Below, piece after piece: positions 1-53,703 of a stretch of DNA of 53,703 nt; positions within the stretch are counted from its first letter, which is position 1, and every line of letters starts with the position of its first letter. The stretch lies in contig CAJXPR010000011.1 in the NCBI GenBank assembly GCA_913058135.1, positions 1 to 53,703 of the forward strand, read 5' to 3'. Origin of the DNA: an uncultured Gammaproteobacteria bacterium. Its GTDB lineage: Bacteria > Pseudomonadota > Gammaproteobacteria > Pseudomonadales > Pseudohongiellaceae. The notes beneath the pieces are model-generated. The model had not been told where the DNA came from and did not search any database. It saw only the letters and a list, made by a program, of their open reading frames with translations. The position numbers and the translations under genes were made by a program.

Positions 1-48
1 TCTACACAGAGTAGATCGTCGGCAGCGTCAGATGTGTATAAGAGACAG
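1..48 (+). other. Residual Illumina Nextera adaptor (assembly artefact)
   Basis: Positions 1-7 match the 3' end of the P5 flow-cell oligo. Positions 8-15 (AGAGTAGA) match the Nextera i5 index N504/S504. Positions 16-29 (TCGTCGGCAGCGTC) and 30-48 (AGATGTGTATAAGAGACAG) are the Nextera read-1 adaptor and the transposase mosaic end. The order is exactly that of a finished library molecule, so these bases are not part of the genome. They mark the window's left edge as a contig end. Genomic sequence begins at about 49. Confidence 0.97.
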
Positions 49-50
49 CC

Positions 51-503
51 TCAAAAACGGTGTCACTGAAAAAGAGCCACGTGGGACTGACCATTATCCG
101 GGACTCCGATATTCGCCATGAAAGTTTCACCGAACGCGCCGATGAACTGGGGGGGCTGGTTGAGTTCTACCGCTCGCCGGCCCGGTTGCAGTGGACACCG
201 ACCGGTACCAACGTCGCTGACTATCCGCGTCTGGCGCAGTTGTGGTGGCAGAATATTGGTGACGCCGCCTCCGGTGCCAAAACCCCGCAGGAGGCAATGA
301 CATCTCTGGCAGCAGACCAGGACCGTCTGATGCAGCGTCTGGAGCGTGCCAATGTGCTTGGCGACTGCGGTCCGCGTCTGAATGAACCGCAAAGCCGGGA
401 ATACTGGTTTGCTCAGCCCGGCGCACCGAAACCACCGCTGGCCAATGAAAAGCCGCAGCCCATTACTGTTGATTATGATGAACTGGTGCAAAGCTGGCAG
501 TAG
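51..503 (+). CDS. Sugar/polyol ABC transporter substrate-binding protein, C-terminal fragment
   Basis: The frame is open from the adaptor junction to a TAG at 501-503, so this is a 5'-truncated gene; the GTG at 60 is unlikely to be a true start. About 150 residues remain. They resemble the last third of family-1 extracellular solute-binding proteins of the sorbitol/mannitol/trehalose type. The clues are the motif YPRLAQLWWQNIGDA, a helix-rich LAADQDRLMQRLERA segment, and a C-terminal tail containing YWFAQPGAPKPPLANEKPQ and DELVQSW. Such proteins bind a sugar or polyol in the periplasm and deliver it to a MalFGK-like permease, which would lie outside the window. The signal peptide and N-terminal lobe are missing. 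The ligand cannot be inferred. Confidence 0.7.
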   Translation, partial: SKTVSLKKSHVGLTIIRDSDIRHESFTERADELGGLVEFYRSPARLQWTPTGTNVADYPRLAQLWWQNIGDAASGAKTPQEAMTSLAADQDRLMQRLERANVLGDCGPRLNEPQSREYWFAQPGAPKPPLANEKPQPITVDYDELVQSWQ

Positions 504-542
504 GCAAACCGTTCCAGCAACTTATCCGGAGTAGGTTCAAGC

Positions 543-2156
543 ATGAAAAAATTTGGTTTGATAGCTGTTATTGCTGTGCTGATGTCCTGCTCCGCGGAGC
601 AGGAAGAGGTTGTTGTTGAGCCGCTCGACATTCTGCTTATTGGTGGCATGCTCTACACCGGTGCCAATGAACCGCCAATTGCCGGAGATATCGGCATCAT
701 CGATGATCGCATCGTGGCAATGGGTGAACTCAGCGCTCGCGAATCCGCATTGACACTTGATGTTTCCGGCCTGGCAGTTATGCCGGGGTTTGTTGATATC
801 CATAGCCATGCCGTTCGTGACGGTCTGGACGATGGAATCTTCCGCTGGCCTGACGCCGAAAACCTGATTCGTCAGGGGGTCACCACGGTCGTTGGTGGAC
901 CCGACGGGAGCTCCCCCTTGCCAATCACCGATACGTTTGACGCATTGGCGGCAGCCCCGGCCTCCGTCAATTTTGCCACATTCGTGGGTCATGGCTCCGT
1001 GCGCGGTCTGGTGGTGGGTGAGGACGACCGGCCAGCGACCGAAGATGAACTCGAGCAGATGCGTGAACAGGTCAGGATTGCCATGGAGTCAGGTGCCTTT
1101 GGTCTGTCTTCGGGGCTGATCTATGCACCCGGACGCTTTGCCCAGACTGACGAGGTTATCGAGCTGACCAGAGTGGCGGGTGAATATGGCGGCATCTATA
1201 TCAGTCATATGCGTGAGGAAGGCCTGGCGGTGCTCGACAGCGTCGCGGAGACCATCCGCATCGGCGAGGAGGGCGGTCTGCCGACGCAGATAACCCATCA
1301 CAAGATCGTGGGTGCGCCTATGTGGGGTAACTCAACCGAAACCCTGCGGCTGGTGGATGAAGCCATTGCCCGGGGGGTTGATGTCTCCATCGATCAGTAT
1401 CCCTACACGGCGTCTTCCACCAGCCTGACCATCCTGTTTCCGGGGTGGAGTCTGGATGGTGGCCGTGCGGCATTGTTGGCGCGACTTGATGATCCAGGAC
1501 AGCGCCAGCGGGTCAAGGACGATATCGTCTACAATATCGAAATGGACAGGGGGGGAGATGATCCCGCCAACGTGGTGATCGCCGCCTGCCCACATGACGA
1601 CACCATCAATGGGCTCAATCTCAGTGAAATCCTGCGGCTGCAGGAGCGGGGAGTGAACCACCAGAATGCCGCCGAGTTACTCATGGAGCTGGTATACGCG
1701 GGAAACTGCAGCGCGGTGTTTCATGCAATCGATGAAGGTGATGTGCGCAATATCATGCAGCACGAACGCACCATGATTGCTTCAGATGGCGGCATTGAAG
1801 GCCCTTCCGAGCGTGTGCCCCATCCGCGCAACTACGGCACATTTGCGCGCGTGCTGGGGCACTACGCGCGTGATGAAGGTGTGCTGCCGCAATACACTGC
1901 GATTCATAAAATGAGCATGAAGCCGGCCGATCGTATCAACCTGCATGATCGCGGACGCCTGGAGGTCGGGGCTATTGCTGATATTGCGGTGATTGATCTG
2001 GATGCTGTCATTGATCGTTCAACCTTCGACATGCCGCATCGTTATGCGCAAGGTGTAGAGCATGTGTTTATCAACGGTCAGGCCGTGTTGCTGGACGGTG
2101 ACATGACAGGTGCACTGCCCGGTCGGGTACTGCTGTCAGGTGCTGCTCTCAGGTGA
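543..2156 (+). CDS. Exported N-acyl-D-amino-acid deacylase-like amidohydrolase (lipoprotein)
   Basis: 537 aa. The N-terminus has a lipoprotein signal with a lipobox at LMSC (Cys16), so the protein is probably anchored in the periplasm. The rest is a metal-dependent amidohydrolase of the D-aminoacylase type. It has HSH at 87-89, a second metal region at SHMRE (His222), THHK (His252/253) and an Asp at SDGG (Asp415), and ends in the usual beta-sandwich segment ADIAVIDLD. Family members remove the acyl group from N-acyl-D-amino acids or related dipeptides. Oddly, where many characterised family members have Cys in a GNCG-like motif, this one reads GPDGSS (Asp121), so metal coordination or substrate may differ. 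The start at 543 follows a GGAG about 11 bases upstream. The substrate is unproven. Confidence 0.85.
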   Translation: MKKFGLIAVIAVLMSCSAEQEEVVVEPLDILLIGGMLYTGANEPPIAGDIGIIDDRIVAMGELSARESALTLDVSGLAVMPGFVDIHSHAVRDGLDDGIFRWPDAENLIRQGVTTVVGGPDGSSPLPITDTFDALAAAPASVNFATFVGHGSVRGLVVGEDDRPATEDELEQMREQVRIAMESGAFGLSSGLIYAPGRFAQTDEVIELTRVAGEYGGIYISHMREEGLAVLDSVAETIRIGEEGGLPTQITHHKIVGAPMWGNSTETLRLVDEAIARGVDVSIDQYPYTASSTSLTILFPGWSLDGGRAALLARLDDPGQRQRVKDDIVYNIEMDRGGDDPANVVIAACPHDDTINGLNLSEILRLQERGVNHQNAAELLMELVYAGNCSAVFHAIDEGDVRNIMQHERTMIASDGGIEGPSERVPHPRNYGTFARVLGHYARDEGVLPQYTAIHKMSMKPADRINLHDRGRLEVGAIADIAVIDLDAVIDRSTFDMPHRYAQGVEHVFINGQAVLLDGDMTGALPGRVLLSGAALR

Positions 2157-2217
2157 TTACCGCTGATCCGTGCACATTTGATATCTGCCTGCTTATTTTT
2201 GGAGTTCTTTAAAAGCC

Positions 2218-3429
2218 ATGCAATCTGATGCTGAAATACACAAAAACTCCATAACACTTGGAACGCCCCTGTCACCCGGCGCGACACGGATCATGTTCCT
2301 GGGCAGTGGCGAACTGGGCAAGGAAGTTGTCATTGAGCTGATGCGCTTCGGTTGCGAGGTCATTGCCGTAGACCGCTACGCCAATGCGCCGGCGATGCAG
2401 GTTGCCCATCGCAGCCATGTCATCAACATGCTGGACGGCGCTGCCCTGCGGGCGCTGGTGGAGCAGGAAAAGCCCCAGTTGATAGTGCCGGAGATTGAAG
2501 CGATCGCGACGGATGAACTGGTGCGCCTGGAAGCAGAGGGCTGGCAGGTGATACCGTCGGCGCGCGCGGCGCAACTGACCATGAATCGCGAAGGCATACG
2601 GCGATTGGCAGCAGAGGAATTGGGGCTGTCGACATCGCCTTATCAGTTCGCCGAGACCCGTGAGCAGTATCTTCAGGCTATCGACAATATCGGCCTGCCC
2701 TGTGTGGTCAAACCCATCATGTCATCGTCCGGCAAGGGTCAGACCACGGTCAAACGTCCGGAAGATGTTGATTCAGCGTGGGACTATGCACAATCCGGCG
2801 GGCGCTCCGGTAAAGGCAAGGTGATTGTTGAAGGCTTTGTCGACTTCGATTATGAGATCACCCTGCTGACCGTGCGCCACTGTGATGGCACCAGCTTCTG
2901 TGCGCCCATCGGACATCGTCAGGAAAAAGGTGATTATCGCGAATCCTGGCAACCGCAGCCGATGAGCCCGGTGGCCTTGCAGGAGTCGCAGCGTATTGCT
3001 GCAGCGGTAACAGCGTCGCTGGGCGGGCTCGGGCTGTTTGGTGTCGAGCTGTTTGTCAAAGGCGATACGGTCTATTTCAGCGAAGTGTCGCCACGCCCCC
3101 ACGATACCGGGCTGGTGACGCTGATTTCACAAAATCTGTCGGAATTTGCCCTGCACGCACGTGCCATCCTCGGTTTGCCAGTGCCGGTAATCAGGCAGCT
3201 GGGGCCATCTGCCTCAGCGGTGCTGCTGGTGGCCGGTGACTCGGACAACATGCGGTACGGGAACCTGCAGCAGGCGCTGGCTGAACCTGATACTGACCTG
3301 CGTCTGTTTGGCAAGCCAGAGGTGCGCGGTGAACGACGTCTGGGCGTGGCATTGGCTCGTGATGAAAACATAGATAACGCAGTCAAGAAAGCGCTGCGAG
3401 TGGCGCAGAGCATCAAGGTCACGCTCTGA
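2218..3429 (+). CDS. purT: Formate-dependent phosphoribosylglycinamide formyltransferase 2
   Basis: 403 aa, close to the roughly 390 aa of E. coli PurT. It makes formyl-GAR from GAR, formate and ATP, the third step of purine synthesis, in the cytoplasm. The N-terminus carries the PurT signature [20 protein letters not shown], a nucleotide-binding pre-ATP-grasp fold. It is followed by an ATP-grasp domain with [33 protein letters not shown] and the metal/ATP loop [17 protein letters not shown]. The start at 2218 gives about 11 extra residues compared with E. coli; a GGAG lies about 12 bases upstream. It is convergent with the O-methyltransferase gene, with only 20 bases between stops. Confidence 0.95.
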
Positions 3430-3449
3430 GCGCGGGCCGGTCGTCAGCG

Positions 3450-4106
3450 CTAATGTTTGTACACCATGTTAATGCCATCACCAATGGGCACAAGGCTGGC
3501 GCTGACGCGACGATCACTGGCTATCTTGCGGTTCAGTGCCTTGAGCGCCAGCGTGTCATCGTCGCCACCGGGCTGCGCAACCTTACCGTACCAAAGACAG
3601 TTGTCGAGCATGATCAACCCGCCAGGACGCAGCAGTTTCAGTGACTGTTCGTAATAGTGGTCATACCCGGTTTTGTCAGCGTCTATAAACACAAAGTCAT
3701 ACAGACCCGCGCCACCAGCATTCAGCAGTGACTGCAGCGTATCGTTCGCCGGTCCCAGACGTAATTCTATACGGTCGTCCACACCGGCCTGCTGCCAGTA
3801 GCGCCGGGCTATATCGGTCCAGTCCTTGCTCAGATCACACGCGATGAGTTGTCCGCCAGGCGGCATGGCCTGCGCGGTGATCAGTGTGCTGTAGCCGGTA
3901 TAGACACCGATTTCGATGCTGCGGCGTATCTGCATGCTACGCAGAACCACACTCATGAAACGCGCCTGTTCGTGCGATATCTGCATCTGGGCGTCTTCAA
4001 GCGTTGCGGTTTCTTCATGTAATGCTTTCAGAACCGGCTGCTCTGGTTCCAGATGCTGGCTGATATAGTCGTGCAGCGTTTCGTTTACCTGTATCCATCT
4101 CGACAT
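3450..4106 (-). CDS. SAM-dependent O-methyltransferase (family 3, catechol/caffeoyl-CoA type)
   Basis: 218 aa. It transfers a methyl group from S-adenosylmethionine to a hydroxyl, typically of a catechol-like small molecule, in the cytoplasm. The SAM pocket is IEIGVYTGYSTLITAQAM, followed by the acidic loop LIACDLS. Metal ligands of the family are seen in YDFVFIDADKTGY and LLRPGGLIMLDNCLWYG. The start at 4106 is chosen because a strong AAGGAGG lies 5 bases upstream; an in-frame ATG 30 bases further upstream has no ribosome site. The natural acceptor is unknown. It probably has its own promoter, because the next gene on this strand (the sulfatase) is followed by 55 non-coding bases. Confidence 0.85.
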   Translation of the reverse strand: MSRWIQVNETLHDYISQHLEPEQPVLKALHEETATLEDAQMQISHEQARFMSVVLRSMQIRRSIEIGVYTGYSTLITAQAMPPGGQLIACDLSKDWTDIARRYWQQAGVDDRIELRLGPANDTLQSLLNAGGAGLYDFVFIDADKTGYDHYYEQSLKLLRPGGLIMLDNCLWYGKVAQPGGDDDTLALKALNRKIASDRRVSASLVPIGDGINMVYKH

Positions 4107-4161
4107 AATGCCTCCTTGCCCTGGTACGGTTAACAAAGTCTAACATGGCGTGATGGCCAGG

Positions 4162-5487
4162 TCAGGGGCGGAACCACATGTTCTCCAGCACGGTAGTGTT
4201 CAGGTCTTGTCGGGCCTGCTCCAGGTAGCCGCGCAGTCGTGCGACTACCTCGGGATTCTCGCGGGCGTAACTGTAGGTTTCAGCCGGATCGAGTTGCAGG
4301 TCAAATAACAGCCCGGCGGGGCCGTAGTAGGATTGCGCGTTGTCGAAACTGGTAATGACATTACGGTATGAAGATTCCACCACCAGTTTCCATTTGCCGC
4401 TGCGAACGCCGGCTATGCGGTCGTTCTGGAACAGGTAAAGCGCTTCATGCGGGCTGGATGCACCCTGAGCCAGCAGGGGGAGAATATCCTTGCCATCAAT
4501 GGGGCGGTCCTCAGGTATTGCAGCGCCGGCCATACCCACCAGGGTCGGGAACAGATCGATGTTCATGGCAGGTTCATTGCTGACCTGTCCGGCGGCAATG
4601 GTGCCAGGCCAGCGAGCCAGGAAAGGTACGCGCATGCCACCCTCCCAGGAAGCACCTTTGCGGTCGCGCAGATGACTGGCGCTACCTTCAAACCAGGGTC
4701 CGTTATCCGAGGTAAATATCACCAGGGTATTGTCGTCCAGGTCCAGTCTGTCCAACGTGTACAGTATCCTGCCGGTACTCCAGTCCAGAGTCTCAACGGT
4801 ATCACCATAAAGGCCCGCTGCGGATTGTCCTTCAAAAGGCGCTGCCGTATGCAGTGGTGTGTGCGGAAAGGTATGAGCCAGGTAGAGGAAAAACGGTTCG
4901 CTGCGGTTGTTCTCAATAAAACTCAGGGCCTGATCCGTGTAACGTTCGGTCAGTGTGCTCTGGTTGACCGGGTCCTCAATGACCTGGTCGTCCTGATACA
5001 GCATCAGTGGATGCATGTCATTACTGTGCAGTAGCCCGTAAAACGAGTCAAAACCGTAGTGCAAAGGTGCATGCTGGGGCTGACTGCCAAGATGCCATTT
5101 GCCGATCAGCGCTGTATTGTAGCCGACGCTCTGCAGGGCACTGGCAATGGTGATCTCGTCGCGTGCAAGACCGATATCATTATTGGGTCTGGCGACATCT
5201 GCGGTCAGTCCCAATCGCACCGGGTAGCGGCCGGTCAGCAGGCCGCCGCGTGACGGCGTGCAGATATTGGCGCTGGCATAAAAACTGTCCAGTCGAATAC
5301 CTTCAGTACTCATGCGGTCGAGATTGGGTGTGCTGATCAGGGAGGCGCCGTACACGCCGATATCACCGTAACCCAGATCATCTGCCATGATGACAATAAT
5401 ATTGGGCTGTGCGTTCCCGGATGCCCTTGTGCAACCGGCAACAGCCACGCATGCAAGCAGCAGGCAAAATCGAATTGCGTTATTCAT
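4162..5487 (-). CDS. Exported sulfatase (arylsulfatase family, formylglycine type)
   Basis: 441 aa. A lipoprotein signal peptide (VAGC, Cys19) places it in the periplasm or on the cell surface. It has the type-I sulfatase hallmarks: N-terminal metal ligands ADDLGYGD (Asp36/Asp37), and the core CTPSR at 76-80 within NICTPSRGGLLTGR. There Cys76 would be converted to formylglycine by a maturase not found in this window. The second metal site is FTSDNGPW and the last domain is the short C-terminal sheet. It would hydrolyse sulfate esters, probably from glycans or small glycosides. It sits next to the glycoside-oxidising cluster on the other strand, which suggests desulfation of a glycoside substrate. 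That link is inference from position only. Confidence 0.9.
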   Translation of the reverse strand: MNNAIRFCLLLACVAVAGCTRASGNAQPNIIVIMADDLGYGDIGVYGASLISTPNLDRMSTEGIRLDSFYASANICTPSRGGLLTGRYPVRLGLTADVARPNNDIGLARDEITIASALQSVGYNTALIGKWHLGSQPQHAPLHYGFDSFYGLLHSNDMHPLMLYQDDQVIEDPVNQSTLTERYTDQALSFIENNRSEPFFLYLAHTFPHTPLHTAAPFEGQSAAGLYGDTVETLDWSTGRILYTLDRLDLDDNTLVIFTSDNGPWFEGSASHLRDRKGASWEGGMRVPFLARWPGTIAAGQVSNEPAMNIDLFPTLVGMAGAAIPEDRPIDGKDILPLLAQGASSPHEALYLFQNDRIAGVRSGKWKLVVESSYRNVITSFDNAQSYYGPAGLLFDLQLDPAETYSYARENPEVVARLRGYLEQARQDLNTTVLENMWFRP

Positions 5488-5666
5488 GAGTGTGTACCGC
5501 TCTCGTTATTGTCTCAGGACGATAGCATATTCATGGCTGTTAAAGTCACCAAGTTATGATGGACGAATCAAGACCAGCGGTTTATGCTCGGGTACAACGG
5601 TCGATCAAAAAGCAGCTGCGACCATCATGAATCTGACTGATAACAAAAATAACTGACAGGAATTCT

Positions 5667-7352
5667 ATGAATCACAATGAATATGACGCCATCGTGGTCG
5701 GCTCCGGAATCAGTGGCGGCTGGGCTGCCAAGGAACTGACTGAAAAGGGTCTCAAAGTGATCATGCTGGAACGTGGTCGCAGTCTCGAACACGTCAAGGA
5801 TTACGTTAACGAGAACAAGGAAATATGGGAATTCCCTCACCGTGATATGCGTACCCGGGAAATGGTGGAAAATTACCCGGTGCTGCGACGAGACTATCCA
5901 CTTAATGAACAGACTCTGGGCAGCTGGACCAATGAGCAGGATTCTCCCTACGAAGAGATCCAGCGCTTTGACTGGTATCGCTCCTATCGGGTAGGCGGCC
6001 GTTCGCTGCTGTGGGGCCGCCAGAGTTATCGCTGGAACAAAATGGACTTCGAGGCCAATTTGCGAGAAGGAATCGCGGTTGACTGGCCGATTCGTTATGA
6101 CGACCTGGCGTCATGGTATGACTATGTCGAAGGATTCGCAGGCATCAGTGGTTCCAGAGAAGGGCTGGATGTCTTGCCCGATGGCAATTTCCTGCCGCCG
6201 ATGGAACTCAACTGCGTGGAAAAAGACGTCGCAGCCCGAATAAAGTCGCATTTTAATGGTGAACGTCATCTGTTCATTGGCCGCGTAGCTAACATCACAG
6301 AGTCCCGCCCTGAACAGAACCGGGTGCAATGCCAGTATCGAAACCGGTGCTGGCGAGGCTGTTCCTTTGGCGCTTTTTTCAGCACCCAGTCCACCACCTT
6401 GCCCGCCGCGATGGCCACCGGCAATCTTACGCTGCGCCCGTTCTCGATCGTGACACGGGTCCTGTACGACAAGGACACTCGCCGAGCCACCGGTGTGGAA
6501 GTGGTGGACGCGGAAACCAACGAAGTAATCGAGTACAAGGCGAAAGTGGTTTTCCTGAATGCCTCAGCGTTCAATTCAACCTGGATCCTGATGAACTCGG
6601 CCACCGATGTGTGGCCGGACGGTCTGGGCAGCAGTAGTGGCGAACTGGGACACAATGTCATGGATCACCACTTCCGGCTTGGAGCTTCCGGTCGCGTAGA
6701 CGGGTTTGAAGACAAGTATTATTACGGGCGCCGCCCCAACGGATTTTATGTGCCCCGGTTTCGTAATGTCGGTAACGACAGGCGTGAATACGTTCGCGGC
6801 TTTGGTTATCAGGGGTCTGCCAGCCGTACCGGCTGGAGCCGCAACATCAGTGAGCTGAATATCGGCGCTGATTTCAAGCAGGCGCTGACACAACCGGGTG
6901 ACTGGACCATCGGTATGACGGCCTTCGGTGAAATGCTGCCGTATCATGAAAACCGTATTTTTCTTAATCGCGACAAGACCGACAAATGGGGGCTGCCGAT
7001 TCTGGCGTTTGATGTCAGCATCAAGGAAAACGAGTTTGCCATGCGCAAGGACATGATCGCCGATGCCGTGGAAATGCTGGAAGCGGCCGGTGTGAAGAAC
7101 GTGGAGGGGCGGGACGCCGGTTATGCGCCGGGTATGGGTATCCATGAAATGGGCACTGCGCGAATGGGACGCGATCCGGCAACGTCGGTTTTGAATGCAC
7201 ATAATCAGGTATGGGACGCGCTAAATGTGTTTGTCACTGACGGCGCCTGCATGACGTCTGCTTCGTGTGTGAATCCCTCGTTAACCTACATGGCCTTGAC
7301 GGCCCGGGCGGCACAGTTTGCCGTGGATGAACTGAAAAAAGGAAACCTGTGA
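5667..7352 (+). CDS. GMC-family FAD dehydrogenase, probable glycoside 3-dehydrogenase large subunit
   Basis: 561 aa. The FAD-binding dinucleotide fold is at the start (VVGSGISGGWAAKEL, Glu36 at the end of strand 2). The GMC C-terminal catalytic pair is seen as GIHEMGTARMG (His493) and SCVNPSL (Asn536). A cysteine-rich insert QCQYRNRCWRGC lies near residue 225, as in the membrane gluconate/glucoside dehydrogenases. There is no signal peptide of its own. The next gene, one base downstream, encodes the small subunit with a Tat-like leader, so export as a pair is likely. By family knowledge such pairs oxidise C3 of glycosides or the C2/C5 of sugar acids and pass electrons to cytochrome c. The TIM-barrel and DUF1080 neighbours favour 3-keto-glycoside formation. 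An AGGA lies 6 bases before the ATG. Confidence 0.88.
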   Translation: MNHNEYDAIVVGSGISGGWAAKELTEKGLKVIMLERGRSLEHVKDYVNENKEIWEFPHRDMRTREMVENYPVLRRDYPLNEQTLGSWTNEQDSPYEEIQRFDWYRSYRVGGRSLLWGRQSYRWNKMDFEANLREGIAVDWPIRYDDLASWYDYVEGFAGISGSREGLDVLPDGNFLPPMELNCVEKDVAARIKSHFNGERHLFIGRVANITESRPEQNRVQCQYRNRCWRGCSFGAFFSTQSTTLPAAMATGNLTLRPFSIVTRVLYDKDTRRATGVEVVDAETNEVIEYKAKVVFLNASAFNSTWILMNSATDVWPDGLGSSSGELGHNVMDHHFRLGASGRVDGFEDKYYYGRRPNGFYVPRFRNVGNDRREYVRGFGYQGSASRTGWSRNISELNIGADFKQALTQPGDWTIGMTAFGEMLPYHENRIFLNRDKTDKWGLPILAFDVSIKENEFAMRKDMIADAVEMLEAAGVKNVEGRDAGYAPGMGIHEMGTARMGRDPATSVLNAHNQVWDALNVFVTDGACMTSASCVNPSLTYMALTARAAQFAVDELKKGNL

Positions 7353-7353
7353 C

Positions 7354-7914
7354 ATGAACAGACGTGAACTTTTGCAGATGATCATGTCGGCAACCGGTTA
7401 TGCCATGATAGGCAGTCCCGTTCTGCTGACGGCCTGTGCGAGCAGCGCCGGTTATCGCAGTACTGCATTTTCTGAGGACGATCAGGCGTTGCTGGCCGGT
7501 ATTGCCGAAACCATCATCCCGCGCACATCGACGCCGGGGGCCAGGGATGCCGACGTGGCACCTTTCATGTGTAAAATTGTAGATGACTGCTACTCGGATG
7601 CCCAACAGGCTGTTTTCCATGAAGGTCTGACCGCATTTCGCGAACAGTGCCAGGTGCGTTTCGGGCTGGACTTTGCCGAACTGTCGGATGAGCAGCGAAC
7701 CGGCCTGCTGATTGAGCTGGATCAGGCTGCTCGAGGTTATCCGCGCTCCCCGGGCGCGCCGGCACACTATATGATCATGATCAAACAACTGACGCTGTTT
7801 GCCTATTTCACCTCGGAGATTGTGCAGACCCAGGTCTTGAGGCTGGTGCCGGTGCCTGGTCGCTATGACGGTTGTTATCCCTATCAGGAAGGTGAAACCG
7901 CCTGGGCCATATGA
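7354..7914 (+). CDS. Gluconate 2-dehydrogenase subunit 3 family protein (small subunit of the GMC enzyme)
   Basis: 186 aa. The N-terminus NRRELL plus a hydrophobic stretch and LTAC (Cys28) looks like a Tat-type leader ending in a lipobox. The mature part contains the family signature LLAGIAETIIPRTSTPGARDADV and ends with GRYDGCYPYQEGETAW. Known small subunits of this family carry no cofactor; they chaperone the FAD subunit and provide the Tat signal that exports the pair. It starts one base after the large-subunit stop, so the two are surely co-translated. No cytochrome c subunit follows, so the electron acceptor is not obvious here. Confidence 0.88.
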   Translation: MNRRELLQMIMSATGYAMIGSPVLLTACASSAGYRSTAFSEDDQALLAGIAETIIPRTSTPGARDADVAPFMCKIVDDCYSDAQQAVFHEGLTAFREQCQVRFGLDFAELSDEQRTGLLIELDQAARGYPRSPGAPAHYMIMIKQLTLFAYFTSEIVQTQVLRLVPVPGRYDGCYPYQEGETAWAI

Positions 7915-7935
7915 CACCCGGGTAGCAAATTTCCA

Positions 7936-8826
7936 GTGGAAACCAAAAAGATGCAAAGACGAAAATTCCTGAAAATGAGTGCTGCTTTTGCCGGGTTTAG
8001 CCAACTGTCGCTGCTGGGCTGTTCGTCGGATGCCGGACAGGGCAGTTATCCCTTTGGCATCCAGCTCTACAGCTTGCGTGATGACTTGCCGGCGGATCCC
8101 GACGCGGTCCTGCAACAGCTGGCGCAGTTCGGCTATCACCAAATACAGAGTTATGAAGGGCCGTCAGGCATGTTCTGGGGCCGGTCGCCGGCCGATTTTA
8201 GTCGGTTCGTGCGCGAGTTGGGCATGGAACTTGTAGCCAGCCATTGCAGCATAGAAGAAAATTTCGAACGCAAAGCGGCGGAAGCTGCAGAAGCCGGCAT
8301 GCAGTACCTGATCTGCCCGCTGATTGGTCCGCAGCCCTCCATAGACGACTACCGACGCTACGCGGAGCGCTTCAATCGCTGCGGCGAGATTTGTCAGGAC
8401 GTAGGTTTGCGTTTTGCCTATCACAATCATCATTACACCTTCTTTGAACAGGAAGGCATCATTCCGCATGATGTGCTGATGCAAAACACGGACGCCGCTC
8501 TGGTCGACTTTGAATTGGATATTTTCTGGCTGGTGGCTGCCGGGCAGGACCCATTGACCTGGCTTCGCAAATACCCTGGCCGATTTGCGTTTTCACATGT
8601 AAAGGACCGTCTGCCCGATATGCCGTCCGATTCCTTCAGCGCCTCGACCACACTGGGGCAGGGCATTATCGATTACCCGGCAATCCTGCCTGTGGCGTAC
8701 GAACATGGTATGCGTTTCTTCATGGTCGAGCAGGAATCATATGCGGGTACCACACCGCTGGACAGTGCCCGCGATAACGCCGTGTACATGAGACAGGTGA
8801 CTCAGGCAATCCGGTCCAGCTCCTGA
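7936..8826 (+). CDS. Exported sugar isomerase/epimerase-like TIM-barrel protein
   Basis: 296 aa from a GTG at 7936. An ATG at 7951 (MQRRKFLK) is equally possible, and neither start has a good ribosome site. The leader holds the Tat pattern RRKFLK and a lipobox LLGC. The mature part is a xylose-isomerase-like (AP endonuclease 2) barrel with putative metal ligands in SHCSIEE, AYHNHHYTF, FELDIFWLV, FSHVKDRLP and VEQE. Family members isomerise, epimerise or beta-eliminate keto-sugars. Being exported and directly downstream of the GMC dehydrogenase pair, it probably acts in the periplasm on the 3-keto product. Its last 25 bases overlap the end of the convergent regulator gene. Confidence 0.82.
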   Translation: METKKMQRRKFLKMSAAFAGFSQLSLLGCSSDAGQGSYPFGIQLYSLRDDLPADPDAVLQQLAQFGYHQIQSYEGPSGMFWGRSPADFSRFVRELGMELVASHCSIEENFERKAAEAAEAGMQYLICPLIGPQPSIDDYRRYAERFNRCGEICQDVGLRFAYHNHHYTFFEQEGIIPHDVLMQNTDAALVDFELDIFWLVAAGQDPLTWLRKYPGRFAFSHVKDRLPDMPSDSFSASTTLGQGIIDYPAILPVAYEHGMRFFMVEQESYAGTTPLDSARDNAVYMRQVTQAIRSSS

Positions 8827-9818
8827 CTGACGTGTCTGGCAATCGTGGCCTGCACCTGCAGAGGTGATTGCAGCTTTACCTCAAAGCTGCCGCTCCAGAT
8901 CAGACTGGCATTGTCGGTGGCAATCAGCTGCAGATTGATTCGTGCCTGTTGCTGATAAATACGCACGTTGCCACTTAGCATCAACGCCGGCGCCTCATTG
9001 TCCAGTGAGTAGACAACCTGGAATGACGGCTGTTGGGTCAGTTCATGTTGCAGGTCTGCCGTGAGTCCGGCCGCGAATGCGCGCGTCTGGGCATCGTCGG
9101 TCAGGGCCGCCAAGGGAGTCAGAAATATCGGTGTGCTACTGACGCTGGTATTTATGACTTCATTGTTCGTTCCCAATGCTCTGTGCATCATGGCCAGTTC
9201 CCGGCGCAGTTGCAGGCCGGGCGCTGTCTCCTCATGAGCCGTCCGCCCGGCTTCAAGGTGCACCGGATTGGTTTGTGCAGTTTCCACCGGCACGACGTCA
9301 GACTGGAACCAGAGACCGATACTGCTAACTGCAGCAACAACGAACAGTGCAGTAACATACGCGCCTGGCAGGCCCCTCAAGCGGGCGTAGAACAGCGCTG
9401 GCCAACCGGGCGAAGAGGTGGTCGTCACAACGGCGGCGCCGTGACGTGAGCCTGTGGCAGGAACCGACAGATGGCACGGCTGTGCTGGCATGATCAGCAT
9501 GTAACCACGCTTGGGGACGGTCCTGATATAACGGCGCTCGCGACTGACATCGCCCAAAAGAGTGCGTAACTCGGAAATGGCCCGGGTCAGAACTTCTTCA
9601 TTGACCACCACGTGCGGCCAGGCTTCAGTCAGCAATGTCTCACGTGTTACCAGCTTGCCCTGTGCGGCAATAAGACAAAGCAGAACATTCATCAGTTTGG
9701 GTTCAACATGTACCCGATGTCCGTCCCTCAAAAGTGCTCCACCGGTGGCCATTACCTGCCAGTCACCAAGTTGGTAAACGGCATGGTTGTTGTCAGAATG
9801 TGCGGCAGAAGAGTCCAT
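8802..9818 (-). CDS. Membrane-anchored winged-helix transcriptional regulator (CadC/ToxR-like)
   Basis: 338 aa. Residues 14-110 form an OmpR/PhoB-type winged helix (LVTRETLLTEAWPHV for the turn-helix, RYIRTVPKRGYMLI for the wing). One transmembrane helix lies at about 153-171. The rest is an exported sensor domain of about 165 residues with no clear match. Regulators of this build bind DNA from the membrane and sense a periplasmic signal directly. The start at 9818 is chosen because the homology begins just after it and a GAGG lies 7 bases upstream; the frame is open further but unsupported. It sits between the GMC operon and the DUF4329 gene, which it faces divergently, and may control either. 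The ligand is unknown. Confidence 0.85.
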   Translation of the reverse strand: MDSSAAHSDNNHAVYQLGDWQVMATGGALLRDGHRVHVEPKLMNVLLCLIAAQGKLVTRETLLTEAWPHVVVNEEVLTRAISELRTLLGDVSRERRYIRTVPKRGYMLIMPAQPCHLSVPATGSRHGAAVVTTTSSPGWPALFYARLRGLPGAYVTALFVVAAVSSIGLWFQSDVVPVETAQTNPVHLEAGRTAHEETAPGLQLRRELAMMHRALGTNNEVINTSVSSTPIFLTPLAALTDDAQTRAFAAGLTADLQHELTQQPSFQVVYSLDNEAPALMLSGNVRIYQQQARINLQLIATDNASLIWSGSFEVKLQSPLQVQATIARHVSQELDRIA

Positions 9819-10014
9819 GATGGACCTCGGTGGTTTTTGCGTTAATAAACGCCAAAAATGCAATCTCGTCAATAGCTGACCGGCAAAACGAAGCTTTTCC
9901 GAAGGTTTCGCGATATTTGCAAAGGTTACGGCGAGCATTCTTGAGGTTTTCCGCAGTTTTTGGTGACGGAAACCGGTGACACTGATTCTCCCCAAAACGA
10001 GGAGGGAGTTGGTG
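9819..10014. promoter_or_regulatory. Divergent promoter region with two inverted repeats
   Basis: This 196-base gap separates the winged-helix regulator gene (-) from the DUF4329 gene (+). It holds an imperfect inverted repeat at 9834-9858 (TTTTTGCGTT, four bases, AACGCCAAAAA) close to the regulator's start. A second lies at 9945-9974 (GGTTTTCCG and CGGAAACC). An AGGAGGG at 10000-10006 serves the + gene. The repeats could be operator sites for the regulator itself; no clear -35/-10 pair was identified. Confidence 0.4.
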
Positions 10015-10536
10015 ATGTCAAATTTTGCATTGATGGTGTGTGCAGGTTTGCTGGTCATTCCTGGTGCCATGGCGATGACCGACAACGGGTCGCTGATTCA
10101 GGGTCCCAGGTTCCACACTGAACTGGCTGCCGTGGAGGATGCGGTCAGCGTTTACAACCCGACTTCGGTGTCCAGAGATATTGAATTCATGGGAGCCGTC
10201 TATCAGCAGGAGATCAATGGTGAATTGGTCTACGGTTATACCGTCGGTGCCGGTGAGGCCGGGCATGACGAGGTCAGCGTGTCCATCCAGCTGCCAACCT
10301 ACAGTCGGCTGGTGGCGTTCTGGCACACACACGGTGCACAACACTGGACACGCCGGTATTTTTCCGCCACTGATACCCGTCTGGCCAATGAATGGGGCGT
10401 ACCGTTTTATCTGATGAACGCCGAGGGTGAGTTGCGTGTGTACCGGCCGGGCGATCGGGTCCTGGGCAGCCTGCAGGCACGCCGCATGGGCTTGAGTGAC
10501 CGTGACGGCGTGGCAGAGGGGCGGTTGTTGAGTTAG
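10015..10536 (+). CDS. Secreted DUF4329 (JAB-like) domain protein
   Basis: 173 aa. The start at 10015 is set by an AGGAGGG 8 bases upstream; the frame extends to 9976 but without support. Residues 1-20 are a signal peptide (cleavage near AMA). The mature protein matches the DUF4329 pattern: FWHTHG at 102-107, then FSATD at 116-120, then PFYLMNAEGELRVYRPGD. His104, His106 and Asp120 are arranged like an HxH...SxxD metal centre of JAB/JAMM proteases, but with ten residues rather than about seven before the Ser. A metal-dependent hydrolase is therefore possible but unproven. It overlaps the end of the convergent DUF1080 gene by four bases. Confidence 0.75.
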   Translation: MSNFALMVCAGLLVIPGAMAMTDNGSLIQGPRFHTELAAVEDAVSVYNPTSVSRDIEFMGAVYQQEINGELVYGYTVGAGEAGHDEVSVSIQLPTYSRLVAFWHTHGAQHWTRRYFSATDTRLANEWGVPFYLMNAEGELRVYRPGDRVLGSLQARRMGLSDRDGVAEGRLLS

Positions 10537-11276
10537 GGCTTGGAGGGGTGGAGGTTTCGTATTCTGATGTTGCGGTACCTGACGACGTCGCCGTGGTCCT
10601 GCAGACCAATATGCCCCTGCTGCAGGGCGCCGAATTCGTTGTGTTCACGAAACTTGCTGTTGCGCAGCATGGCAAACCAGCCCACCGTCCAGCGCTCATA
10701 GGCAAGCACCTTCTCGCCGTTCAGCCAGTGCTCGACATGTGGCCCCCGGGAGATAATGCGGACTTCGTTCCACTCACCAAACGGCCGGGCGGTTTTTGGT
10801 GAAATCGGCAGCAGGTCGTAAAGTGAGCCGGCCTGCCTGTTGCCGTCGACACCGAGAAAGCTGTCGGGGTGGTTGACGTCATCCAGTACCTGCATCTCCA
10901 GGCCGGACCAGTAGATGGCTTTGTCAGGCTGTTCCAGGATGTGATACAGAATGCCACTGTTGCCGCCTTTTTCGACCATCCAGTCCAGCCGCAGTTCGAA
11001 ATCACTGAAAATTTCCCGAGTAATGATATCTCCGGTAGGCTGGCCGTCTGCGCGGGGACGAAAGACCAGGTGATCGCCTTCTACCACCCAGCCCTGGTCC
11101 GGGAATTCATCGCCATTGTAAAGCCGCCAGGCATCTGTGTTGCTGCCGTCAAACAGAGTAACCCAGATGTTCGCTTCACCACTGTGCTGGTCGGCATGTG
11201 CACCCGGCTGCCAGGCGGCGACCAGTAACGCGGCCATCAGGCATAAGGTGGATGTGTTTGTAGTGGGCAGTTTCAT
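10533..11276 (-). CDS. Exported DUF1080 protein, 3-keto-disaccharide hydrolase type
   Basis: 247 aa with a signal peptide (cleavage after about residue 28, AHA). The rest is one concanavalin-like DUF1080 (PF06439) sandwich with the family features FDGSNTDAWRLYNGDE, WVVEGDHLVFRP, DFELRLDWMVEKGGNSGILYH, GLEMQVLDD and GEWNEVRIISRG. The Pfam family is named 3-keto-disaccharide hydrolase: members cleave glycosides already oxidised at C3. It is the last gene of a minus-strand set with the TIM-barrel and Gfo/Idh genes and complements the GMC dehydrogenase on the other strand. It is likely periplasmic. The exact glycoside is unknown. Confidence 0.88.
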   Translation of the reverse strand: MKLPTTNTSTLCLMAALLVAAWQPGAHADQHSGEANIWVTLFDGSNTDAWRLYNGDEFPDQGWVVEGDHLVFRPRADGQPTGDIITREIFSDFELRLDWMVEKGGNSGILYHILEQPDKAIYWSGLEMQVLDDVNHPDSFLGVDGNRQAGSLYDLLPISPKTARPFGEWNEVRIISRGPHVEHWLNGEKVLAYERWTVGWFAMLRNSKFREHNEFGALQQGHIGLQDHGDVVRYRNIRIRNLHPSKP

Positions 11277-11303
11277 GATCAGCTCTCCGACGTCATCAGT
11301 GTG

Positions 11304-12371
11304 TCAGGACGAAAGTCCCAGTATCCTGCGATTCAGGGCCGCATCGGGTGCCTGCCCGGCAAAATCATCAAATGCTTTGTCCGTCACGGTAATCAGATGA
11401 TCCTGAATGAACGGTGCGCCTTCGGCGGCGCCCTGCTCAGGATGTTTGATGCAACATTCCCACTCCAGTACCGCCCAGCCGTTAAAACCATACTGGCAAA
11501 GCTTGCTGAAAATGCCGATAAAGTCGATCTGACCATCGCCCAGTGAGCGGAAACGACCGGGCCGGTCTATCCAGTCCTGGTAGCCGCCATAGATGCCACT
11601 GCGGCCGCTGGGATTAAACTCTGCATCCTTGACATGAAACATGCCGATTTTTTCGTGGTAGATATCGATAAACTGCAGATAGTCCATCTGCTGCAGTACA
11701 AAATGACTGGGGTCGAACAGGATACGAACGCGCGGATGATTGCCGCTGGCTGCCAGAAACCGCTCGTAGGTAATCCCGTCATGCAGGTCTTCGCCCGCAT
11801 GGAGTTCAAAGCAGACATCGACGCCGTGTTCGTCAAATACGTCAAGAATGGGCAACCAGCGCCGTGCCAGCTCCTGAAACCCCTGCTCGACCAACCCGGC
11901 CGGCCGCTGAGGCCAGGGATAGACAGTGTGCCACATCAGTGCGCCGGGGAAGGTGGCGTGTACATCGATACCGAGATGACGGCTGGCTTTGGCTGCCAAT
12001 TGCAGCTGTTTCACCGCCCATTCAGTTCGTGCCGCCGGTTTGCCGCGAAGATGTTCGGGGGCAAACCCGTCAAACATGTCGTCATAGGCCGGGTGTACTG
12101 CCACCAGTTGGCCTTGCAGGTGCGTGCTCAGTTCAGTGATCTCCAGACCCCGTTCGGCAATCCGGCCCTGGTACTCCTGGGCATAGGTTTTACTGTTGGC
12201 CAGTTTTTCCAGATCTATCAGCCGTGTGTCCCAGGTGGGGATCTGGACGCCTTTGTAACCCAGCGAGGAGGCCCACTCGCAAATCGCATCGATGTTATTG
12301 AAGGGGGCTCTGTCGTCGGCAAACTGAGCCAGGAAAATGCCGGGTCCCTTGATGGTTTTCATAGCACTCAT
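11304..12371 (-). CDS. Sugar phosphate isomerase/epimerase-like TIM-barrel protein
   Basis: 355 aa from the ATG at 12371, which overlaps the stop of the upstream Gfo/Idh gene as ATGA. That coupling decides the start over longer in-frame options. There is no signal peptide, so it is cytoplasmic. It is a xylose-isomerase-like barrel with metal-binding segments VCFELHAGEDLHDG, RILFDPSHFVLQQMDY, GMFHVKDAEFNPSG and WAVLEWECC. Close relatives are commonly annotated beside Gfo/Idh oxidoreductases in inositol or keto-sugar pathways, where they interconvert or dehydrate keto-sugars. It is translationally coupled to the oxidoreductase, so the two probably act on the same intermediate. Confidence 0.87.
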   Translation of the reverse strand: MSAMKTIKGPGIFLAQFADDRAPFNNIDAICEWASSLGYKGVQIPTWDTRLIDLEKLANSKTYAQEYQGRIAERGLEITELSTHLQGQLVAVHPAYDDMFDGFAPEHLRGKPAARTEWAVKQLQLAAKASRHLGIDVHATFPGALMWHTVYPWPQRPAGLVEQGFQELARRWLPILDVFDEHGVDVCFELHAGEDLHDGITYERFLAASGNHPRVRILFDPSHFVLQQMDYLQFIDIYHEKIGMFHVKDAEFNPSGRSGIYGGYQDWIDRPGRFRSLGDGQIDFIGIFSKLCQYGFNGWAVLEWECCIKHPEQGAAEGAPFIQDHLITVTDKAFDDFAGQAPDAALNRRILGLSS

Positions 12372-13528
12372 AACGTAATGGCCGTCCATTTTTGTGTGGA
12401 TTTTGCTGATGCCTGCATGGCTTCGATAAACGCCATGCCGCGCAGGCCTTCGTTTATGGATGGGTAGTCGTAACCGAGCGCGCACGCGTCACTGCTCAGA
12501 CGTTCTGTAGCAGGTGTGTGCAGCCGGCGGGCAAAGCTGCTGTAAATGTTGGCAAAGGCTTCAATAAACCCTTCAGGATGGCCCGGAGGCAAGCGGCAGT
12601 TATTCAGTGCTGCCGGTGACAGGTAGGCACTGCCGCGACGATAGATCCGGGCAGGCTGATCATGCAGGTTCAACAGTAGGGTATCGGCGTTCCGGTGACA
12701 CCACTCCAGTCCGCCCAGTTCACCATAAACACGGAGCCTGATGTTGTTTTCTTCGCCTGCGGCTACCTGGCTTGCGATCAGTGCCCCACTGGCACCACCA
12801 TCAAAACGCAGCAGCGCCGCGGCGTCATCATCTACCCGGCGCCCGCTGACAACCGTATTCAGGTCAGCGCACAACTCGCTGATCAATTGGCCGCTGACGT
12901 ACTCAGCCAGATGAGCAGCGTGGGTGCCGATATCGCCAGTGGCGCCGGCGCCGGCGCAAGCCGGATCTGTGCGCCATGATGCCTGCCGGTTGCCCTCGTT
13001 TTCGAGCGGAGAACTCAACCAGCCCTGCGGATATTCCACTTGAATTTTGCGAATCCGCCCCAGTTTGCCTGTCTGGACCAGGTGCCTGGCCTCCTTGATC
13101 ATCGGATAGCCGGCATAGGTATGTGTCAATGCAAGTTCGCAACCGGTTTCATGCATCACCTGGCAAATCTTTTTTGCTTCATCCAACGTCAATGCCAATG
13201 GTTTGTCGACGATCACGTGGAAGCCCTTTTTCATGGCGGCAATGGCGGGTGCTGCATGCAGGTGATTAGGGGTCACGATGGCAACAGCCTGCATGCGTTC
13301 TGCGTCCGGGCGTGCAGATTCCTGCCGGAACATGTCTGTGTAGGAGTCATAGACCCGCGCTTGCGCAAGGCCGAGTGCGGCACCGGTTTCCCGAGCGATG
13401 GATGGCCGACTGCTGAAGGCACCGCAGGTCAGCTGGTAGTAGCCATCCAGTGCGGCCGCTTTGCGATGTACGGCGCCAATAAAGGAGCCGTGGCCGCCAC
13501 CCACCATGCCGAGTTTGATTTTATTCAT
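12368..13528 (-). CDS. Gfo/Idh/MocA-family NAD(P)-dependent oxidoreductase
   Basis: 386 aa. The start at 13528 (MNKIKLGMVGGG) places the Rossmann motif GMVGGGHGSFIG right at the N-terminus; in-frame ATGs upstream lack homology. The catalytic motif is DKPLALTLDEAKKI (the EKP-type motif, here DKP), and the C-terminal substrate domain follows (GDIGTHAAHLAEY). It lacks a signal peptide. These enzymes oxidise or reduce a sugar hydroxyl/ketone with NAD(P); in this locus it could reduce a 3-keto-sugar to the normal sugar after import. It is the first gene of a three-gene minus-strand set and faces the MFS gene divergently across 110 bases. Confidence 0.88.
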   Translation of the reverse strand: MNKIKLGMVGGGHGSFIGAVHRKAAALDGYYQLTCGAFSSRPSIARETGAALGLAQARVYDSYTDMFRQESARPDAERMQAVAIVTPNHLHAAPAIAAMKKGFHVIVDKPLALTLDEAKKICQVMHETGCELALTHTYAGYPMIKEARHLVQTGKLGRIRKIQVEYPQGWLSSPLENEGNRQASWRTDPACAGAGATGDIGTHAAHLAEYVSGQLISELCADLNTVVSGRRVDDDAAALLRFDGGASGALIASQVAAGEENNIRLRVYGELGGLEWCHRNADTLLLNLHDQPARIYRRGSAYLSPAALNNCRLPPGHPEGFIEAFANIYSSFARRLHTPATERLSSDACALGYDYPSINEGLRGMAFIEAMQASAKSTQKWTAITL

Positions 13529-13638
13529 ATTGTTTTGACCAGACGCTGTTGCTAGTGCATATTTGCTACACAAGAGTCTAGAACGAATGCAGTCGGCAAA
13601 CAATAACAAGGTTCGCAAGAGAGCCGGGAAGCTACTTT

Positions 13639-14928
13639 ATGAGTTCAGATCGATACGTCATCATTCGCCTCAGTGTCATGATGTTTCTGCAGTTTTTTGT
13701 TTGGGGTGCATTCTTCGTCACCATGGGCAGTTATCTGTTGTCGGTGTTCCAGGGCGAAGCAAATATCAACAGTATTATAGGTCAGGCTTATGCCACTCAT
13801 AACTGGGCCGCATTGCTGGCACCGTTGTTTGTGGGATTGCTGGCTGATCGTTACTTCAATGCCGAACGTCTGAATGCGGTATGCCAACTCGCCGGCGCCG
13901 GCCTGTTATGGTATGCCGCTTCCATCACTGATGCGGCTGTGTTCATCGGAGTGATGTTCATTTATTTTATGCTGTACATGCCTACGCTGGCGCTGACCAA
14001 TGCCATTGCGTTTTCGAATATTGACAGTCCGGATCGACAGTTCCCTGCCATCAGAGTATGGGGAACCATCGGCTGGATTGTGTCGGGCTTTGTTGTGGCA
14101 CAGACAGTACTGGGTTGGGTGCAGATTCCGCTGTTGCAGATGATCACCGGTGTAGACAATGCCCAGGCTTCCAATGTGCCATTGAAAATGGCGGCGATCG
14201 TGTCGCTGGTTTATGGACTGTACAGTCTGACCTTGCCGGCGACTCCGCCGCAGGCAAAAGGGGAGCGCTTCAGTCTCAGTAAAACCTTCGGCCTGGATGC
14301 CATAAAACTGATGGCGGAACGCAACTTTTTCATTTTTGCACTGAGCAGTTTCCTGATCAGCATACCGCTGGCTTTCTACTACGCACGCACCAATGACTTC
14401 GTTGCCGCAATGGCATTCGGCGAGCAGTCTGCGTCTTTCATGGCCATTGGGCAGATGAGTGAAGTGCTATTCATGCTGCTGGTGCCGTTTTTCCTGATCC
14501 GCTTTGGCGTCAAGTGGATGCTGGTGGTGGCCATGGGGGCCTGGGCCTTGCGTTACCTGGTGTTTGCCAGTTTCCCGGAGTCGGCAGCATTGCTGATCTT
14601 CGGCATTGCGCTGCATGGTATCTGCTACGACTTCTTTTTTGTTACCGGCCAGCTTTATGTAGATCGCAAAGCGCCGGTGCCGATACGCGCCAGTGCCCAG
14701 GGTTTGTTCGCGCTGTTGACCTACGGAGCAGGCATGCTGGTAGGCAACTATCTGCTGGGCTGGTGGGGAGACAGCATTGCCCTGGATGGTTCTTCAATGG
14801 CTGGCTGGCAGCAAAGTGCATTTACTTTCTGGATTATGCCGGCGCTGCTGGCACTGGCAATCCTGTTGTTTTTCATCCTTACCTTTCAACGTGAGAATCA
14901 TCATGATCCAGTCACTCAACCGGCGTGA
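13639..14928 (+). CDS. MFS transporter of the nucleoside:H+ symporter (NupG-like) family
   Basis: 429 aa with about 12 predicted membrane helices and the family landmarks FLQFFVWGAFFVTMGSYL, GLLADRYFNAERLNAV, PAIRVWGTIGWIVSGF and RASAQGLFALLTYGAG. Although the family is named for nucleoside uptake, many members lie in sugar-degradation loci. Here it is flanked by TIM-barrel isomerases and faces a Gfo/Idh gene, so import of a keto-sugar or glycoside is more likely than nucleoside uptake (inference). Its end overlaps the start of the next gene by 26 bases, indicating one operon. Confidence 0.85.
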   Translation: MSSDRYVIIRLSVMMFLQFFVWGAFFVTMGSYLLSVFQGEANINSIIGQAYATHNWAALLAPLFVGLLADRYFNAERLNAVCQLAGAGLLWYAASITDAAVFIGVMFIYFMLYMPTLALTNAIAFSNIDSPDRQFPAIRVWGTIGWIVSGFVVAQTVLGWVQIPLLQMITGVDNAQASNVPLKMAAIVSLVYGLYSLTLPATPPQAKGERFSLSKTFGLDAIKLMAERNFFIFALSSFLISIPLAFYYARTNDFVAAMAFGEQSASFMAIGQMSEVLFMLLVPFFLIRFGVKWMLVVAMGAWALRYLVFASFPESAALLIFGIALHGICYDFFFVTGQLYVDRKAPVPIRASAQGLFALLTYGAGMLVGNYLLGWWGDSIALDGSSMAGWQQSAFTFWIMPALLALAILLFFILTFQRENHHDPVTQPA

Positions 14929-15820
14929 ACTGCTAAGACGGGCCGCACTCAGCTCACTGGCACTGTCAACGCTGCCCGTTGGCACGTTGGCCGCTCAGTC
15001 TTCGTTGCCGGGTGCAGGCGAGTTTGTTGGCAAGGGCAATATCCGGCATTCTGTCGCACAGTGGACCTATGATTTTCTGACGCTGGAAGAATTGTGCCAG
15101 GTGGTCAATCAAATTGGATTCTCCGCTATTGATCTGATCGGGCCAGAGCAGTGGGGAATATTAAAAGCGCACAATATTGACTGTTCCATGTGCAACGGTG
15201 CCGAAATCAGTCTGACCGAAGGGTGGAATCGCAAAGAACTGCATGGTCGGCTGATTCAGAACTACACAGCACATATTGAGATGATGGCACAGGCTGGATA
15301 TAACAACCTGATCTGCTTCAGCGGCAATCGTGCCGGCATGGATGATGAAAGCGGCCTGCAGAACTGTGCTGAGGGTTTGCAGCAGATCATGGCACTGGCA
15401 GAAAGACATGGCGTTGTTGTTCACATGGAGCTGTTCAACAGCAAGGTCGATCATCCGGACTACATGTGTGATAGTTCGCGGTGGGGAATTGAGCTGTGTG
15501 AGCGTATCGGATCACCCAATTTCCGGCTGCTTTACGACATTTATCACATGCAGGTTCAGGAAGGTGATGTCATACGTACCATTCGCGACCACCATCAATG
15601 GTTCGGCCACTATCATACTGCTGGGGTGCCTGGTCGCAATGAGATCGATGATACCCAGGAGCTGTATTACCCAGCCATTATGAAAGAGATTCTGACAACC
15701 GGGTTTGACGGGTACGTTGCGCAGGAATTTATACCCCGGCGCGCTGGTCCTGATGGTGTTCGCAGCGACGACGCGCGTGTGGCGTCATTGGCGCAGGCCG
15801 TGGCTATCTGTGATATCTGA
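14903..15820 (+). CDS. Exported hydroxypyruvate isomerase-like TIM-barrel protein
   Basis: 305 aa. The ATG at 14903 opens a Tat-type leader (NRRELLRRAALSSLALS, cleavage near LAAQ), so a start here is preferred over upstream in-frame ATGs. The barrel resembles hydroxypyruvate isomerase and related proteins: HSVAQWTYDFLTLEEL, VVVHMELFNSKVDHPDYM, FRLLYDIYHMQVQEGD, FGHYHTAGVPGRNEID and GYVAQEFIP, with Glu/Asp/His metal ligands in place. Export is unusual for a true hydroxypyruvate isomerase and argues for a periplasmic keto-sugar substrate. It is the third isomerase-like barrel in this locus and is co-transcribed with the MFS transporter. Confidence 0.83.
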   Translation: MIQSLNRRELLRRAALSSLALSTLPVGTLAAQSSLPGAGEFVGKGNIRHSVAQWTYDFLTLEELCQVVNQIGFSAIDLIGPEQWGILKAHNIDCSMCNGAEISLTEGWNRKELHGRLIQNYTAHIEMMAQAGYNNLICFSGNRAGMDDESGLQNCAEGLQQIMALAERHGVVVHMELFNSKVDHPDYMCDSSRWGIELCERIGSPNFRLLYDIYHMQVQEGDVIRTIRDHHQWFGHYHTAGVPGRNEIDDTQELYYPAIMKEILTTGFDGYVAQEFIPRRAGPDGVRSDDARVASLAQAVAICDI

Positions 15821-15836
15821 TGCTATTACGATCGAC

Positions 15837-16901
15837 TCAGCGCCTTTGACTTACGCTGAAAGCAGCGCAGCCTTGCAGACCGGGATCGCTGATATTGATC
15901 AGGGCGACGGGTACTCGCTGGCACCATTGTCTGAAGCTGCCCTTGTCAGTGAACGCAGTCAGGAACAGCTCCCGATCAAACAACTCATCCAGCTTATGCA
16001 GGATATTCCCGGAGAGGAAGAATCCTCCCAGGCTTCCCACAGTTAACGCGAGGTCTCCACACACTGCGCCGAGTATACGACAAAACTCATCAATACTTTG
16101 TTTTGCCAGCTGATCGCCATTGCGGGCCGCGTCTAACAGTTCGGCCGGTGGCACAGGCGACGACGTTTTGCCGGTTTGCAGAACATGGATTGCCGAATGA
16201 ATATTGCTTAAGCCCGGGCCCGACAACAGGCGGTCGATGGTGACGCGAGGATGGCCGTCCCACAGATGCACCAGTATTGCCAGCTGTCGAGGTGTTAGTG
16301 GGGCGAATGCACATTGGCCGGGCTCCGAGTCCAGCACTTCCCGATGCCACGTCATGGTGGCCGAACCAAAACCTGTGCCGGGACCGGCGATGCTACGGTT
16401 GCCCCGTGTCCAGTTAATGTCATCCAGGCTGGGCTGCTGAATCCAGCTGACGTCCGCATCACGCAGATCCGGCAGACACCAGGCCTGGGCAGTAAAATCA
16501 TTGATCGCTGTCACTGGCATGGCGAACCGCCGGGCCAATGCCTGTTGACTGAATCGCCAATGATTGTTGGTCAGGGCAATCTCATCCTGGTCGGTCGCCG
16601 CCGCGACTGCCAGATACATATGCTGCGGCGCGGTTGCCTGCTGTGTCTGACAGGATTGCAGGTAATGGGAGATGGCGGAGCTGATATCCTCATACTCACG
16701 ACAGGGCAGGGTCATTTTGTTGCTTAGCGCTCCATGCGCATCGGTCAGCGCAAAGCGGGCATTGGTGCCGCCAATGTCAGCCACCAGTACGGTCGTGCTG
16801 CCAGACGCTGATGGCGCGGCTGCTGGTGAAGAGGGTGTACCCGTCTGCATGTTGGTCGTGCCCCGTCCGGAAAGTCGTATCCTTTGTAGCGGGACCGCCA
16901 T
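15837..16901 (-). CDS. glk: Glucokinase
   Basis: 354 aa. It phosphorylates glucose with ATP in the cytoplasm. The Glk-family (PF02685) phosphate-binding motif LVADIGGTNARFAL lies near residue 34, with TAINDFTAQAW as the catalytic Asp region, IAGPGTGFGSA and GDLALTVGSLGGFFLSG further on. Two starts are possible: 16901, with AGGAG only one base away, and 16850 (MQTGTP), with a weak site. The extra N-terminal residues are low-complexity. In context it would feed glucose released from glycosides into the Entner-Doudoroff or glycolytic routes. It is divergent from the leucine dehydrogenase operon. Confidence 0.9.
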   Translation of the reverse strand: MAVPLQRIRLSGRGTTNMQTGTPSSPAAAPSASGSTTVLVADIGGTNARFALTDAHGALSNKMTLPCREYEDISSAISHYLQSCQTQQATAPQHMYLAVAAATDQDEIALTNNHWRFSQQALARRFAMPVTAINDFTAQAWCLPDLRDADVSWIQQPSLDDINWTRGNRSIAGPGTGFGSATMTWHREVLDSEPGQCAFAPLTPRQLAILVHLWDGHPRVTIDRLLSGPGLSNIHSAIHVLQTGKTSSPVPPAELLDAARNGDQLAKQSIDEFCRILGAVCGDLALTVGSLGGFFLSGNILHKLDELFDRELFLTAFTDKGSFRQWCQRVPVALINISDPGLQGCAAFSVSQRR

Positions 16902-17047
16902 ACTCCTGTCAAGTGCACTGACAGTAGACAGTCAACGCCGGGCGATATATGCTCAGAACTTCAATCATCCGGTCATCGTATCACCACCCCCGATACGCTG
17001 ACGTGTACCCACGACCTACAAAGTCCGCCGGTACCCAGGAGTCAGAC
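16902..17047. promoter_or_regulatory. Divergent glk / leucine dehydrogenase control region
   Basis: A nested inverted repeat lies at 16906-16924: CTGTC, one base, AGTGCACT (itself a palindrome), GACAG. It is followed by a direct repeat of GACAGT at 16920 and 16927. An AGGAG at 17037-17041, six bases before 17048, sets the leucine dehydrogenase start. The repeats look like a binding site, but the protein is unknown and no promoter elements with correct spacing were found. Confidence 0.35.
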
Positions 17048-18112
17048 ATGAACAACCCCCAATCCGGGTACGCGCCTGCGTACGACGGAATGTTCGATAA
17101 ACTCGAACACGCCAATCTTGACGAACTGCACTTCCGCCATGATCCGGCGTCCGGTCTGCGTGCCATCATCGCCATTCACAATACCCGTTTGGGCCCGGCG
17201 CTCGGCGGTTGCCGATTCATATCGTACAACAGCGATGAAGAAGCCATTGACGATGTTATTCGCCTGGCACGAGGCATGAGTTACAAGGCCGCGATCGCCA
17301 ATGTGCCGCAGGGTGGAGGCAAGGCCGTGCTGCTCAGGCCCATGCAGCCATTTGATCGGCAGGAGCTGTTCCAGGCATTTGGCGGTTTCATTCAGGACCT
17401 GGGCGGCCGGTACATCACGGCAGTGGACAGTGGCAGCCTGATTTCTGACATGGACGAGGTGGCCACGAAAACAGCCTATGTGTCAGGCACAAGCAGCGAC
17501 GGTCACGATCCGTCACCAGTGACAGCGTTGGGCGTCTACGCGGGCATCCGTGCAGCCGTGAGACATCAGCTGAAACGGGACTCAGTCAAGGATTTGCGAG
17601 TCGCCCTGCAGGGTGTGGGCAACGTCGGCTATGCACTGGCAGCATTGTTGCACAGAGACGGTGCCCGCCTGATCGTCAGTGATGCCAACCCGCAACGAGT
17701 GCAGCGCTGCATCGATCAGTTCGGCGCCTCAGCGGTGGCCACCGATGACATCTACGCGGTCGATTGTGATCTGTTTGCCCCGTGTGGGCTGGGCGCGATT
17801 CTCAATGAAAAAACCATCCCGCAATTGCGTTGTGCCATCGTTGCCGGCGCTGCCAACAACCAGCTCAGCACCGATGCCCAGGGCGATGCGTTGCATCAAC
17901 GAGGCATTCTCTATGCGCCCGATTATGTCATCAACGCCGGCGGTCTGATTCAGGTGTCATTGGGCTATTTGAAAAAAACCGACGAAGAAATCAAGCAGCG
18001 TACGCTCGCCCTGGGCAGTACCTTGACCGATCTGTTTGAACGAAGCCGGGCGGATAATATGCCGCCCGAACAGATTGCCAATCGGGTAGCCGAATCACTG
18101 TTGTTCGACTAG
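17048..18112 (+). CDS. Leucine (branched-chain amino acid) dehydrogenase
   Basis: 354 aa, the normal length for leucine dehydrogenases. It deaminates Leu, Val and Ile to 2-oxoacids with NAD in the cytoplasm. The Glu/Leu/Phe/Val dehydrogenase signature is GPALGGCRF, followed by RGMSYKAAIANVPQGGGKAV, which contains the catalytic lysines. Next come ITAVDSGSLISDMDEV, with the catalytic Asp kept, and a Rossmann fold VALQGVGNVGYALAALLH. The start is fixed by AGGAG six bases upstream. It heads a four-gene operon with the E1/E2 subunits of a 2-oxoacid dehydrogenase. That pairing strongly implies branched-chain amino-acid breakdown. Confidence 0.9.
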   Translation: MNNPQSGYAPAYDGMFDKLEHANLDELHFRHDPASGLRAIIAIHNTRLGPALGGCRFISYNSDEEAIDDVIRLARGMSYKAAIANVPQGGGKAVLLRPMQPFDRQELFQAFGGFIQDLGGRYITAVDSGSLISDMDEVATKTAYVSGTSSDGHDPSPVTALGVYAGIRAAVRHQLKRDSVKDLRVALQGVGNVGYALAALLHRDGARLIVSDANPQRVQRCIDQFGASAVATDDIYAVDCDLFAPCGLGAILNEKTIPQLRCAIVAGAANNQLSTDAQGDALHQRGILYAPDYVINAGGLIQVSLGYLKKTDEEIKQRTLALGSTLTDLFERSRADNMPPEQIANRVAESLLFD

Positions 18113-18149
18113 TTCATTTTTGGCGATCCGGGATCGCAGGGAGGAGAGC

Positions 18150-19259
18150 ATGTTCGATAATCTTGATCAGGCCCCTGGCAAACTTGGTTATATTGATGCC
18201 CGGGGCAAGCCAGTCAGGGAGTTGCCCGATGAGATCGATGTAGCGTGGTTGCAGGCCAGCTATCGGCACATGGTTCGCATACGGCAACTGGACAAAAAGG
18301 CCGTGGCTTTGCAACGCACGGGTCAGATGCATACCTATCCGTCGTGTCTGGGACAGGAGGCCATCGGCACCGGGATTGGCCTGGCTATGCAGGACGATGA
18401 TGTGCTGGTCCCGTATTACCGCGATCAGGCGACCCAGACCATACGTGGCGTGACCATGCAGCAGATACTTCAGGTCTGGGGAGGCGATGAACGTGGCAAT
18501 CTTTTCACGGGCGTGGCAGCAAAGGATTTCCCCAATAGTGTGCCAATTGGCACGCAGATGAGTCATGCGGCCGGTATCGCCACAGCCATGAAAAGCCGCG
18601 GCATAAAACAGGCCGTGGTGGCCAATTGCGGAGATGGCGCGACTTCACGCGGTGATGTCTATGAAGCACTTAACCTGGTGGGTGTGTGGCAGCTACCGAT
18701 GGTAGCGGTGATCAATAACAACCAATGGGCGATATCAGTGCCGAGAAGCCTGCAAACCGGCACCCGGACTTTGGCGGAAAAAGCCCTGGCAGTTGGCATC
18801 GAAGGCTTGCAGGTTGATGGCAACGATGTGGTTGCAGTCTACCAGGCGGTCAGCCAGGCGCTGGCAAGAGCACGCAGTGGCAAGGGCGGCACGTTGATCG
18901 AGGCGGTGAGCTACCGGCTGAGCGACCATACCACAGCGGATGATGCCACTCGTTACCGCGACGCGAGCGAAGTCAGCCAGGCGTGGGAATATGATCCGGT
19001 CAAGCGTTTGCAGATTTTTCTGCATGAACTGGGTCACTGGACGCCAACCCAGGAGCAAACCTTGCTTGCCGAGGTAAAACAGCAGGTTGATGCGGCGGTT
19101 ACTGCTTACCTGGGCGAAGTGCCACAAGCGGCTGACGATTTTATGGCTTACGTGTTCGCCGAGATGACGCCAACCTTGCTGGCCCAGCGGGATCAACTGC
19201 TGGCAAAGCTGGAGCGTGACAGCGTGGCACAGGGAGGTGGCTCTGATGACAGCCGGTAA
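18150..19259 (+). CDS. 2-oxoacid dehydrogenase E1 component, alpha subunit (branched-chain type)
   Basis: 369 aa. It carries thiamine diphosphate and decarboxylates branched-chain 2-oxoacids (or pyruvate). The ThDP motif runs from GDGATSRGDVYEALN to INNNQWAIS. Upstream is MVRIRQLDKKAVALQRTGQM, then YPSCLGQEAIGTG, and YRLSDHTTADDATRYRD is the phosphorylation-loop region of eukaryotic relatives. GGGAGGAG just before 18150 sets the start; an in-frame ATG at 18120 is less likely. It overlaps the beta-subunit gene by 14 bases. The branched-chain assignment rests on the leucine dehydrogenase neighbour; a pyruvate dehydrogenase cannot be excluded. Confidence 0.88.
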   Translation: MFDNLDQAPGKLGYIDARGKPVRELPDEIDVAWLQASYRHMVRIRQLDKKAVALQRTGQMHTYPSCLGQEAIGTGIGLAMQDDDVLVPYYRDQATQTIRGVTMQQILQVWGGDERGNLFTGVAAKDFPNSVPIGTQMSHAAGIATAMKSRGIKQAVVANCGDGATSRGDVYEALNLVGVWQLPMVAVINNNQWAISVPRSLQTGTRTLAEKALAVGIEGLQVDGNDVVAVYQAVSQALARARSGKGGTLIEAVSYRLSDHTTADDATRYRDASEVSQAWEYDPVKRLQIFLHELGHWTPTQEQTLLAEVKQQVDAAVTAYLGEVPQAADDFMAYVFAEMTPTLLAQRDQLLAKLERDSVAQGGGSDDSR

Positions 19260-20259
19260 CAGTGCACAAGGCAGTGATACTCACGAAGTCACCCTGGTCG
19301 AAGCAGTCAATCTGGCGCTTCGGCGTGCGCTCACCGATGATCCGGAGGTGGTGATACTGGGCGAAGATGTGGGGACCAACGGTGGTGTGTTTCGTGCCAC
19401 CCTCGGTTTGCGTGAGCAATTTGGTTACAAGCGTGTGATTGACACACCCCTCGCCGAAGCCCTGATAGCCGGCATCTCGGTTGGCATGGCCAGCCAGGGC
19501 ATGCGACCGGTGGCGGAAATCCAGTTCATGGGTTTTATCAATTCGGCGGTGGAGCAGATGCTTTGCCATGCCGGACGTTTGCGTAATCGCACGCGGGGAC
19601 GATTGAGTTGTCCGATGGTATTGCGTGCGCCCTTTGGTGGCGGCATTCACGCGCCCGAACATCATTCGGAAAGTACCGAGGCCATGTTTGCCCATATGCC
19701 GGGCCTGCGCGTCGTCATTCCTTCATCGCCGACCCGCGCCTACGGACTGTTGCTGTCGGCAATCAGGGATCCTGACCCGGTAGTATTTCTGGAGCCCAAG
19801 CGTATCTACCGGCTGGTTCGGCAGCAGGTTGTCGATGACGGCCAGGGGCTGCCGCTTGATACCTGTTTTACCTTGCGCCAGGGTAAGGATCTGACCATGG
19901 TGTCCTGGGGAGCCATGATTCATGAGACCTTACTCGCTGCAAAAGAACTGGCAAGGCAGGGGGTGGAAGCCGAGGTCATCGATGTCGCCACTATCAGTCC
20001 TCTGGATATGGTGACCATCTTGCGGTCAGTGGAAAAAACCGGTCGCTGCGTGGTGATTCAGGAAGCGCCAAGGAGTTTCGGTGTCGGCTCGGAAATCAGC
20101 GCACGTATTGGCGAAGAAGCGCTGCTGTATCTGCGGTCGCCGGTTCAGCGGGTGACCGGCTACGACACGCCGATGCCCTATCCGAAGAATGAAAATCTGT
20201 ATATGCCGTCAACAGCAGACATCATCGAAGCGGCCAGAGCAACTCTGGAAAATGCCTGA
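19246..20259 (+). CDS. 2-oxoacid dehydrogenase E1 component, beta subunit (branched-chain type)
   Basis: 337 aa, partner of the upstream alpha subunit in an alpha2beta2 E1. Features: EAVNLALRRALTDDPEVVILGEDV, where the Glu of GED contacts ThDP; then DTPLAEALIAGISVGMA, PVAEIQFMGFI, and the C-terminal transketolase-like domain EVIDVATISPLDMVTI. The ATG at 19246 lies inside the end of the alpha gene and is preceded by GGGAGGTGG, so translation is coupled. Nine bases separate it from the E2 gene. Confidence 0.9.
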   Translation: MTAGNSAQGSDTHEVTLVEAVNLALRRALTDDPEVVILGEDVGTNGGVFRATLGLREQFGYKRVIDTPLAEALIAGISVGMASQGMRPVAEIQFMGFINSAVEQMLCHAGRLRNRTRGRLSCPMVLRAPFGGGIHAPEHHSESTEAMFAHMPGLRVVIPSSPTRAYGLLLSAIRDPDPVVFLEPKRIYRLVRQQVVDDGQGLPLDTCFTLRQGKDLTMVSWGAMIHETLLAAKELARQGVEAEVIDVATISPLDMVTILRSVEKTGRCVVIQEAPRSFGVGSEISARIGEEALLYLRSPVQRVTGYDTPMPYPKNENLYMPSTADIIEAARATLENA

Positions 20260-20268
20260 GGAGGACCC

Positions 20269-21393
20269 ATGAGATACTTTAAATTGCCGGATCTTGGCGA
20301 GGGACTGCAGGAAGCCGAAATTGTTGAATGGCATATCAAGGCCGGCGACACGGTTGAAGAAGATCAGGTGATCCTGTCCGTGGAGACCGCCAAGGCGATT
20401 GTTGATGTGCCATCCCCTTGTGCGGGCAAGGTTCTCGCGTTGTTCGGAGACGCTGGTGATCAGGTACACGTAGGCGAACCCCTGCTGGAATACGCCGATG
20501 CGCAGGACGATGACAGTGGCACAGTGGTCGGCAAGGTGAGCACTGGCAGTCGTGAGGTGGAAAGCGAAGCGTTCATCATCGGCAGCCCTGAGCCTCAGGA
20601 TCCGGAGCGGCGCGATAGCAGTCGCATCCTGGCGACGCCACTCATCAAGGCGTTGGCGAAGCGTCTGGATGTGGATCTGGCGCAAGTTGCCGGGTCGGGT
20701 GCCCATGGACTGATTACCGCTGACGATGTGGAAAAGGCCGCCCGGGTCAGTAATGATTTTGGCAGCGCGCATACGCTCAAGGGCGTGCGTCGGGTGATGG
20801 CAAAAAATATGGCCCGGGCTCATGCCGAGGTGGTCGGGGTCACGCTCTATGACGATGTTGATATTCATGCCTGGAAAAAAGGTGAAGATCCGACCATGCG
20901 CCTGGTCCGGGCCATCGGCGTGGCTTGCCGTGAGGCACCACAACTAAACGCCTGGTTCGATGGCAGCAATCTGTCGTTGCGACTGATTGACCGGGTTGAT
21001 CTGGGTATCGCTGTGGATACACCTGACGGACTTTTTGTGCCGGTGTTGCGGGATATTGCCGGTCGTTCAGCCGGGGATCTGAGGCAGGGCCTGAACAATC
21101 TGCGTGATGCGGTCAAGTCACGCAAGATTCCGCCTCAGGAAATGACTGGCGCCACCATCACCCTGTCCAACTTTGGCACAATCGCCGGTCGTTATGCCAA
21201 TCCGGTGATAGTGCCGCCTACCGTCGCGATTCTTGGCGCCGGGCGCATGCGCGACGAGGTTGTTGCCGTGGCGGGCAAACCCGCTGTGCATCGTATGTTG
21301 CCACTGTCGCTCACATTCGATCACCGGGCTGCCAGCGGGGGTGAGGCAGCGAGGTTTTTGGCTGTTGCCATGCGGGATCTGGAAGAAGGCTGA
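20269..21393 (+). CDS. Dihydrolipoyl acyltransferase (E2) of the branched-chain 2-oxoacid dehydrogenase
   Basis: 374 aa. It has one lipoyl domain at 1-78 with the lipoylated lysine in VETAKAIVDV (Lys42), and a peripheral-subunit-binding domain at about 121-160 (RILATPLIKALAKRLDVDL, GLITADDVEKA). The catalytic domain ends in FDHRAASGGEAARF (His352). It passes the acyl group from lipoate to CoA. The whole protein is rather short: one lipoyl domain and short linkers. No E3 (dihydrolipoyl dehydrogenase) follows, so an E3 encoded elsewhere is presumably shared. AGGAGG lies just before the start. Confidence 0.9.
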   Translation: MRYFKLPDLGEGLQEAEIVEWHIKAGDTVEEDQVILSVETAKAIVDVPSPCAGKVLALFGDAGDQVHVGEPLLEYADAQDDDSGTVVGKVSTGSREVESEAFIIGSPEPQDPERRDSSRILATPLIKALAKRLDVDLAQVAGSGAHGLITADDVEKAARVSNDFGSAHTLKGVRRVMAKNMARAHAEVVGVTLYDDVDIHAWKKGEDPTMRLVRAIGVACREAPQLNAWFDGSNLSLRLIDRVDLGIAVDTPDGLFVPVLRDIAGRSAGDLRQGLNNLRDAVKSRKIPPQEMTGATITLSNFGTIAGRYANPVIVPPTVAILGAGRMRDEVVAVAGKPAVHRMLPLSLTFDHRAASGGEAARFLAVAMRDLEEG

Positions 21394-21502
21394 CAGCGGG
21401 TGTACGAACGAAGTCCTCACTGACCGTTTCGCGGGGTGGCGCTGGCAGGGTATTTTGGGCTAGTGTGGCTCTTTTGATGTGATCTGAGAAGGCGCCGGGC
21501 CA

Positions 21503-22543
21503 ATGACCAACGTTTTAGTGTGGATGAATATCCTGCTTGTATTTGTCTGCCTGCTGCCCTTGTGGCGCAATGAACACTGGATGGTCCGGTCGCTGGACTT
21601 TCCACGTCTGCAGTTGTCGCTGGTGTTGCTGATCGTTCTGGGTGTCGATCTTCTGGTGCTGGACTGGCAGTTGCTGTGGAGCTGGCTGCTGATGGGAGGG
21701 CTGTTGCTGAGCCTCTGTTTCCAGGCCTGGTGGATTTGGCCGTACGGCCCCTGGCAACAGCCTGAGGTCGGCCCGACCAAGTCGGCGGATCCGGAAAATA
21801 CGCTGAGCCTGATCACGGCAAATGTGTTGACGCCTAATCGTAACGCCGAGGCCCTGATCACACGGGTGCGCAAATACCGCCCGCATATCCTGGTGACGCT
21901 GGAGTCTGACAACTGGTGGCAGCAGCAGCTTGATGTGCTTGAAGCTGATTATCCCTACAGTTTGAAATGCCCGCTGGATAACCTGTACGGCATGCACGTC
22001 TATTCCCGATTGCCGCTGATGAACGCCCGCATCGAATATCTGGTGCAGGACGATGTGCCGTCCATGCATGCCGACATCGTATTGCCCTCGGGGCGCCGGG
22101 TACAGGCTCATTTCCTGCACCCGGCGCCGCCCAGCCCAACGGAGAACACTACTTCCGGGCCACGCGACAAGGAGCTTGTGATTATCGCGCGCCAGGTGCA
22201 GGCAGCAGGTGGGCCTCATCTGGTAACTGGTGACCTGAACGATGTCGCCTGGTCAGAGACAACGCGACTGTTCCGGAAAATCAGTGGTCTGCTCGATCCG
22301 CGGATCGGGCGCGGCATGTTTAACAGCTTTCACGCCAAGTTCTGGTTCTGCCGTTGGCCGCTGGACCATCTGTTTGTCAGCCATCATTTCACCCTGTCCC
22401 GGATGCTGCGGCTGGCGCCGTTCGGTTCTGATCATTTTGCCATTTTTGCCGAAATCGTCATTGAAGCGGATAATGGTCAGCAAGACCACGGTCTGGACCC
22501 CGACAGCGACGATAAAGCCATGGCCCGGGAGAAAATTTCATAA
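21503..22543 (+). CDS. Membrane-anchored endonuclease/exonuclease/phosphatase (EEP) family protein
   Basis: 346 aa. Two or three hydrophobic helices occupy residues 1-75. The rest is an EEP-fold hydrolase, probably facing the periplasm: SLITANVLTPNRNAEAL, DILVTLESDNWW-like segment PHILVTLESDN, VTGDLNDVAWSETTR and GSDHFAIFAEI, giving the family's Asn, Glu, Asp and His active-site residues. Such proteins cut phosphodiesters in nucleic acids, lipids or small molecules; the substrate is unknown. It is separated by 109 bases from the E2 gene and has only a weak ribosome site. Confidence 0.82.
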   Translation: MTNVLVWMNILLVFVCLLPLWRNEHWMVRSLDFPRLQLSLVLLIVLGVDLLVLDWQLLWSWLLMGGLLLSLCFQAWWIWPYGPWQQPEVGPTKSADPENTLSLITANVLTPNRNAEALITRVRKYRPHILVTLESDNWWQQQLDVLEADYPYSLKCPLDNLYGMHVYSRLPLMNARIEYLVQDDVPSMHADIVLPSGRRVQAHFLHPAPPSPTENTTSGPRDKELVIIARQVQAAGGPHLVTGDLNDVAWSETTRLFRKISGLLDPRIGRGMFNSFHAKFWFCRWPLDHLFVSHHFTLSRMLRLAPFGSDHFAIFAEIVIEADNGQQDHGLDPDSDDKAMAREKIS

Positions 22544-22629
22544 TCCGTTAACAAATTGTCAGTATCCGGCAGCCGTAGCCGGGTTGGCGTGTTTAAATCG
22601 CCTGAAACAGTAACAAGAGACCTGCACTC

Positions 22630-24366
22630 ATGATTGACCGCATCATCCGTACACCTCTGATTGCCGCACTCACCCTGGCCGTTCTGCTGATTGGCAGTGT
22701 CCAGGCCAGCGGCGATTTTGCCCTGCTTGATCAGGACGGCCGATTTCATCAATTGAGCCGGTATGCCGAGCATGACACGGTGGTGATGGCGGTCATCGCC
22801 AATGAAGATCCGACATCCGCGCGCGCATTGGTGGCTCTGCAACAGGTACGACAGTCGCTGAGCCGCCAATCACCCAATGCTGATATTGTCTATTTGCTTT
22901 TGTACTCAGCCGCAAACCCGGAGCGCGCCATGGTGCAGTCCATGGCTGACGCAGCCGGCATCGACATGCCGGTTTTGCTGGACGCGGCACAGATTGTCCT
23001 GAGGACACTGCAGGCGGAGCAGTTGGGCGAAGTCTATATTTTGGACCCGGCATCGCAGGATGTGCTGTTCCAGACCGGCCTGGGTGCCGCGGGTGACGAT
23101 GGCGTGAAGCAGACCGAGACATTAACACAAGTGTTGAGCGAGGTAATTGCGGGTAATCCGGTCACGGCGGCGTCTATCCCGGCAACCGGGCCCGACATCG
23201 ACTATCCCTATCAGCGACAGTGGCAGACCCAGCCGGTTTCCTATCAACAGGATATTGCGCCGATGCTGCAGCGCCGCTGCGCGCATTGCCATGTGGAAGA
23301 GGGCCTGGCGCCATGGGCAATGAACCGGCACCTGATGATACTGGGCTGGAGTCCGATGATCCGCGAGGTGGTCATGACCCGCCGCATGCCCCCGGGGCAA
23401 ATTGATGGGAATATCGGCAACTGGCAGCAGACGCATGAGCTGCCGCCCGAAGAACTGGCCATGCTGATACACTGGATTGATCAGGGTGCTCCCCAGGATG
23501 GCGACACAGACCCGCTGACTGAGCCGGCGTCTCCGGCCGAAGTCTGGCCCCTGGGCGAACCTGATCTGATCGTGGAAGTACCAGCCCAGCAATTGCCGGC
23601 CACCGGCATTGTGGATTTTCTGCTGGAAAGTGCCGAATTGTCATTGCCCGAAGACAAATGGCTGCGTGCGGTTGCCTATGATGTCGGGGACAAGAGTGTT
23701 CTGCATAGTCTGATGATTTATGCGCGCGAAGCAGATGCACCCGTGCTCTCGGAAACAGACCTGATTGATCCCGAAGTGTCCCAGTATGTCAGTATTTTTG
23801 TGCCCGGCGAGCGTGTTGATGCCTTCCCGGAAGAAGCTGCCTATCGCCTGACAGCTGATCGTGACCTGGCCTTCAAGATCCGTTATCTCACTTCAGGCAG
23901 GGAGACAGTGGATCGAACACGTATAGGTCTGTATTTTCAGGACCAGGCACCGGAGAATGTCGTTGAGACGATGGTCATCGCCAATCAGGAGATCAACATA
24001 CCGCCTGGCGCCGAGGAGCACCGCGAGATAGCCCGCAGCGAACCACTGGCAGCAGATGTCTATCTCAGCAGTCTGTCTCCGCATGCCCACGGGCGCGCCG
24101 AGAGTATGCAGCTGACTGCCATTTACCCGGACGGGACACGGCAGCTGATCGCCAATGTGGCCAATTACAATTTCAACTGGCAGCTGACCTACCGGCTACT
24201 GCAACCTTTGTTGCTGCCAGCCGGAACCCGTCTCGAAGCCGAAACAGTGTATGACAATTCACTGGCCAATCCGCTGAATGCAGATCCGGAGGTGACGGTG
24301 GAGTGGGGCGTGAGTGACCAGGACGAAATGTTCAACCACTACGTGAGATTGTTGCGTCCGCGCTAA
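22630..24366 (+). CDS. Exported redoxin-like / heme c / ascorbate-monooxygenase-like protein
   Basis: 578 aa with a signal peptide (1-27). Residues about 28-180 look like a thioredoxin-fold redoxin domain but have no CxxC. A single heme c site CAHCH is at 217-221. The remaining 340 residues resemble the copper type II ascorbate-dependent monooxygenase superfamily: HSLMIYA and SPHAHGRAESMQ, the latter like the metal-binding HxH segment of those enzymes. Proteins of this general build are found in many marine bacteria and lack an experimentally proven function, as far as I know. An oxidative periplasmic role is plausible. It stands alone between the EEP gene and a convergent SDR gene, six bases from the latter. 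Confidence 0.75.
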   Translation: MIDRIIRTPLIAALTLAVLLIGSVQASGDFALLDQDGRFHQLSRYAEHDTVVMAVIANEDPTSARALVALQQVRQSLSRQSPNADIVYLLLYSAANPERAMVQSMADAAGIDMPVLLDAAQIVLRTLQAEQLGEVYILDPASQDVLFQTGLGAAGDDGVKQTETLTQVLSEVIAGNPVTAASIPATGPDIDYPYQRQWQTQPVSYQQDIAPMLQRRCAHCHVEEGLAPWAMNRHLMILGWSPMIREVVMTRRMPPGQIDGNIGNWQQTHELPPEELAMLIHWIDQGAPQDGDTDPLTEPASPAEVWPLGEPDLIVEVPAQQLPATGIVDFLLESAELSLPEDKWLRAVAYDVGDKSVLHSLMIYAREADAPVLSETDLIDPEVSQYVSIFVPGERVDAFPEEAAYRLTADRDLAFKIRYLTSGRETVDRTRIGLYFQDQAPENVVETMVIANQEINIPPGAEEHREIARSEPLAADVYLSSLSPHAHGRAESMQLTAIYPDGTRQLIANVANYNFNWQLTYRLLQPLLLPAGTRLEAETVYDNSLANPLNADPEVTVEWGVSDQDEMFNHYVRLLRPR

Positions 24367-24372
24367 ACCGCA

Positions 24373-25134
24373 TCAAGCCATGTCACGGTCGATTTTCAAT
24401 GGTCCCCAGGCCTGACATAGCGGCATGACTTCGAGGGCATTGATATTCACATGGGGTGGTACGCTGCAAACCCAGTGAATGATATCGGCAATATCCGCTG
24501 CTGTTAGTGGCTGGGTGCTATCGTAAACATTATCTGCCCGACGCTGGTCCTGCTTGAAACGGACCAGGGAGAATTCGGTTTCTGCCATGCCCGGTTCGAT
24601 ATTGCTGACCCTGATATTCCTGCCCAGTAGATCTGCGCGTAACTCACGGCTGAAATGCTGTACAAAGGCTTTCGTGGCGCCGTAAACATTGCCCCCGGGA
24701 TAGGGCCAGCTACCAGCGGTAGAACCGACGTTAATGATGTGGCCGCGGTTTCTTGCCACCATGCCGGGTAGCAGCAAACGGGTCATGTGCACCAGTGCAG
24801 TGATGTTGGTATTGATCATCGTGGTCCAGTCCTGCATATCTGCCTCATGGGCAGCTTCCAGGCCCAGGGCCAGTCCGGCATTGTTGATCAGAATGTCAGG
24901 GGCCTGAGACCAGTCCGGCAAGCCCGTTAGCGCCTGCTCCAACGCAGCGGCGTCAGTAATGTCAATGCTGAGGGTGTGAACACGGGTGATGCTGGAGAGT
25001 TCATCGGCAAGAGCACGCAGGCGTTCAGCGCGTCGCGCCAGGAGCACCAGTTGGTCACCTGACGCAGCAAACTTGCGGGCACAGGCTTCGCCAAAGCCGG
25101 ATGATGCGCCGGTAATGAGCACGGTTCGGGTCAT
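24373..25134 (-). CDS. Short-chain dehydrogenase/reductase, YdfG-like
   Basis: 254 aa. The start at 25134 puts the NAD(P) motif TGASSGFGEACARKF directly at the N-terminus, with AGAGGA seven bases upstream; the long in-frame extension before it is not protein-like. It has the SDR signature NNAGLALG, catalytic Ser in NVGSTAGSW and YGATK. The resemblance to YdfG (3-hydroxy acid / serine dehydrogenase, NADP-dependent) runs to the end (VMPLCQAWGPLKI resembles the YdfG tail). The substrate would be a 3-hydroxy acid or small alcohol. Confidence 0.88.
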   Translation of the reverse strand: MTRTVLITGASSGFGEACARKFAASGDQLVLLARRAERLRALADELSSITRVHTLSIDITDAAALEQALTGLPDWSQAPDILINNAGLALGLEAAHEADMQDWTTMINTNITALVHMTRLLLPGMVARNRGHIINVGSTAGSWPYPGGNVYGATKAFVQHFSRELRADLLGRNIRVSNIEPGMAETEFSLVRFKQDQRRADNVYDSTQPLTAADIADIIHWVCSVPPHVNINALEVMPLCQAWGPLKIDRDMA

Positions 25135-25199
25135 GATTTTTCCTCTGAAAAACAGACTATCGGCTATGTTGGGGCTTAGTGCAAGCGGCGCGCGGTGAT

Positions 25200-25244
25200 A
25201 AAAACCGGGGGCATCAGAATCACGCAAAATTCTGATACCCCCGG
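25200..25244 (-). terminator. Rho-independent terminator on the minus strand, with no gene upstream of it
   Basis: Arms at 25205-25220 (CCGGGGGCATCAGAAT) and 25229-25244 form a 16-bp stem with one G-T pair and an 8-base loop. Five A residues at 25200-25204 give a U-tract if read on the minus strand. It would stop transcription entering from the ibpA side before it reaches the SDR gene. No protein gene lies upstream of it on that strand, so it implies a minus-strand transcript starting between 25245 and ibpA, or serves to insulate the SDR gene. Confidence 0.7.
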
Positions 25245-25374
25245 AAACCGGACCAGCAGGAAGCGTTACAGGCCCGGCCGCCCGCCCTCCAATGGCAGGC
25301 TTCAGGCGGCGTCCGTGCGCCCACAATGTTTATAGATCACTCGTTCGACGTCTGCCAAATTTTTTACATCGACT

Positions 25375-25402
25375 CTTGAAAAACAACATCACGTCCCTAT
25401 AT
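25375..25402 (+). promoter_or_regulatory. Sigma-32 (RpoH) heat-shock promoter for ibpA
   Basis: CTTGAAA at 25375-25381 and CCCTATAT at 25395-25402 are separated by 13 bases. This is close to the sigma-32 consensus CTTGAAA-(13-14)-CCCCATnT, with one mismatch in the -10. It lies about 110 bases upstream of the ibpA start, leaving a leader of about 100 bases. Confidence 0.85.
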
Positions 25403-25486
25403 CAGTTGATAAGGCAGGTGCTCATGTAGAGGCCGGCCCCTGATACCCGATCCGTTTTGGATGGGTATGACCCTTAACTGATTAAT

Positions 25487-25510
25487 TTATATTGCTTGAT
25501 GAGGATATGA
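25487..25510 (+). promoter_or_regulatory. ROSE-like RNA thermometer hairpin over the ibpA ribosome site
   Basis: TTATA (25487-25491) pairs with TATGA (25506-25510). Inside this, the ROSE signature TTGCT (25492-25496) faces the Shine-Dalgarno AGGA (25502-25505), with G25494 left as a bulge and a five-base loop. The fold hides both the ribosome site and the first ATG triplets. ROSE elements with a conserved U(U/C)GCU motif are known in E. coli ibpA and rhizobial heat-shock leaders; they melt on heating. The match of motif, bulge and gene is direct; the function is inferred. Confidence 0.75.
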
Positions 25511-25512
25511 TG

Positions 25513-25962
25513 ATGAGAAATTTCGATTTTGCCCCCCTGTACCGTTCAACTGTTGGTTTTGAACATCTGAGCCAACTGCTGGATTCCATCGCCCAGCGCG
25601 ATCAGAACCAGCCCAGCTATCCGCCGTACAATATTGAGCGGCTGGATAAAGATGAGTACCGAATTACTATGGCTGTTGCCGGTTTTAACCAGGATGAATT
25701 AAGCATCCAGTCCGAGCAGCAGACTCTCAAGGTTCGTGGCGACAAGGCAGAAGACAGCACCGAACGGCAGTACCTGCATCAAGGTATTGCAGCGCGTAAT
25801 TTTGAACGCGTCTTCCAACTGGCTGAGCACGTGAAAGTGGTCAATGCCAATCTGGAAAACGGTTTGCTGCACATTGAATTACGCCGGGAAGTGCCTGAAA
25901 CCATGAAGCCACGACAGATCCCGATCGGTCTGTCAGCGGACAAACTGATCGAAGGCAAATGA
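25513..25962 (+). CDS. ibpA: Small heat-shock protein IbpA (Hsp20)
   Basis: 149 aa. It is a holdase chaperone that coats aggregating proteins in the cytoplasm for later refolding by ClpB/DnaK. MRNFDFAPLYRSTVGFEHL is nearly the E. coli IbpA start. The alpha-crystallin domain spans about 35-125 (YPPYNIERLDKDEYRITMAV, GIAARNFERVFQLAEHV, NANLENGLLHIEL). The C-terminus has a PRQIPI stretch with the IxI-type anchoring motif. Three ATGs follow one another at 25507, 25510 and 25513; the last is chosen because it fits E. coli IbpA and lies seven bases from AGGA. Control is by the sigma-32 promoter and the ROSE-like hairpin upstream, and it ends at a terminator. Confidence 0.95.
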   Translation: MRNFDFAPLYRSTVGFEHLSQLLDSIAQRDQNQPSYPPYNIERLDKDEYRITMAVAGFNQDELSIQSEQQTLKVRGDKAEDSTERQYLHQGIAARNFERVFQLAEHVKVVNANLENGLLHIELRREVPETMKPRQIPIGLSADKLIEGK

Positions 25963-26004
25963 CTATTTGCCTGAACTGAACTCCGCAATACGAAGGTTAA
26001 TTCC

Positions 26005-26033
26005 AGGGCAGCTCACGGGCTGCCCTTTTTTTT
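26005..26033 (+). terminator. Rho-independent terminator of ibpA
   Basis: AGGGCAGC at 26005-26012 pairs with GCTGCCCT at 26019-26026 around a six-base loop, followed by a run of T to 26033. It lies 43 bases after the ibpA stop. Confidence 0.9.
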
Positions 26034-26100
26034 GTCTTGCCTTCGGCGCTGTTTTGTCTTGCCTCCGGCGCTGCGACAATAAGTCGCAGCCTCCGGCGCC
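26032..26100 (+). repeat. Short tandem and palindromic repeat
   Basis: Two copies of a unit of about 22 bases, TTTGTCTTGCCTYCGGCGCTG, start at about 26031 and 26053, and a partial third (CCTCCGGCGCC) is at 26090-26100. Between them CTGCGAC (26071-26077) and GTCGCAG (26083-26089) form a 7-bp hairpin with loop AATAA, and GGCGC/GCGCC lie outside it. It sits between the ibpA terminator and the next gene. It could be a REP-like repeat; one copy in the window is not enough to say. Confidence 0.6.
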
Positions 26101-26166
26101 CATTTGAGGGCGCCATCAGTTACACTTGTACTATTAGGAATCCTGCTTAGTACAGCGAGTGTCCAG

Positions 26167-27828
26167 ATGCGATCAAGTTCCCGAACCCGGTTATCCCTGT
26201 ACCTGCTTATTGTCACATTGACGGTGTTGAAAGCGAGCCATACGGTGGCGGCCGGTATGGAAACCGGCTGCATGAATGCCGATGAAATTTCCGTACATTG
26301 TGGTCACACGCCCAGTGCACATTACGACAGCGCAGATCGATTGTGGGTGGCGTTCGCGCAGAACAGCCATGTCTACGTGGTTAACTCCGTCGATCAGGGC
26401 AAAACGTTTTCCACGCCAGTTCGCGTTAACGAGTCGCCGGAGAACATTGAAACCAATGGCGAGAACCGTCCCAAGATCCTGACCGATAACGATGGCCAGC
26501 TGGTGTACGTATCGTGGACCGAGAAAACCGAAGGCCAGCATACCGGTGACATTCGCTTTTCCCGCTCCACCGATGGCGGCAGAAATTTTGAGGCGGTGCG
26601 CACCATCAATGACGATGGGCTGCTGACCAGCCATCGTTTTGACAGCCTGTTTCTGGCGCCCTCTGGCGATCTGTATCTGACCTGGCTGGACAAACGCGAG
26701 CTGGAGTATGCCGCACAGCGGGGTGAGGACTACACCGGCAGCGGAGTGTTTTATACGGTTTCCGACGACCAGGGACGGACATTCGCGGACAACCGTAAAA
26801 TAGCCGATCACAGCTGTGAATGTTGCCGCATTGCCGTAGCACCCTACGGCGACGACGGCATGGCGCTGATGTGGCGCCATGTATTTGATGGCACTACCCG
26901 TGATCATGCGATCGCCGGTGTTGGGCCCGAGGGGGTGCGCACCGAATTCAGCCGGGCGACAGTTGACGAGTGGCAAATTGATGCCTGTCCTCATCATGGG
27001 CCGTCAATGGCGCAGGGGCACCTGGAGGATGGGGAAAGCGTTTATCATATGACCTGGTTCAGCGCCGGTGATCGTCACAAAGGTATTTACTACGGCCGTC
27101 ATGCGCTCGGGTCGGGCGATACCCACATGGTGCGGCAGATTGATGGCAGCGCCGGTGCCAGTCACCCGCAGGTCGCCGAATGGCAGGGCGTGCAGCACCT
27201 GGTTTGGAAACTCTTTGACGGCACGGAAACCCGTATCCTGTGGATATACTCGCAGGATGACGGTGCCAGCTGGAGTGAACCGCAAATGCTGGCGCGGACC
27301 ACCAATGCCTCTGACCACCCCTTGCTGGTGTCCGGGCCTGACGGTCTGCAATTGAGTTGGCACAGCCGCAACGAAGGTTATCAGGTCATGGCATTGCCCG
27401 ATCCCGGTCTGGATATCAGGCCGTTTACGGCGCAGAGTTTCGCGCAGATCAAGGCTGAACGGGCAGGGCAGCCCTTTGTGCTCGCGTTATGGTCGGTGGA
27501 TTGCCCGCCCTGCATGGTGGAGCTCGATTTGCTGGGTCGGCTGCGCGATCAGTATCCGGAGTTGCCGTTGGTGCTGGTTTCCACCGATGACATTGCCATT
27601 CAGGCTGATGCCGAGGACTTTCTCAAAGATTATGGCCTGGATGACATGACGTCCTGGATGTTTGCTGATGATTATGCGGAGCCTTTGCGTTTCAGTATTG
27701 ATCCACAGTGGTTCGGGGAGCTGCCGCGCAGCTACCATTTTGATGCTGAACATCAGTTTCAGGCCCACAGCGGCATCATGACCGAGGCCCAGCTGAGGAG
27801 TTGGCTGGGCCTGCAGGCGACCCAATAA
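26167..27828 (+). CDS. Secreted Asp-box (sialidase-like) propeller fused to a thioredoxin domain
   Basis: 553 aa from the ATG at 26167, which begins a good signal peptide (cleavage near VAAG); the frame is open to 26104 but without support. About residues 35-400 are a BNR/sialidase-like propeller with four Asp boxes: SVDQGKTF, STDGGRNF, SDDQGRTF and SQDDGASW. It also has a cysteine-rich SCECCR and a DACPHHGPSM segment, which look like metal- or disulfide-binding. Residues from about 415 are a thioredoxin fold with the redox motif CPPC at 446-449 (WSVDCPPCMVEL). There are no obvious sialidase catalytic residues, so the enzyme name should not be used. A periplasmic redox or metal-related role is plausible. 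Confidence 0.75.
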   Translation: MRSSSRTRLSLYLLIVTLTVLKASHTVAAGMETGCMNADEISVHCGHTPSAHYDSADRLWVAFAQNSHVYVVNSVDQGKTFSTPVRVNESPENIETNGENRPKILTDNDGQLVYVSWTEKTEGQHTGDIRFSRSTDGGRNFEAVRTINDDGLLTSHRFDSLFLAPSGDLYLTWLDKRELEYAAQRGEDYTGSGVFYTVSDDQGRTFADNRKIADHSCECCRIAVAPYGDDGMALMWRHVFDGTTRDHAIAGVGPEGVRTEFSRATVDEWQIDACPHHGPSMAQGHLEDGESVYHMTWFSAGDRHKGIYYGRHALGSGDTHMVRQIDGSAGASHPQVAEWQGVQHLVWKLFDGTETRILWIYSQDDGASWSEPQMLARTTNASDHPLLVSGPDGLQLSWHSRNEGYQVMALPDPGLDIRPFTAQSFAQIKAERAGQPFVLALWSVDCPPCMVELDLLGRLRDQYPELPLVLVSTDDIAIQADAEDFLKDYGLDDMTSWMFADDYAEPLRFSIDPQWFGELPRSYHFDAEHQFQAHSGIMTEAQLRSWLGLQATQ

Positions 27829-27860
27829 CAGCAGCTAAGCAGCGGATTACAAAAGACTCT

Positions 27861-27890
27861 TTGACGTGGACTGCCTGTTTGTACTTTAAT
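27861..27890 (+). promoter_or_regulatory. Putative sigma-70 promoter for the dehydrogenase gene
   Basis: TTGACG at 27861-27866 and TTTAAT at 27885-27890 are 18 bases apart, five of six matches each to the consensus. They lie 36 bases upstream of the start at 27926. Confidence 0.5.
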
Positions 27891-27925
27891 CAGTGCCTGA
27901 TTTGAAGCGCAAACAGGATTGTCTT

Positions 27926-28927
27926 ATGAAAGCTGTTGGATATACAGACGGGCCACTGTTCGATTTTGAGGCCGACAAGCCCGTTCCGGGCCCCCGTGAC
28001 CTGCTTGTTAACGTCGACGCCATCGCCGTTAACCCTGTGGATACCAAGATCCGTGGTCGGGTCAAACCCGAGGACGCCACACCCAAAGTGCTGGGCTGGG
28101 ACGCGGTTGGTCGCGTCGCGGCAGTCGGGGCGGAGGTCGAGACCTTCAAAACAGGCGATCGGGTGTGGTACGCCGGAGATGTCAGTCGCAGCGGCTGCAA
28201 TGCCCAGTTTCAGTGTGTTGATGAGCGTATTGCTGCACTGGCCCCGAATTCACTGAGCGACGCCGAAGCAGCCGCACTGCCATTGACCACCATCACTGCC
28301 TGGGAAATGTTGTTTGATCGCCTGCAGTTGCCCGGCGGCGACGATGGCGCAGGACGTGTCCTGCTCATCGTTGGGGCCAGTGGCGGCGTCGGCTCGATGC
28401 TGGTTCAGCTTGCCAGGCAGTTGACCCGCGCGACAATCATCGCCACCGCCTCACGCCCGGAGAGCAAGGCCTGGGTGGAGCGCCTGGGTGCTCACCACGT
28501 ACTGGACCATAGCCAGCCTTTGCAGCCTCAACTGGCCGGCATCGGCCTGGCTGATATCACGGACGCTGCCTGCGTCAACCGCACAGGTGAGCATTACGCA
28601 GACATCGTAGCCATGATGCGCCCGCAGGGCCGCTTGTGCCTGATTGATGACCCCGTTGAACCTTTGGATATCAAGCTGATGAAGCAGAAGAGTCTGTCGC
28701 TGCACTGGGAGTTCATGTTCACACGCGCCCTGTTCAAGACCTCAGATATGAAGGCTCAACACGCCTTGTTGTCACAGGTTGCACAATTGATCGACAAAGG
28801 TTCGCTACAGACCACGATGGGCGAGCATTTTGGTGTCATCAATGCAGCCAATCTGGAGCGCGCTCACGAGGCCATGAAGACCGAACATACCATCGGCAAG
28901 GTTGTCCTGGAAGGATTTGACGCCTGA
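27926..28927 (+). CDS. Zinc-type alcohol dehydrogenase / quinone oxidoreductase family protein
   Basis: 333 aa. A medium-chain dehydrogenase: GroES-like N-terminal half (PRDLLVNVDAIAVNPVDTKIR, VLGWDAVGRVAAVGAEV, GDRVWYAG) and an NADPH Rossmann domain (LIVGASGGVGSMLVQLARQL). It lacks the zinc-ligand cysteines of true alcohol dehydrogenases, as in the ZTA/quinone oxidoreductase branch, which reduces quinones or alkenals in the cytoplasm. The ATG at 27926 begins MKAVGYT, the usual start of this branch; the earlier TTG at 27893 is less likely. It is followed 45 bases later by the nitronate monooxygenase gene and is probably co-transcribed with it. Confidence 0.87.
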   Translation: MKAVGYTDGPLFDFEADKPVPGPRDLLVNVDAIAVNPVDTKIRGRVKPEDATPKVLGWDAVGRVAAVGAEVETFKTGDRVWYAGDVSRSGCNAQFQCVDERIAALAPNSLSDAEAAALPLTTITAWEMLFDRLQLPGGDDGAGRVLLIVGASGGVGSMLVQLARQLTRATIIATASRPESKAWVERLGAHHVLDHSQPLQPQLAGIGLADITDAACVNRTGEHYADIVAMMRPQGRLCLIDDPVEPLDIKLMKQKSLSLHWEFMFTRALFKTSDMKAQHALLSQVAQLIDKGSLQTTMGEHFGVINAANLERAHEAMKTEHTIGKVVLEGFDA

Positions 28928-28972
28928 CGGTTCCCTACCCAACCATAATTCACCCCATTTTGCGGAGCTTCC

Positions 28973-29929
28973 ATGTCACGATTGCCCCCGGTATTAAAAA
29001 ATCTGCCCTTTCCAGTAGTGGGCTCGCCACTGTTCATCATCAGCAACCCTAAACTGGTCATCGCCCAGTGTATTGCCGGTGTGGTCGGCTCCATGCCGGC
29101 GTTGAATGCGCGACCCGCGGAACAACTGGAAGACTGGTTGGCGGAGATTACCGAAACCCTGAGCGCATACAACAAAGCCAATCCGGAAAATCCGGCAGCG
29201 CCCTTTGCCATCAACCAGATTGTGCATCGCAGCAACGACCGGCTGGATCACGACATGGCACTGTGTGAGAAGTACAAGGTGCCCATCATTATCACCAGCC
29301 TGGGTGCACGGGAGGATGTCAACAAGGCCGTGCAGGGCTGGGGCGGCATTGTCCTGCATGATGTGATCAACAACGTATTTGCCCGCAAGGCTATCGACAA
29401 GGGCGCTGACGGCCTGATCTGCGTGGCAGCCGGTGCCGGTGGTCATGCCAGCGTCAAAAGCCCGTTCGCCATGGTTCAGGAGATCCGGGAATGGTTCGAC
29501 GGGCCGCTGCTACTGGCCGGTTCCATTGCTACCGGCCGCGCCGTCCTGGCGGCACAGGCGATGGGGGCGGACCTTGCCTATATAGGATCCCCCTTTATCG
29601 CCACAGATGAGGCGCGTGCCGTCGATGATTACAAGAAGATGATTGTGGCAAGCAACTCGGATGATATTGTGTACAGCAATTTTTACACCGGCGTCCATGG
29701 TAATTATCTTAAAGGTAGCATTATTAATGCCGGCATGGACCCGGATAACCTGCCTGAGTCCGACCCCAGCAAAATGAACTTCGGCGGCGGTGGCGAGAAA
29801 CGTGCCTGGCGTGACATCTGGGGCTGCGGTCAGGGCATTGGCGCCATTCGTGAAATCGTGCCCACGGCCACCCTGGTCGCACGTCTGCGGCGTGAATATG
29901 CTGAAGCCAAAAGCAGTTTGTGCCAGTAG
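28973..29929 (+). CDS. Nitronate monooxygenase (NMO) family FMN protein
   Basis: 318 aa. FMN-dependent TIM barrel related to 2-nitropropane dioxygenase, which oxidises alkyl nitronates; some relatives act in fatty-acid desaturation instead. Features: PVVGSPLFIISNPKLVIAQ, INQIVHRSNDRLDHDM, GADGLICVAAGAGGHA (flavin phosphate region with GAGGH) and PLLLAGSIATGRAVLAAQAM with MGADLAYIGSPF. A GGAG six bases upstream supports the ATG. It precedes a FMN glutamate-synthase-like gene by 21 bases. Confidence 0.88.
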   Translation: MSRLPPVLKNLPFPVVGSPLFIISNPKLVIAQCIAGVVGSMPALNARPAEQLEDWLAEITETLSAYNKANPENPAAPFAINQIVHRSNDRLDHDMALCEKYKVPIIITSLGAREDVNKAVQGWGGIVLHDVINNVFARKAIDKGADGLICVAAGAGGHASVKSPFAMVQEIREWFDGPLLLAGSIATGRAVLAAQAMGADLAYIGSPFIATDEARAVDDYKKMIVASNSDDIVYSNFYTGVHGNYLKGSIINAGMDPDNLPESDPSKMNFGGGGEKRAWRDIWGCGQGIGAIREIVPTATLVARLRREYAEAKSSLCQ

Positions 29930-29950
29930 GCGCCGGATCGGGGAAGCTTG

Positions 29951-31594
29951 ATGACAGCAGCAGTGAGATTCTATTGGGCGTTTGTGGTGCTGATGTTGCC
30001 GCTAAGCTTCTATGTGCTGGTTGACGCGACGCAATGGTCTATTGCCCCGGTATCCCTGTTCCAGCAACCCTGGCAGCTGATCCTGTTTCTGGGAGTGGTA
30101 GTGTTTGCGGCCACCGGCCTGTATGACCTGTTTATTGCGGACAGCAATCTGCGCAAGAATTATCCGGTGTTCGCCAATATCCGGTTTATGCTGGAAGGCA
30201 TCCGTCCGGAAATTCGCCAGTATTTTATTGCTGACAACCTGGAAGAAGCTCCCTTCAATCGGGAAACGCGCGATCTCATTTACCGACGCGCCAAGCAACT
30301 GGACGATACCCTGCCGTTCGGCACCGAACGGGATATCCTGGCCGACGGTTATCTGTGCATATTCCACTCCATCAATGCCAGACATATCAATCCCGAGCAT
30401 GCCCGGGTCACGATTGGTGGTCCCGCATGCCGGCAACCTTACAGTTCGGCGTTGTTGAACGTGTCCGGCATGAGTTTCGGAGCGCTCAGTAACAATGCCA
30501 TCAGTGCGCTGAACAAGGGCGCAAAACTGGGCGGCTTTTCGCACAATACCGGAGAGGGAGGCATCAGCCCCTATCACCTCGAACACGGTGGTGATCTGGT
30601 TTGGCAGATAGGCACTGGTTATTTCGGTTGCCGCCAGACAGATGGCCGTTTCAGTGATGAAGCGTTTCGCCGCGCGGCAGCTCATGACGCCGTTAAAATG
30701 ATCGAAATCAAATTATCACAGGGAGCCAAGCCATCTCATGGCGGGGTATTGCCTGGTGCCAAGGTCAGCCCGGAGATTGCCGCCATTCGTCTGGTAGAGG
30801 TAGGGCAGACGGTCTACTCGCCAGCGTCGCACCCCGAGTTTGATACACCGCGGGGACTGCTTGAATTTGTGCAACGTTTGCGCGAACTGAGTGATGGCAA
30901 ACCCGTTGGCTTCAAATTGTGCATAGGCAAAAAGTCCGAATTCATGGCCATTGTCAAGGCCATGGTGGACACCGGTATTCTCCCCGATTTTATTAATATC
31001 GACGGTGCTGAAGGAGGGACAGGCGCAGCGCCAATGGAGTTCTCCAACCGGCTGGGTATGCCGGTGCTGGAGGCCACCTATTTTGTCGAGCAGGTGCTCA
31101 AAGGTGCCGGGTTGCGCCAGGATATCAAATTGATAGCGGCAGGCAAGACAGCCAGTGGTTTTGATATATTGGCCAAGATTGCACTGGGCGCCGACGTGGT
31201 TAATTCCGGCCGTGCCATGATGCTTGCGCTGGGCTGTATTCAGTCCAAGTCCTGCAATACCAATAAATGTCCGACAGGGGTCGCAACACAGGACGCCTCA
31301 CGGGCAAAAGCGGTCAATGTTGATCTGCGTGCTGTACGGGTCAGGAATTTTCAGGCGGGTACAGTGTCGGCATTCCTGGAGCTGTGCGGCGCGCTGGGCT
31401 ATGAGCACCCGGGACAATTACAGCCATCAGACCTCCATCAGCGCACCGACAAGGGACTGCGTCATTTTGACCAGATCTATACGCCTCTGCGCCACGAGCA
31501 ACTGATTGAAGGCAGGGTGCCTGAGGCGTATGAAGATGACTGGCACAAGGCGAGCGCGGACAGTTTCCAGGGCGTGCTTAAAACAGGTGCTTGA
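29951..31594 (+). CDS. FMN-binding glutamate-synthase-family protein
   Basis: 547 aa from the ATG at 29951, preceded by GGGGAAG. Two hydrophobic helices (about 1-55) suggest membrane attachment. The rest corresponds to the FMN/[3Fe-4S] half of glutamate synthase: MSFGALSNNAISALNKGA, NTGEGGISPYHLEHGGDLV, GVLPGAKVSPEIAAIR, GFKLCIGKKSEF, NIDGAEGGTGAAP and a cysteine cluster C-x5-C-x4-C at 429, 435 and 440 (CIQSKSCNTNKC). It lacks the glutaminase domain, so it is not an ordinary GltB. The reaction is unknown; family members sit beside flavin enzymes. It is likely in the same operon as the NMO gene. Confidence 0.85.
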   Translation: MTAAVRFYWAFVVLMLPLSFYVLVDATQWSIAPVSLFQQPWQLILFLGVVVFAATGLYDLFIADSNLRKNYPVFANIRFMLEGIRPEIRQYFIADNLEEAPFNRETRDLIYRRAKQLDDTLPFGTERDILADGYLCIFHSINARHINPEHARVTIGGPACRQPYSSALLNVSGMSFGALSNNAISALNKGAKLGGFSHNTGEGGISPYHLEHGGDLVWQIGTGYFGCRQTDGRFSDEAFRRAAAHDAVKMIEIKLSQGAKPSHGGVLPGAKVSPEIAAIRLVEVGQTVYSPASHPEFDTPRGLLEFVQRLRELSDGKPVGFKLCIGKKSEFMAIVKAMVDTGILPDFINIDGAEGGTGAAPMEFSNRLGMPVLEATYFVEQVLKGAGLRQDIKLIAAGKTASGFDILAKIALGADVVNSGRAMMLALGCIQSKSCNTNKCPTGVATQDASRAKAVNVDLRAVRVRNFQAGTVSAFLELCGALGYEHPGQLQPSDLHQRTDKGLRHFDQIYTPLRHEQLIEGRVPEAYEDDWHKASADSFQGVLKTGA

Positions 31595-31603
31595 ATCCCG
31601 TAT

Positions 31604-32200
31604 TTAAAGCACGTACATGACTATCCAGTCAGCTATCAGTGCGGGCTTGTCTTCACCTTCAATTTCAATGCTGACTGCATGGCGCATCAGTACTTCCTGC
31701 TCGGACCTTTCCTGTGCGCTGAGCAGAGTGAAACGCCCGCGTATGCGTTTGCCGATCCGGACCGGACTCAGAAAACGGACGCGATCCAGGCCATAAATAA
31801 TGGACTGTTTGGTGCCCAGGATTTTTAGTGAGCCCTGCGTGGCAAAGGTCGGAACCAGTGCCATGGTCAGCATGCCGTGCGCGATCGTGCCATCGTAGCA
31901 GGTCTCACGCGCCGAGCGTTCCTTGTCGATATGGATGAACTGAAAGTCGCCGGTAGCGCCGGCAAAGCGGTTGACCCGTTCCTGTGTGACCGGGAACCAT
32001 TTAGTGACTCCGACTTCTTTGCCGAGATAGAGTTGCGCTGTTTCCAGGCTGACTCTCAGCGGCAGGGTTTTATCGTCCTGGGTAAGGCAAGTGGTTGTTA
32101 CATAATTACGTAATTGCGACTCGGGCGTTATGGTCGCCGAATCGTTCAGGTAGTTACGCAAATCCTGCAAAAAATCTTGTTGCGGCATAGTCTGGTTCAT
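31604..32200 (-). CDS. MaoC-like (R)-specific hydratase/dehydratase domain protein
   Basis: 198 aa. The core is the hot-dog fold MaoC domain (FPVTQERVNRFAGATGDFQFIHIDKE, TIAHGMLTMALVPTFA, VRIGKRIRGRFTLL). The catalytic pair is Asp in TGDF and His at IHID. It hydrates enoyl-CoA or a related thioester and could feed (R)-3-hydroxyacyl-CoA. It has about 60 extra N-terminal residues compared with the minimal domain. Convergent with the glutamate-synthase-like gene, nine bases apart. Two palindromes just upstream (32228-32245 and 32258-32270) are candidate operators. Confidence 0.85.
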   Translation of the reverse strand: MNQTMPQQDFLQDLRNYLNDSATITPESQLRNYVTTTCLTQDDKTLPLRVSLETAQLYLGKEVGVTKWFPVTQERVNRFAGATGDFQFIHIDKERSARETCYDGTIAHGMLTMALVPTFATQGSLKILGTKQSIIYGLDRVRFLSPVRIGKRIRGRFTLLSAQERSEQEVLMRHAVSIEIEGEDKPALIADWIVMYVL

Positions 32201-32227
32201 TTAATTGTTATTGATATAAGGCCAAGG

Positions 32228-32245
32228 TTGCATAGCGAGATGCAA
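32228..32245. promoter_or_regulatory. Operator-like palindrome TTGCAT-N6-ATGCAA
   Basis: A perfect 6+6 inverted repeat (32228-32233, 32240-32245) with a six-base spacer, 28-45 bases upstream of the MaoC start. It has the size of a dimeric repressor site. The binding protein is unknown. Confidence 0.4.
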
Positions 32246-32257
32246 GTCACACGTTGG

Positions 32258-32270
32258 TGACATCCTGTCA
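32258..32270. promoter_or_regulatory. TGACATNNTGTCA palindrome upstream of the MaoC gene
   Basis: TGACATCCTGTCA has the same half-sites, spacing and central T as the two operator copies next to the TetR gene (47180-47192 and 47198-47210). It lies about 58-70 bases before the MaoC start. It may be a further site of that regulator (inference). Confidence 0.45.
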
Positions 32271-32421
32271 AAAATAGACAAGTTCCCGGATTATGGGTCA
32301 GAATTCTGGTGACTGCAATATCAAGGCAGGACTTTCGACAGAGCGAATGTTCGTGCTCAAAAACGGGCACAAATGCGCACTAAAGGTGTGCGCAGGAGGG
32401 GTAGGGGGTTTTAACGGAAGT

Positions 32422-32454
32422 GTCGGCGCAATGGATTTGTGTCCATGCGCCGAC
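32422..32454 (-). other. Stem-loop downstream of the cytochrome c gene
   Basis: GTCGGCGCAATGGA (32422-32435) and TCCATGCGCCGAC (32442-32454) form a stem of 13 pairs with one bulged A and a six-base loop. It lies 21 bases after the cytochrome c stop on the minus strand. The T-tract after it is poor, so it may be a weak terminator or an mRNA-stabilising hairpin. The rest of 32201-32474 has no gene. Confidence 0.5.
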
Positions 32455-32474
32455 AGAGGGCCGAGAGGGCCGGA

Positions 32475-33107
32475 TTAACGGCCGAGCGTATTAATGTAGC
32501 TGACAATATCTCTCATGGCGGCGCGGTCGGGGATTCCCTGAGCCATCATGCGCATCTGAGTGCCATAGCGGTCCTGGGTGTCGTAGCCGCGATAGCCTTC
32601 CTTGAAATTGACCAGCTGGTTCATCAGGTACCAGTCATTTTGCCCGGCCAATGCGGGTGCATTCATGGCTTCATTGCCTTGCCCGTCTGCGCCGTGGCAG
32701 GCGACACAGGTCTGGTATAATTGCTCACCGCGCGCTGCGTCGCCGTCAGTGATGGTGATCTCGGCTGGCTTGTATTCCCAGGTGCCGGCCCAGTCGATAA
32801 TATCGGTGATGCTTTCGTCGCTCAGGATCGCGGCCATGGGTTGCATTTCCTGACCAGGAATATCTTCAGGATGCGTACCTCGCAATCCGTCACGGAATAA
32901 TTCGAGCTGTCGCTTCAGATACCAGGGTTCCATGCCCGCGAGGCGGGGTGCATCAATACCCTGATTGCCCTGTCCGTCAGTGCCGTGACAGGTCAGACAG
33001 AATCGGTCACTGACTTCTACGCCGTCAACGGTTGCGGCCTGAGCGCTCAGGCTCAATGCGGTTCCCAGCGCCAGACTGAACCAGAATCCTGCTTTATGCT
33101 TGTTCAT
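32475..33107 (-). CDS. Diheme cytochrome c (cytochrome c4-like)
   Basis: 210 aa. Signal peptide 1-25 (cleavage near AQAA). Two class-I cytochrome domains: heme sites CLTCH at 37-41 and CVACH at 134-138, each followed by a GxGN segment, with Met ligands likely in GQEMQPMA and QMRMMAQG. It carries electrons in the periplasm to a terminal oxidase or other acceptors. It could also accept electrons from the GMC dehydrogenase elsewhere in the window, but nothing shows this. It has its own terminator-separated unit downstream of the TonB receptor gene. Confidence 0.9.
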   Translation of the reverse strand: MNKHKAGFWFSLALGTALSLSAQAATVDGVEVSDRFCLTCHGTDGQGNQGIDAPRLAGMEPWYLKRQLELFRDGLRGTHPEDIPGQEMQPMAAILSDESITDIIDWAGTWEYKPAEITITDGDAARGEQLYQTCVACHGADGQGNEAMNAPALAGQNDWYLMNQLVNFKEGYRGYDTQDRYGTQMRMMAQGIPDRAAMRDIVSYINTLGR

Positions 33108-33125
33108 AGTGTTTTATCTCTCGTT

Positions 33126-33156
33126 AAAAAAGGGACGGGGCGAACCCCGTCCCTTT
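33126..33156 (-). terminator. Rho-independent terminator of the TonB receptor gene
   Basis: A perfect 12-bp stem, AAAGGGACGGGG at 33129-33140 with CCCCGTCCCTTT at 33145-33156, has a four-base loop that reads TTCG on the minus strand. Six A residues (33126-33131) give a U-run on that strand. It lies 25 bases after the receptor's stop and just upstream of the cytochrome c start. Confidence 0.9.
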
Positions 33157-33180
33157 GATTTTACAACCATCTAACGGGTG

Positions 33181-35721
33181 TTAGAAGTTTACCTGCACAC
33201 GTGAGTACACAAACCGGCCATTCGGGCTGAAGGCACCTGAGGTGATGTACTTGTTGCTGGTAGTAGAGCTGAAGTCTACCGGACGTACCCGCTCCGGGTT
33301 GGTGTTGAAGACGTTATCAGCACCCAGGATAAAGGTGTAGCGGTCGCCATACATGTAGGCAACTTCAGCACCAAATATCGTTTTCGCGCCTACATCGTAG
33401 TCGCGGCTGGGATCCGCACTGCTGGGAACAGACAGGTATTCACCGTAGTAGTTCGCCTGCAGCGTGAAGCGCCAGTCAGAGACGTTGTGGTTGGCGCGGA
33501 AGTTGATACGGTCAGACGGGATACCGTCTTCCAGATCCGCAATGTTGGCGCGGGTCAGCAGACCAGGCGTGAAGTCTTTCAACTCCTGCGTAGTATAGGC
33601 GTAGGACGCGGAGAAATCGGTAGTCCCCATTTCCTGCCAGTCCATTGACCAGGAACCAACGATTTCAATACCTTCGTTGGTGGTGCTCATGTCGTTGGTG
33701 TAGTAGTTGAACGACACAATGCTGCGTGCGCCGGAGATACCGGAATCTTCCAGTTCCTGGGCGATTGCAGGGGTGATGTCGAACGTGGCGGAGTTCAGGA
33801 TACGGTCATCGATATCAATCTTGTAGTAGTCGATAGACAGATCCAGGCCGCCGATTTCAGCGGTCCAGCCGATGCTGAAGTTGGTGGCATCTTCCGGCCC
33901 CAGTTCCTCACCGCCGAAGCGCTGTGAAATCGGGTTGGTTGGCGGAATCTGACCCTGTGTAACCGGGATAGAGTCCACAACACCGGTGGAGATGTTGGAA
34001 ATGTTGGCCTGACCTGGCGACGGCGCACGGAAACCGGTGCTGACCGTACTACGCAGGTTCATGGTGTCGGTCAGCCGGAAACGGGCACTCAACTTGCCAT
34101 TGGTGGTGTCACCAAAGGTGTTGTAGAAGTCCTCGTAACGCAGAGCGGCACCCAGCAGCAGGCGTTCAGTGACGTCCACTTCCAGGTCAACATAGAAGCC
34201 CCAGTTTTTGCGATCCCAGCTACCCTGCTGGTCCAGACCAAAGCCCTGGAAGCCGTCAGAGCCAACGCCGAAACCCTGGTCTGCATAAGGACCGATGCGG
34301 AATGAATCCGGATCTTCCGAGCGTACCTTGAATATCTCGCGACGCCACTCGATACCGTAGGCCACGTTGAGGTCGGAATACATGCCAACATCAAAGCCCT
34401 TTACCAGGTCGAGGTTGACGTTGTTTTCGATGGTAGTGTAGATGCCCGGCTCGAACGAAGTCGGGGAGTCTGGTCCCATGGACGGGTTGGTGGTGTTTTC
34501 CAGGAAATAGGTCATTTCCGAGAAGCCATTGCCAATACTGACGTCGTAGCTGGTGCCATCATCCAACTCACCGCGAATACCGGTAACGTTGGACATGTCA
34601 GTGTTGCTGCCACCAAACATCGGTGTGTAACCGCCCGGGAACCACTCGTTGAACGAGAAGCAGTTGGGGTTGGCGGCACTGGCATCACGAGCGGCCAGCG
34701 AGCTGGTAACGCCGGTTTGCGGGTTGACGCCGCGTGGTATTACCGGGCAGCCAACGCCATCATTTGGCGTCAGGTCTGCGAACAACTGGTTGGCACCGCT
34801 GGTGAACACACCACCACGGTTTTCCGGGTTACGGAAGAAGAAACCCAGTTCCACGTCTTTTTCAGAGTAACCACTGAATGAGTACAACTCCTGATCCGTG
34901 CTCAGCTGCAGGCCGGCATTGATGAAAAAGTTCATCATTTCCGTATCCGGCAGGCCCTGGTGCTGGGCATTGACACGCACGGCATTGTTGCCCGCGTCGA
35001 TCAGTGCCTGGGCATCGCCACGCTGGATGGAGCGGTCGCTGCGACGCTGGTCAGTCTTGTCAAAGCTGATGCTGGCAAAGCCGTTGTCGCCAAGGGCGAA
35101 ACCAACGTTACCGGCGAAGTAGTTCAGCATACCGTCATCGGTCTCACTCAGACGGCCGTGCTTGGCTTCGAAGGTTGCCCCTTCGGAGTTTTCTTTCAGG
35201 ATGAAGTTGATCACGCCAGCGATGGCGTCAGAACCGTACTGGGCAGATGCGCCGTCACGCAATACTTCCACCTGCCGCAGGGCAATCGGCGGAATCTGGG
35301 CAACGTCCGGGAAGTGAGTGCCGTTTCGGCCAAACTGAATGGCCGCCGAGCGGTGACGACGCTTGCCATTGATCAGCACCAGCGTATCGTCAGCTGGCAG
35401 TCCGCGCAGGGTAGCGGGGCGTACCAGTGAGTTGGAGTCGTTGATGTCCTGAACGTCGACGTTGAAGGTCGGGATCAGGTTACGCAGCAGGTCGTTCATG
35501 TCCGATGTACCCTGGTCCTGGAAATCCTGGGCCGAGAATACGTCGATGGGAGCAGCAGATTCGAGGGCAGTTCGTGGAGCACCCCGGGAACCGGTTACTA
35601 CCACTTCTTCTAGTTCCGGTGCAGCTTCCTGAGCAAACGCTGACGGAGCGCCAACAGCAGTCAGGGAACCTAGCAGCACCAACGTGGAGGAGAGTGTGCA
35701 GAGTTTTGGAGACTTATTCAT
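33181..35721 (-). CDS. TonB-dependent outer-membrane receptor (first copy)
   Basis: 846 aa. Signal peptide 1-30 (cleavage near AFAQ). TonB-box-like EEVVVTGSR follows, then the plug domain to about residue 170 (IDVFSAQDF, LRNLIPTFNVDVQD, TLRGLPADDTLVLINGKRRH, VLRDGASAQYGSDAIAGVINF). A 22-strand barrel ends in SRVQVNF with the terminal Phe. It imports a large substrate (siderophore, glycan, or cobalamin) across the outer membrane using TonB/ExbBD. The substrate cannot be read from the sequence. AAGGA lies about eight bases before the start. Upstream are three 11-bp repeats and a TGACATTTTGTCA palindrome; the neighbouring 730-aa regulator is a candidate controller. Confidence 0.92.
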   Translation of the reverse strand: MNKSPKLCTLSSTLVLLGSLTAVGAPSAFAQEAAPELEEVVVTGSRGAPRTALESAAPIDVFSAQDFQDQGTSDMNDLLRNLIPTFNVDVQDINDSNSLVRPATLRGLPADDTLVLINGKRRHRSAAIQFGRNGTHFPDVAQIPPIALRQVEVLRDGASAQYGSDAIAGVINFILKENSEGATFEAKHGRLSETDDGMLNYFAGNVGFALGDNGFASISFDKTDQRRSDRSIQRGDAQALIDAGNNAVRVNAQHQGLPDTEMMNFFINAGLQLSTDQELYSFSGYSEKDVELGFFFRNPENRGGVFTSGANQLFADLTPNDGVGCPVIPRGVNPQTGVTSSLAARDASAANPNCFSFNEWFPGGYTPMFGGSNTDMSNVTGIRGELDDGTSYDVSIGNGFSEMTYFLENTTNPSMGPDSPTSFEPGIYTTIENNVNLDLVKGFDVGMYSDLNVAYGIEWRREIFKVRSEDPDSFRIGPYADQGFGVGSDGFQGFGLDQQGSWDRKNWGFYVDLEVDVTERLLLGAALRYEDFYNTFGDTTNGKLSARFRLTDTMNLRSTVSTGFRAPSPGQANISNISTGVVDSIPVTQGQIPPTNPISQRFGGEELGPEDATNFSIGWTAEIGGLDLSIDYYKIDIDDRILNSATFDITPAIAQELEDSGISGARSIVSFNYYTNDMSTTNEGIEIVGSWSMDWQEMGTTDFSASYAYTTQELKDFTPGLLTRANIADLEDGIPSDRINFRANHNVSDWRFTLQANYYGEYLSVPSSADPSRDYDVGAKTIFGAEVAYMYGDRYTFILGADNVFNTNPERVRPVDFSSTTSNKYITSGAFSPNGRFVYSRVQVNF

Positions 35722-35847
35722 TTAATTTTCCTTCTTCTGTAGTAAGTGCGTCTTTTTCTTGAACCGATTAAGAGCCTGCCGATATAGAATTATTATTAGG
35801 TTACGCAATACGGCAGTCCGATTATGGTGACAAACACCCGACAAAGT

Positions 35848-35880
35848 CCTCCTAAAAACCTTCTTAATACCTCCTAAAAC
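35848..35880. promoter_or_regulatory. Three tandem 11-bp direct repeats (OmpR/PhoB-type binding site)
   Basis: CCTCCTAAAAA (35848-35858), CCTTCTTAATA (35859-35869) and CCTCCTAAAAC (35870-35880) are contiguous, one helical turn each. Response-regulator and CadC-type winged helices bind exactly such 11-bp repeats, as in the Pho box. They end 14 bases upstream of the TTGTCA that could be the -35 of the receptor gene on the minus strand. Confidence 0.6.
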
Positions 35881-35933
35881 ACTCTCGGAGCCCGAGAATA
35901 CGGGGGTATCAGGCGTTTCGGGAGGCTTTGCTT

Positions 35934-35946
35934 TGACATTTTGTCA
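35934..35946. promoter_or_regulatory. TGACATNNTGTCA palindrome upstream of the first TonB receptor
   Basis: TTGACATTTTGTCAA (35933-35947) is a perfect 15-base palindrome containing TGACATTTTGTCA, the pattern seen at the TetR operator. It lies 213 bases upstream of the receptor's start, beyond the 11-bp repeats. Confidence 0.45.
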
Positions 35947-36110
35947 ATGCATGGCCGCCAAAACCGGATCCCTGTATATAAACACAAATATGGAATTAAA
36001 AACATAACGATTTCGGTATTTTAAGCGGGTCTATGGATCCACCGCGTTAGCACACGCAGCTAAATCTACCGGTCAGGGCAGAAGCATCGCGTGGATGAGG
36101 CAAATGACAG

Positions 36111-38303
36111 TCAGTGCACGCGCGCGGCGTTCAGTGTAGAAGCCTGGGCGAGGCGCTGTGAGAGGTAATGCTGGTGTTCGCTCCATTCCTGCTCGGACCA
36201 GAGGTTGTTTTTGATCATCATGCGCTGGTCATCGTAGGCTTCTCTGGAGCGCCGGCTCAGGCCAATGCCGGTCACCGACTCCATCGCCATGACCCCTTCC
36301 ATCAAGCGTCGCTGCCATTCCATGCCAGCGCCCAGCGAATCCAGCAGAGCCAGATAGTCCGGTGAATACAGCACATGATCCGGGAAGTACTTTTCGGCAG
36401 CGTGGGTCACGTTGAACAGACGTCGCAAGTGGACCGGCGGCAGATTTTGCCAGTAGTGCACGCCACGCTCCAGGTCGCCGACCATGAACGCCAGCACACC
36501 ATTGTTGTAATAAAAGTCCGGGTGTTCCCGCAGCGCCGCGAAGTAGCTCGGCGTATCTGCCTGTATATCGCCGGCCAGCACGCCCATAATGACCTCGGAG
36601 TAGTGCGCCAGTATGCCCTCCAGATCCACCTCACGTTGCTGATTAAGGTAAATCTGGGCCTGCCGGAAGTCCCCCAGGGTTGCCAGGTTGACAGCCACCG
36701 AGCCCAGGAAGGCGACATGATAGGGCCGCTGTTGTAGCTGGTTCTTGCGTGCCAATACTGTATCAGTGGGGGTCAGAATATTGGTACGGTAACTCCAGGC
36801 TTCGTCCGGGGATATCTCAAAGGGCCCGGCTTCCGTTGCCTGTGCCAGGAAGCGTTCGGCTTCGTCATACATGCGCGCACCAATCAGCAGCAGGGCGTAG
36901 TGGCTGAGCGCAAAGTGGGGCGGGTTGCCGGACAATATCTGCTCGCGCAGCTGCATCTCCTGCTGGACGTAGCTGGAGCCGCGCAAGCGCAGCTTGATGG
37001 CGTAAATAGAATCCAGGATGTCGCTGTCCGGATTGATCTGCGAGATCTGCCGGTGAGTGTCCAGTACCAGCTGATACATCTTGTCGATCTTGTCGGCGCC
37101 GCTGTAGACAGCCAGATTGTTGGCGGCCGTGGCGATACCGTGGTAAGCGTTGAGAAATCCCGGATCAAGGGCTATGGCGGCCTGGTGGGACTCAATGGCG
37201 CGCTCCCAGTCTGCAGGACTGAACTGGTTATTATAGAATTCCCCGCGCAGAAAATGCTCGTAGGCCAGGGCGTTGGTGGTACCCCAGTCTCGCATCTGAG
37301 TGCGCTCACTCTCGTTCAGGTAAACCCGTAATGCGCTGGTGACGTTGGAGACGATCTGATCCTGGACGGCAAAAATATCATTCATGGGCAGGTCGAACTG
37401 GTCGGAATACTCCCGCAGCCCGTCACTGGCACGGACAAGTTCCACGATCACCCGCAGCCGGCCGTCAGAAATCATAACACTGCCTTGCAGAACATGATCC
37501 GCCTGTTGCAGATAACTGTCATCATAGCGCTGGCTGGCCGCCAGCAGTTCGGCATTGCGCGCCGGAGACAGCACCTGCAGGTGTCCCAGCTTGGACAGCC
37601 CGTGAATCAGCGACTCCCGGATGCCTTCAGCAAGGATCTGGTTTTCATCGCTGAAATCCCGTGACGCGAAGGGCATCACCGCCAACTGGACGACGCCATT
37701 CGCTTCCGGCGTGGTCTTCGGGCTGCGCAGGAACAGGGGAGCACTGATGACCAGGGCGCTGAGCATCGCGGCCACGGCGAGCTTTCGCCATAGCGTCCAC
37801 GTGGCGGTTCGCTCGGGCGAGCTCACCGGGATGTCCGCTGATGTATTTTCGGGTGCTCTGGTACCGGTAGTAGTTTCTTCGCCAGCGCCGGGAAGACTGT
37901 CGATGCCGTCCTCCGGCCGCAGGTCAGCTGCCGGCTGCGTCGCCGTGTCGGACGAAACTGAGACGTGGGCGATCAGAGTGTAACCGCGTTTGGGAATGGT
38001 TTTGATGTAGCTGGGATTGTGGGCGTCGTCCTGCAGGGCACTACGTAATTCGGCAATTGCCTTGTGAACAGCATGGTCAGTGGCGATCGGCGATCGCCAG
38101 ATGGTTTCCAGAAACTCGCCCGGGCTGACGACATTGCCAGCATGTTCGATCAGCAGCTTGAGAACGTCCATGCTGCGGGGGGTGATCTTGGTTTCTTCGC
38201 CGTTTTTTTCGACCGTGCAGGCACCCGGTGACACTTGCCAGTCACCAATTCTGAGAGCTCTGTAGTCGTGCGTATATGATGTCTTTTTATCGGCCATGGG
38301 CAT
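36111..38303 (-). CDS. Membrane winged-helix regulator with TolB-like and TPR-type sensor
   Basis: 730 aa. Residues 15-113 form an OmpR-type winged helix (VVSPGEFLETIWRSPIATDH, SYIKTIPKRGYTLIA). A Thr/Pro-rich linker follows, then one membrane helix at about 174-193. The periplasmic part begins with a TolB/FlgO-like domain (QLAVMPFASRDFSDENQILAEGIRESL). It continues with helical repeat-like segments (about 360-690) of the tetratricopeptide kind. The build resembles CadC-type one-component sensors, with a large extracytoplasmic repeat domain that suggests protein or glycan sensing. It probably regulates the adjacent TonB receptor and itself. Starts at 38303 or 38297 (MADKK) are both possible. 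Confidence 0.85.
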   Translation of the reverse strand: MPMADKKTSYTHDYRALRIGDWQVSPGACTVEKNGEETKITPRSMDVLKLLIEHAGNVVSPGEFLETIWRSPIATDHAVHKAIAELRSALQDDAHNPSYIKTIPKRGYTLIAHVSVSSDTATQPAADLRPEDGIDSLPGAGEETTTGTRAPENTSADIPVSSPERTATWTLWRKLAVAAMLSALVISAPLFLRSPKTTPEANGVVQLAVMPFASRDFSDENQILAEGIRESLIHGLSKLGHLQVLSPARNAELLAASQRYDDSYLQQADHVLQGSVMISDGRLRVIVELVRASDGLREYSDQFDLPMNDIFAVQDQIVSNVTSALRVYLNESERTQMRDWGTTNALAYEHFLRGEFYNNQFSPADWERAIESHQAAIALDPGFLNAYHGIATAANNLAVYSGADKIDKMYQLVLDTHRQISQINPDSDILDSIYAIKLRLRGSSYVQQEMQLREQILSGNPPHFALSHYALLLIGARMYDEAERFLAQATEAGPFEISPDEAWSYRTNILTPTDTVLARKNQLQQRPYHVAFLGSVAVNLATLGDFRQAQIYLNQQREVDLEGILAHYSEVIMGVLAGDIQADTPSYFAALREHPDFYYNNGVLAFMVGDLERGVHYWQNLPPVHLRRLFNVTHAAEKYFPDHVLYSPDYLALLDSLGAGMEWQRRLMEGVMAMESVTGIGLSRRSREAYDDQRMMIKNNLWSEQEWSEHQHYLSQRLAQASTLNAARVH

Positions 38304-38776
38304 GTTTTCTTTTTATACCAGTATGCAAACAAATACTACGTCAAAGGTCAAGATTTTACGTCAAGGATTTGACTTCTGTTTTAATCTAGCTCAAGACCAT
38401 CAGAGAACTGTTATCCTGTTGTCACCAAAATCTCTCCTGCAGGATATGGCGTGTATTATGCTGAGTCTCGTTTCATGCCATCGCCAGTTTAGCAATGAAG
38501 ATGCAATAAAAGGGCCAGCACCGGTCGCTGGTTCGTCGCGGGCAGGCTGTAATGTCACCGTCGGGCAATGCGCCACACTGGTGCCAGACGACCTGCGATG
38601 CACCACTAGAGTGCCTGTAAACGCGGGCCCGATGCTGTTTTAGTAGGTTTTGGGAATCTTTCTGGCAGGACTTTGTTCTTTATATTGGGCGATAATGCCA
38701 GTGTACAAGCAGTCCGGGGTGGTATCGTTGTCAACTACCCCGATTTACAAGAATTAGATCGCAGAGGATTACATCC
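38304..38776. other. Divergent intergenic region with TTGAC repeats
   Basis: 473 bases between the regulator gene (-) and the amine oxidase gene (+), with no protein gene supported. TACGTCAA occurs at 38337-38344 and 38357-38364 with GGTCAAG between and TTTGAC at 38368-38373. On the minus strand this is TTGAC three times within about 30 bases, 34-70 bases upstream of the regulator's start. An extended -10-like TGGTATAAA lies only eight bases before that start. The right half contains a GGTA/TACC inverted repeat near 38718-38743 and AGAGG at 38762 as the ribosome site of the + gene. Confidence 0.5.
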
Positions 38777-40348
38777 GTGACAAAACCCGTTTCCCGTCGA
38801 GAATTTTTGAATCTGATAGCCGCCACTGGCGGCGTCGCCACCGTGTTGGGCATTGGCGGCGCGCTGGGTCTCATTCCCGGCACCACCTCTGCAAGTGCGC
38901 CCAACCTGATGGCACTGAATGGCCAGCGCAAGCGCGTGGTGATTCTGGGAGGTGGCATTTCCGGTCTGACCACCGCTTACGAGCTGGGCAAAGCCGGTTA
39001 TGACTGCACGGTACTGGAAGCATCTCATCGATGCGGCGGACGTGTGATGACAGTGCGTCACGGCGACCTGATCGATGAGATAGGCAATCCACAGATCTGT
39101 CAGTTCGATGACGAACCGCATTTGTATTTCAACTGTGGTGCCGCCCGGATTCCCAGCACTCATGCCAACGTGCTGGCTTATTGCAAAGAGCTGGGTGTCG
39201 ATCTGGAAATGTTCATCAATGAGAACAAACAGGCCCTGGTGCATGATCCTGACCTGAATGGTGGCGTACCCATGCGCAACATCGACATCAGCACCAACCT
39301 GAAAGGGTTCATGGCCGAGCTGATGTGGAAAGGGTATAACAATACCGAGCTGGATCAACCGTTTACTGACGAGGAAGCGGAGAAAATTGTCGCTCTGATC
39401 CGGCAGTTTGGCGACCTGGACGCCAGTGGTGAATACCACGGTAGCGGGCGTGCCGGCTATGTCTCGGGCGGGTATATTGATGAAGGCGTACATCACGAAA
39501 TGATCAACATTCGTGACATTCTCAAGGCCAATGTGGGTCTGCTGCGCTCGACGTTGCTGGAAAACGAGGGCGAGACGGCGCCAATGCTGATGCAGCCGGT
39601 GCATGGCATGGATAACATCATCAAAGGGTTTACCCGTCAGCTTGAGGGCAAGATTGAATATCATGCGATGGTCATGGGCGTCTACGACCGCGGCGACACC
39701 GTTGAAATTGTTTATGATCAGGATGGCGAACGTCACCGAATCGAGGCGGACTACGTATTCAACTGTATTCCTTCGCATTTGATGGTCGGTATCGACAACA
39801 ACCTGCCCGAGGCCTATATCACCGCGATGCGACAGATTGGTCGGGGCGAGGCCTATAAAGGCGCTTTCCAGATGAAAGAGCGGTTCTGGGAAAAAGAGAA
39901 CATTTACGGCGGTATCACCTGGACCAACCAGCCCATTCGCCAGCTGTGGTATCCCTTCCATGGACTGCTGAAACAGAAGGGTGTCATGCTGGCAGCCTAT
40001 GATTACGGTGGCGGTTCCGGATTTATGCGTCTGAATCATGAGGAACGTATTGAGGCCATGCTGGCGCAGGGCGAAAAGGTGCATCCGCAATACCGGGAGA
40101 TGGCTGAGCACGGTATCACCATCGCCTGGCACCGGATGAATCACATGCTGGGCTGTTCTGCTCGCTGGGGCCAGATGACACCGGAAAAAACCGAGTTCTA
40201 CCGCTTGCTGCAACAACCCAGCGGGCGGCACTACTTTATCGGTGATCAGGTAAGTATTCACGCAGCCTGGATGGAAAGTGCGATTCAATCAGCCCATTGG
40301 GCCATGGCGCACCTGGATCAGCGTGTTCGCAGCGAAGCTGGCGTTTGA
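38777..40348 (+). CDS. Exported flavin amine oxidase-like NAD(P)/FAD oxidoreductase
   Basis: 523 aa from a GTG (38777) with AGAGG nine bases upstream. The leader SRREFLNLIAATGG is Tat-type, consistent with export of a folded flavoprotein. FAD binding is at VVILGGGISGLTTAYEL with the downstream Glu in LEASHRCGGRV. The fold belongs to the amine oxidase/monoamine oxidase family (PF01593), and the end GRHYFIGDQVSIHAAWMESA is the C-terminal FAD segment. It would oxidise an amine or amino acid in the periplasm with release of hydrogen peroxide or electrons to a carrier. The substrate is unknown. The gene ends just upstream of the FNR box. Confidence 0.88.
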   Translation: MTKPVSRREFLNLIAATGGVATVLGIGGALGLIPGTTSASAPNLMALNGQRKRVVILGGGISGLTTAYELGKAGYDCTVLEASHRCGGRVMTVRHGDLIDEIGNPQICQFDDEPHLYFNCGAARIPSTHANVLAYCKELGVDLEMFINENKQALVHDPDLNGGVPMRNIDISTNLKGFMAELMWKGYNNTELDQPFTDEEAEKIVALIRQFGDLDASGEYHGSGRAGYVSGGYIDEGVHHEMINIRDILKANVGLLRSTLLENEGETAPMLMQPVHGMDNIIKGFTRQLEGKIEYHAMVMGVYDRGDTVEIVYDQDGERHRIEADYVFNCIPSHLMVGIDNNLPEAYITAMRQIGRGEAYKGAFQMKERFWEKENIYGGITWTNQPIRQLWYPFHGLLKQKGVMLAAYDYGGGSGFMRLNHEERIEAMLAQGEKVHPQYREMAEHGITIAWHRMNHMLGCSARWGQMTPEKTEFYRLLQQPSGRHYFIGDQVSIHAAWMESAIQSAHWAMAHLDQRVRSEAGV

Positions 40349-40360
40349 TTTATTGGCAGT

Positions 40361-40402
40361 TTGATCTGCATCAAAATCAGGTAATCCCGCTGAACTTAGT
40401 AT
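40361..40402 (+). promoter_or_regulatory. FNR/ANR box with class II promoter for the 130-aa secreted protein
   Basis: TTGATCTGCATCAA at 40361-40374 matches the FNR consensus TTGAT-N4-ATCAA at all ten specified bases. TAGTAT at 40397-40402 could be the -10. A start of transcription at 40409 would put the box centre (40367.5) exactly at -41.5, the position of FNR-activated class II promoters. This would imply induction when oxygen is low. Confidence 0.7.
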
Positions 40403-40448
40403 GACGTGGTTTAGTTTAATCACCGATGACTGATAGGCGGGAGATACC

Positions 40449-40841
40449 ATGATAAATAAATCAACTCTGCAGAAAACCTTGCTGGCTGCCAGCCTGCTGC
40501 TGGGCGGCCAGACTGCAATGGCGCAGATTGAAGGTGTGTACAAGTCTGATAGCGACGACGATTGCATCGTTACTATTTCCGAGATCAACATTCCCGCGCC
40601 CAAGTTTGGCGACGGCTATTACCGGATCGAATCACGTGGCGTAGCGGCATGCATGTGGGATGGCGTAGGCATCTCCATCTCTACAAACCTGACTGGCGGT
40701 TATGTGACCCTGCCGCCGGTACACAACCGTGTGAGTATCAATGCCAAGTGGCTTTTTGGCCCCACCAGCCCCAAAATCGAAATTGAACAACGCAACGCAG
40801 CTGGCGAGCATGTGCTGACCGGTACCTTTACGCGACAATAA
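40449..40841 (+). CDS. Hypothetical small secreted protein
   Basis: 130 aa with a clear signal peptide cleaved near AMA-Q (residue 25), leaving about 105 residues in the periplasm. I do not recognise the family. The mature part begins GVYKSDSDDDCIV with an acidic loop, has two cysteines (39 and 68) that may form one disulfide, and ends in NAAGEHVLTGTFTRQ. Alternating hydrophobic residues suggest a small beta-barrel or sandwich. GCGGGAG precedes the ATG. The FNR box upstream suggests low-oxygen control. It may be specific to this lineage. Confidence 0.75.
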   Translation: MINKSTLQKTLLAASLLLGGQTAMAQIEGVYKSDSDDDCIVTISEINIPAPKFGDGYYRIESRGVAACMWDGVGISISTNLTGGYVTLPPVHNRVSINAKWLFGPTSPKIEIEQRNAAGEHVLTGTFTRQ

Positions 40842-41015
40842 ACGTCGATCGTCATTCGTCTCAGGACGCACAGGGGGCTGCGGGGAAGCAGCTCCCGATG
40901 CCTGCTCCGAACTGCCTTCACAACAAGTTGAATGCATTCACTATCTGTTGAACTGCGGCACAAGCTGGTTTAGTCTTCTTGTTTCGCCGAACAACCGTGT
41001 CAGGAGCAAAAATAA

Positions 41016-42656
41016 ATGACAATGCAACAGACTCCACTTTTAATGCACCGGCTGATGGATCGGGGCGCCATGCTGCAACCTGATGTTGAAGTCATGACGG
41101 CCACCGCCGATGGTGCCCGCAGCCAGACCATGCTGGAGACCCGCAACCGTGCCCACCAGTTGGCCCATGCATTAAACGACGCAGGCATCGGGATAGGCGA
41201 CCGGGTCGGTACCTTTATGTGGAACGGTGCCCGACACCTGGAGGCTTATCACGCAGTTGCCTGCATGGGCGCGGTGATTCACACGCTCAACATCCGTCTG
41301 TCTCCTGTTGACCTCGAATACATCATCAATCACGCGCAGGACAAACTTATCATTGTTGATGCCGATATCCTGCCGGCGCTGGAAAAGCTGGCAGGCAAGA
41401 TGCCCAGCGTGGAAACAATCGTGGTCGCAGCGGAGCCCGGTTTCGAGAACTGGGAAACCAGCCTGCCCAATGCCATTGACTACGAAGAATTTATCAAGGG
41501 CAAAGCCACCAAATATCAATGGCCGGAGATCGACGAGAACTCAGCCATGGGCTTGTGCTACACCAGCGGTACTACTGGCAAGCCCAAAGGCGTCATGTAT
41601 ACCCACCGTGCCAATTACCTGCACACGGTTGCTATTGCCATGACCGATGTCATGGGCCTGTCAGCGACTGACACGCTGCTTGGTATTGTGCCGATGTTTC
41701 ATGCCAACGCCTGGGGTCTGCCCTGGGTCGCATGCATGCTGGGCATGAAGCAGGTGTACCCGCACCGCTTTATGGTGCCGGACCATCTGGCGCGCATGAT
41801 CATGGATTATGACGTGACTATTTCTGCCGGTGTGCCCACCATCTGGCAAGGTGTTAAAGGCCTGATTGAAGCCAATCCCGGCAAGTACAAGTTCAGCGCG
41901 TTGACGCGGCTTACCTGCGGTGGGTCTGCGCCACCCCCGTCGCTGATCGAGTGGTTCTGGGATGCGCTGGGCGTGGAGATGGTGCAGGGCTGGGGCATGA
42001 CCGAAACCAGTCCGCTGGCCACCATCAGTCGTCGTACCGGCAAGCGTAAACATCTGGAGATGGGCGATGCCGAACGTGCCGCCAATCAGGCAAAAGCTGG
42101 CCTGCCAATTCCGGGGCTGGAAATCGAGATTTTTGATGACAAGTGGAACGTGTTGCCGCACGACGGCAAGGCATTCGGCGAGCTGCTGATCCGCGGCCCC
42201 TGGATCTGTTCCGAGTACTTTAATAATCCGCAGCCGGATAAATTCCACGACGGCTGGCTGATCACCGGTGACGTTGCCAAAATTGACCCGGAAGGCTACA
42301 TCATCATTACCGACCGCTCCAAGGATCTGATCAAGTCGGGTGGTGAATGGATATCATCGGTGGACCTGGAAAATCACATCGCAGGTATGCCTGCCGTTGC
42401 GCAGGCCTGCGTCGTGGCGCATCCGCACCCACGCTGGGATGAACGCCCCGTGGCGCTGGTTATCAAAAAACCGGACGCGGAACTGACCCCGGAACAGGTT
42501 ATCGCACACTGCGACGGCAAGTTCGCAAAATGGCAGCTACCGGACGATGTGCTGTTCGTGGATTCAATTCCGCTGACCGCCACGGGCAAAATGGACAAGA
42601 AAGTCGTCCGCGCCCAACTCGAAGCCGACGGCTACAAACTGCCCGACCAACGCTGA
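41016..42656 (+). CDS. Acyl-CoA synthetase (medium/long-chain fatty acid CoA ligase)
   Basis: 546 aa. It forms acyl-adenylates and then acyl-CoA in the cytoplasm. The AMP-binding (ANL) motifs are YTSGTTGKPKGVMYTHR, PMFHANAWGLPWV, GWGMTETSPLATIS, and GWLITGDVAKIDPEGY, with the C-terminal lysine in LTATGKMDKKVV. The overall similarity is to medium-chain ligases of the AlkK type. AGGAG nine bases before the start supports 41016. A second in-frame ATG two codons on is less likely. It is the last + gene before a large palindromic element, and could feed the acyl-CoA dehydrogenase encoded further on. Confidence 0.9.
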   Translation: MTMQQTPLLMHRLMDRGAMLQPDVEVMTATADGARSQTMLETRNRAHQLAHALNDAGIGIGDRVGTFMWNGARHLEAYHAVACMGAVIHTLNIRLSPVDLEYIINHAQDKLIIVDADILPALEKLAGKMPSVETIVVAAEPGFENWETSLPNAIDYEEFIKGKATKYQWPEIDENSAMGLCYTSGTTGKPKGVMYTHRANYLHTVAIAMTDVMGLSATDTLLGIVPMFHANAWGLPWVACMLGMKQVYPHRFMVPDHLARMIMDYDVTISAGVPTIWQGVKGLIEANPGKYKFSALTRLTCGGSAPPPSLIEWFWDALGVEMVQGWGMTETSPLATISRRTGKRKHLEMGDAERAANQAKAGLPIPGLEIEIFDDKWNVLPHDGKAFGELLIRGPWICSEYFNNPQPDKFHDGWLITGDVAKIDPEGYIIITDRSKDLIKSGGEWISSVDLENHIAGMPAVAQACVVAHPHPRWDERPVALVIKKPDAELTPEQVIAHCDGKFAKWQLPDDVLFVDSIPLTATGKMDKKVVRAQLEADGYKLPDQR

Positions 42657-42731
42657 CCAGGGCAGCTGCGTTTAGTCAGGGCATGTGGGGATGCGAACGT
42701 TCCGAGGCGGATCGCTATGGACGGCGGAAGT

Positions 42732-42759
42732 GCAGGTTTTGTCAGGGTCTAAAACCTGC
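42732..42759. repeat. Isolated 9-bp hairpin
   Basis: GCAGGTTTT at 42732-42740 and AAAACCTGC at 42751-42759 with a ten-base loop. It lies 75 bases after the acyl-CoA ligase stop and has no T-tract, so it is a poor terminator. Confidence 0.6.
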
Positions 42760-42826
42760 CGACTCCATGCTCCCACCTGCTCTGAGAGCGTCGGCTTTCT
42801 GATCAGCGTTCCGAATTTTCTTGGAA

Positions 42827-42968
42827 GCCCGCAATAACTCAATTGCGGGCACAAGCCTGTCGGGACTGATTGATACCTGAAGGGGCTTGTGCGGCAGGGA
42901 GGCCGCACAAGAGCCCCCACGGATGGGTTTACGGCGTCCCCTGAAGGTATCAATCAGTCCCGACAGGC
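42827..42968. repeat. Nested palindromic element (possible REP/MITE-like element or bidirectional terminator)
   Basis: It begins with a 9-bp hairpin (GCCCGCAAT 42827-42835, ATTGCGGGC 42842-42850). A 24-bp perfect inverted repeat follows: 42855-42878 with 42945-42968, extended by AGGGG/CCCCT after two mismatches. Inside is a 10-bp hairpin CTTGTGCGGC (42886-42895) / GCCGCACAAG (42902-42911). GCACAAGCC (42849-42857) can alternatively pair with GGCTTGTGC (42884-42892), so two folds compete. Similar GGTTTACGGCGTC-type repeats are common between genes in gammaproteobacteria, as far as I recall. Confidence 0.75.
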
Positions 42969-43005
42969 GGTTTCAAAACGGAGCCCGTTCTTGCCGAAGT
43001 AAAAT

Positions 43006-46000
43006 CTAAACTTTCCCCATGACTGGTTCATCCGCAATATTTACACTCACCGGTTTCAATGTTAACCGGCACACAGCGGGAACGACCAGCAGCGTCAGCA
43101 CCGTAGAAGCCAACAACCCCGAGATAATCGCCCACGCCATTGGCGGCCACAATGTCGACGCTGAAAATGCCAGCGGCAGTAAACCCGCCACCGTGGTTGC
43201 TGTGGTCAACAGAATAGGGCGGGTACGCCGGGCCACTGCATCACTGACTGCCGCATTGATCGAAGCGCCGTCCCGCAATCTCTGATCGACCCTGTCGAGC
43301 AACACGATGGCATTATTAACCACGATCCCGACCAGCGCGATGATTCCCAGCAGCGGCTGAAAGCCAAACGGCGAGCCGCTGAGCACCAGGCCGGGAACAA
43401 TACCGGCGGCTGCCAGGGGGACTGTCAGTAATATGATGCCCACCCGCGCGAAGGAATTAAACTGCACAATCAGAAAGAACAGCAACAGCAACAGTCCGAT
43501 GGGAGCGGTATTTAGAATTGCCTGATTGGCTTCACCCGATCCTTCCAGATCACCACCAAGTTCCATGCGGGTGCCAGCAGGGAGCGGGTCGTCCTCGAGT
43601 CGTGCATTCAGTATTTCCAGGATCTGGCTGAAACTGTAACCTGGCGCCAGTCCTGCGGTGATTGAATAGACACGGACGCCATTTCGATGTTGTATGCCTG
43701 CTTCCTGCCAGTCGGCCTCCATGCCGGCCACCAGGCTGAGTGGGATTGCCTCGCCGTTAGCGTTGTAAACATAACTGGACAGCAGCTGCGATATGTCCAG
43801 CGCCGGTCCTTCCGGCGAACGCAGCACCAGTGGTATGGGGTCCAGCTCCTGTCGGTACTGTTCGGTACCAAAACCAAAGCTGCGGGCAAACAGCGTTTGA
43901 GCGACATCGGCGCGGCTGACGCCGTGGCGCTGCGCGCTGGCATCATCCACTACCGTGCGCAGCACCGGCGTACCCAGGTCGATGTCATGCCTGACATCAA
44001 CAGCACCGGGTATCGATTTCAGCAGGCGAAAAATGTGTTCGGCGGCGGCCAGCCGGGTATTGTTATCGGCATGGTAGAGCCGAACCTCCACCGGGGCGAC
44101 CCGCGGCGGACCCTGTGCCAGTGTGCCGGCAACTATATTTATCTCCGGCAAGGTGGTGGCAGCGTGTTCGCGAGCCCAGCGGATAAAGCCCTCCGTATCT
44201 TCCAGGGACGTCATATTGACGACCAGCCGTGCCCGGTTCGGAGCGCGCGTCGCATTCGGTAAATTGTAGTAAAAACCCGGGCCGGTAAAACCGACAAATC
44301 GGTGCACTGATACGACGTTATCCTGCTCACGGGTGAGGCGTTCAAAATCTGCAGATACCTGATCGGTATAGGCCTGGTCGGTGCCCTCAGGCAGGAATAT
44401 TTCAATGACTACCTGCGGACGATCGGCATTCGGGAAAAACTGGACGTTGAGTTGGCTGCTCAATAACATGCTGGCTGCTACCAGCACTATCCCGGTGACG
44501 ATTATCAGGCGGGGCCGGGCGGCGCTGAGCGCCGCCAGCCATGCGCCCAGCCGGTCAAACCAGATACTGCGCCGGGCTTGTTGCTGCGGCAAAAACCAGG
44601 CCGCCAGCAGTGGTGCCACACTTATCGCCAGCAAATAACTGACGCTGAGAGTGAGCATGATCATCACCGGAATGCCACGCGTGAAATCCGCCGTGCCGCC
44701 ACTGGACAGCAATAAAGGCGTGAAGGCAGCAAGGGTGGTACCGGTGGACGCTCCCAGGGGGCCGGCCAGTTCACGTACGCCAAGCAGCATGGCTTGCTGC
44801 CGGCTGTGGCCTTCGCCCAGATAGTTCTGGATGCTCTCGATCATGACAATGGCGTTATCGATCAGTATGCCCAGCGATATCACCAACCCTATCACCGCGA
44901 TCTGATGCAGGACGCCGCCGCCCAGGTCATAAAGCCCCAGACTGATCAGTGTCACCAGCGGCAGCATGGCGGCAACCAGAATACCCATCCGCCAGCCCAT
45001 GCCCAAAAATACTACCAGGGTAATTATAAGCATGCTTAACAGCAGACTTCCCTGCAGATCGCTCAGACGTGACTCGACCTGGTCAGGCTGAAAAAACAGC
45101 TCCCTGATTTCCAGCGGCGCGAATTCAGGCGCCAGTATGTTGATCCGCTGTCGTAACGTTTCGCCAAAACCAATGGCATCAACCTGATTATCCTGGATAA
45201 AAACGTTCAGTGCCACGATCCGTTCGCCGTCCATCCAGGTTGCTGGCTGTTCGGGTTGTATTGCGGTCCGATTGATATCGGCAATGCTCGCCAGTGGCAC
45301 GGACCCGCCGCCGGGCAGAGCGATCTGGGTACGACGAACAGAGGCCAGGTCTTCGAACTCATTGTTACTTAGCAGGCTGACGCGCTTGCTGTCCACGACG
45401 ATAAAACCGCCTGGAGAAACCTGGTTGCGCTGTCCGATCAGGCCCGCCAGGTAACCCGGACTGATACCCAGTCGGTTAAGCTCTGCGTCTTTAACAGCAA
45501 TAGTGATCTGTTCATCAGCATGTCCCTCAATTTCAATGCGTGACAAACCAGGCAGATCAGCCAACTGGCGCTTGAGGCGCTCGGCTGCCAAAGAGAGCGT
45601 CACCACCGAGGGGTCGCCAGCCATGGCCAATACTACTGCCGGGTTGGACGTCAGACGGTCGTCCAGGTCCATCTGCCTGACGCCATCGGGAAACTCCAGC
45701 CGCGCTCGTTCCATAGCCTGGCGGACGCGTTCCCAGGCCGGATCGGTGTCGTACAGGCTGTCCTGCAAACCAATGGTGACCAGTGCCACGCCGCTGCGAG
45801 CCACAGCGGAATATTCCAGCACCTCTTCTACCTGCGAGATTTCATCCTGCAAGGGTTCCAGGATGAGGCGCTCCAGTGCATCGGCGGTAGCCCCCGGATA
45901 CAGAACCGTAATAAGTCCGTTGCGCGCCGGGAATACCGGGTCTTCCTGTCGGGCCATATTGCCGAAAGAAGCCAGGCCCGCCAGGGTAAGCATGATGACA

Positions 46001-46044
46001 ATCAGCATGATCAGCCGAGGTCGGAGCAGCACAGGGGTAATCAT
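43006..46044 (-). CDS. RND-family efflux pump, inner-membrane subunit
   Basis: 1012 aa, typical for AcrB-type proteins. It has 12 membrane helices in two halves, with large periplasmic porter loops. The proton-relay helix reads ILIDNAIVMIE (Asp-Asn rather than the Asp-Asp of AcrB, as in many environmental pumps), and TM11-12 has ALVGIVVNNAIVLLDRV. It exports drugs, bile-like compounds, lipids or solvents with proton influx. It starts with ATG overlapping the adaptor's stop (ATGA), so the two are translationally coupled. An outer-membrane TolC-like channel is not in the window. The pair is divergent from a TetR gene and has operators between. Confidence 0.92.
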   Translation of the reverse strand: MITPVLLRPRLIMLIVIMLTLAGLASFGNMARQEDPVFPARNGLITVLYPGATADALERLILEPLQDEISQVEEVLEYSAVARSGVALVTIGLQDSLYDTDPAWERVRQAMERARLEFPDGVRQMDLDDRLTSNPAVVLAMAGDPSVVTLSLAAERLKRQLADLPGLSRIEIEGHADEQITIAVKDAELNRLGISPGYLAGLIGQRNQVSPGGFIVVDSKRVSLLSNNEFEDLASVRRTQIALPGGGSVPLASIADINRTAIQPEQPATWMDGERIVALNVFIQDNQVDAIGFGETLRQRINILAPEFAPLEIRELFFQPDQVESRLSDLQGSLLLSMLIITLVVFLGMGWRMGILVAAMLPLVTLISLGLYDLGGGVLHQIAVIGLVISLGILIDNAIVMIESIQNYLGEGHSRQQAMLLGVRELAGPLGASTGTTLAAFTPLLLSSGGTADFTRGIPVMIMLTLSVSYLLAISVAPLLAAWFLPQQQARRSIWFDRLGAWLAALSAARPRLIIVTGIVLVAASMLLSSQLNVQFFPNADRPQVVIEIFLPEGTDQAYTDQVSADFERLTREQDNVVSVHRFVGFTGPGFYYNLPNATRAPNRARLVVNMTSLEDTEGFIRWAREHAATTLPEINIVAGTLAQGPPRVAPVEVRLYHADNNTRLAAAEHIFRLLKSIPGAVDVRHDIDLGTPVLRTVVDDASAQRHGVSRADVAQTLFARSFGFGTEQYRQELDPIPLVLRSPEGPALDISQLLSSYVYNANGEAIPLSLVAGMEADWQEAGIQHRNGVRVYSITAGLAPGYSFSQILEILNARLEDDPLPAGTRMELGGDLEGSGEANQAILNTAPIGLLLLLFFLIVQFNSFARVGIILLTVPLAAAGIVPGLVLSGSPFGFQPLLGIIALVGIVVNNAIVLLDRVDQRLRDGASINAAVSDAVARRTRPILLTTATTVAGLLPLAFSASTLWPPMAWAIISGLLASTVLTLLVVPAVCRLTLKPVSVNIADEPVMGKV

Positions 46045-47153
46045 GGCAGCACCCTGACACGATCGCCGTCAGCCAGACGGGTTAGGCCCGCATACACAAC
46101 TGCATCCTGAGGAGCCAGGCTGTTTCCTTCCAGCACAGCCTGATCACCCAGCAAGTCGCCGATGTGCACGGAGATCCGGCTCACTATACCGGTCCCGTCG
46201 TCGTCAGCGCTGTATCTGAACACAGTTAACCCCTCGGCCGAACGCATCACGGCGCTGATGGGGATGACCAGTGCCGGTTCAGTCCGTCGCGGTATGCCGA
46301 CCTCGTAGGCTTCGCCTGCCCGGATACCGTTGTCGTCCAGAGCGACGATCAGCGGAAACAAAGCGTTGCTGCCAGAACTGGAAGTACCTATTTCGACCAC
46401 CTGTCCGTGGCCAGCCAGCCCGGTCAGACTGGACCAGACAGGCAGTGTCTGGCCGGTGCGCACATCGCGCAACACATGGGCGGGAGCGCGTACTTCTATT
46501 TCCATGCCGCTGCTGGCCGCCAGCTGAATGACCGCCTGACCTGCTTGTACAAACTCTCCGGGTTCCCGCAGAACAGCTTCGATTACACCGGAGAAGGGCG
46601 CCCGCAGTGTGTTTTCGGCCAGCAGACTCTCGGTCTGTTGCAGAGTCGCTTCAGCATTCTTGACGGCTGCCAGTAAAGCGTCCAGTCGCGAGCGTTGCTG
46701 TTCAAGATCCGACAGGGGGGATACGCCACGTGCATGGAGTTGGTCGGTGCGATCCAGGTCACGGCGCGCCTGTGCGGTGTCAGCGCGTAGTTGTTCCAGC
46801 CTGGACTGCGCAGCGTCGCGGGCAGGTTCCAGTTGCGGATTGTACAGGTGGGCGAGCTGCTGGCCTGCAACCACCGTCTGGCCAATGTCTGCCTCACGGG
46901 AGCGGAGGACGCCCGCGACCTGGAATGTTAATGCAGCGCGCTGCCGCGCGCGACTGATACCAGCGAAGCGTAATGTATCGTCACTGCTGATCTGGCGGAC
47001 GGGAGCAACTCGTACGGGAATACTCTGGTCATCGGCACCGGCCTGTGCTGACGCGTTGCCGTCGGCAGGCTGCCCGCAATTAAGCAGGCTGATGCTCATG
47101 GCAACTATGGCCAGAGCGCTGGCAGAAGAGCGCGAATATAAGCGGAAAGACAT
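46041..47153 (-). CDS. RND efflux periplasmic adaptor (membrane fusion protein)
   Basis: 370 aa. The leader ends in LLNC (Cys26), a probable lipoprotein anchor. It has a lipoyl-like half (GVLRSREADIGQTVVAGQQL and LLAENTLRAPFSGVIEAVL), with a coiled-coil hairpin between (ARDAAQSRLEQLRADTAQARRDL). A beta-barrel/membrane-proximal region follows. It links the RND pump to the outer-membrane channel. The first gene of the minus-strand operon, with the mirror promoter/operator about 25-60 bases upstream. Confidence 0.9.
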   Translation of the reverse strand: MSFRLYSRSSASALAIVAMSISLLNCGQPADGNASAQAGADDQSIPVRVAPVRQISSDDTLRFAGISRARQRAALTFQVAGVLRSREADIGQTVVAGQQLAHLYNPQLEPARDAAQSRLEQLRADTAQARRDLDRTDQLHARGVSPLSDLEQQRSRLDALLAAVKNAEATLQQTESLLAENTLRAPFSGVIEAVLREPGEFVQAGQAVIQLAASSGMEIEVRAPAHVLRDVRTGQTLPVWSSLTGLAGHGQVVEIGTSSSGSNALFPLIVALDDNGIRAGEAYEVGIPRRTEPALVIPISAVMRSAEGLTVFRYSADDDGTGIVSRISVHIGDLLGDQAVLEGNSLAPQDAVVYAGLTRLADGDRVRVLP

Positions 47154-47176
47154 CAGTAATCTCCGGTGCGGGTATT

Positions 47177-47213
47177 TATTGACATAATGTCACTTAATGA
47201 CATTATGTCAATA
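47177..47213. promoter_or_regulatory. Mirror-image divergent promoter with two TetR operators
   Basis: A 16-bp perfect inverted repeat (47177-47192 and 47198-47213, spacer CTTAA) contains two 13-base palindromes: TGACATAATGTCA (47180-47192) and TGACATTATGTCA (47198-47210), 18 bases apart. The same bases encode TTGACA-N16-CATTAT in both directions: + at 47179-47184 and 47201-47206, and - at 47211-47206 and 47189-47184. Occupation of both sites would shut both promoters. The TetR protein encoded downstream on the + strand is the obvious binder. Confidence 0.85.
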
Positions 47214-47301
47214 AGATTTGCTGATCGAAAAGAGAGGCTGGCATTGCAGGCGACTATGCTGGAGAATTCGTGTCAATATTGAAACAGGGGCTTGCAAGGG
47301 A

Positions 47302-47934
47302 ATGACGGTGCGCAGACGACGGGCAAAAGAAAAGCAGGAACGGCATGACGAAATACTCGACGCAGCCGAGCTGACGTTTTTCCACAAAGGTTACGAGCAG
47401 ACCTCCATGGACGATATCGCGCGTGCGGCACAGCTCAGCCGGGCTTTACTGTATGTCTATTTCAAGGACAAGGCGGCTATCATGCGTGGCGTCATGTTGC
47501 GCGCGGCCCAGTCGCTGCAGCGACGTTTCGAAGCAGCGCTGGCCGCCGGCGAGACCGGGGTCGCACAAATCGAAGGTATAGGGCACGCCTACCATGCGTT
47601 CTCAGTGGATCAGGCGGATTATTTCGATGTGTTGACCAGCATGGCGACGTTCCCGGGGCCTGGTGAAAGTGATTCACAGCTGCTGGCTCTGGATCATTGC
47701 CGGGAGTGCGTTAACGATCTGATGGTGACAGCGCTGCGCAATGGCATCCAGGATGGCAGTTTGAGCGAAACCCATATCAAGGACCCGCTGCAGACCGCCT
47801 TTTATCTGCAGGGCGCCCTGCACGGTGTGATCATGCAGACTCGAAGCGCCAAATCGTCATTCACCGATTACCCGGAAGCCGACGAACTCATCCGCTATAC
47901 CATTGCCATGTTGACCAATTCCATCCAGCCGTGA
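47302..47934 (+). CDS. TetR/AcrR-family transcriptional repressor
   Basis: 210 aa. It has an N-terminal helix-turn-helix (ERHDEILDAAELTFFHKGYEQ, TSMDDIARAAQLSRALLYVYFKDK) and an all-helical ligand-binding half with NGIQDGSL. It should repress the divergent RND pump operon and itself through the two palindromes at 47180-47210, and release on binding an efflux substrate. ATG at 47302 is only directly after AAGGG, which is too close; a GTG at 47308 (seven bases from AAGGG) is an alternative start. The frame is open further upstream without support. Confidence 0.88.
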   Translation: MTVRRRRAKEKQERHDEILDAAELTFFHKGYEQTSMDDIARAAQLSRALLYVYFKDKAAIMRGVMLRAAQSLQRRFEAALAAGETGVAQIEGIGHAYHAFSVDQADYFDVLTSMATFPGPGESDSQLLALDHCRECVNDLMVTALRNGIQDGSLSETHIKDPLQTAFYLQGALHGVIMQTRSAKSSFTDYPEADELIRYTIAMLTNSIQP

Positions 47935-47982
47935 TCAGGGCGCTGCTTCGGCACGCCTGTCTGACAATTAACAGGACCGTTT

Positions 47983-49773
47983 ATGTCTTCGCTTATTCTG
48001 AGTCGACGCGATATTGACTTCATGCTGTACGAGTGGCTCAACGCCGAGTCCCTGACGCATCTGCCCCGGTATGCCGACCATTCCCGCGAAACCTTTGATG
48101 CCGTGCTGGATCTGAGTGAACAAATCGCCACCGAGCACTTTGCCAGCCACAACAGGAAGAATGATGCCAATGAGCCGTGGTTTGATGGCGAGACTGTGCA
48201 TATGATCCCGGAGGTCAAAGCGGCCCTCGATATATTTGCCGAAGCCGGGCTGATAGCTGCCGGTCAGGATTATGACCTTGGCGGCATGCAGTTACCGACA
48301 CTGGTCGAAAAAGCCTGTTTTGCCTGGTTTCTGGCCGCCAACGTGGGAACGGCGGCGTATCCTTTCCTGACCATAGGCAATGCCAATCTGTTGCTGACCT
48401 ATGGCACGGCCGAACAGCAGCAGACCTGGGTGAAACCGATGATGGACGGCAGGTTTTTCGGCACCATGTGCCTGTCTGAGCCTCAGGCTGGTTCTTCGCT
48501 GGCCGACATCAGGACACGTGCCGAGCCTGACGGAGCCGGTCGCTACCGCGTATTTGGTAACAAAATGTGGATTTCCGGTGGTGAACACGGCCTGTCAGAG
48601 AACATTGTGCATCTGGTATTGGCTCGCTTGCCTGATGCGCCTGCCGGAGTGAAAGGTATTTCCCTGTTCATCGTGCCCCGGCACCTGCTCAGGGAAGATG
48701 GTTCGGTGGGCGAGCACAATGACGTGGTGCTCGCGGGGCTGAATCACAAAATGGGATATCGTGGAACCACCAACACCTTGCTGAATTTCGGAGAGGGCAA
48801 ATTTACGCCTGAAGGCAAACCGGGTGCGATAGGTTTTCTGGTGGGGGAGGCGCACAAGGGTCTGTCCTATATGTTTCACATGATGAATGAGGCGCGCATA
48901 GGCGTGGGCCTGGGCGCAGCTGCGCTGGGATATACCGGTTATCTCCATGCCCTGGCGTATGCCCGGGAACGTAAACAGGGCAGATCGCCCGGCGCCAAGG
49001 ATCCGTCATTGCCGGCGGTTCCCATCATCGAGCACACTGATGTCAAACGCATGCTGCTTGCGCAGAAAGCCTATGTTGAAGGGGGACTGGGCCTCAATCT
49101 GTATTGCGCCAGACTGGTCGATGAAGAACGGACCAGCGAGGGTCAGGACAGAGAGCGGGCCACGTTGTTGCTGGACATGCTGACGCCGGTAGCGAAAAGC
49201 TGGCCCTCTCAGTGGTGCCTGGAGGCCAACAATCTGGCGATTCAGGTGCACGGTGGTTATGGCTATACCCGTGACTACAATGTGGAGCAGTTTTACCGCG
49301 ACAATCGGCTGAACCCGATTCATGAGGGAACGCATGGCATTCAGGCGCTGGACCTGCTTGGGCGCAAGGTCGTGATGCAGGACGGGCTGGGTCTGGACCT
49401 GCTGCTTGACCTGATACAGGCAACGACCGCGCAGGCTGCGCAGTCGCCCGAACTGGCTGAAGCCGGTGCGCAACTGGATGCTGCTGTTTATCGCCTGGCC
49501 GATGTCACGCGCAAGCTCCATGCCAGTGGCCAGCCCGCGCTGACGTTAGCCAATGCGGCGGTCTATCTGGAGGCATTTGGGCATATCGTGGTGGCCTGGA
49601 TATGGCTTGAGCAGATGCTGGCGGCCGCAGCAGGATCAGGAGACTTTTACACGGGCAAGCGGCAGGCCGGGCGCTGGTTTTTTGCCTGGGAGTTGCCCAA
49701 AACCGGGCAGTGGCTGGATCTTCTGGCAAGCCTTGATGACACCTGCCTGACCATGCGCGACGCATGGTTCTGA
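47983..49773 (+). CDS. Acyl-CoA dehydrogenase (about 600-aa, C-terminal-extended type)
   Basis: 596 aa. It oxidises acyl-CoA to enoyl-CoA with FAD and electron-transfer flavoprotein. The family signatures are CLSEPQAGSSLADIRTRA, KMWISGGEHGLSEN, NEARIGVGLGAAALGYTGYLHALAYARERKQGR and YGYTRDYNVEQFYRDNRLNPIHEGT, the latter carrying the catalytic Glu region of the long branch. The C-terminal about 130 residues are the extra helical domain of this subgroup. AGGA seven bases before the ATG. It probably acts downstream of the acyl-CoA ligase at 41016 and near the MaoC hydratase, but they are not an operon. Confidence 0.92.
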   Translation: MSSLILSRRDIDFMLYEWLNAESLTHLPRYADHSRETFDAVLDLSEQIATEHFASHNRKNDANEPWFDGETVHMIPEVKAALDIFAEAGLIAAGQDYDLGGMQLPTLVEKACFAWFLAANVGTAAYPFLTIGNANLLLTYGTAEQQQTWVKPMMDGRFFGTMCLSEPQAGSSLADIRTRAEPDGAGRYRVFGNKMWISGGEHGLSENIVHLVLARLPDAPAGVKGISLFIVPRHLLREDGSVGEHNDVVLAGLNHKMGYRGTTNTLLNFGEGKFTPEGKPGAIGFLVGEAHKGLSYMFHMMNEARIGVGLGAAALGYTGYLHALAYARERKQGRSPGAKDPSLPAVPIIEHTDVKRMLLAQKAYVEGGLGLNLYCARLVDEERTSEGQDRERATLLLDMLTPVAKSWPSQWCLEANNLAIQVHGGYGYTRDYNVEQFYRDNRLNPIHEGTHGIQALDLLGRKVVMQDGLGLDLLLDLIQATTAQAAQSPELAEAGAQLDAAVYRLADVTRKLHASGQPALTLANAAVYLEAFGHIVVAWIWLEQMLAAAAGSGDFYTGKRQAGRWFFAWELPKTGQWLDLLASLDDTCLTMRDAWF

Positions 49774-50095
49774 TGATCATCGTCAGTTGTGACAAGATGT
49801 GTCACAAAGTGGGCGCTGGTGCCGGCGCCGCAAGCAGGAGAGGGTAACCAATTACGCCATGTTTGCCGAGGAGCGTGCATCACAACCTTCCTGTTACCTA
49901 CCTCTAAACCTACTATTTTCCTACCCGAAAGTTTACGCATTTGTGACTTATCATAATAGTTTGTCGTTTTGACGACAGTGTTCATGCGGCCTGGCAGTAC
50001 ACTGCGCACGATGTGTTCTGGCCCCGTCGGGAGTGATTGGGCCGCACATGTCATGCTTGGTCCCGAAGAGCACAATAATAGGAGAGAGACTGCTA
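49774..50095. other. Control region upstream of the second TonB receptor
   Basis: 322 bases without a protein gene. It contains an inverted repeat TTGTGACA-N5-TGTCACAA (49787-49807) after the acyl-CoA dehydrogenase stop and CCT-phased repeats (49886-49930). A CATAAT (49952-49957) without a good -35 is a possible activator-dependent -10. A small stem TGTCGT/ACGACA lies at 49962-49977, and the ribosome site AGGAGAGAG is at 50080-50088. Confidence 0.6.
49886..49930. promoter_or_regulatory. CCT-phased 11/12-bp repeats upstream of the second TonB receptor
   Basis: CCTTCCTGTTA (49886), CCTACCTCTAAA (49897), CCTACTATTTT (49909) and CCTACCCGAAA (49920) begin at intervals of 11, 12 and 11 bases. They are less uniform than the 11-bp repeats before the first receptor (35848-35880) but share the CCT-phasing and a CCTC(C)TAAA core. 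A winged-helix activator site is possible. The orientation relative to the gene is opposite in the two cases. Confidence 0.4.
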
Positions 50096-52966
50096 ATGCC
50101 TGTCAAAAACTCAAAGAATTATTTACGTGTCATGATACACGCCTGCATGAGTGGATCCCTGCTCATGCCCATAGCCGCGTTCGCGCAGCAGAGCGATACA
50201 CCCGAAGTGGAAGAAGTAGTCGTTACCGGGTCTTTTATCCGGAACAGCGCCTTCGCACAAAATAACCCGGTCGACACCGTGACCCAGAGCGACATACTGG
50301 AGTCTGGTGCTCCGAGCATGGGCAATTATATTCGTGATCTGCCCTATACCCAGAACACCAACACGGTGGCGAACGTCAATGCGGGCAACAGTGGCTCCCA
50401 ATCCAGTGTGGGCACGACCTTCAACCTGCGTGGCCTGGGAGAGAACAGCACACTGACACTGATGGACGGTACCCGATCAGTGGATGCCGGTATCAACACC
50501 CTGCTACCGGAGATCGCTATTGACCGCCTGGAAGTGGTGCTCGACGGTGGTTCGGCTCTGTACGGTTCAGATGCGGTAGCTGGTGTGGTCAACCTGATTC
50601 CGGTAAAGGATTTTGACGGTTTTCGCGTTCGTCTTTATCACCAGTTTGATGAACCACAGGATTTCGAGGACAACAAGATCGGGGTGATGTTCGGCCGTAA
50701 CTTCAGCAATGGTATCAACTACGTCTTTGCTGCCGACTACGCCCGCACCACGCCCTTGATGATGTACGAGCGTCCCCGGACCCTGCGTGCAGCCTATGGT
50801 TGGGCCAATTCCGGTAACCCCGGTGTATGGCGCGAACTGGACGGTGCCACGCCTAATCCAGGGCAGGTGCACGGTGGCGAACTGGTCGGTGGCAATCTGG
50901 TAGACCCCAGTTGCGGCACTTTCAATGAAGTGACGGATTTTGGCGCCGCCAACAACAATCCGAGTGGTATCCCACGTCCGGGCAACAACTGCTTCTTCAA
51001 CTACAATGCCCAGTGGCCATTGGCAGAAGGCAGAACTGAATACAATATCTATCAGAACATGACATTTGATGTCAGCGATCGGGTGCAGCTGGAAGCACAG
51101 ATGACGCTGGCCAATCGCGAAAGTGAAAACCATAACACACTGTCTTACCAGCTGAACGCCAACAACCGTGAAGGGCTCGTTGTGCCAGCTGCACATCCGG
51201 CCAACCCGTATGGCGTTGACGTTGGGCCGTGGCTGTGGCGACCGTTTGCGGCGGCTGGCACACTGCCCAGCTATGCTGATGGCAAGACCGGCGCACGTAA
51301 ACAGACTTACGACGACACCATCCAGCGCTACAAGGTTGGTGCCCGTTTTGACCTGACCAATTCCTGGACCGCGAACACGTCGTATTCCTGGCAGCGCACA
51401 CACCGGGATTACACGGCGCGCATGATTAACATGCCCAATCTGGCGGCAGCGTTGATCGGGCAGGGTGGCCCTAACGGCAACGAGTGGCTGAACCCCTTTG
51501 GCTCAGCCGACAGTCGCTCGCCTTTCTACGATGCCAATACCACGGCTAACAGCCAGGCTCTGGTAGACTGGGTCGCACCGACAGTGCCGTTCCGCACGTC
51601 ACAGCGTGAATTGATGGTATTCGAAGTTAACACAACGGGTGATCTCTACGAGTTGCCTGCCGGCATGGCGCAAATGGCGATTGGTTACCAGATGCGTGAT
51701 ATCGACGAGTGGAACTATGCCAACCCGCTGTCAGCGTCAGGCAGAGACTACAATACCAGTATCATCGACACGCCACCGACCACGCGGAACTATGGCAGCC
51801 GTGTGCAGGCCGCCTATCTGGAGTTCGAGGTGCCGTTGCTGGATACACTGGATGCACAGATAGCGGTGCGCCATGAAGATTTCACTACCTACGATCTGCA
51901 GACTACCACGCCCAAAATAGCGCTGCGCTGGGAAGCACTGCCTGAGCTTGCCATTCGTGCATCCATCGGTGAAAGTTTCCTGGCACCTACGCCAGCTGAC
52001 GCAAGACCGTTTGATCCCAACGAAAACTGTGGCGAGATTTTCTTTGGCAACGACCCCATCACGGGTGGAGTGCTGAACGGTGGCGCAACCTGCTCGTCCG
52101 GTAATCCGCGACTGGACCCTGAGACATCCGACATCTGGAACGTCGGCTTTACCTGGGAACCACTGGATGATCTGACCTTGAGCATGGACTATCAGTCTAT
52201 TGAGTACACAGACCGCATCCGTACTCTCGGTACTCTGGACATTGTTGCCAATGAGTTTGAAGAGATGCTGGCGGCTATTGGTTCAACGCCGGCGAGCTAC
52301 GATCCCACACCGGGTTCGGCGACCCGCCAGGCGGCTAATGCCTGGATAGCAGCGGGTGGTTCGCCCAACGTGACGCGGGATGTCACGGACAACCAGCGCG
52401 TTTCGCGTGTGGTCAGTCAGGCCCAGAACGTGAGTACTGTATGGGTAGATCTGTTTGATGCTCGGGCCAGCTATACCATGGATACCAATAATCTGGGCTC
52501 GTTCACGGCGTCACTGAATGCCACCTACAACACCAAGTATGAATACGCTGATGGTGGCGAAGTGGTTGACGCGCTGGGCAAACAGAATGGCCGCACCGGT
52601 ATCGTGGCGCCTGTACCGAAAGTGAAAGGTCAGGCCCGTCTGAGCTGGATACGTGACAAGCACAGTGCCTCTGCAAGCTGGAACTACCAGCATCATGTTG
52701 AGTTCGATGACAACGTGAATAATGCGCTGACTGGCACACCTCCGCCCGAAGATGGCAAGATCCGGTCGCAGGGCATTGTCAATGCACAATATACCTACCT
52801 GATGGATCAGTACTTCGATAGCGAAGTGACGCTGAGCATCGGTGTCAGCAACCTGTTTGATGAGCTGCCGCAGCGCCTGCCGGTACTGGGTGGTTTTGAA
52901 AGCCGATTGCACAGCCCATGGGGCCGGCAGTTCTGGATTTCCGCGGACTGGCGCCCGGGGTTCTAA
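50096..52966 (+). CDS. TonB-dependent outer-membrane receptor (second copy)
   Basis: 956 aa. The ATG at 50096 opens a signal peptide (cleavage near AFAQ) and has AGGAGAGAG upstream; a longer frame to 50033 is unsupported. TonB-box-like EEVVVTGSFIRN, then the plug (TVTQSDILESGAPSMGNYIR, TTFNLRGLGENSTLTLMDG, RLEVVLDGGSALYGSDAVAG). The barrel is long and ends in GRQFWISADWRPGF. It resembles the oligo-substrate TonB receptors of marine bacteria. Substrate unknown. It ends at a strong terminator shared with cspA. Confidence 0.92.
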   Translation: MPVKNSKNYLRVMIHACMSGSLLMPIAAFAQQSDTPEVEEVVVTGSFIRNSAFAQNNPVDTVTQSDILESGAPSMGNYIRDLPYTQNTNTVANVNAGNSGSQSSVGTTFNLRGLGENSTLTLMDGTRSVDAGINTLLPEIAIDRLEVVLDGGSALYGSDAVAGVVNLIPVKDFDGFRVRLYHQFDEPQDFEDNKIGVMFGRNFSNGINYVFAADYARTTPLMMYERPRTLRAAYGWANSGNPGVWRELDGATPNPGQVHGGELVGGNLVDPSCGTFNEVTDFGAANNNPSGIPRPGNNCFFNYNAQWPLAEGRTEYNIYQNMTFDVSDRVQLEAQMTLANRESENHNTLSYQLNANNREGLVVPAAHPANPYGVDVGPWLWRPFAAAGTLPSYADGKTGARKQTYDDTIQRYKVGARFDLTNSWTANTSYSWQRTHRDYTARMINMPNLAAALIGQGGPNGNEWLNPFGSADSRSPFYDANTTANSQALVDWVAPTVPFRTSQRELMVFEVNTTGDLYELPAGMAQMAIGYQMRDIDEWNYANPLSASGRDYNTSIIDTPPTTRNYGSRVQAAYLEFEVPLLDTLDAQIAVRHEDFTTYDLQTTTPKIALRWEALPELAIRASIGESFLAPTPADARPFDPNENCGEIFFGNDPITGGVLNGGATCSSGNPRLDPETSDIWNVGFTWEPLDDLTLSMDYQSIEYTDRIRTLGTLDIVANEFEEMLAAIGSTPASYDPTPGSATRQAANAWIAAGGSPNVTRDVTDNQRVSRVVSQAQNVSTVWVDLFDARASYTMDTNNLGSFTASLNATYNTKYEYADGGEVVDALGKQNGRTGIVAPVPKVKGQARLSWIRDKHSASASWNYQHHVEFDDNVNNALTGTPPPEDGKIRSQGIVNAQYTYLMDQYFDSEVTLSIGVSNLFDELPQRLPVLGGFESRLHSPWGRQFWISADWRPGF

Positions 52967-52990
52967 GACTGTAGTCCTGACTCAGGACAT

Positions 52991-53026
52991 AAAAAAAGGG
53001 CTGTCACGCAAGTGGCAGCCCTTTTT
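52991..53026. terminator. Bidirectional rho-independent terminator between the TonB receptor and cspA
   Basis: AAAAAAGGGCTGTCAC and GTGGCAGCCCTTTTTT (52992-53026) form a stem of 16 pairs with one G-T pair around a four-base loop. A-run on one side and T-run on the other serve both the + receptor gene and the - cspA gene. Confidence 0.92.
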
Positions 53027-53074
53027 TAATGAATTCGCGTTACTTCACAGTTCGGCGATTCAAACGTTATCGTC

Positions 53075-53281
53075 TTACAGACCGATTACGTTTTCTGCCT
53101 GAAGGCCTTTGGCGCCTTTAGTCACGGTAAACTCAACGCGCTGGCCTTCGGCCAGAGTTTTGAATCCCGCAGATTTGATTGCGCTGTAATGTACGAATAC
53201 ATCGGCGCCGCCGTCTTGCTGAATAAAGCCGAAGCCTTTGGATTCGTTGAAGAATTTAACCTGACCTGTCACTGTAGACAT
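53075..53281 (-). CDS. cspA: Cold-shock protein, CspA family
   Basis: 68 aa, the full length of CspA-type proteins. It is an RNA/ssDNA-binding OB-fold protein that melts mRNA structures in the cytoplasm. RNP1 is seen as SKGFGFIQ and RNP2 as [14 protein letters not shown] lies about seven bases before the ATG. A leader of about 200 bases separates it from the putative promoter at 53488-53515, as in cold-induced csp genes. The symbol is a family name; csp paralogs cannot be told apart here. Confidence 0.92.
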
Positions 53282-53487
53282 AAAATATTCCTTGAAATTA
53301 CTAAAATTAAATGTGCACCGGAAGCGGGGAAGTGGATGCCTGTCAGAAAAAACTGGTAAGGCAACGCCACATACCGAAAACCGGTAAGCAGAAAAATACG
53401 ATTACATATACATTTACAGGACGAGGGTCTACTTGCGGCACTTCGTATTGCAGATATAAATATAGCCGGTATTCTGGCTTGCCGCGC

Positions 53488-53515
53488 AGTCTACAGTAAC
53501 CGTGGGCCAAGTCAA
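53488..53515 (-). promoter_or_regulatory. cspA: Putative cspA promoter
   Basis: On the minus strand TTGACT (53510-53515) and TAGACT (53488-53493) are 16 bases apart: five of six and four of six matches to the consensus. Transcription would start near 53481, giving a leader of about 200 bases, similar in scale to the long leaders of E. coli csp mRNAs. Confidence 0.55.
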
Positions 53516-53690
53516 CGGCTATTTGCCAGAGCATCATCAGGCGGACTATAAGTTATCGCCTGGCCAGGCGCTGCAGTAAGCGGGTCGGCGCTTGATTGCG
53601 TCCGAGCAGGCGAGCGCTTTTTGGTGGCTCTGGTAGCTATTACATTATCATTGGGGCTGAGTTATCATTCCGGACAAATCTAATAATCAC

Positions 53691-53697
53691 AAGGGAG
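53691..53697 (+). promoter_or_regulatory. Probable ribosome-binding site of a gene beyond the window
   Basis: AAGGGAG followed by six bases to the end of the window. A start codon at 53704 or shortly after would be at normal spacing. This is a guess from one motif. Confidence 0.35.
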
Positions 53698-53703
53698 TAA
53701 TTC

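Follow-up and report, generated by a model that had tools for sequence, protein, structure and literature searches.

Within the window (the whole 53,703-nt stretch of DNA that was analysed), the gene of a 130-aa orphan protein lies between a flavin amine oxidase gene and an acyl-CoA ligase gene, and it is preceded by an FNR/Anr box and a -10-like hexamer. The features are as follows:

38777..40348, + strand: flavin amine oxidase with a twin-arginine-like N-terminus (SRREFL, by eye), a conserved upstream neighbour
40361..40374, no strand assigned: FNR/Anr box TTGATCTGCATCAA with perfect dyad half-sites (sequence match and conservation in relatives)
40397..40402, + strand: -10-like hexamer TAGTAT, 22 nt 3' of the box (sequence; TANNNT at 21-22 nt in 21 of 22 family loci)
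40409..40409, + strand: putative transcription start, placed by geometry only, with the box centre at -41.5
40439..40443, + strand: GGGAG, a ribosome-binding-site-like run 5 nt 5' of the ATG (read from the sequence)
40449..40841, + strand: CDS of the 130-aa orphan, putatively exported protein (family 1; an open reading frame with no Pfam, NCBIfam or PDB-sequence match)
40449..40523, + strand: putative Sec-type signal peptide, residues 1-25, MINKSTLQKTLLAASLLLGGQTAMA before QI (by eye; residues 9-23 have a pLDDT <50 in the model)
40563..40565, + strand: Cys39 codon, invariant in alignments
40650..40652, + strand: Cys68 codon, invariant in alignments, with a possible disulfide to Cys39
41016..42656, + strand: acyl-CoA ligase, the downstream neighbour in conserved order (family match, synteny)

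The dyad TTGATCTGCATCAA shows 0 mismatches against TTGATNNNNATCAA and is the sole perfect match within the 53.7-kb window, while the own genome holds 8 perfect boxes in 3.78 Mb, so that any particular stretch of 150 bp would contain one with an expectation of ~3e-4. An earlier note on this DNA, made from the sequence letters, had described a perfect box with TAGTAT at class II spacing, which our analysis bears out. It had also put the box at exactly -41.5, and here the spacing to the -10 hexamer fits, but the figure itself is one that we deduce from the -10 position: the box centre (40367.5) lies 41.5 nt upstream of the presumed start at 40409, and a -10 at 21-22 nt agrees with a centre near -41.5. 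At 16-18 nt spacing to the -10, the -35 hexamer is poor (0-2 of 6 positions identical to TTGACA), which argues for an activator at the box; no sigma-70 promoter pair was found in 40200-41050. Note that no Rfam match was found in 38200-43100, and that the region 3' of the 130-aa gene folds little better than its shuffles (z -1.23; 24 of 200 shuffles as good). The locus thus carries the features of a class II FNR promoter, namely the TTGATNNNNATCAA dyad, a weak -35 and, in the genome, an FNR with Fe-S cysteines. Such promoters are ordinary: in PMC3688515, 19 of the 23 directly FNR-activated E. coli promoters with a known start are class II, and ydfZ is given as an FNR-activated gene of unknown function. 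Likewise, PMC6588701 treats the Anr/FNR consensus and its use for regulon prediction as standard, and the Anr core targets listed in its abstract (hemN, azu, gltP, oprG and others) include none like the 130-aa protein. The present promoter shares with the class II FNR/Anr promoters (E. coli narG, dmsA and ydfZ; the Pseudomonas Anr core regulon) the dyad, the probable centre near -41.5 and the poor -35, but its start is predicted from sequence and its target is a lineage-restricted, putatively exported barrel.

Conservation of the box was examined in the family loci with upstream DNA, and a box with at least 9 of the 10 consensus bases is present in all 22 of them, whereas the earlier note had named its absence from orthologs as the outcome that would speak against the proposal. 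The box is perfect (10/10) in 18 of the 22, and a TANNNT -10 is located 21-22 nt past it in 21. In family 1 (14 loci, from the own genome, 12 genus-mates and one genome of another genus), the box is perfect in 13 and keeps 9/10 bases in L005, and TANNNT lies 21-22 nt downstream in 13, with a weaker AATACT in L011. Since the box centre lies anywhere between 72 and 165 nt from the ATG in this family, the conserved unit is the one that runs from the box to the -10. Among eight divergent representatives, column identity reaches 0.975 in the half-sites (10 columns), against 0.554 in the spacer (4 columns) and 0.335 in the flanks. In addition, ten of the 11 syntenic loci L042-L052 (3.2-12.4 kb) display a single perfect box, each time preceding the 130-aa gene, and no perfect box was found in L045.

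The same arrangement is found in a second family of paralogs (family 2; L015-L021 and L053-L058), which shares 32-36% identity with family 1 within the genus and has the same two invariant cysteines and the same barrel model. Among the seven family 2 loci of the family search, the box is perfect in five, each time followed at 22 nt by TACACT, that of L019 keeps 9/10 bases with the same -10, and L018 is cut by the contig end such that the box region is absent. More distant homologs from another genus (L104 and L105) contain TTGATTTAGGTCAA, with 9/10 bases, followed 21 nt past the box by TAAACT and TATTAT, respectively. The two families are thus alike in the FNR box with its -10 at 21-22 nt, whereas their neighbours differ: family 2 lies beside an ABC transporter with a solute-binding protein (Pfam) and not beside an amine oxidase, and its locus adjoins what we take to be pth and ychF. 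The window's own genome has only one family match, which belongs to family 1.

These patterns bear on the reading in which the box is a chance palindrome, or a repressor site, with no activating role. Indeed, among 40 perfect boxes fetched from elsewhere in five relatives (12 of 14 in G001, 8 of 10 in G010, 9 of 10 in G012, 10 of 11 in G013 and 1 of 5 in G003), 26 lie inside open reading frames of more than 120 codons and 14 do not. Perfect boxes by themselves are weak evidence and often occur by chance; what decides is conservation at one place. Here, however, at least 9/10 bases are kept throughout the family and the -10 follows at a nearly fixed distance, while the spacer varies, which makes a chance palindrome or a repressor site without activating role very improbable.

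An activator at the box could be FNR itself. The own genome encodes an FNR (L036) that scores 269 bits on the Fnr model, against a curated cut-off of 228, with an N-terminal CxxCx5C, an internal Cys and an ETVSR recognition helix read from its sequence; the roles of its cysteines and recognition-helix residues are presumably those familiar from FNR. A DNR/NnrR-type NO-sensing regulator, or another CRP/FNR paralog, could act at the box instead, given that the genome has nine HTH_Crp_2 matches (seven above cut-off), that L040 has an E..SR-like helix (ESVSR) and L039 a weak FnrL match, and that DNR and NnrR are FNR-like regulators (PMC1274295). However, among the five HTH_Crp_2 proteins read, L036 alone exceeds the Fnr cut-off and L041 the CRP cut-off, the other three staying below both, and narG was not found in the genome. 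Moreover, the relative G007 has a protein with a best Fnr-model score of 57.9 bits, perhaps the counterpart of the own-genome C90 protein (62.1 bits), yet lacks both FNR and the 130-aa gene. We therefore regard another binder as unlikely, and FNR as the favoured activator.

The distribution of FNR in the genus (15 genomes) is in line with this preference. FNR above cut-off is found in 14 of the 15 genomes and so is a family member, G007 having neither. Three points together suggest that the gene was likely lost: the listed completeness of G007 is 100%, its amine oxidase and that of the window share 93% identity, and its amine oxidase and acyl-CoA ligase genes have remained adjacent, without the 130-aa gene. 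By eye, the DNA just 5' of the acyl-CoA ligase is still recognisable there. The co-loss of FNR and the family lends weak support to the FNR link, as it is a single event with a chance of ~1 in 15 if losses are random. In G005, which lacks family 1, family 2 and FNR are both present, and FNR also occurs without the family gene in other genera of the Pseudohongiellaceae (G015, G017, G021, G024 and G025). Note that a perfect box beside the amine oxidase of G007 was left uncounted, as the 130-aa gene is gone and the palindrome lies inside a GC-rich hairpin (by eye).

As a positive control, ccoN was examined in nine loci, three of which carry a box at class II spacing: perfect at 21 nt in G001, and with one mismatch at 21 nt in G014 and at 23 nt in G009. 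In G008, G010 and G012, one-mismatch sites lie ~760 bp upstream of ccoN, and no site with at most one mismatch was found in G003, in G013 or in the own fragment L113, which is truncated at a contig edge. No ccoN was found in G007, nor in G011, where the 130-aa gene and FNR are present. G007 (L109, L112) appears as a natural Pseudohongiella variant without FNR, ccoN or either barrel family, and this FNR-less relative, in which the barrel family is gone, offers a useful comparison. Altogether, the phylogenetic footprint and the presence of FNR in the genome, with a weak contribution from the co-loss, strongly support a putative oxygen-responsive FNR promoter in front of the predicted exported orphan protein.

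The amine oxidase upstream invites a different interpretation, in which the two genes would form an oxygen switch, with the oxidase expressed aerobically and the 130-aa protein anaerobically. The order amine oxidase, 130-aa gene, acyl-CoA ligase is indeed kept in all 11 loci L042-L052, and both proteins look exported: the amine oxidase begins with a twin-arginine-like export signal (window 38777-38850, SRREFLNLIAATGG, by eye), which suggests a periplasmic enzyme. A functional tie between the two proteins is therefore possible. However, the box follows the stop of the amine oxidase by 12 bp and, lying behind that gene, cannot be its promoter. Upstream of the amine oxidase, a scan of ~480 bp (with starts partly estimated) in 11 loci, namely the window and ten of L042-L052 (L046 being too short), gave two-mismatch sites in five loci, each common to at most two of them (one in the window and L042, one in L043, and one in L051 and L052), and no box in the other six. 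In addition, an intrinsic terminator separates the amine oxidase from the 130-aa gene in three of the five relatives scanned, namely L045, L051 and L050, the last of which belongs to the cultured Pseudohongiella nitratireducens SCS-49; the scans of L049 and L042 gave none, and read-through from the amine oxidase is possible in the window's clade. Finally, the box is shared by family 2, whose loci, where read, show no such amine oxidase alongside. The switch proposed by the earlier note thus finds the box behind the oxidase, no genus-wide box before it and terminators between the genes in most of the scanned relatives, and we consider it very unlikely. The amine oxidase may be controlled by a divergently oriented, conserved neighbour (window 36111-38303), a 730-aa winged-helix regulator that is CadC-like and shows weak TPR-like matches.

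The product of the 130-aa gene had been described as a protein of an unknown family with a signal peptide, and the open reading frame at 40449-40841, the absence of any family match and the peptide recognised by eye all agree with this. No Pfam match was obtained at E<=1 for any of 18 family members, and the 130-aa protein itself had no NCBIfam match at E<=0.01 and none among PDB sequences at E<=1. Besides the two cysteines, the residues invariant in the alignments include G29, Y31, S33, W70, G74, F103-G104-P105 and E111. Structure prediction, which the earlier note had asked for, gave an exported beta-barrel model of eight antiparallel strands over ~105 residues: the AlphaFold models of families 1 and 2 have eight strands each, with a mean pLDDT of 74.9 and 77.1, but they are not independent, as the two alignments share members. 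Structure comparison returned Z values of 8 to 11 over 84-115 aligned residues (rmsd 2.4-5.0) with many unlike barrels, and Foldseek gave no match at E<=0.001 for the barrel models. A specific fold assignment was dropped because Cap15, avidins, de novo barrels and TbpB barrels (as well as hemophilins) score alike; the models point to a likely 8-stranded barrel fold class rather than to a particular relative. The protein shares this predicted barrel with the calycin-like and avidin-like proteins (avidins, Cap15, TbpB/HphA, lipocalins) but differs from them in having no Pfam match, and a remote kinship is possible. A GxY near the first strand and a closing FTR/FTK resemble what we take to be the calycin GxW...R/K pattern.

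Family 1 orthologs occur in 13 of the 15 genus genomes (the own genome included) and in one genome of another genus. Profile searches, each in a sample of a larger group, detected members in 8 of the 390 genomes from the order (six of the genus and two of another Pseudohongiellaceae genus) and in 1 of 369 genomes of the class, which is the own genome. A named scan gave 17 loci, in records named Pseudohongiella or Gammaproteobacteria bacterium, plus a 'Rhodoferax'-labelled bin (two loci). As records named Pseudohongiella are among its genus-mates, we assign the window to this genus. That bin, 'Rhodoferax sp. OV413' (L044 and L055; CALQJO020000022.1 and CALQJO020000002.1), has Pseudohongiella gene order and sequences, and its label is probably wrong. 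Among the genomes examined, the barrel family is confined to the Pseudohongiellaceae. A literature search on Pseudohongiella and FNR returned nothing relevant. While the promoter type is known, the putatively secreted barrel family is seemingly undescribed so far as judged by Pfam, NCBIfam and this literature search.

We consider it probable (about 0.82) that an FNR-activated class II promoter drives the exported barrel at low oxygen. The course of events that we infer, from the start site, FNR as the binder and the low-oxygen induction to the export, the disulfide and the ligand binding, would be the following. When oxygen falls, the [4Fe-4S] FNR of Pseudohongiella would occupy the dyad (40361-40374), where it overlaps the poor -35, and would act as a class II activator that brings RNA polymerase to the -10, TAGTAT. 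An mRNA for one exported protein would then be transcribed from ~40409, and this protein would shed its 25-residue signal peptide and fold in the periplasm (or outside) into a small antiparallel barrel of 8 strands, which one disulfide, between Cys39 and Cys68, probably holds together. The 130-aa protein is thus probably made when oxygen is low, and its likeliest role, as far as the fold class can suggest one, would be the binding of a partner protein or small ligand that microoxic respiration requires. As a more tentative conjecture, to which we give well under even odds, these undescribed exported disulfide barrels, duplicated in the Pseudohongiellaceae with both copies under FNR, would carry a ligand in the periplasm (e.g., heme, NO or a quinone-like compound) or serve the respiratory chain as a partner under microoxic conditions, and would disappear when FNR and the cbb3 oxidase are lost. 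An orphan exported family hereby gains a candidate condition, i.e., low oxygen and FNR dependence, which provides a handle on life at low oxygen in a marine group of which metagenome bins supply most of what is known.

Some further observations concern two other loci. The first open reading frame of L037 (L037:2-40, the start of G000:C129) begins with ACLVGSEMCIRDR, which resembles a known adapter-read artefact of metagenome assemblies, so that this contig end may be artefactual. On L036 (1911-3241), the fnr gene adjoins a universal stress protein gene, and a perfect box, TTGATTGAGATCAA, lies upstream of the latter gene, between it and a divergent open reading frame; similar boxes occur at a like position in G003 (L098) and G013 (L088).
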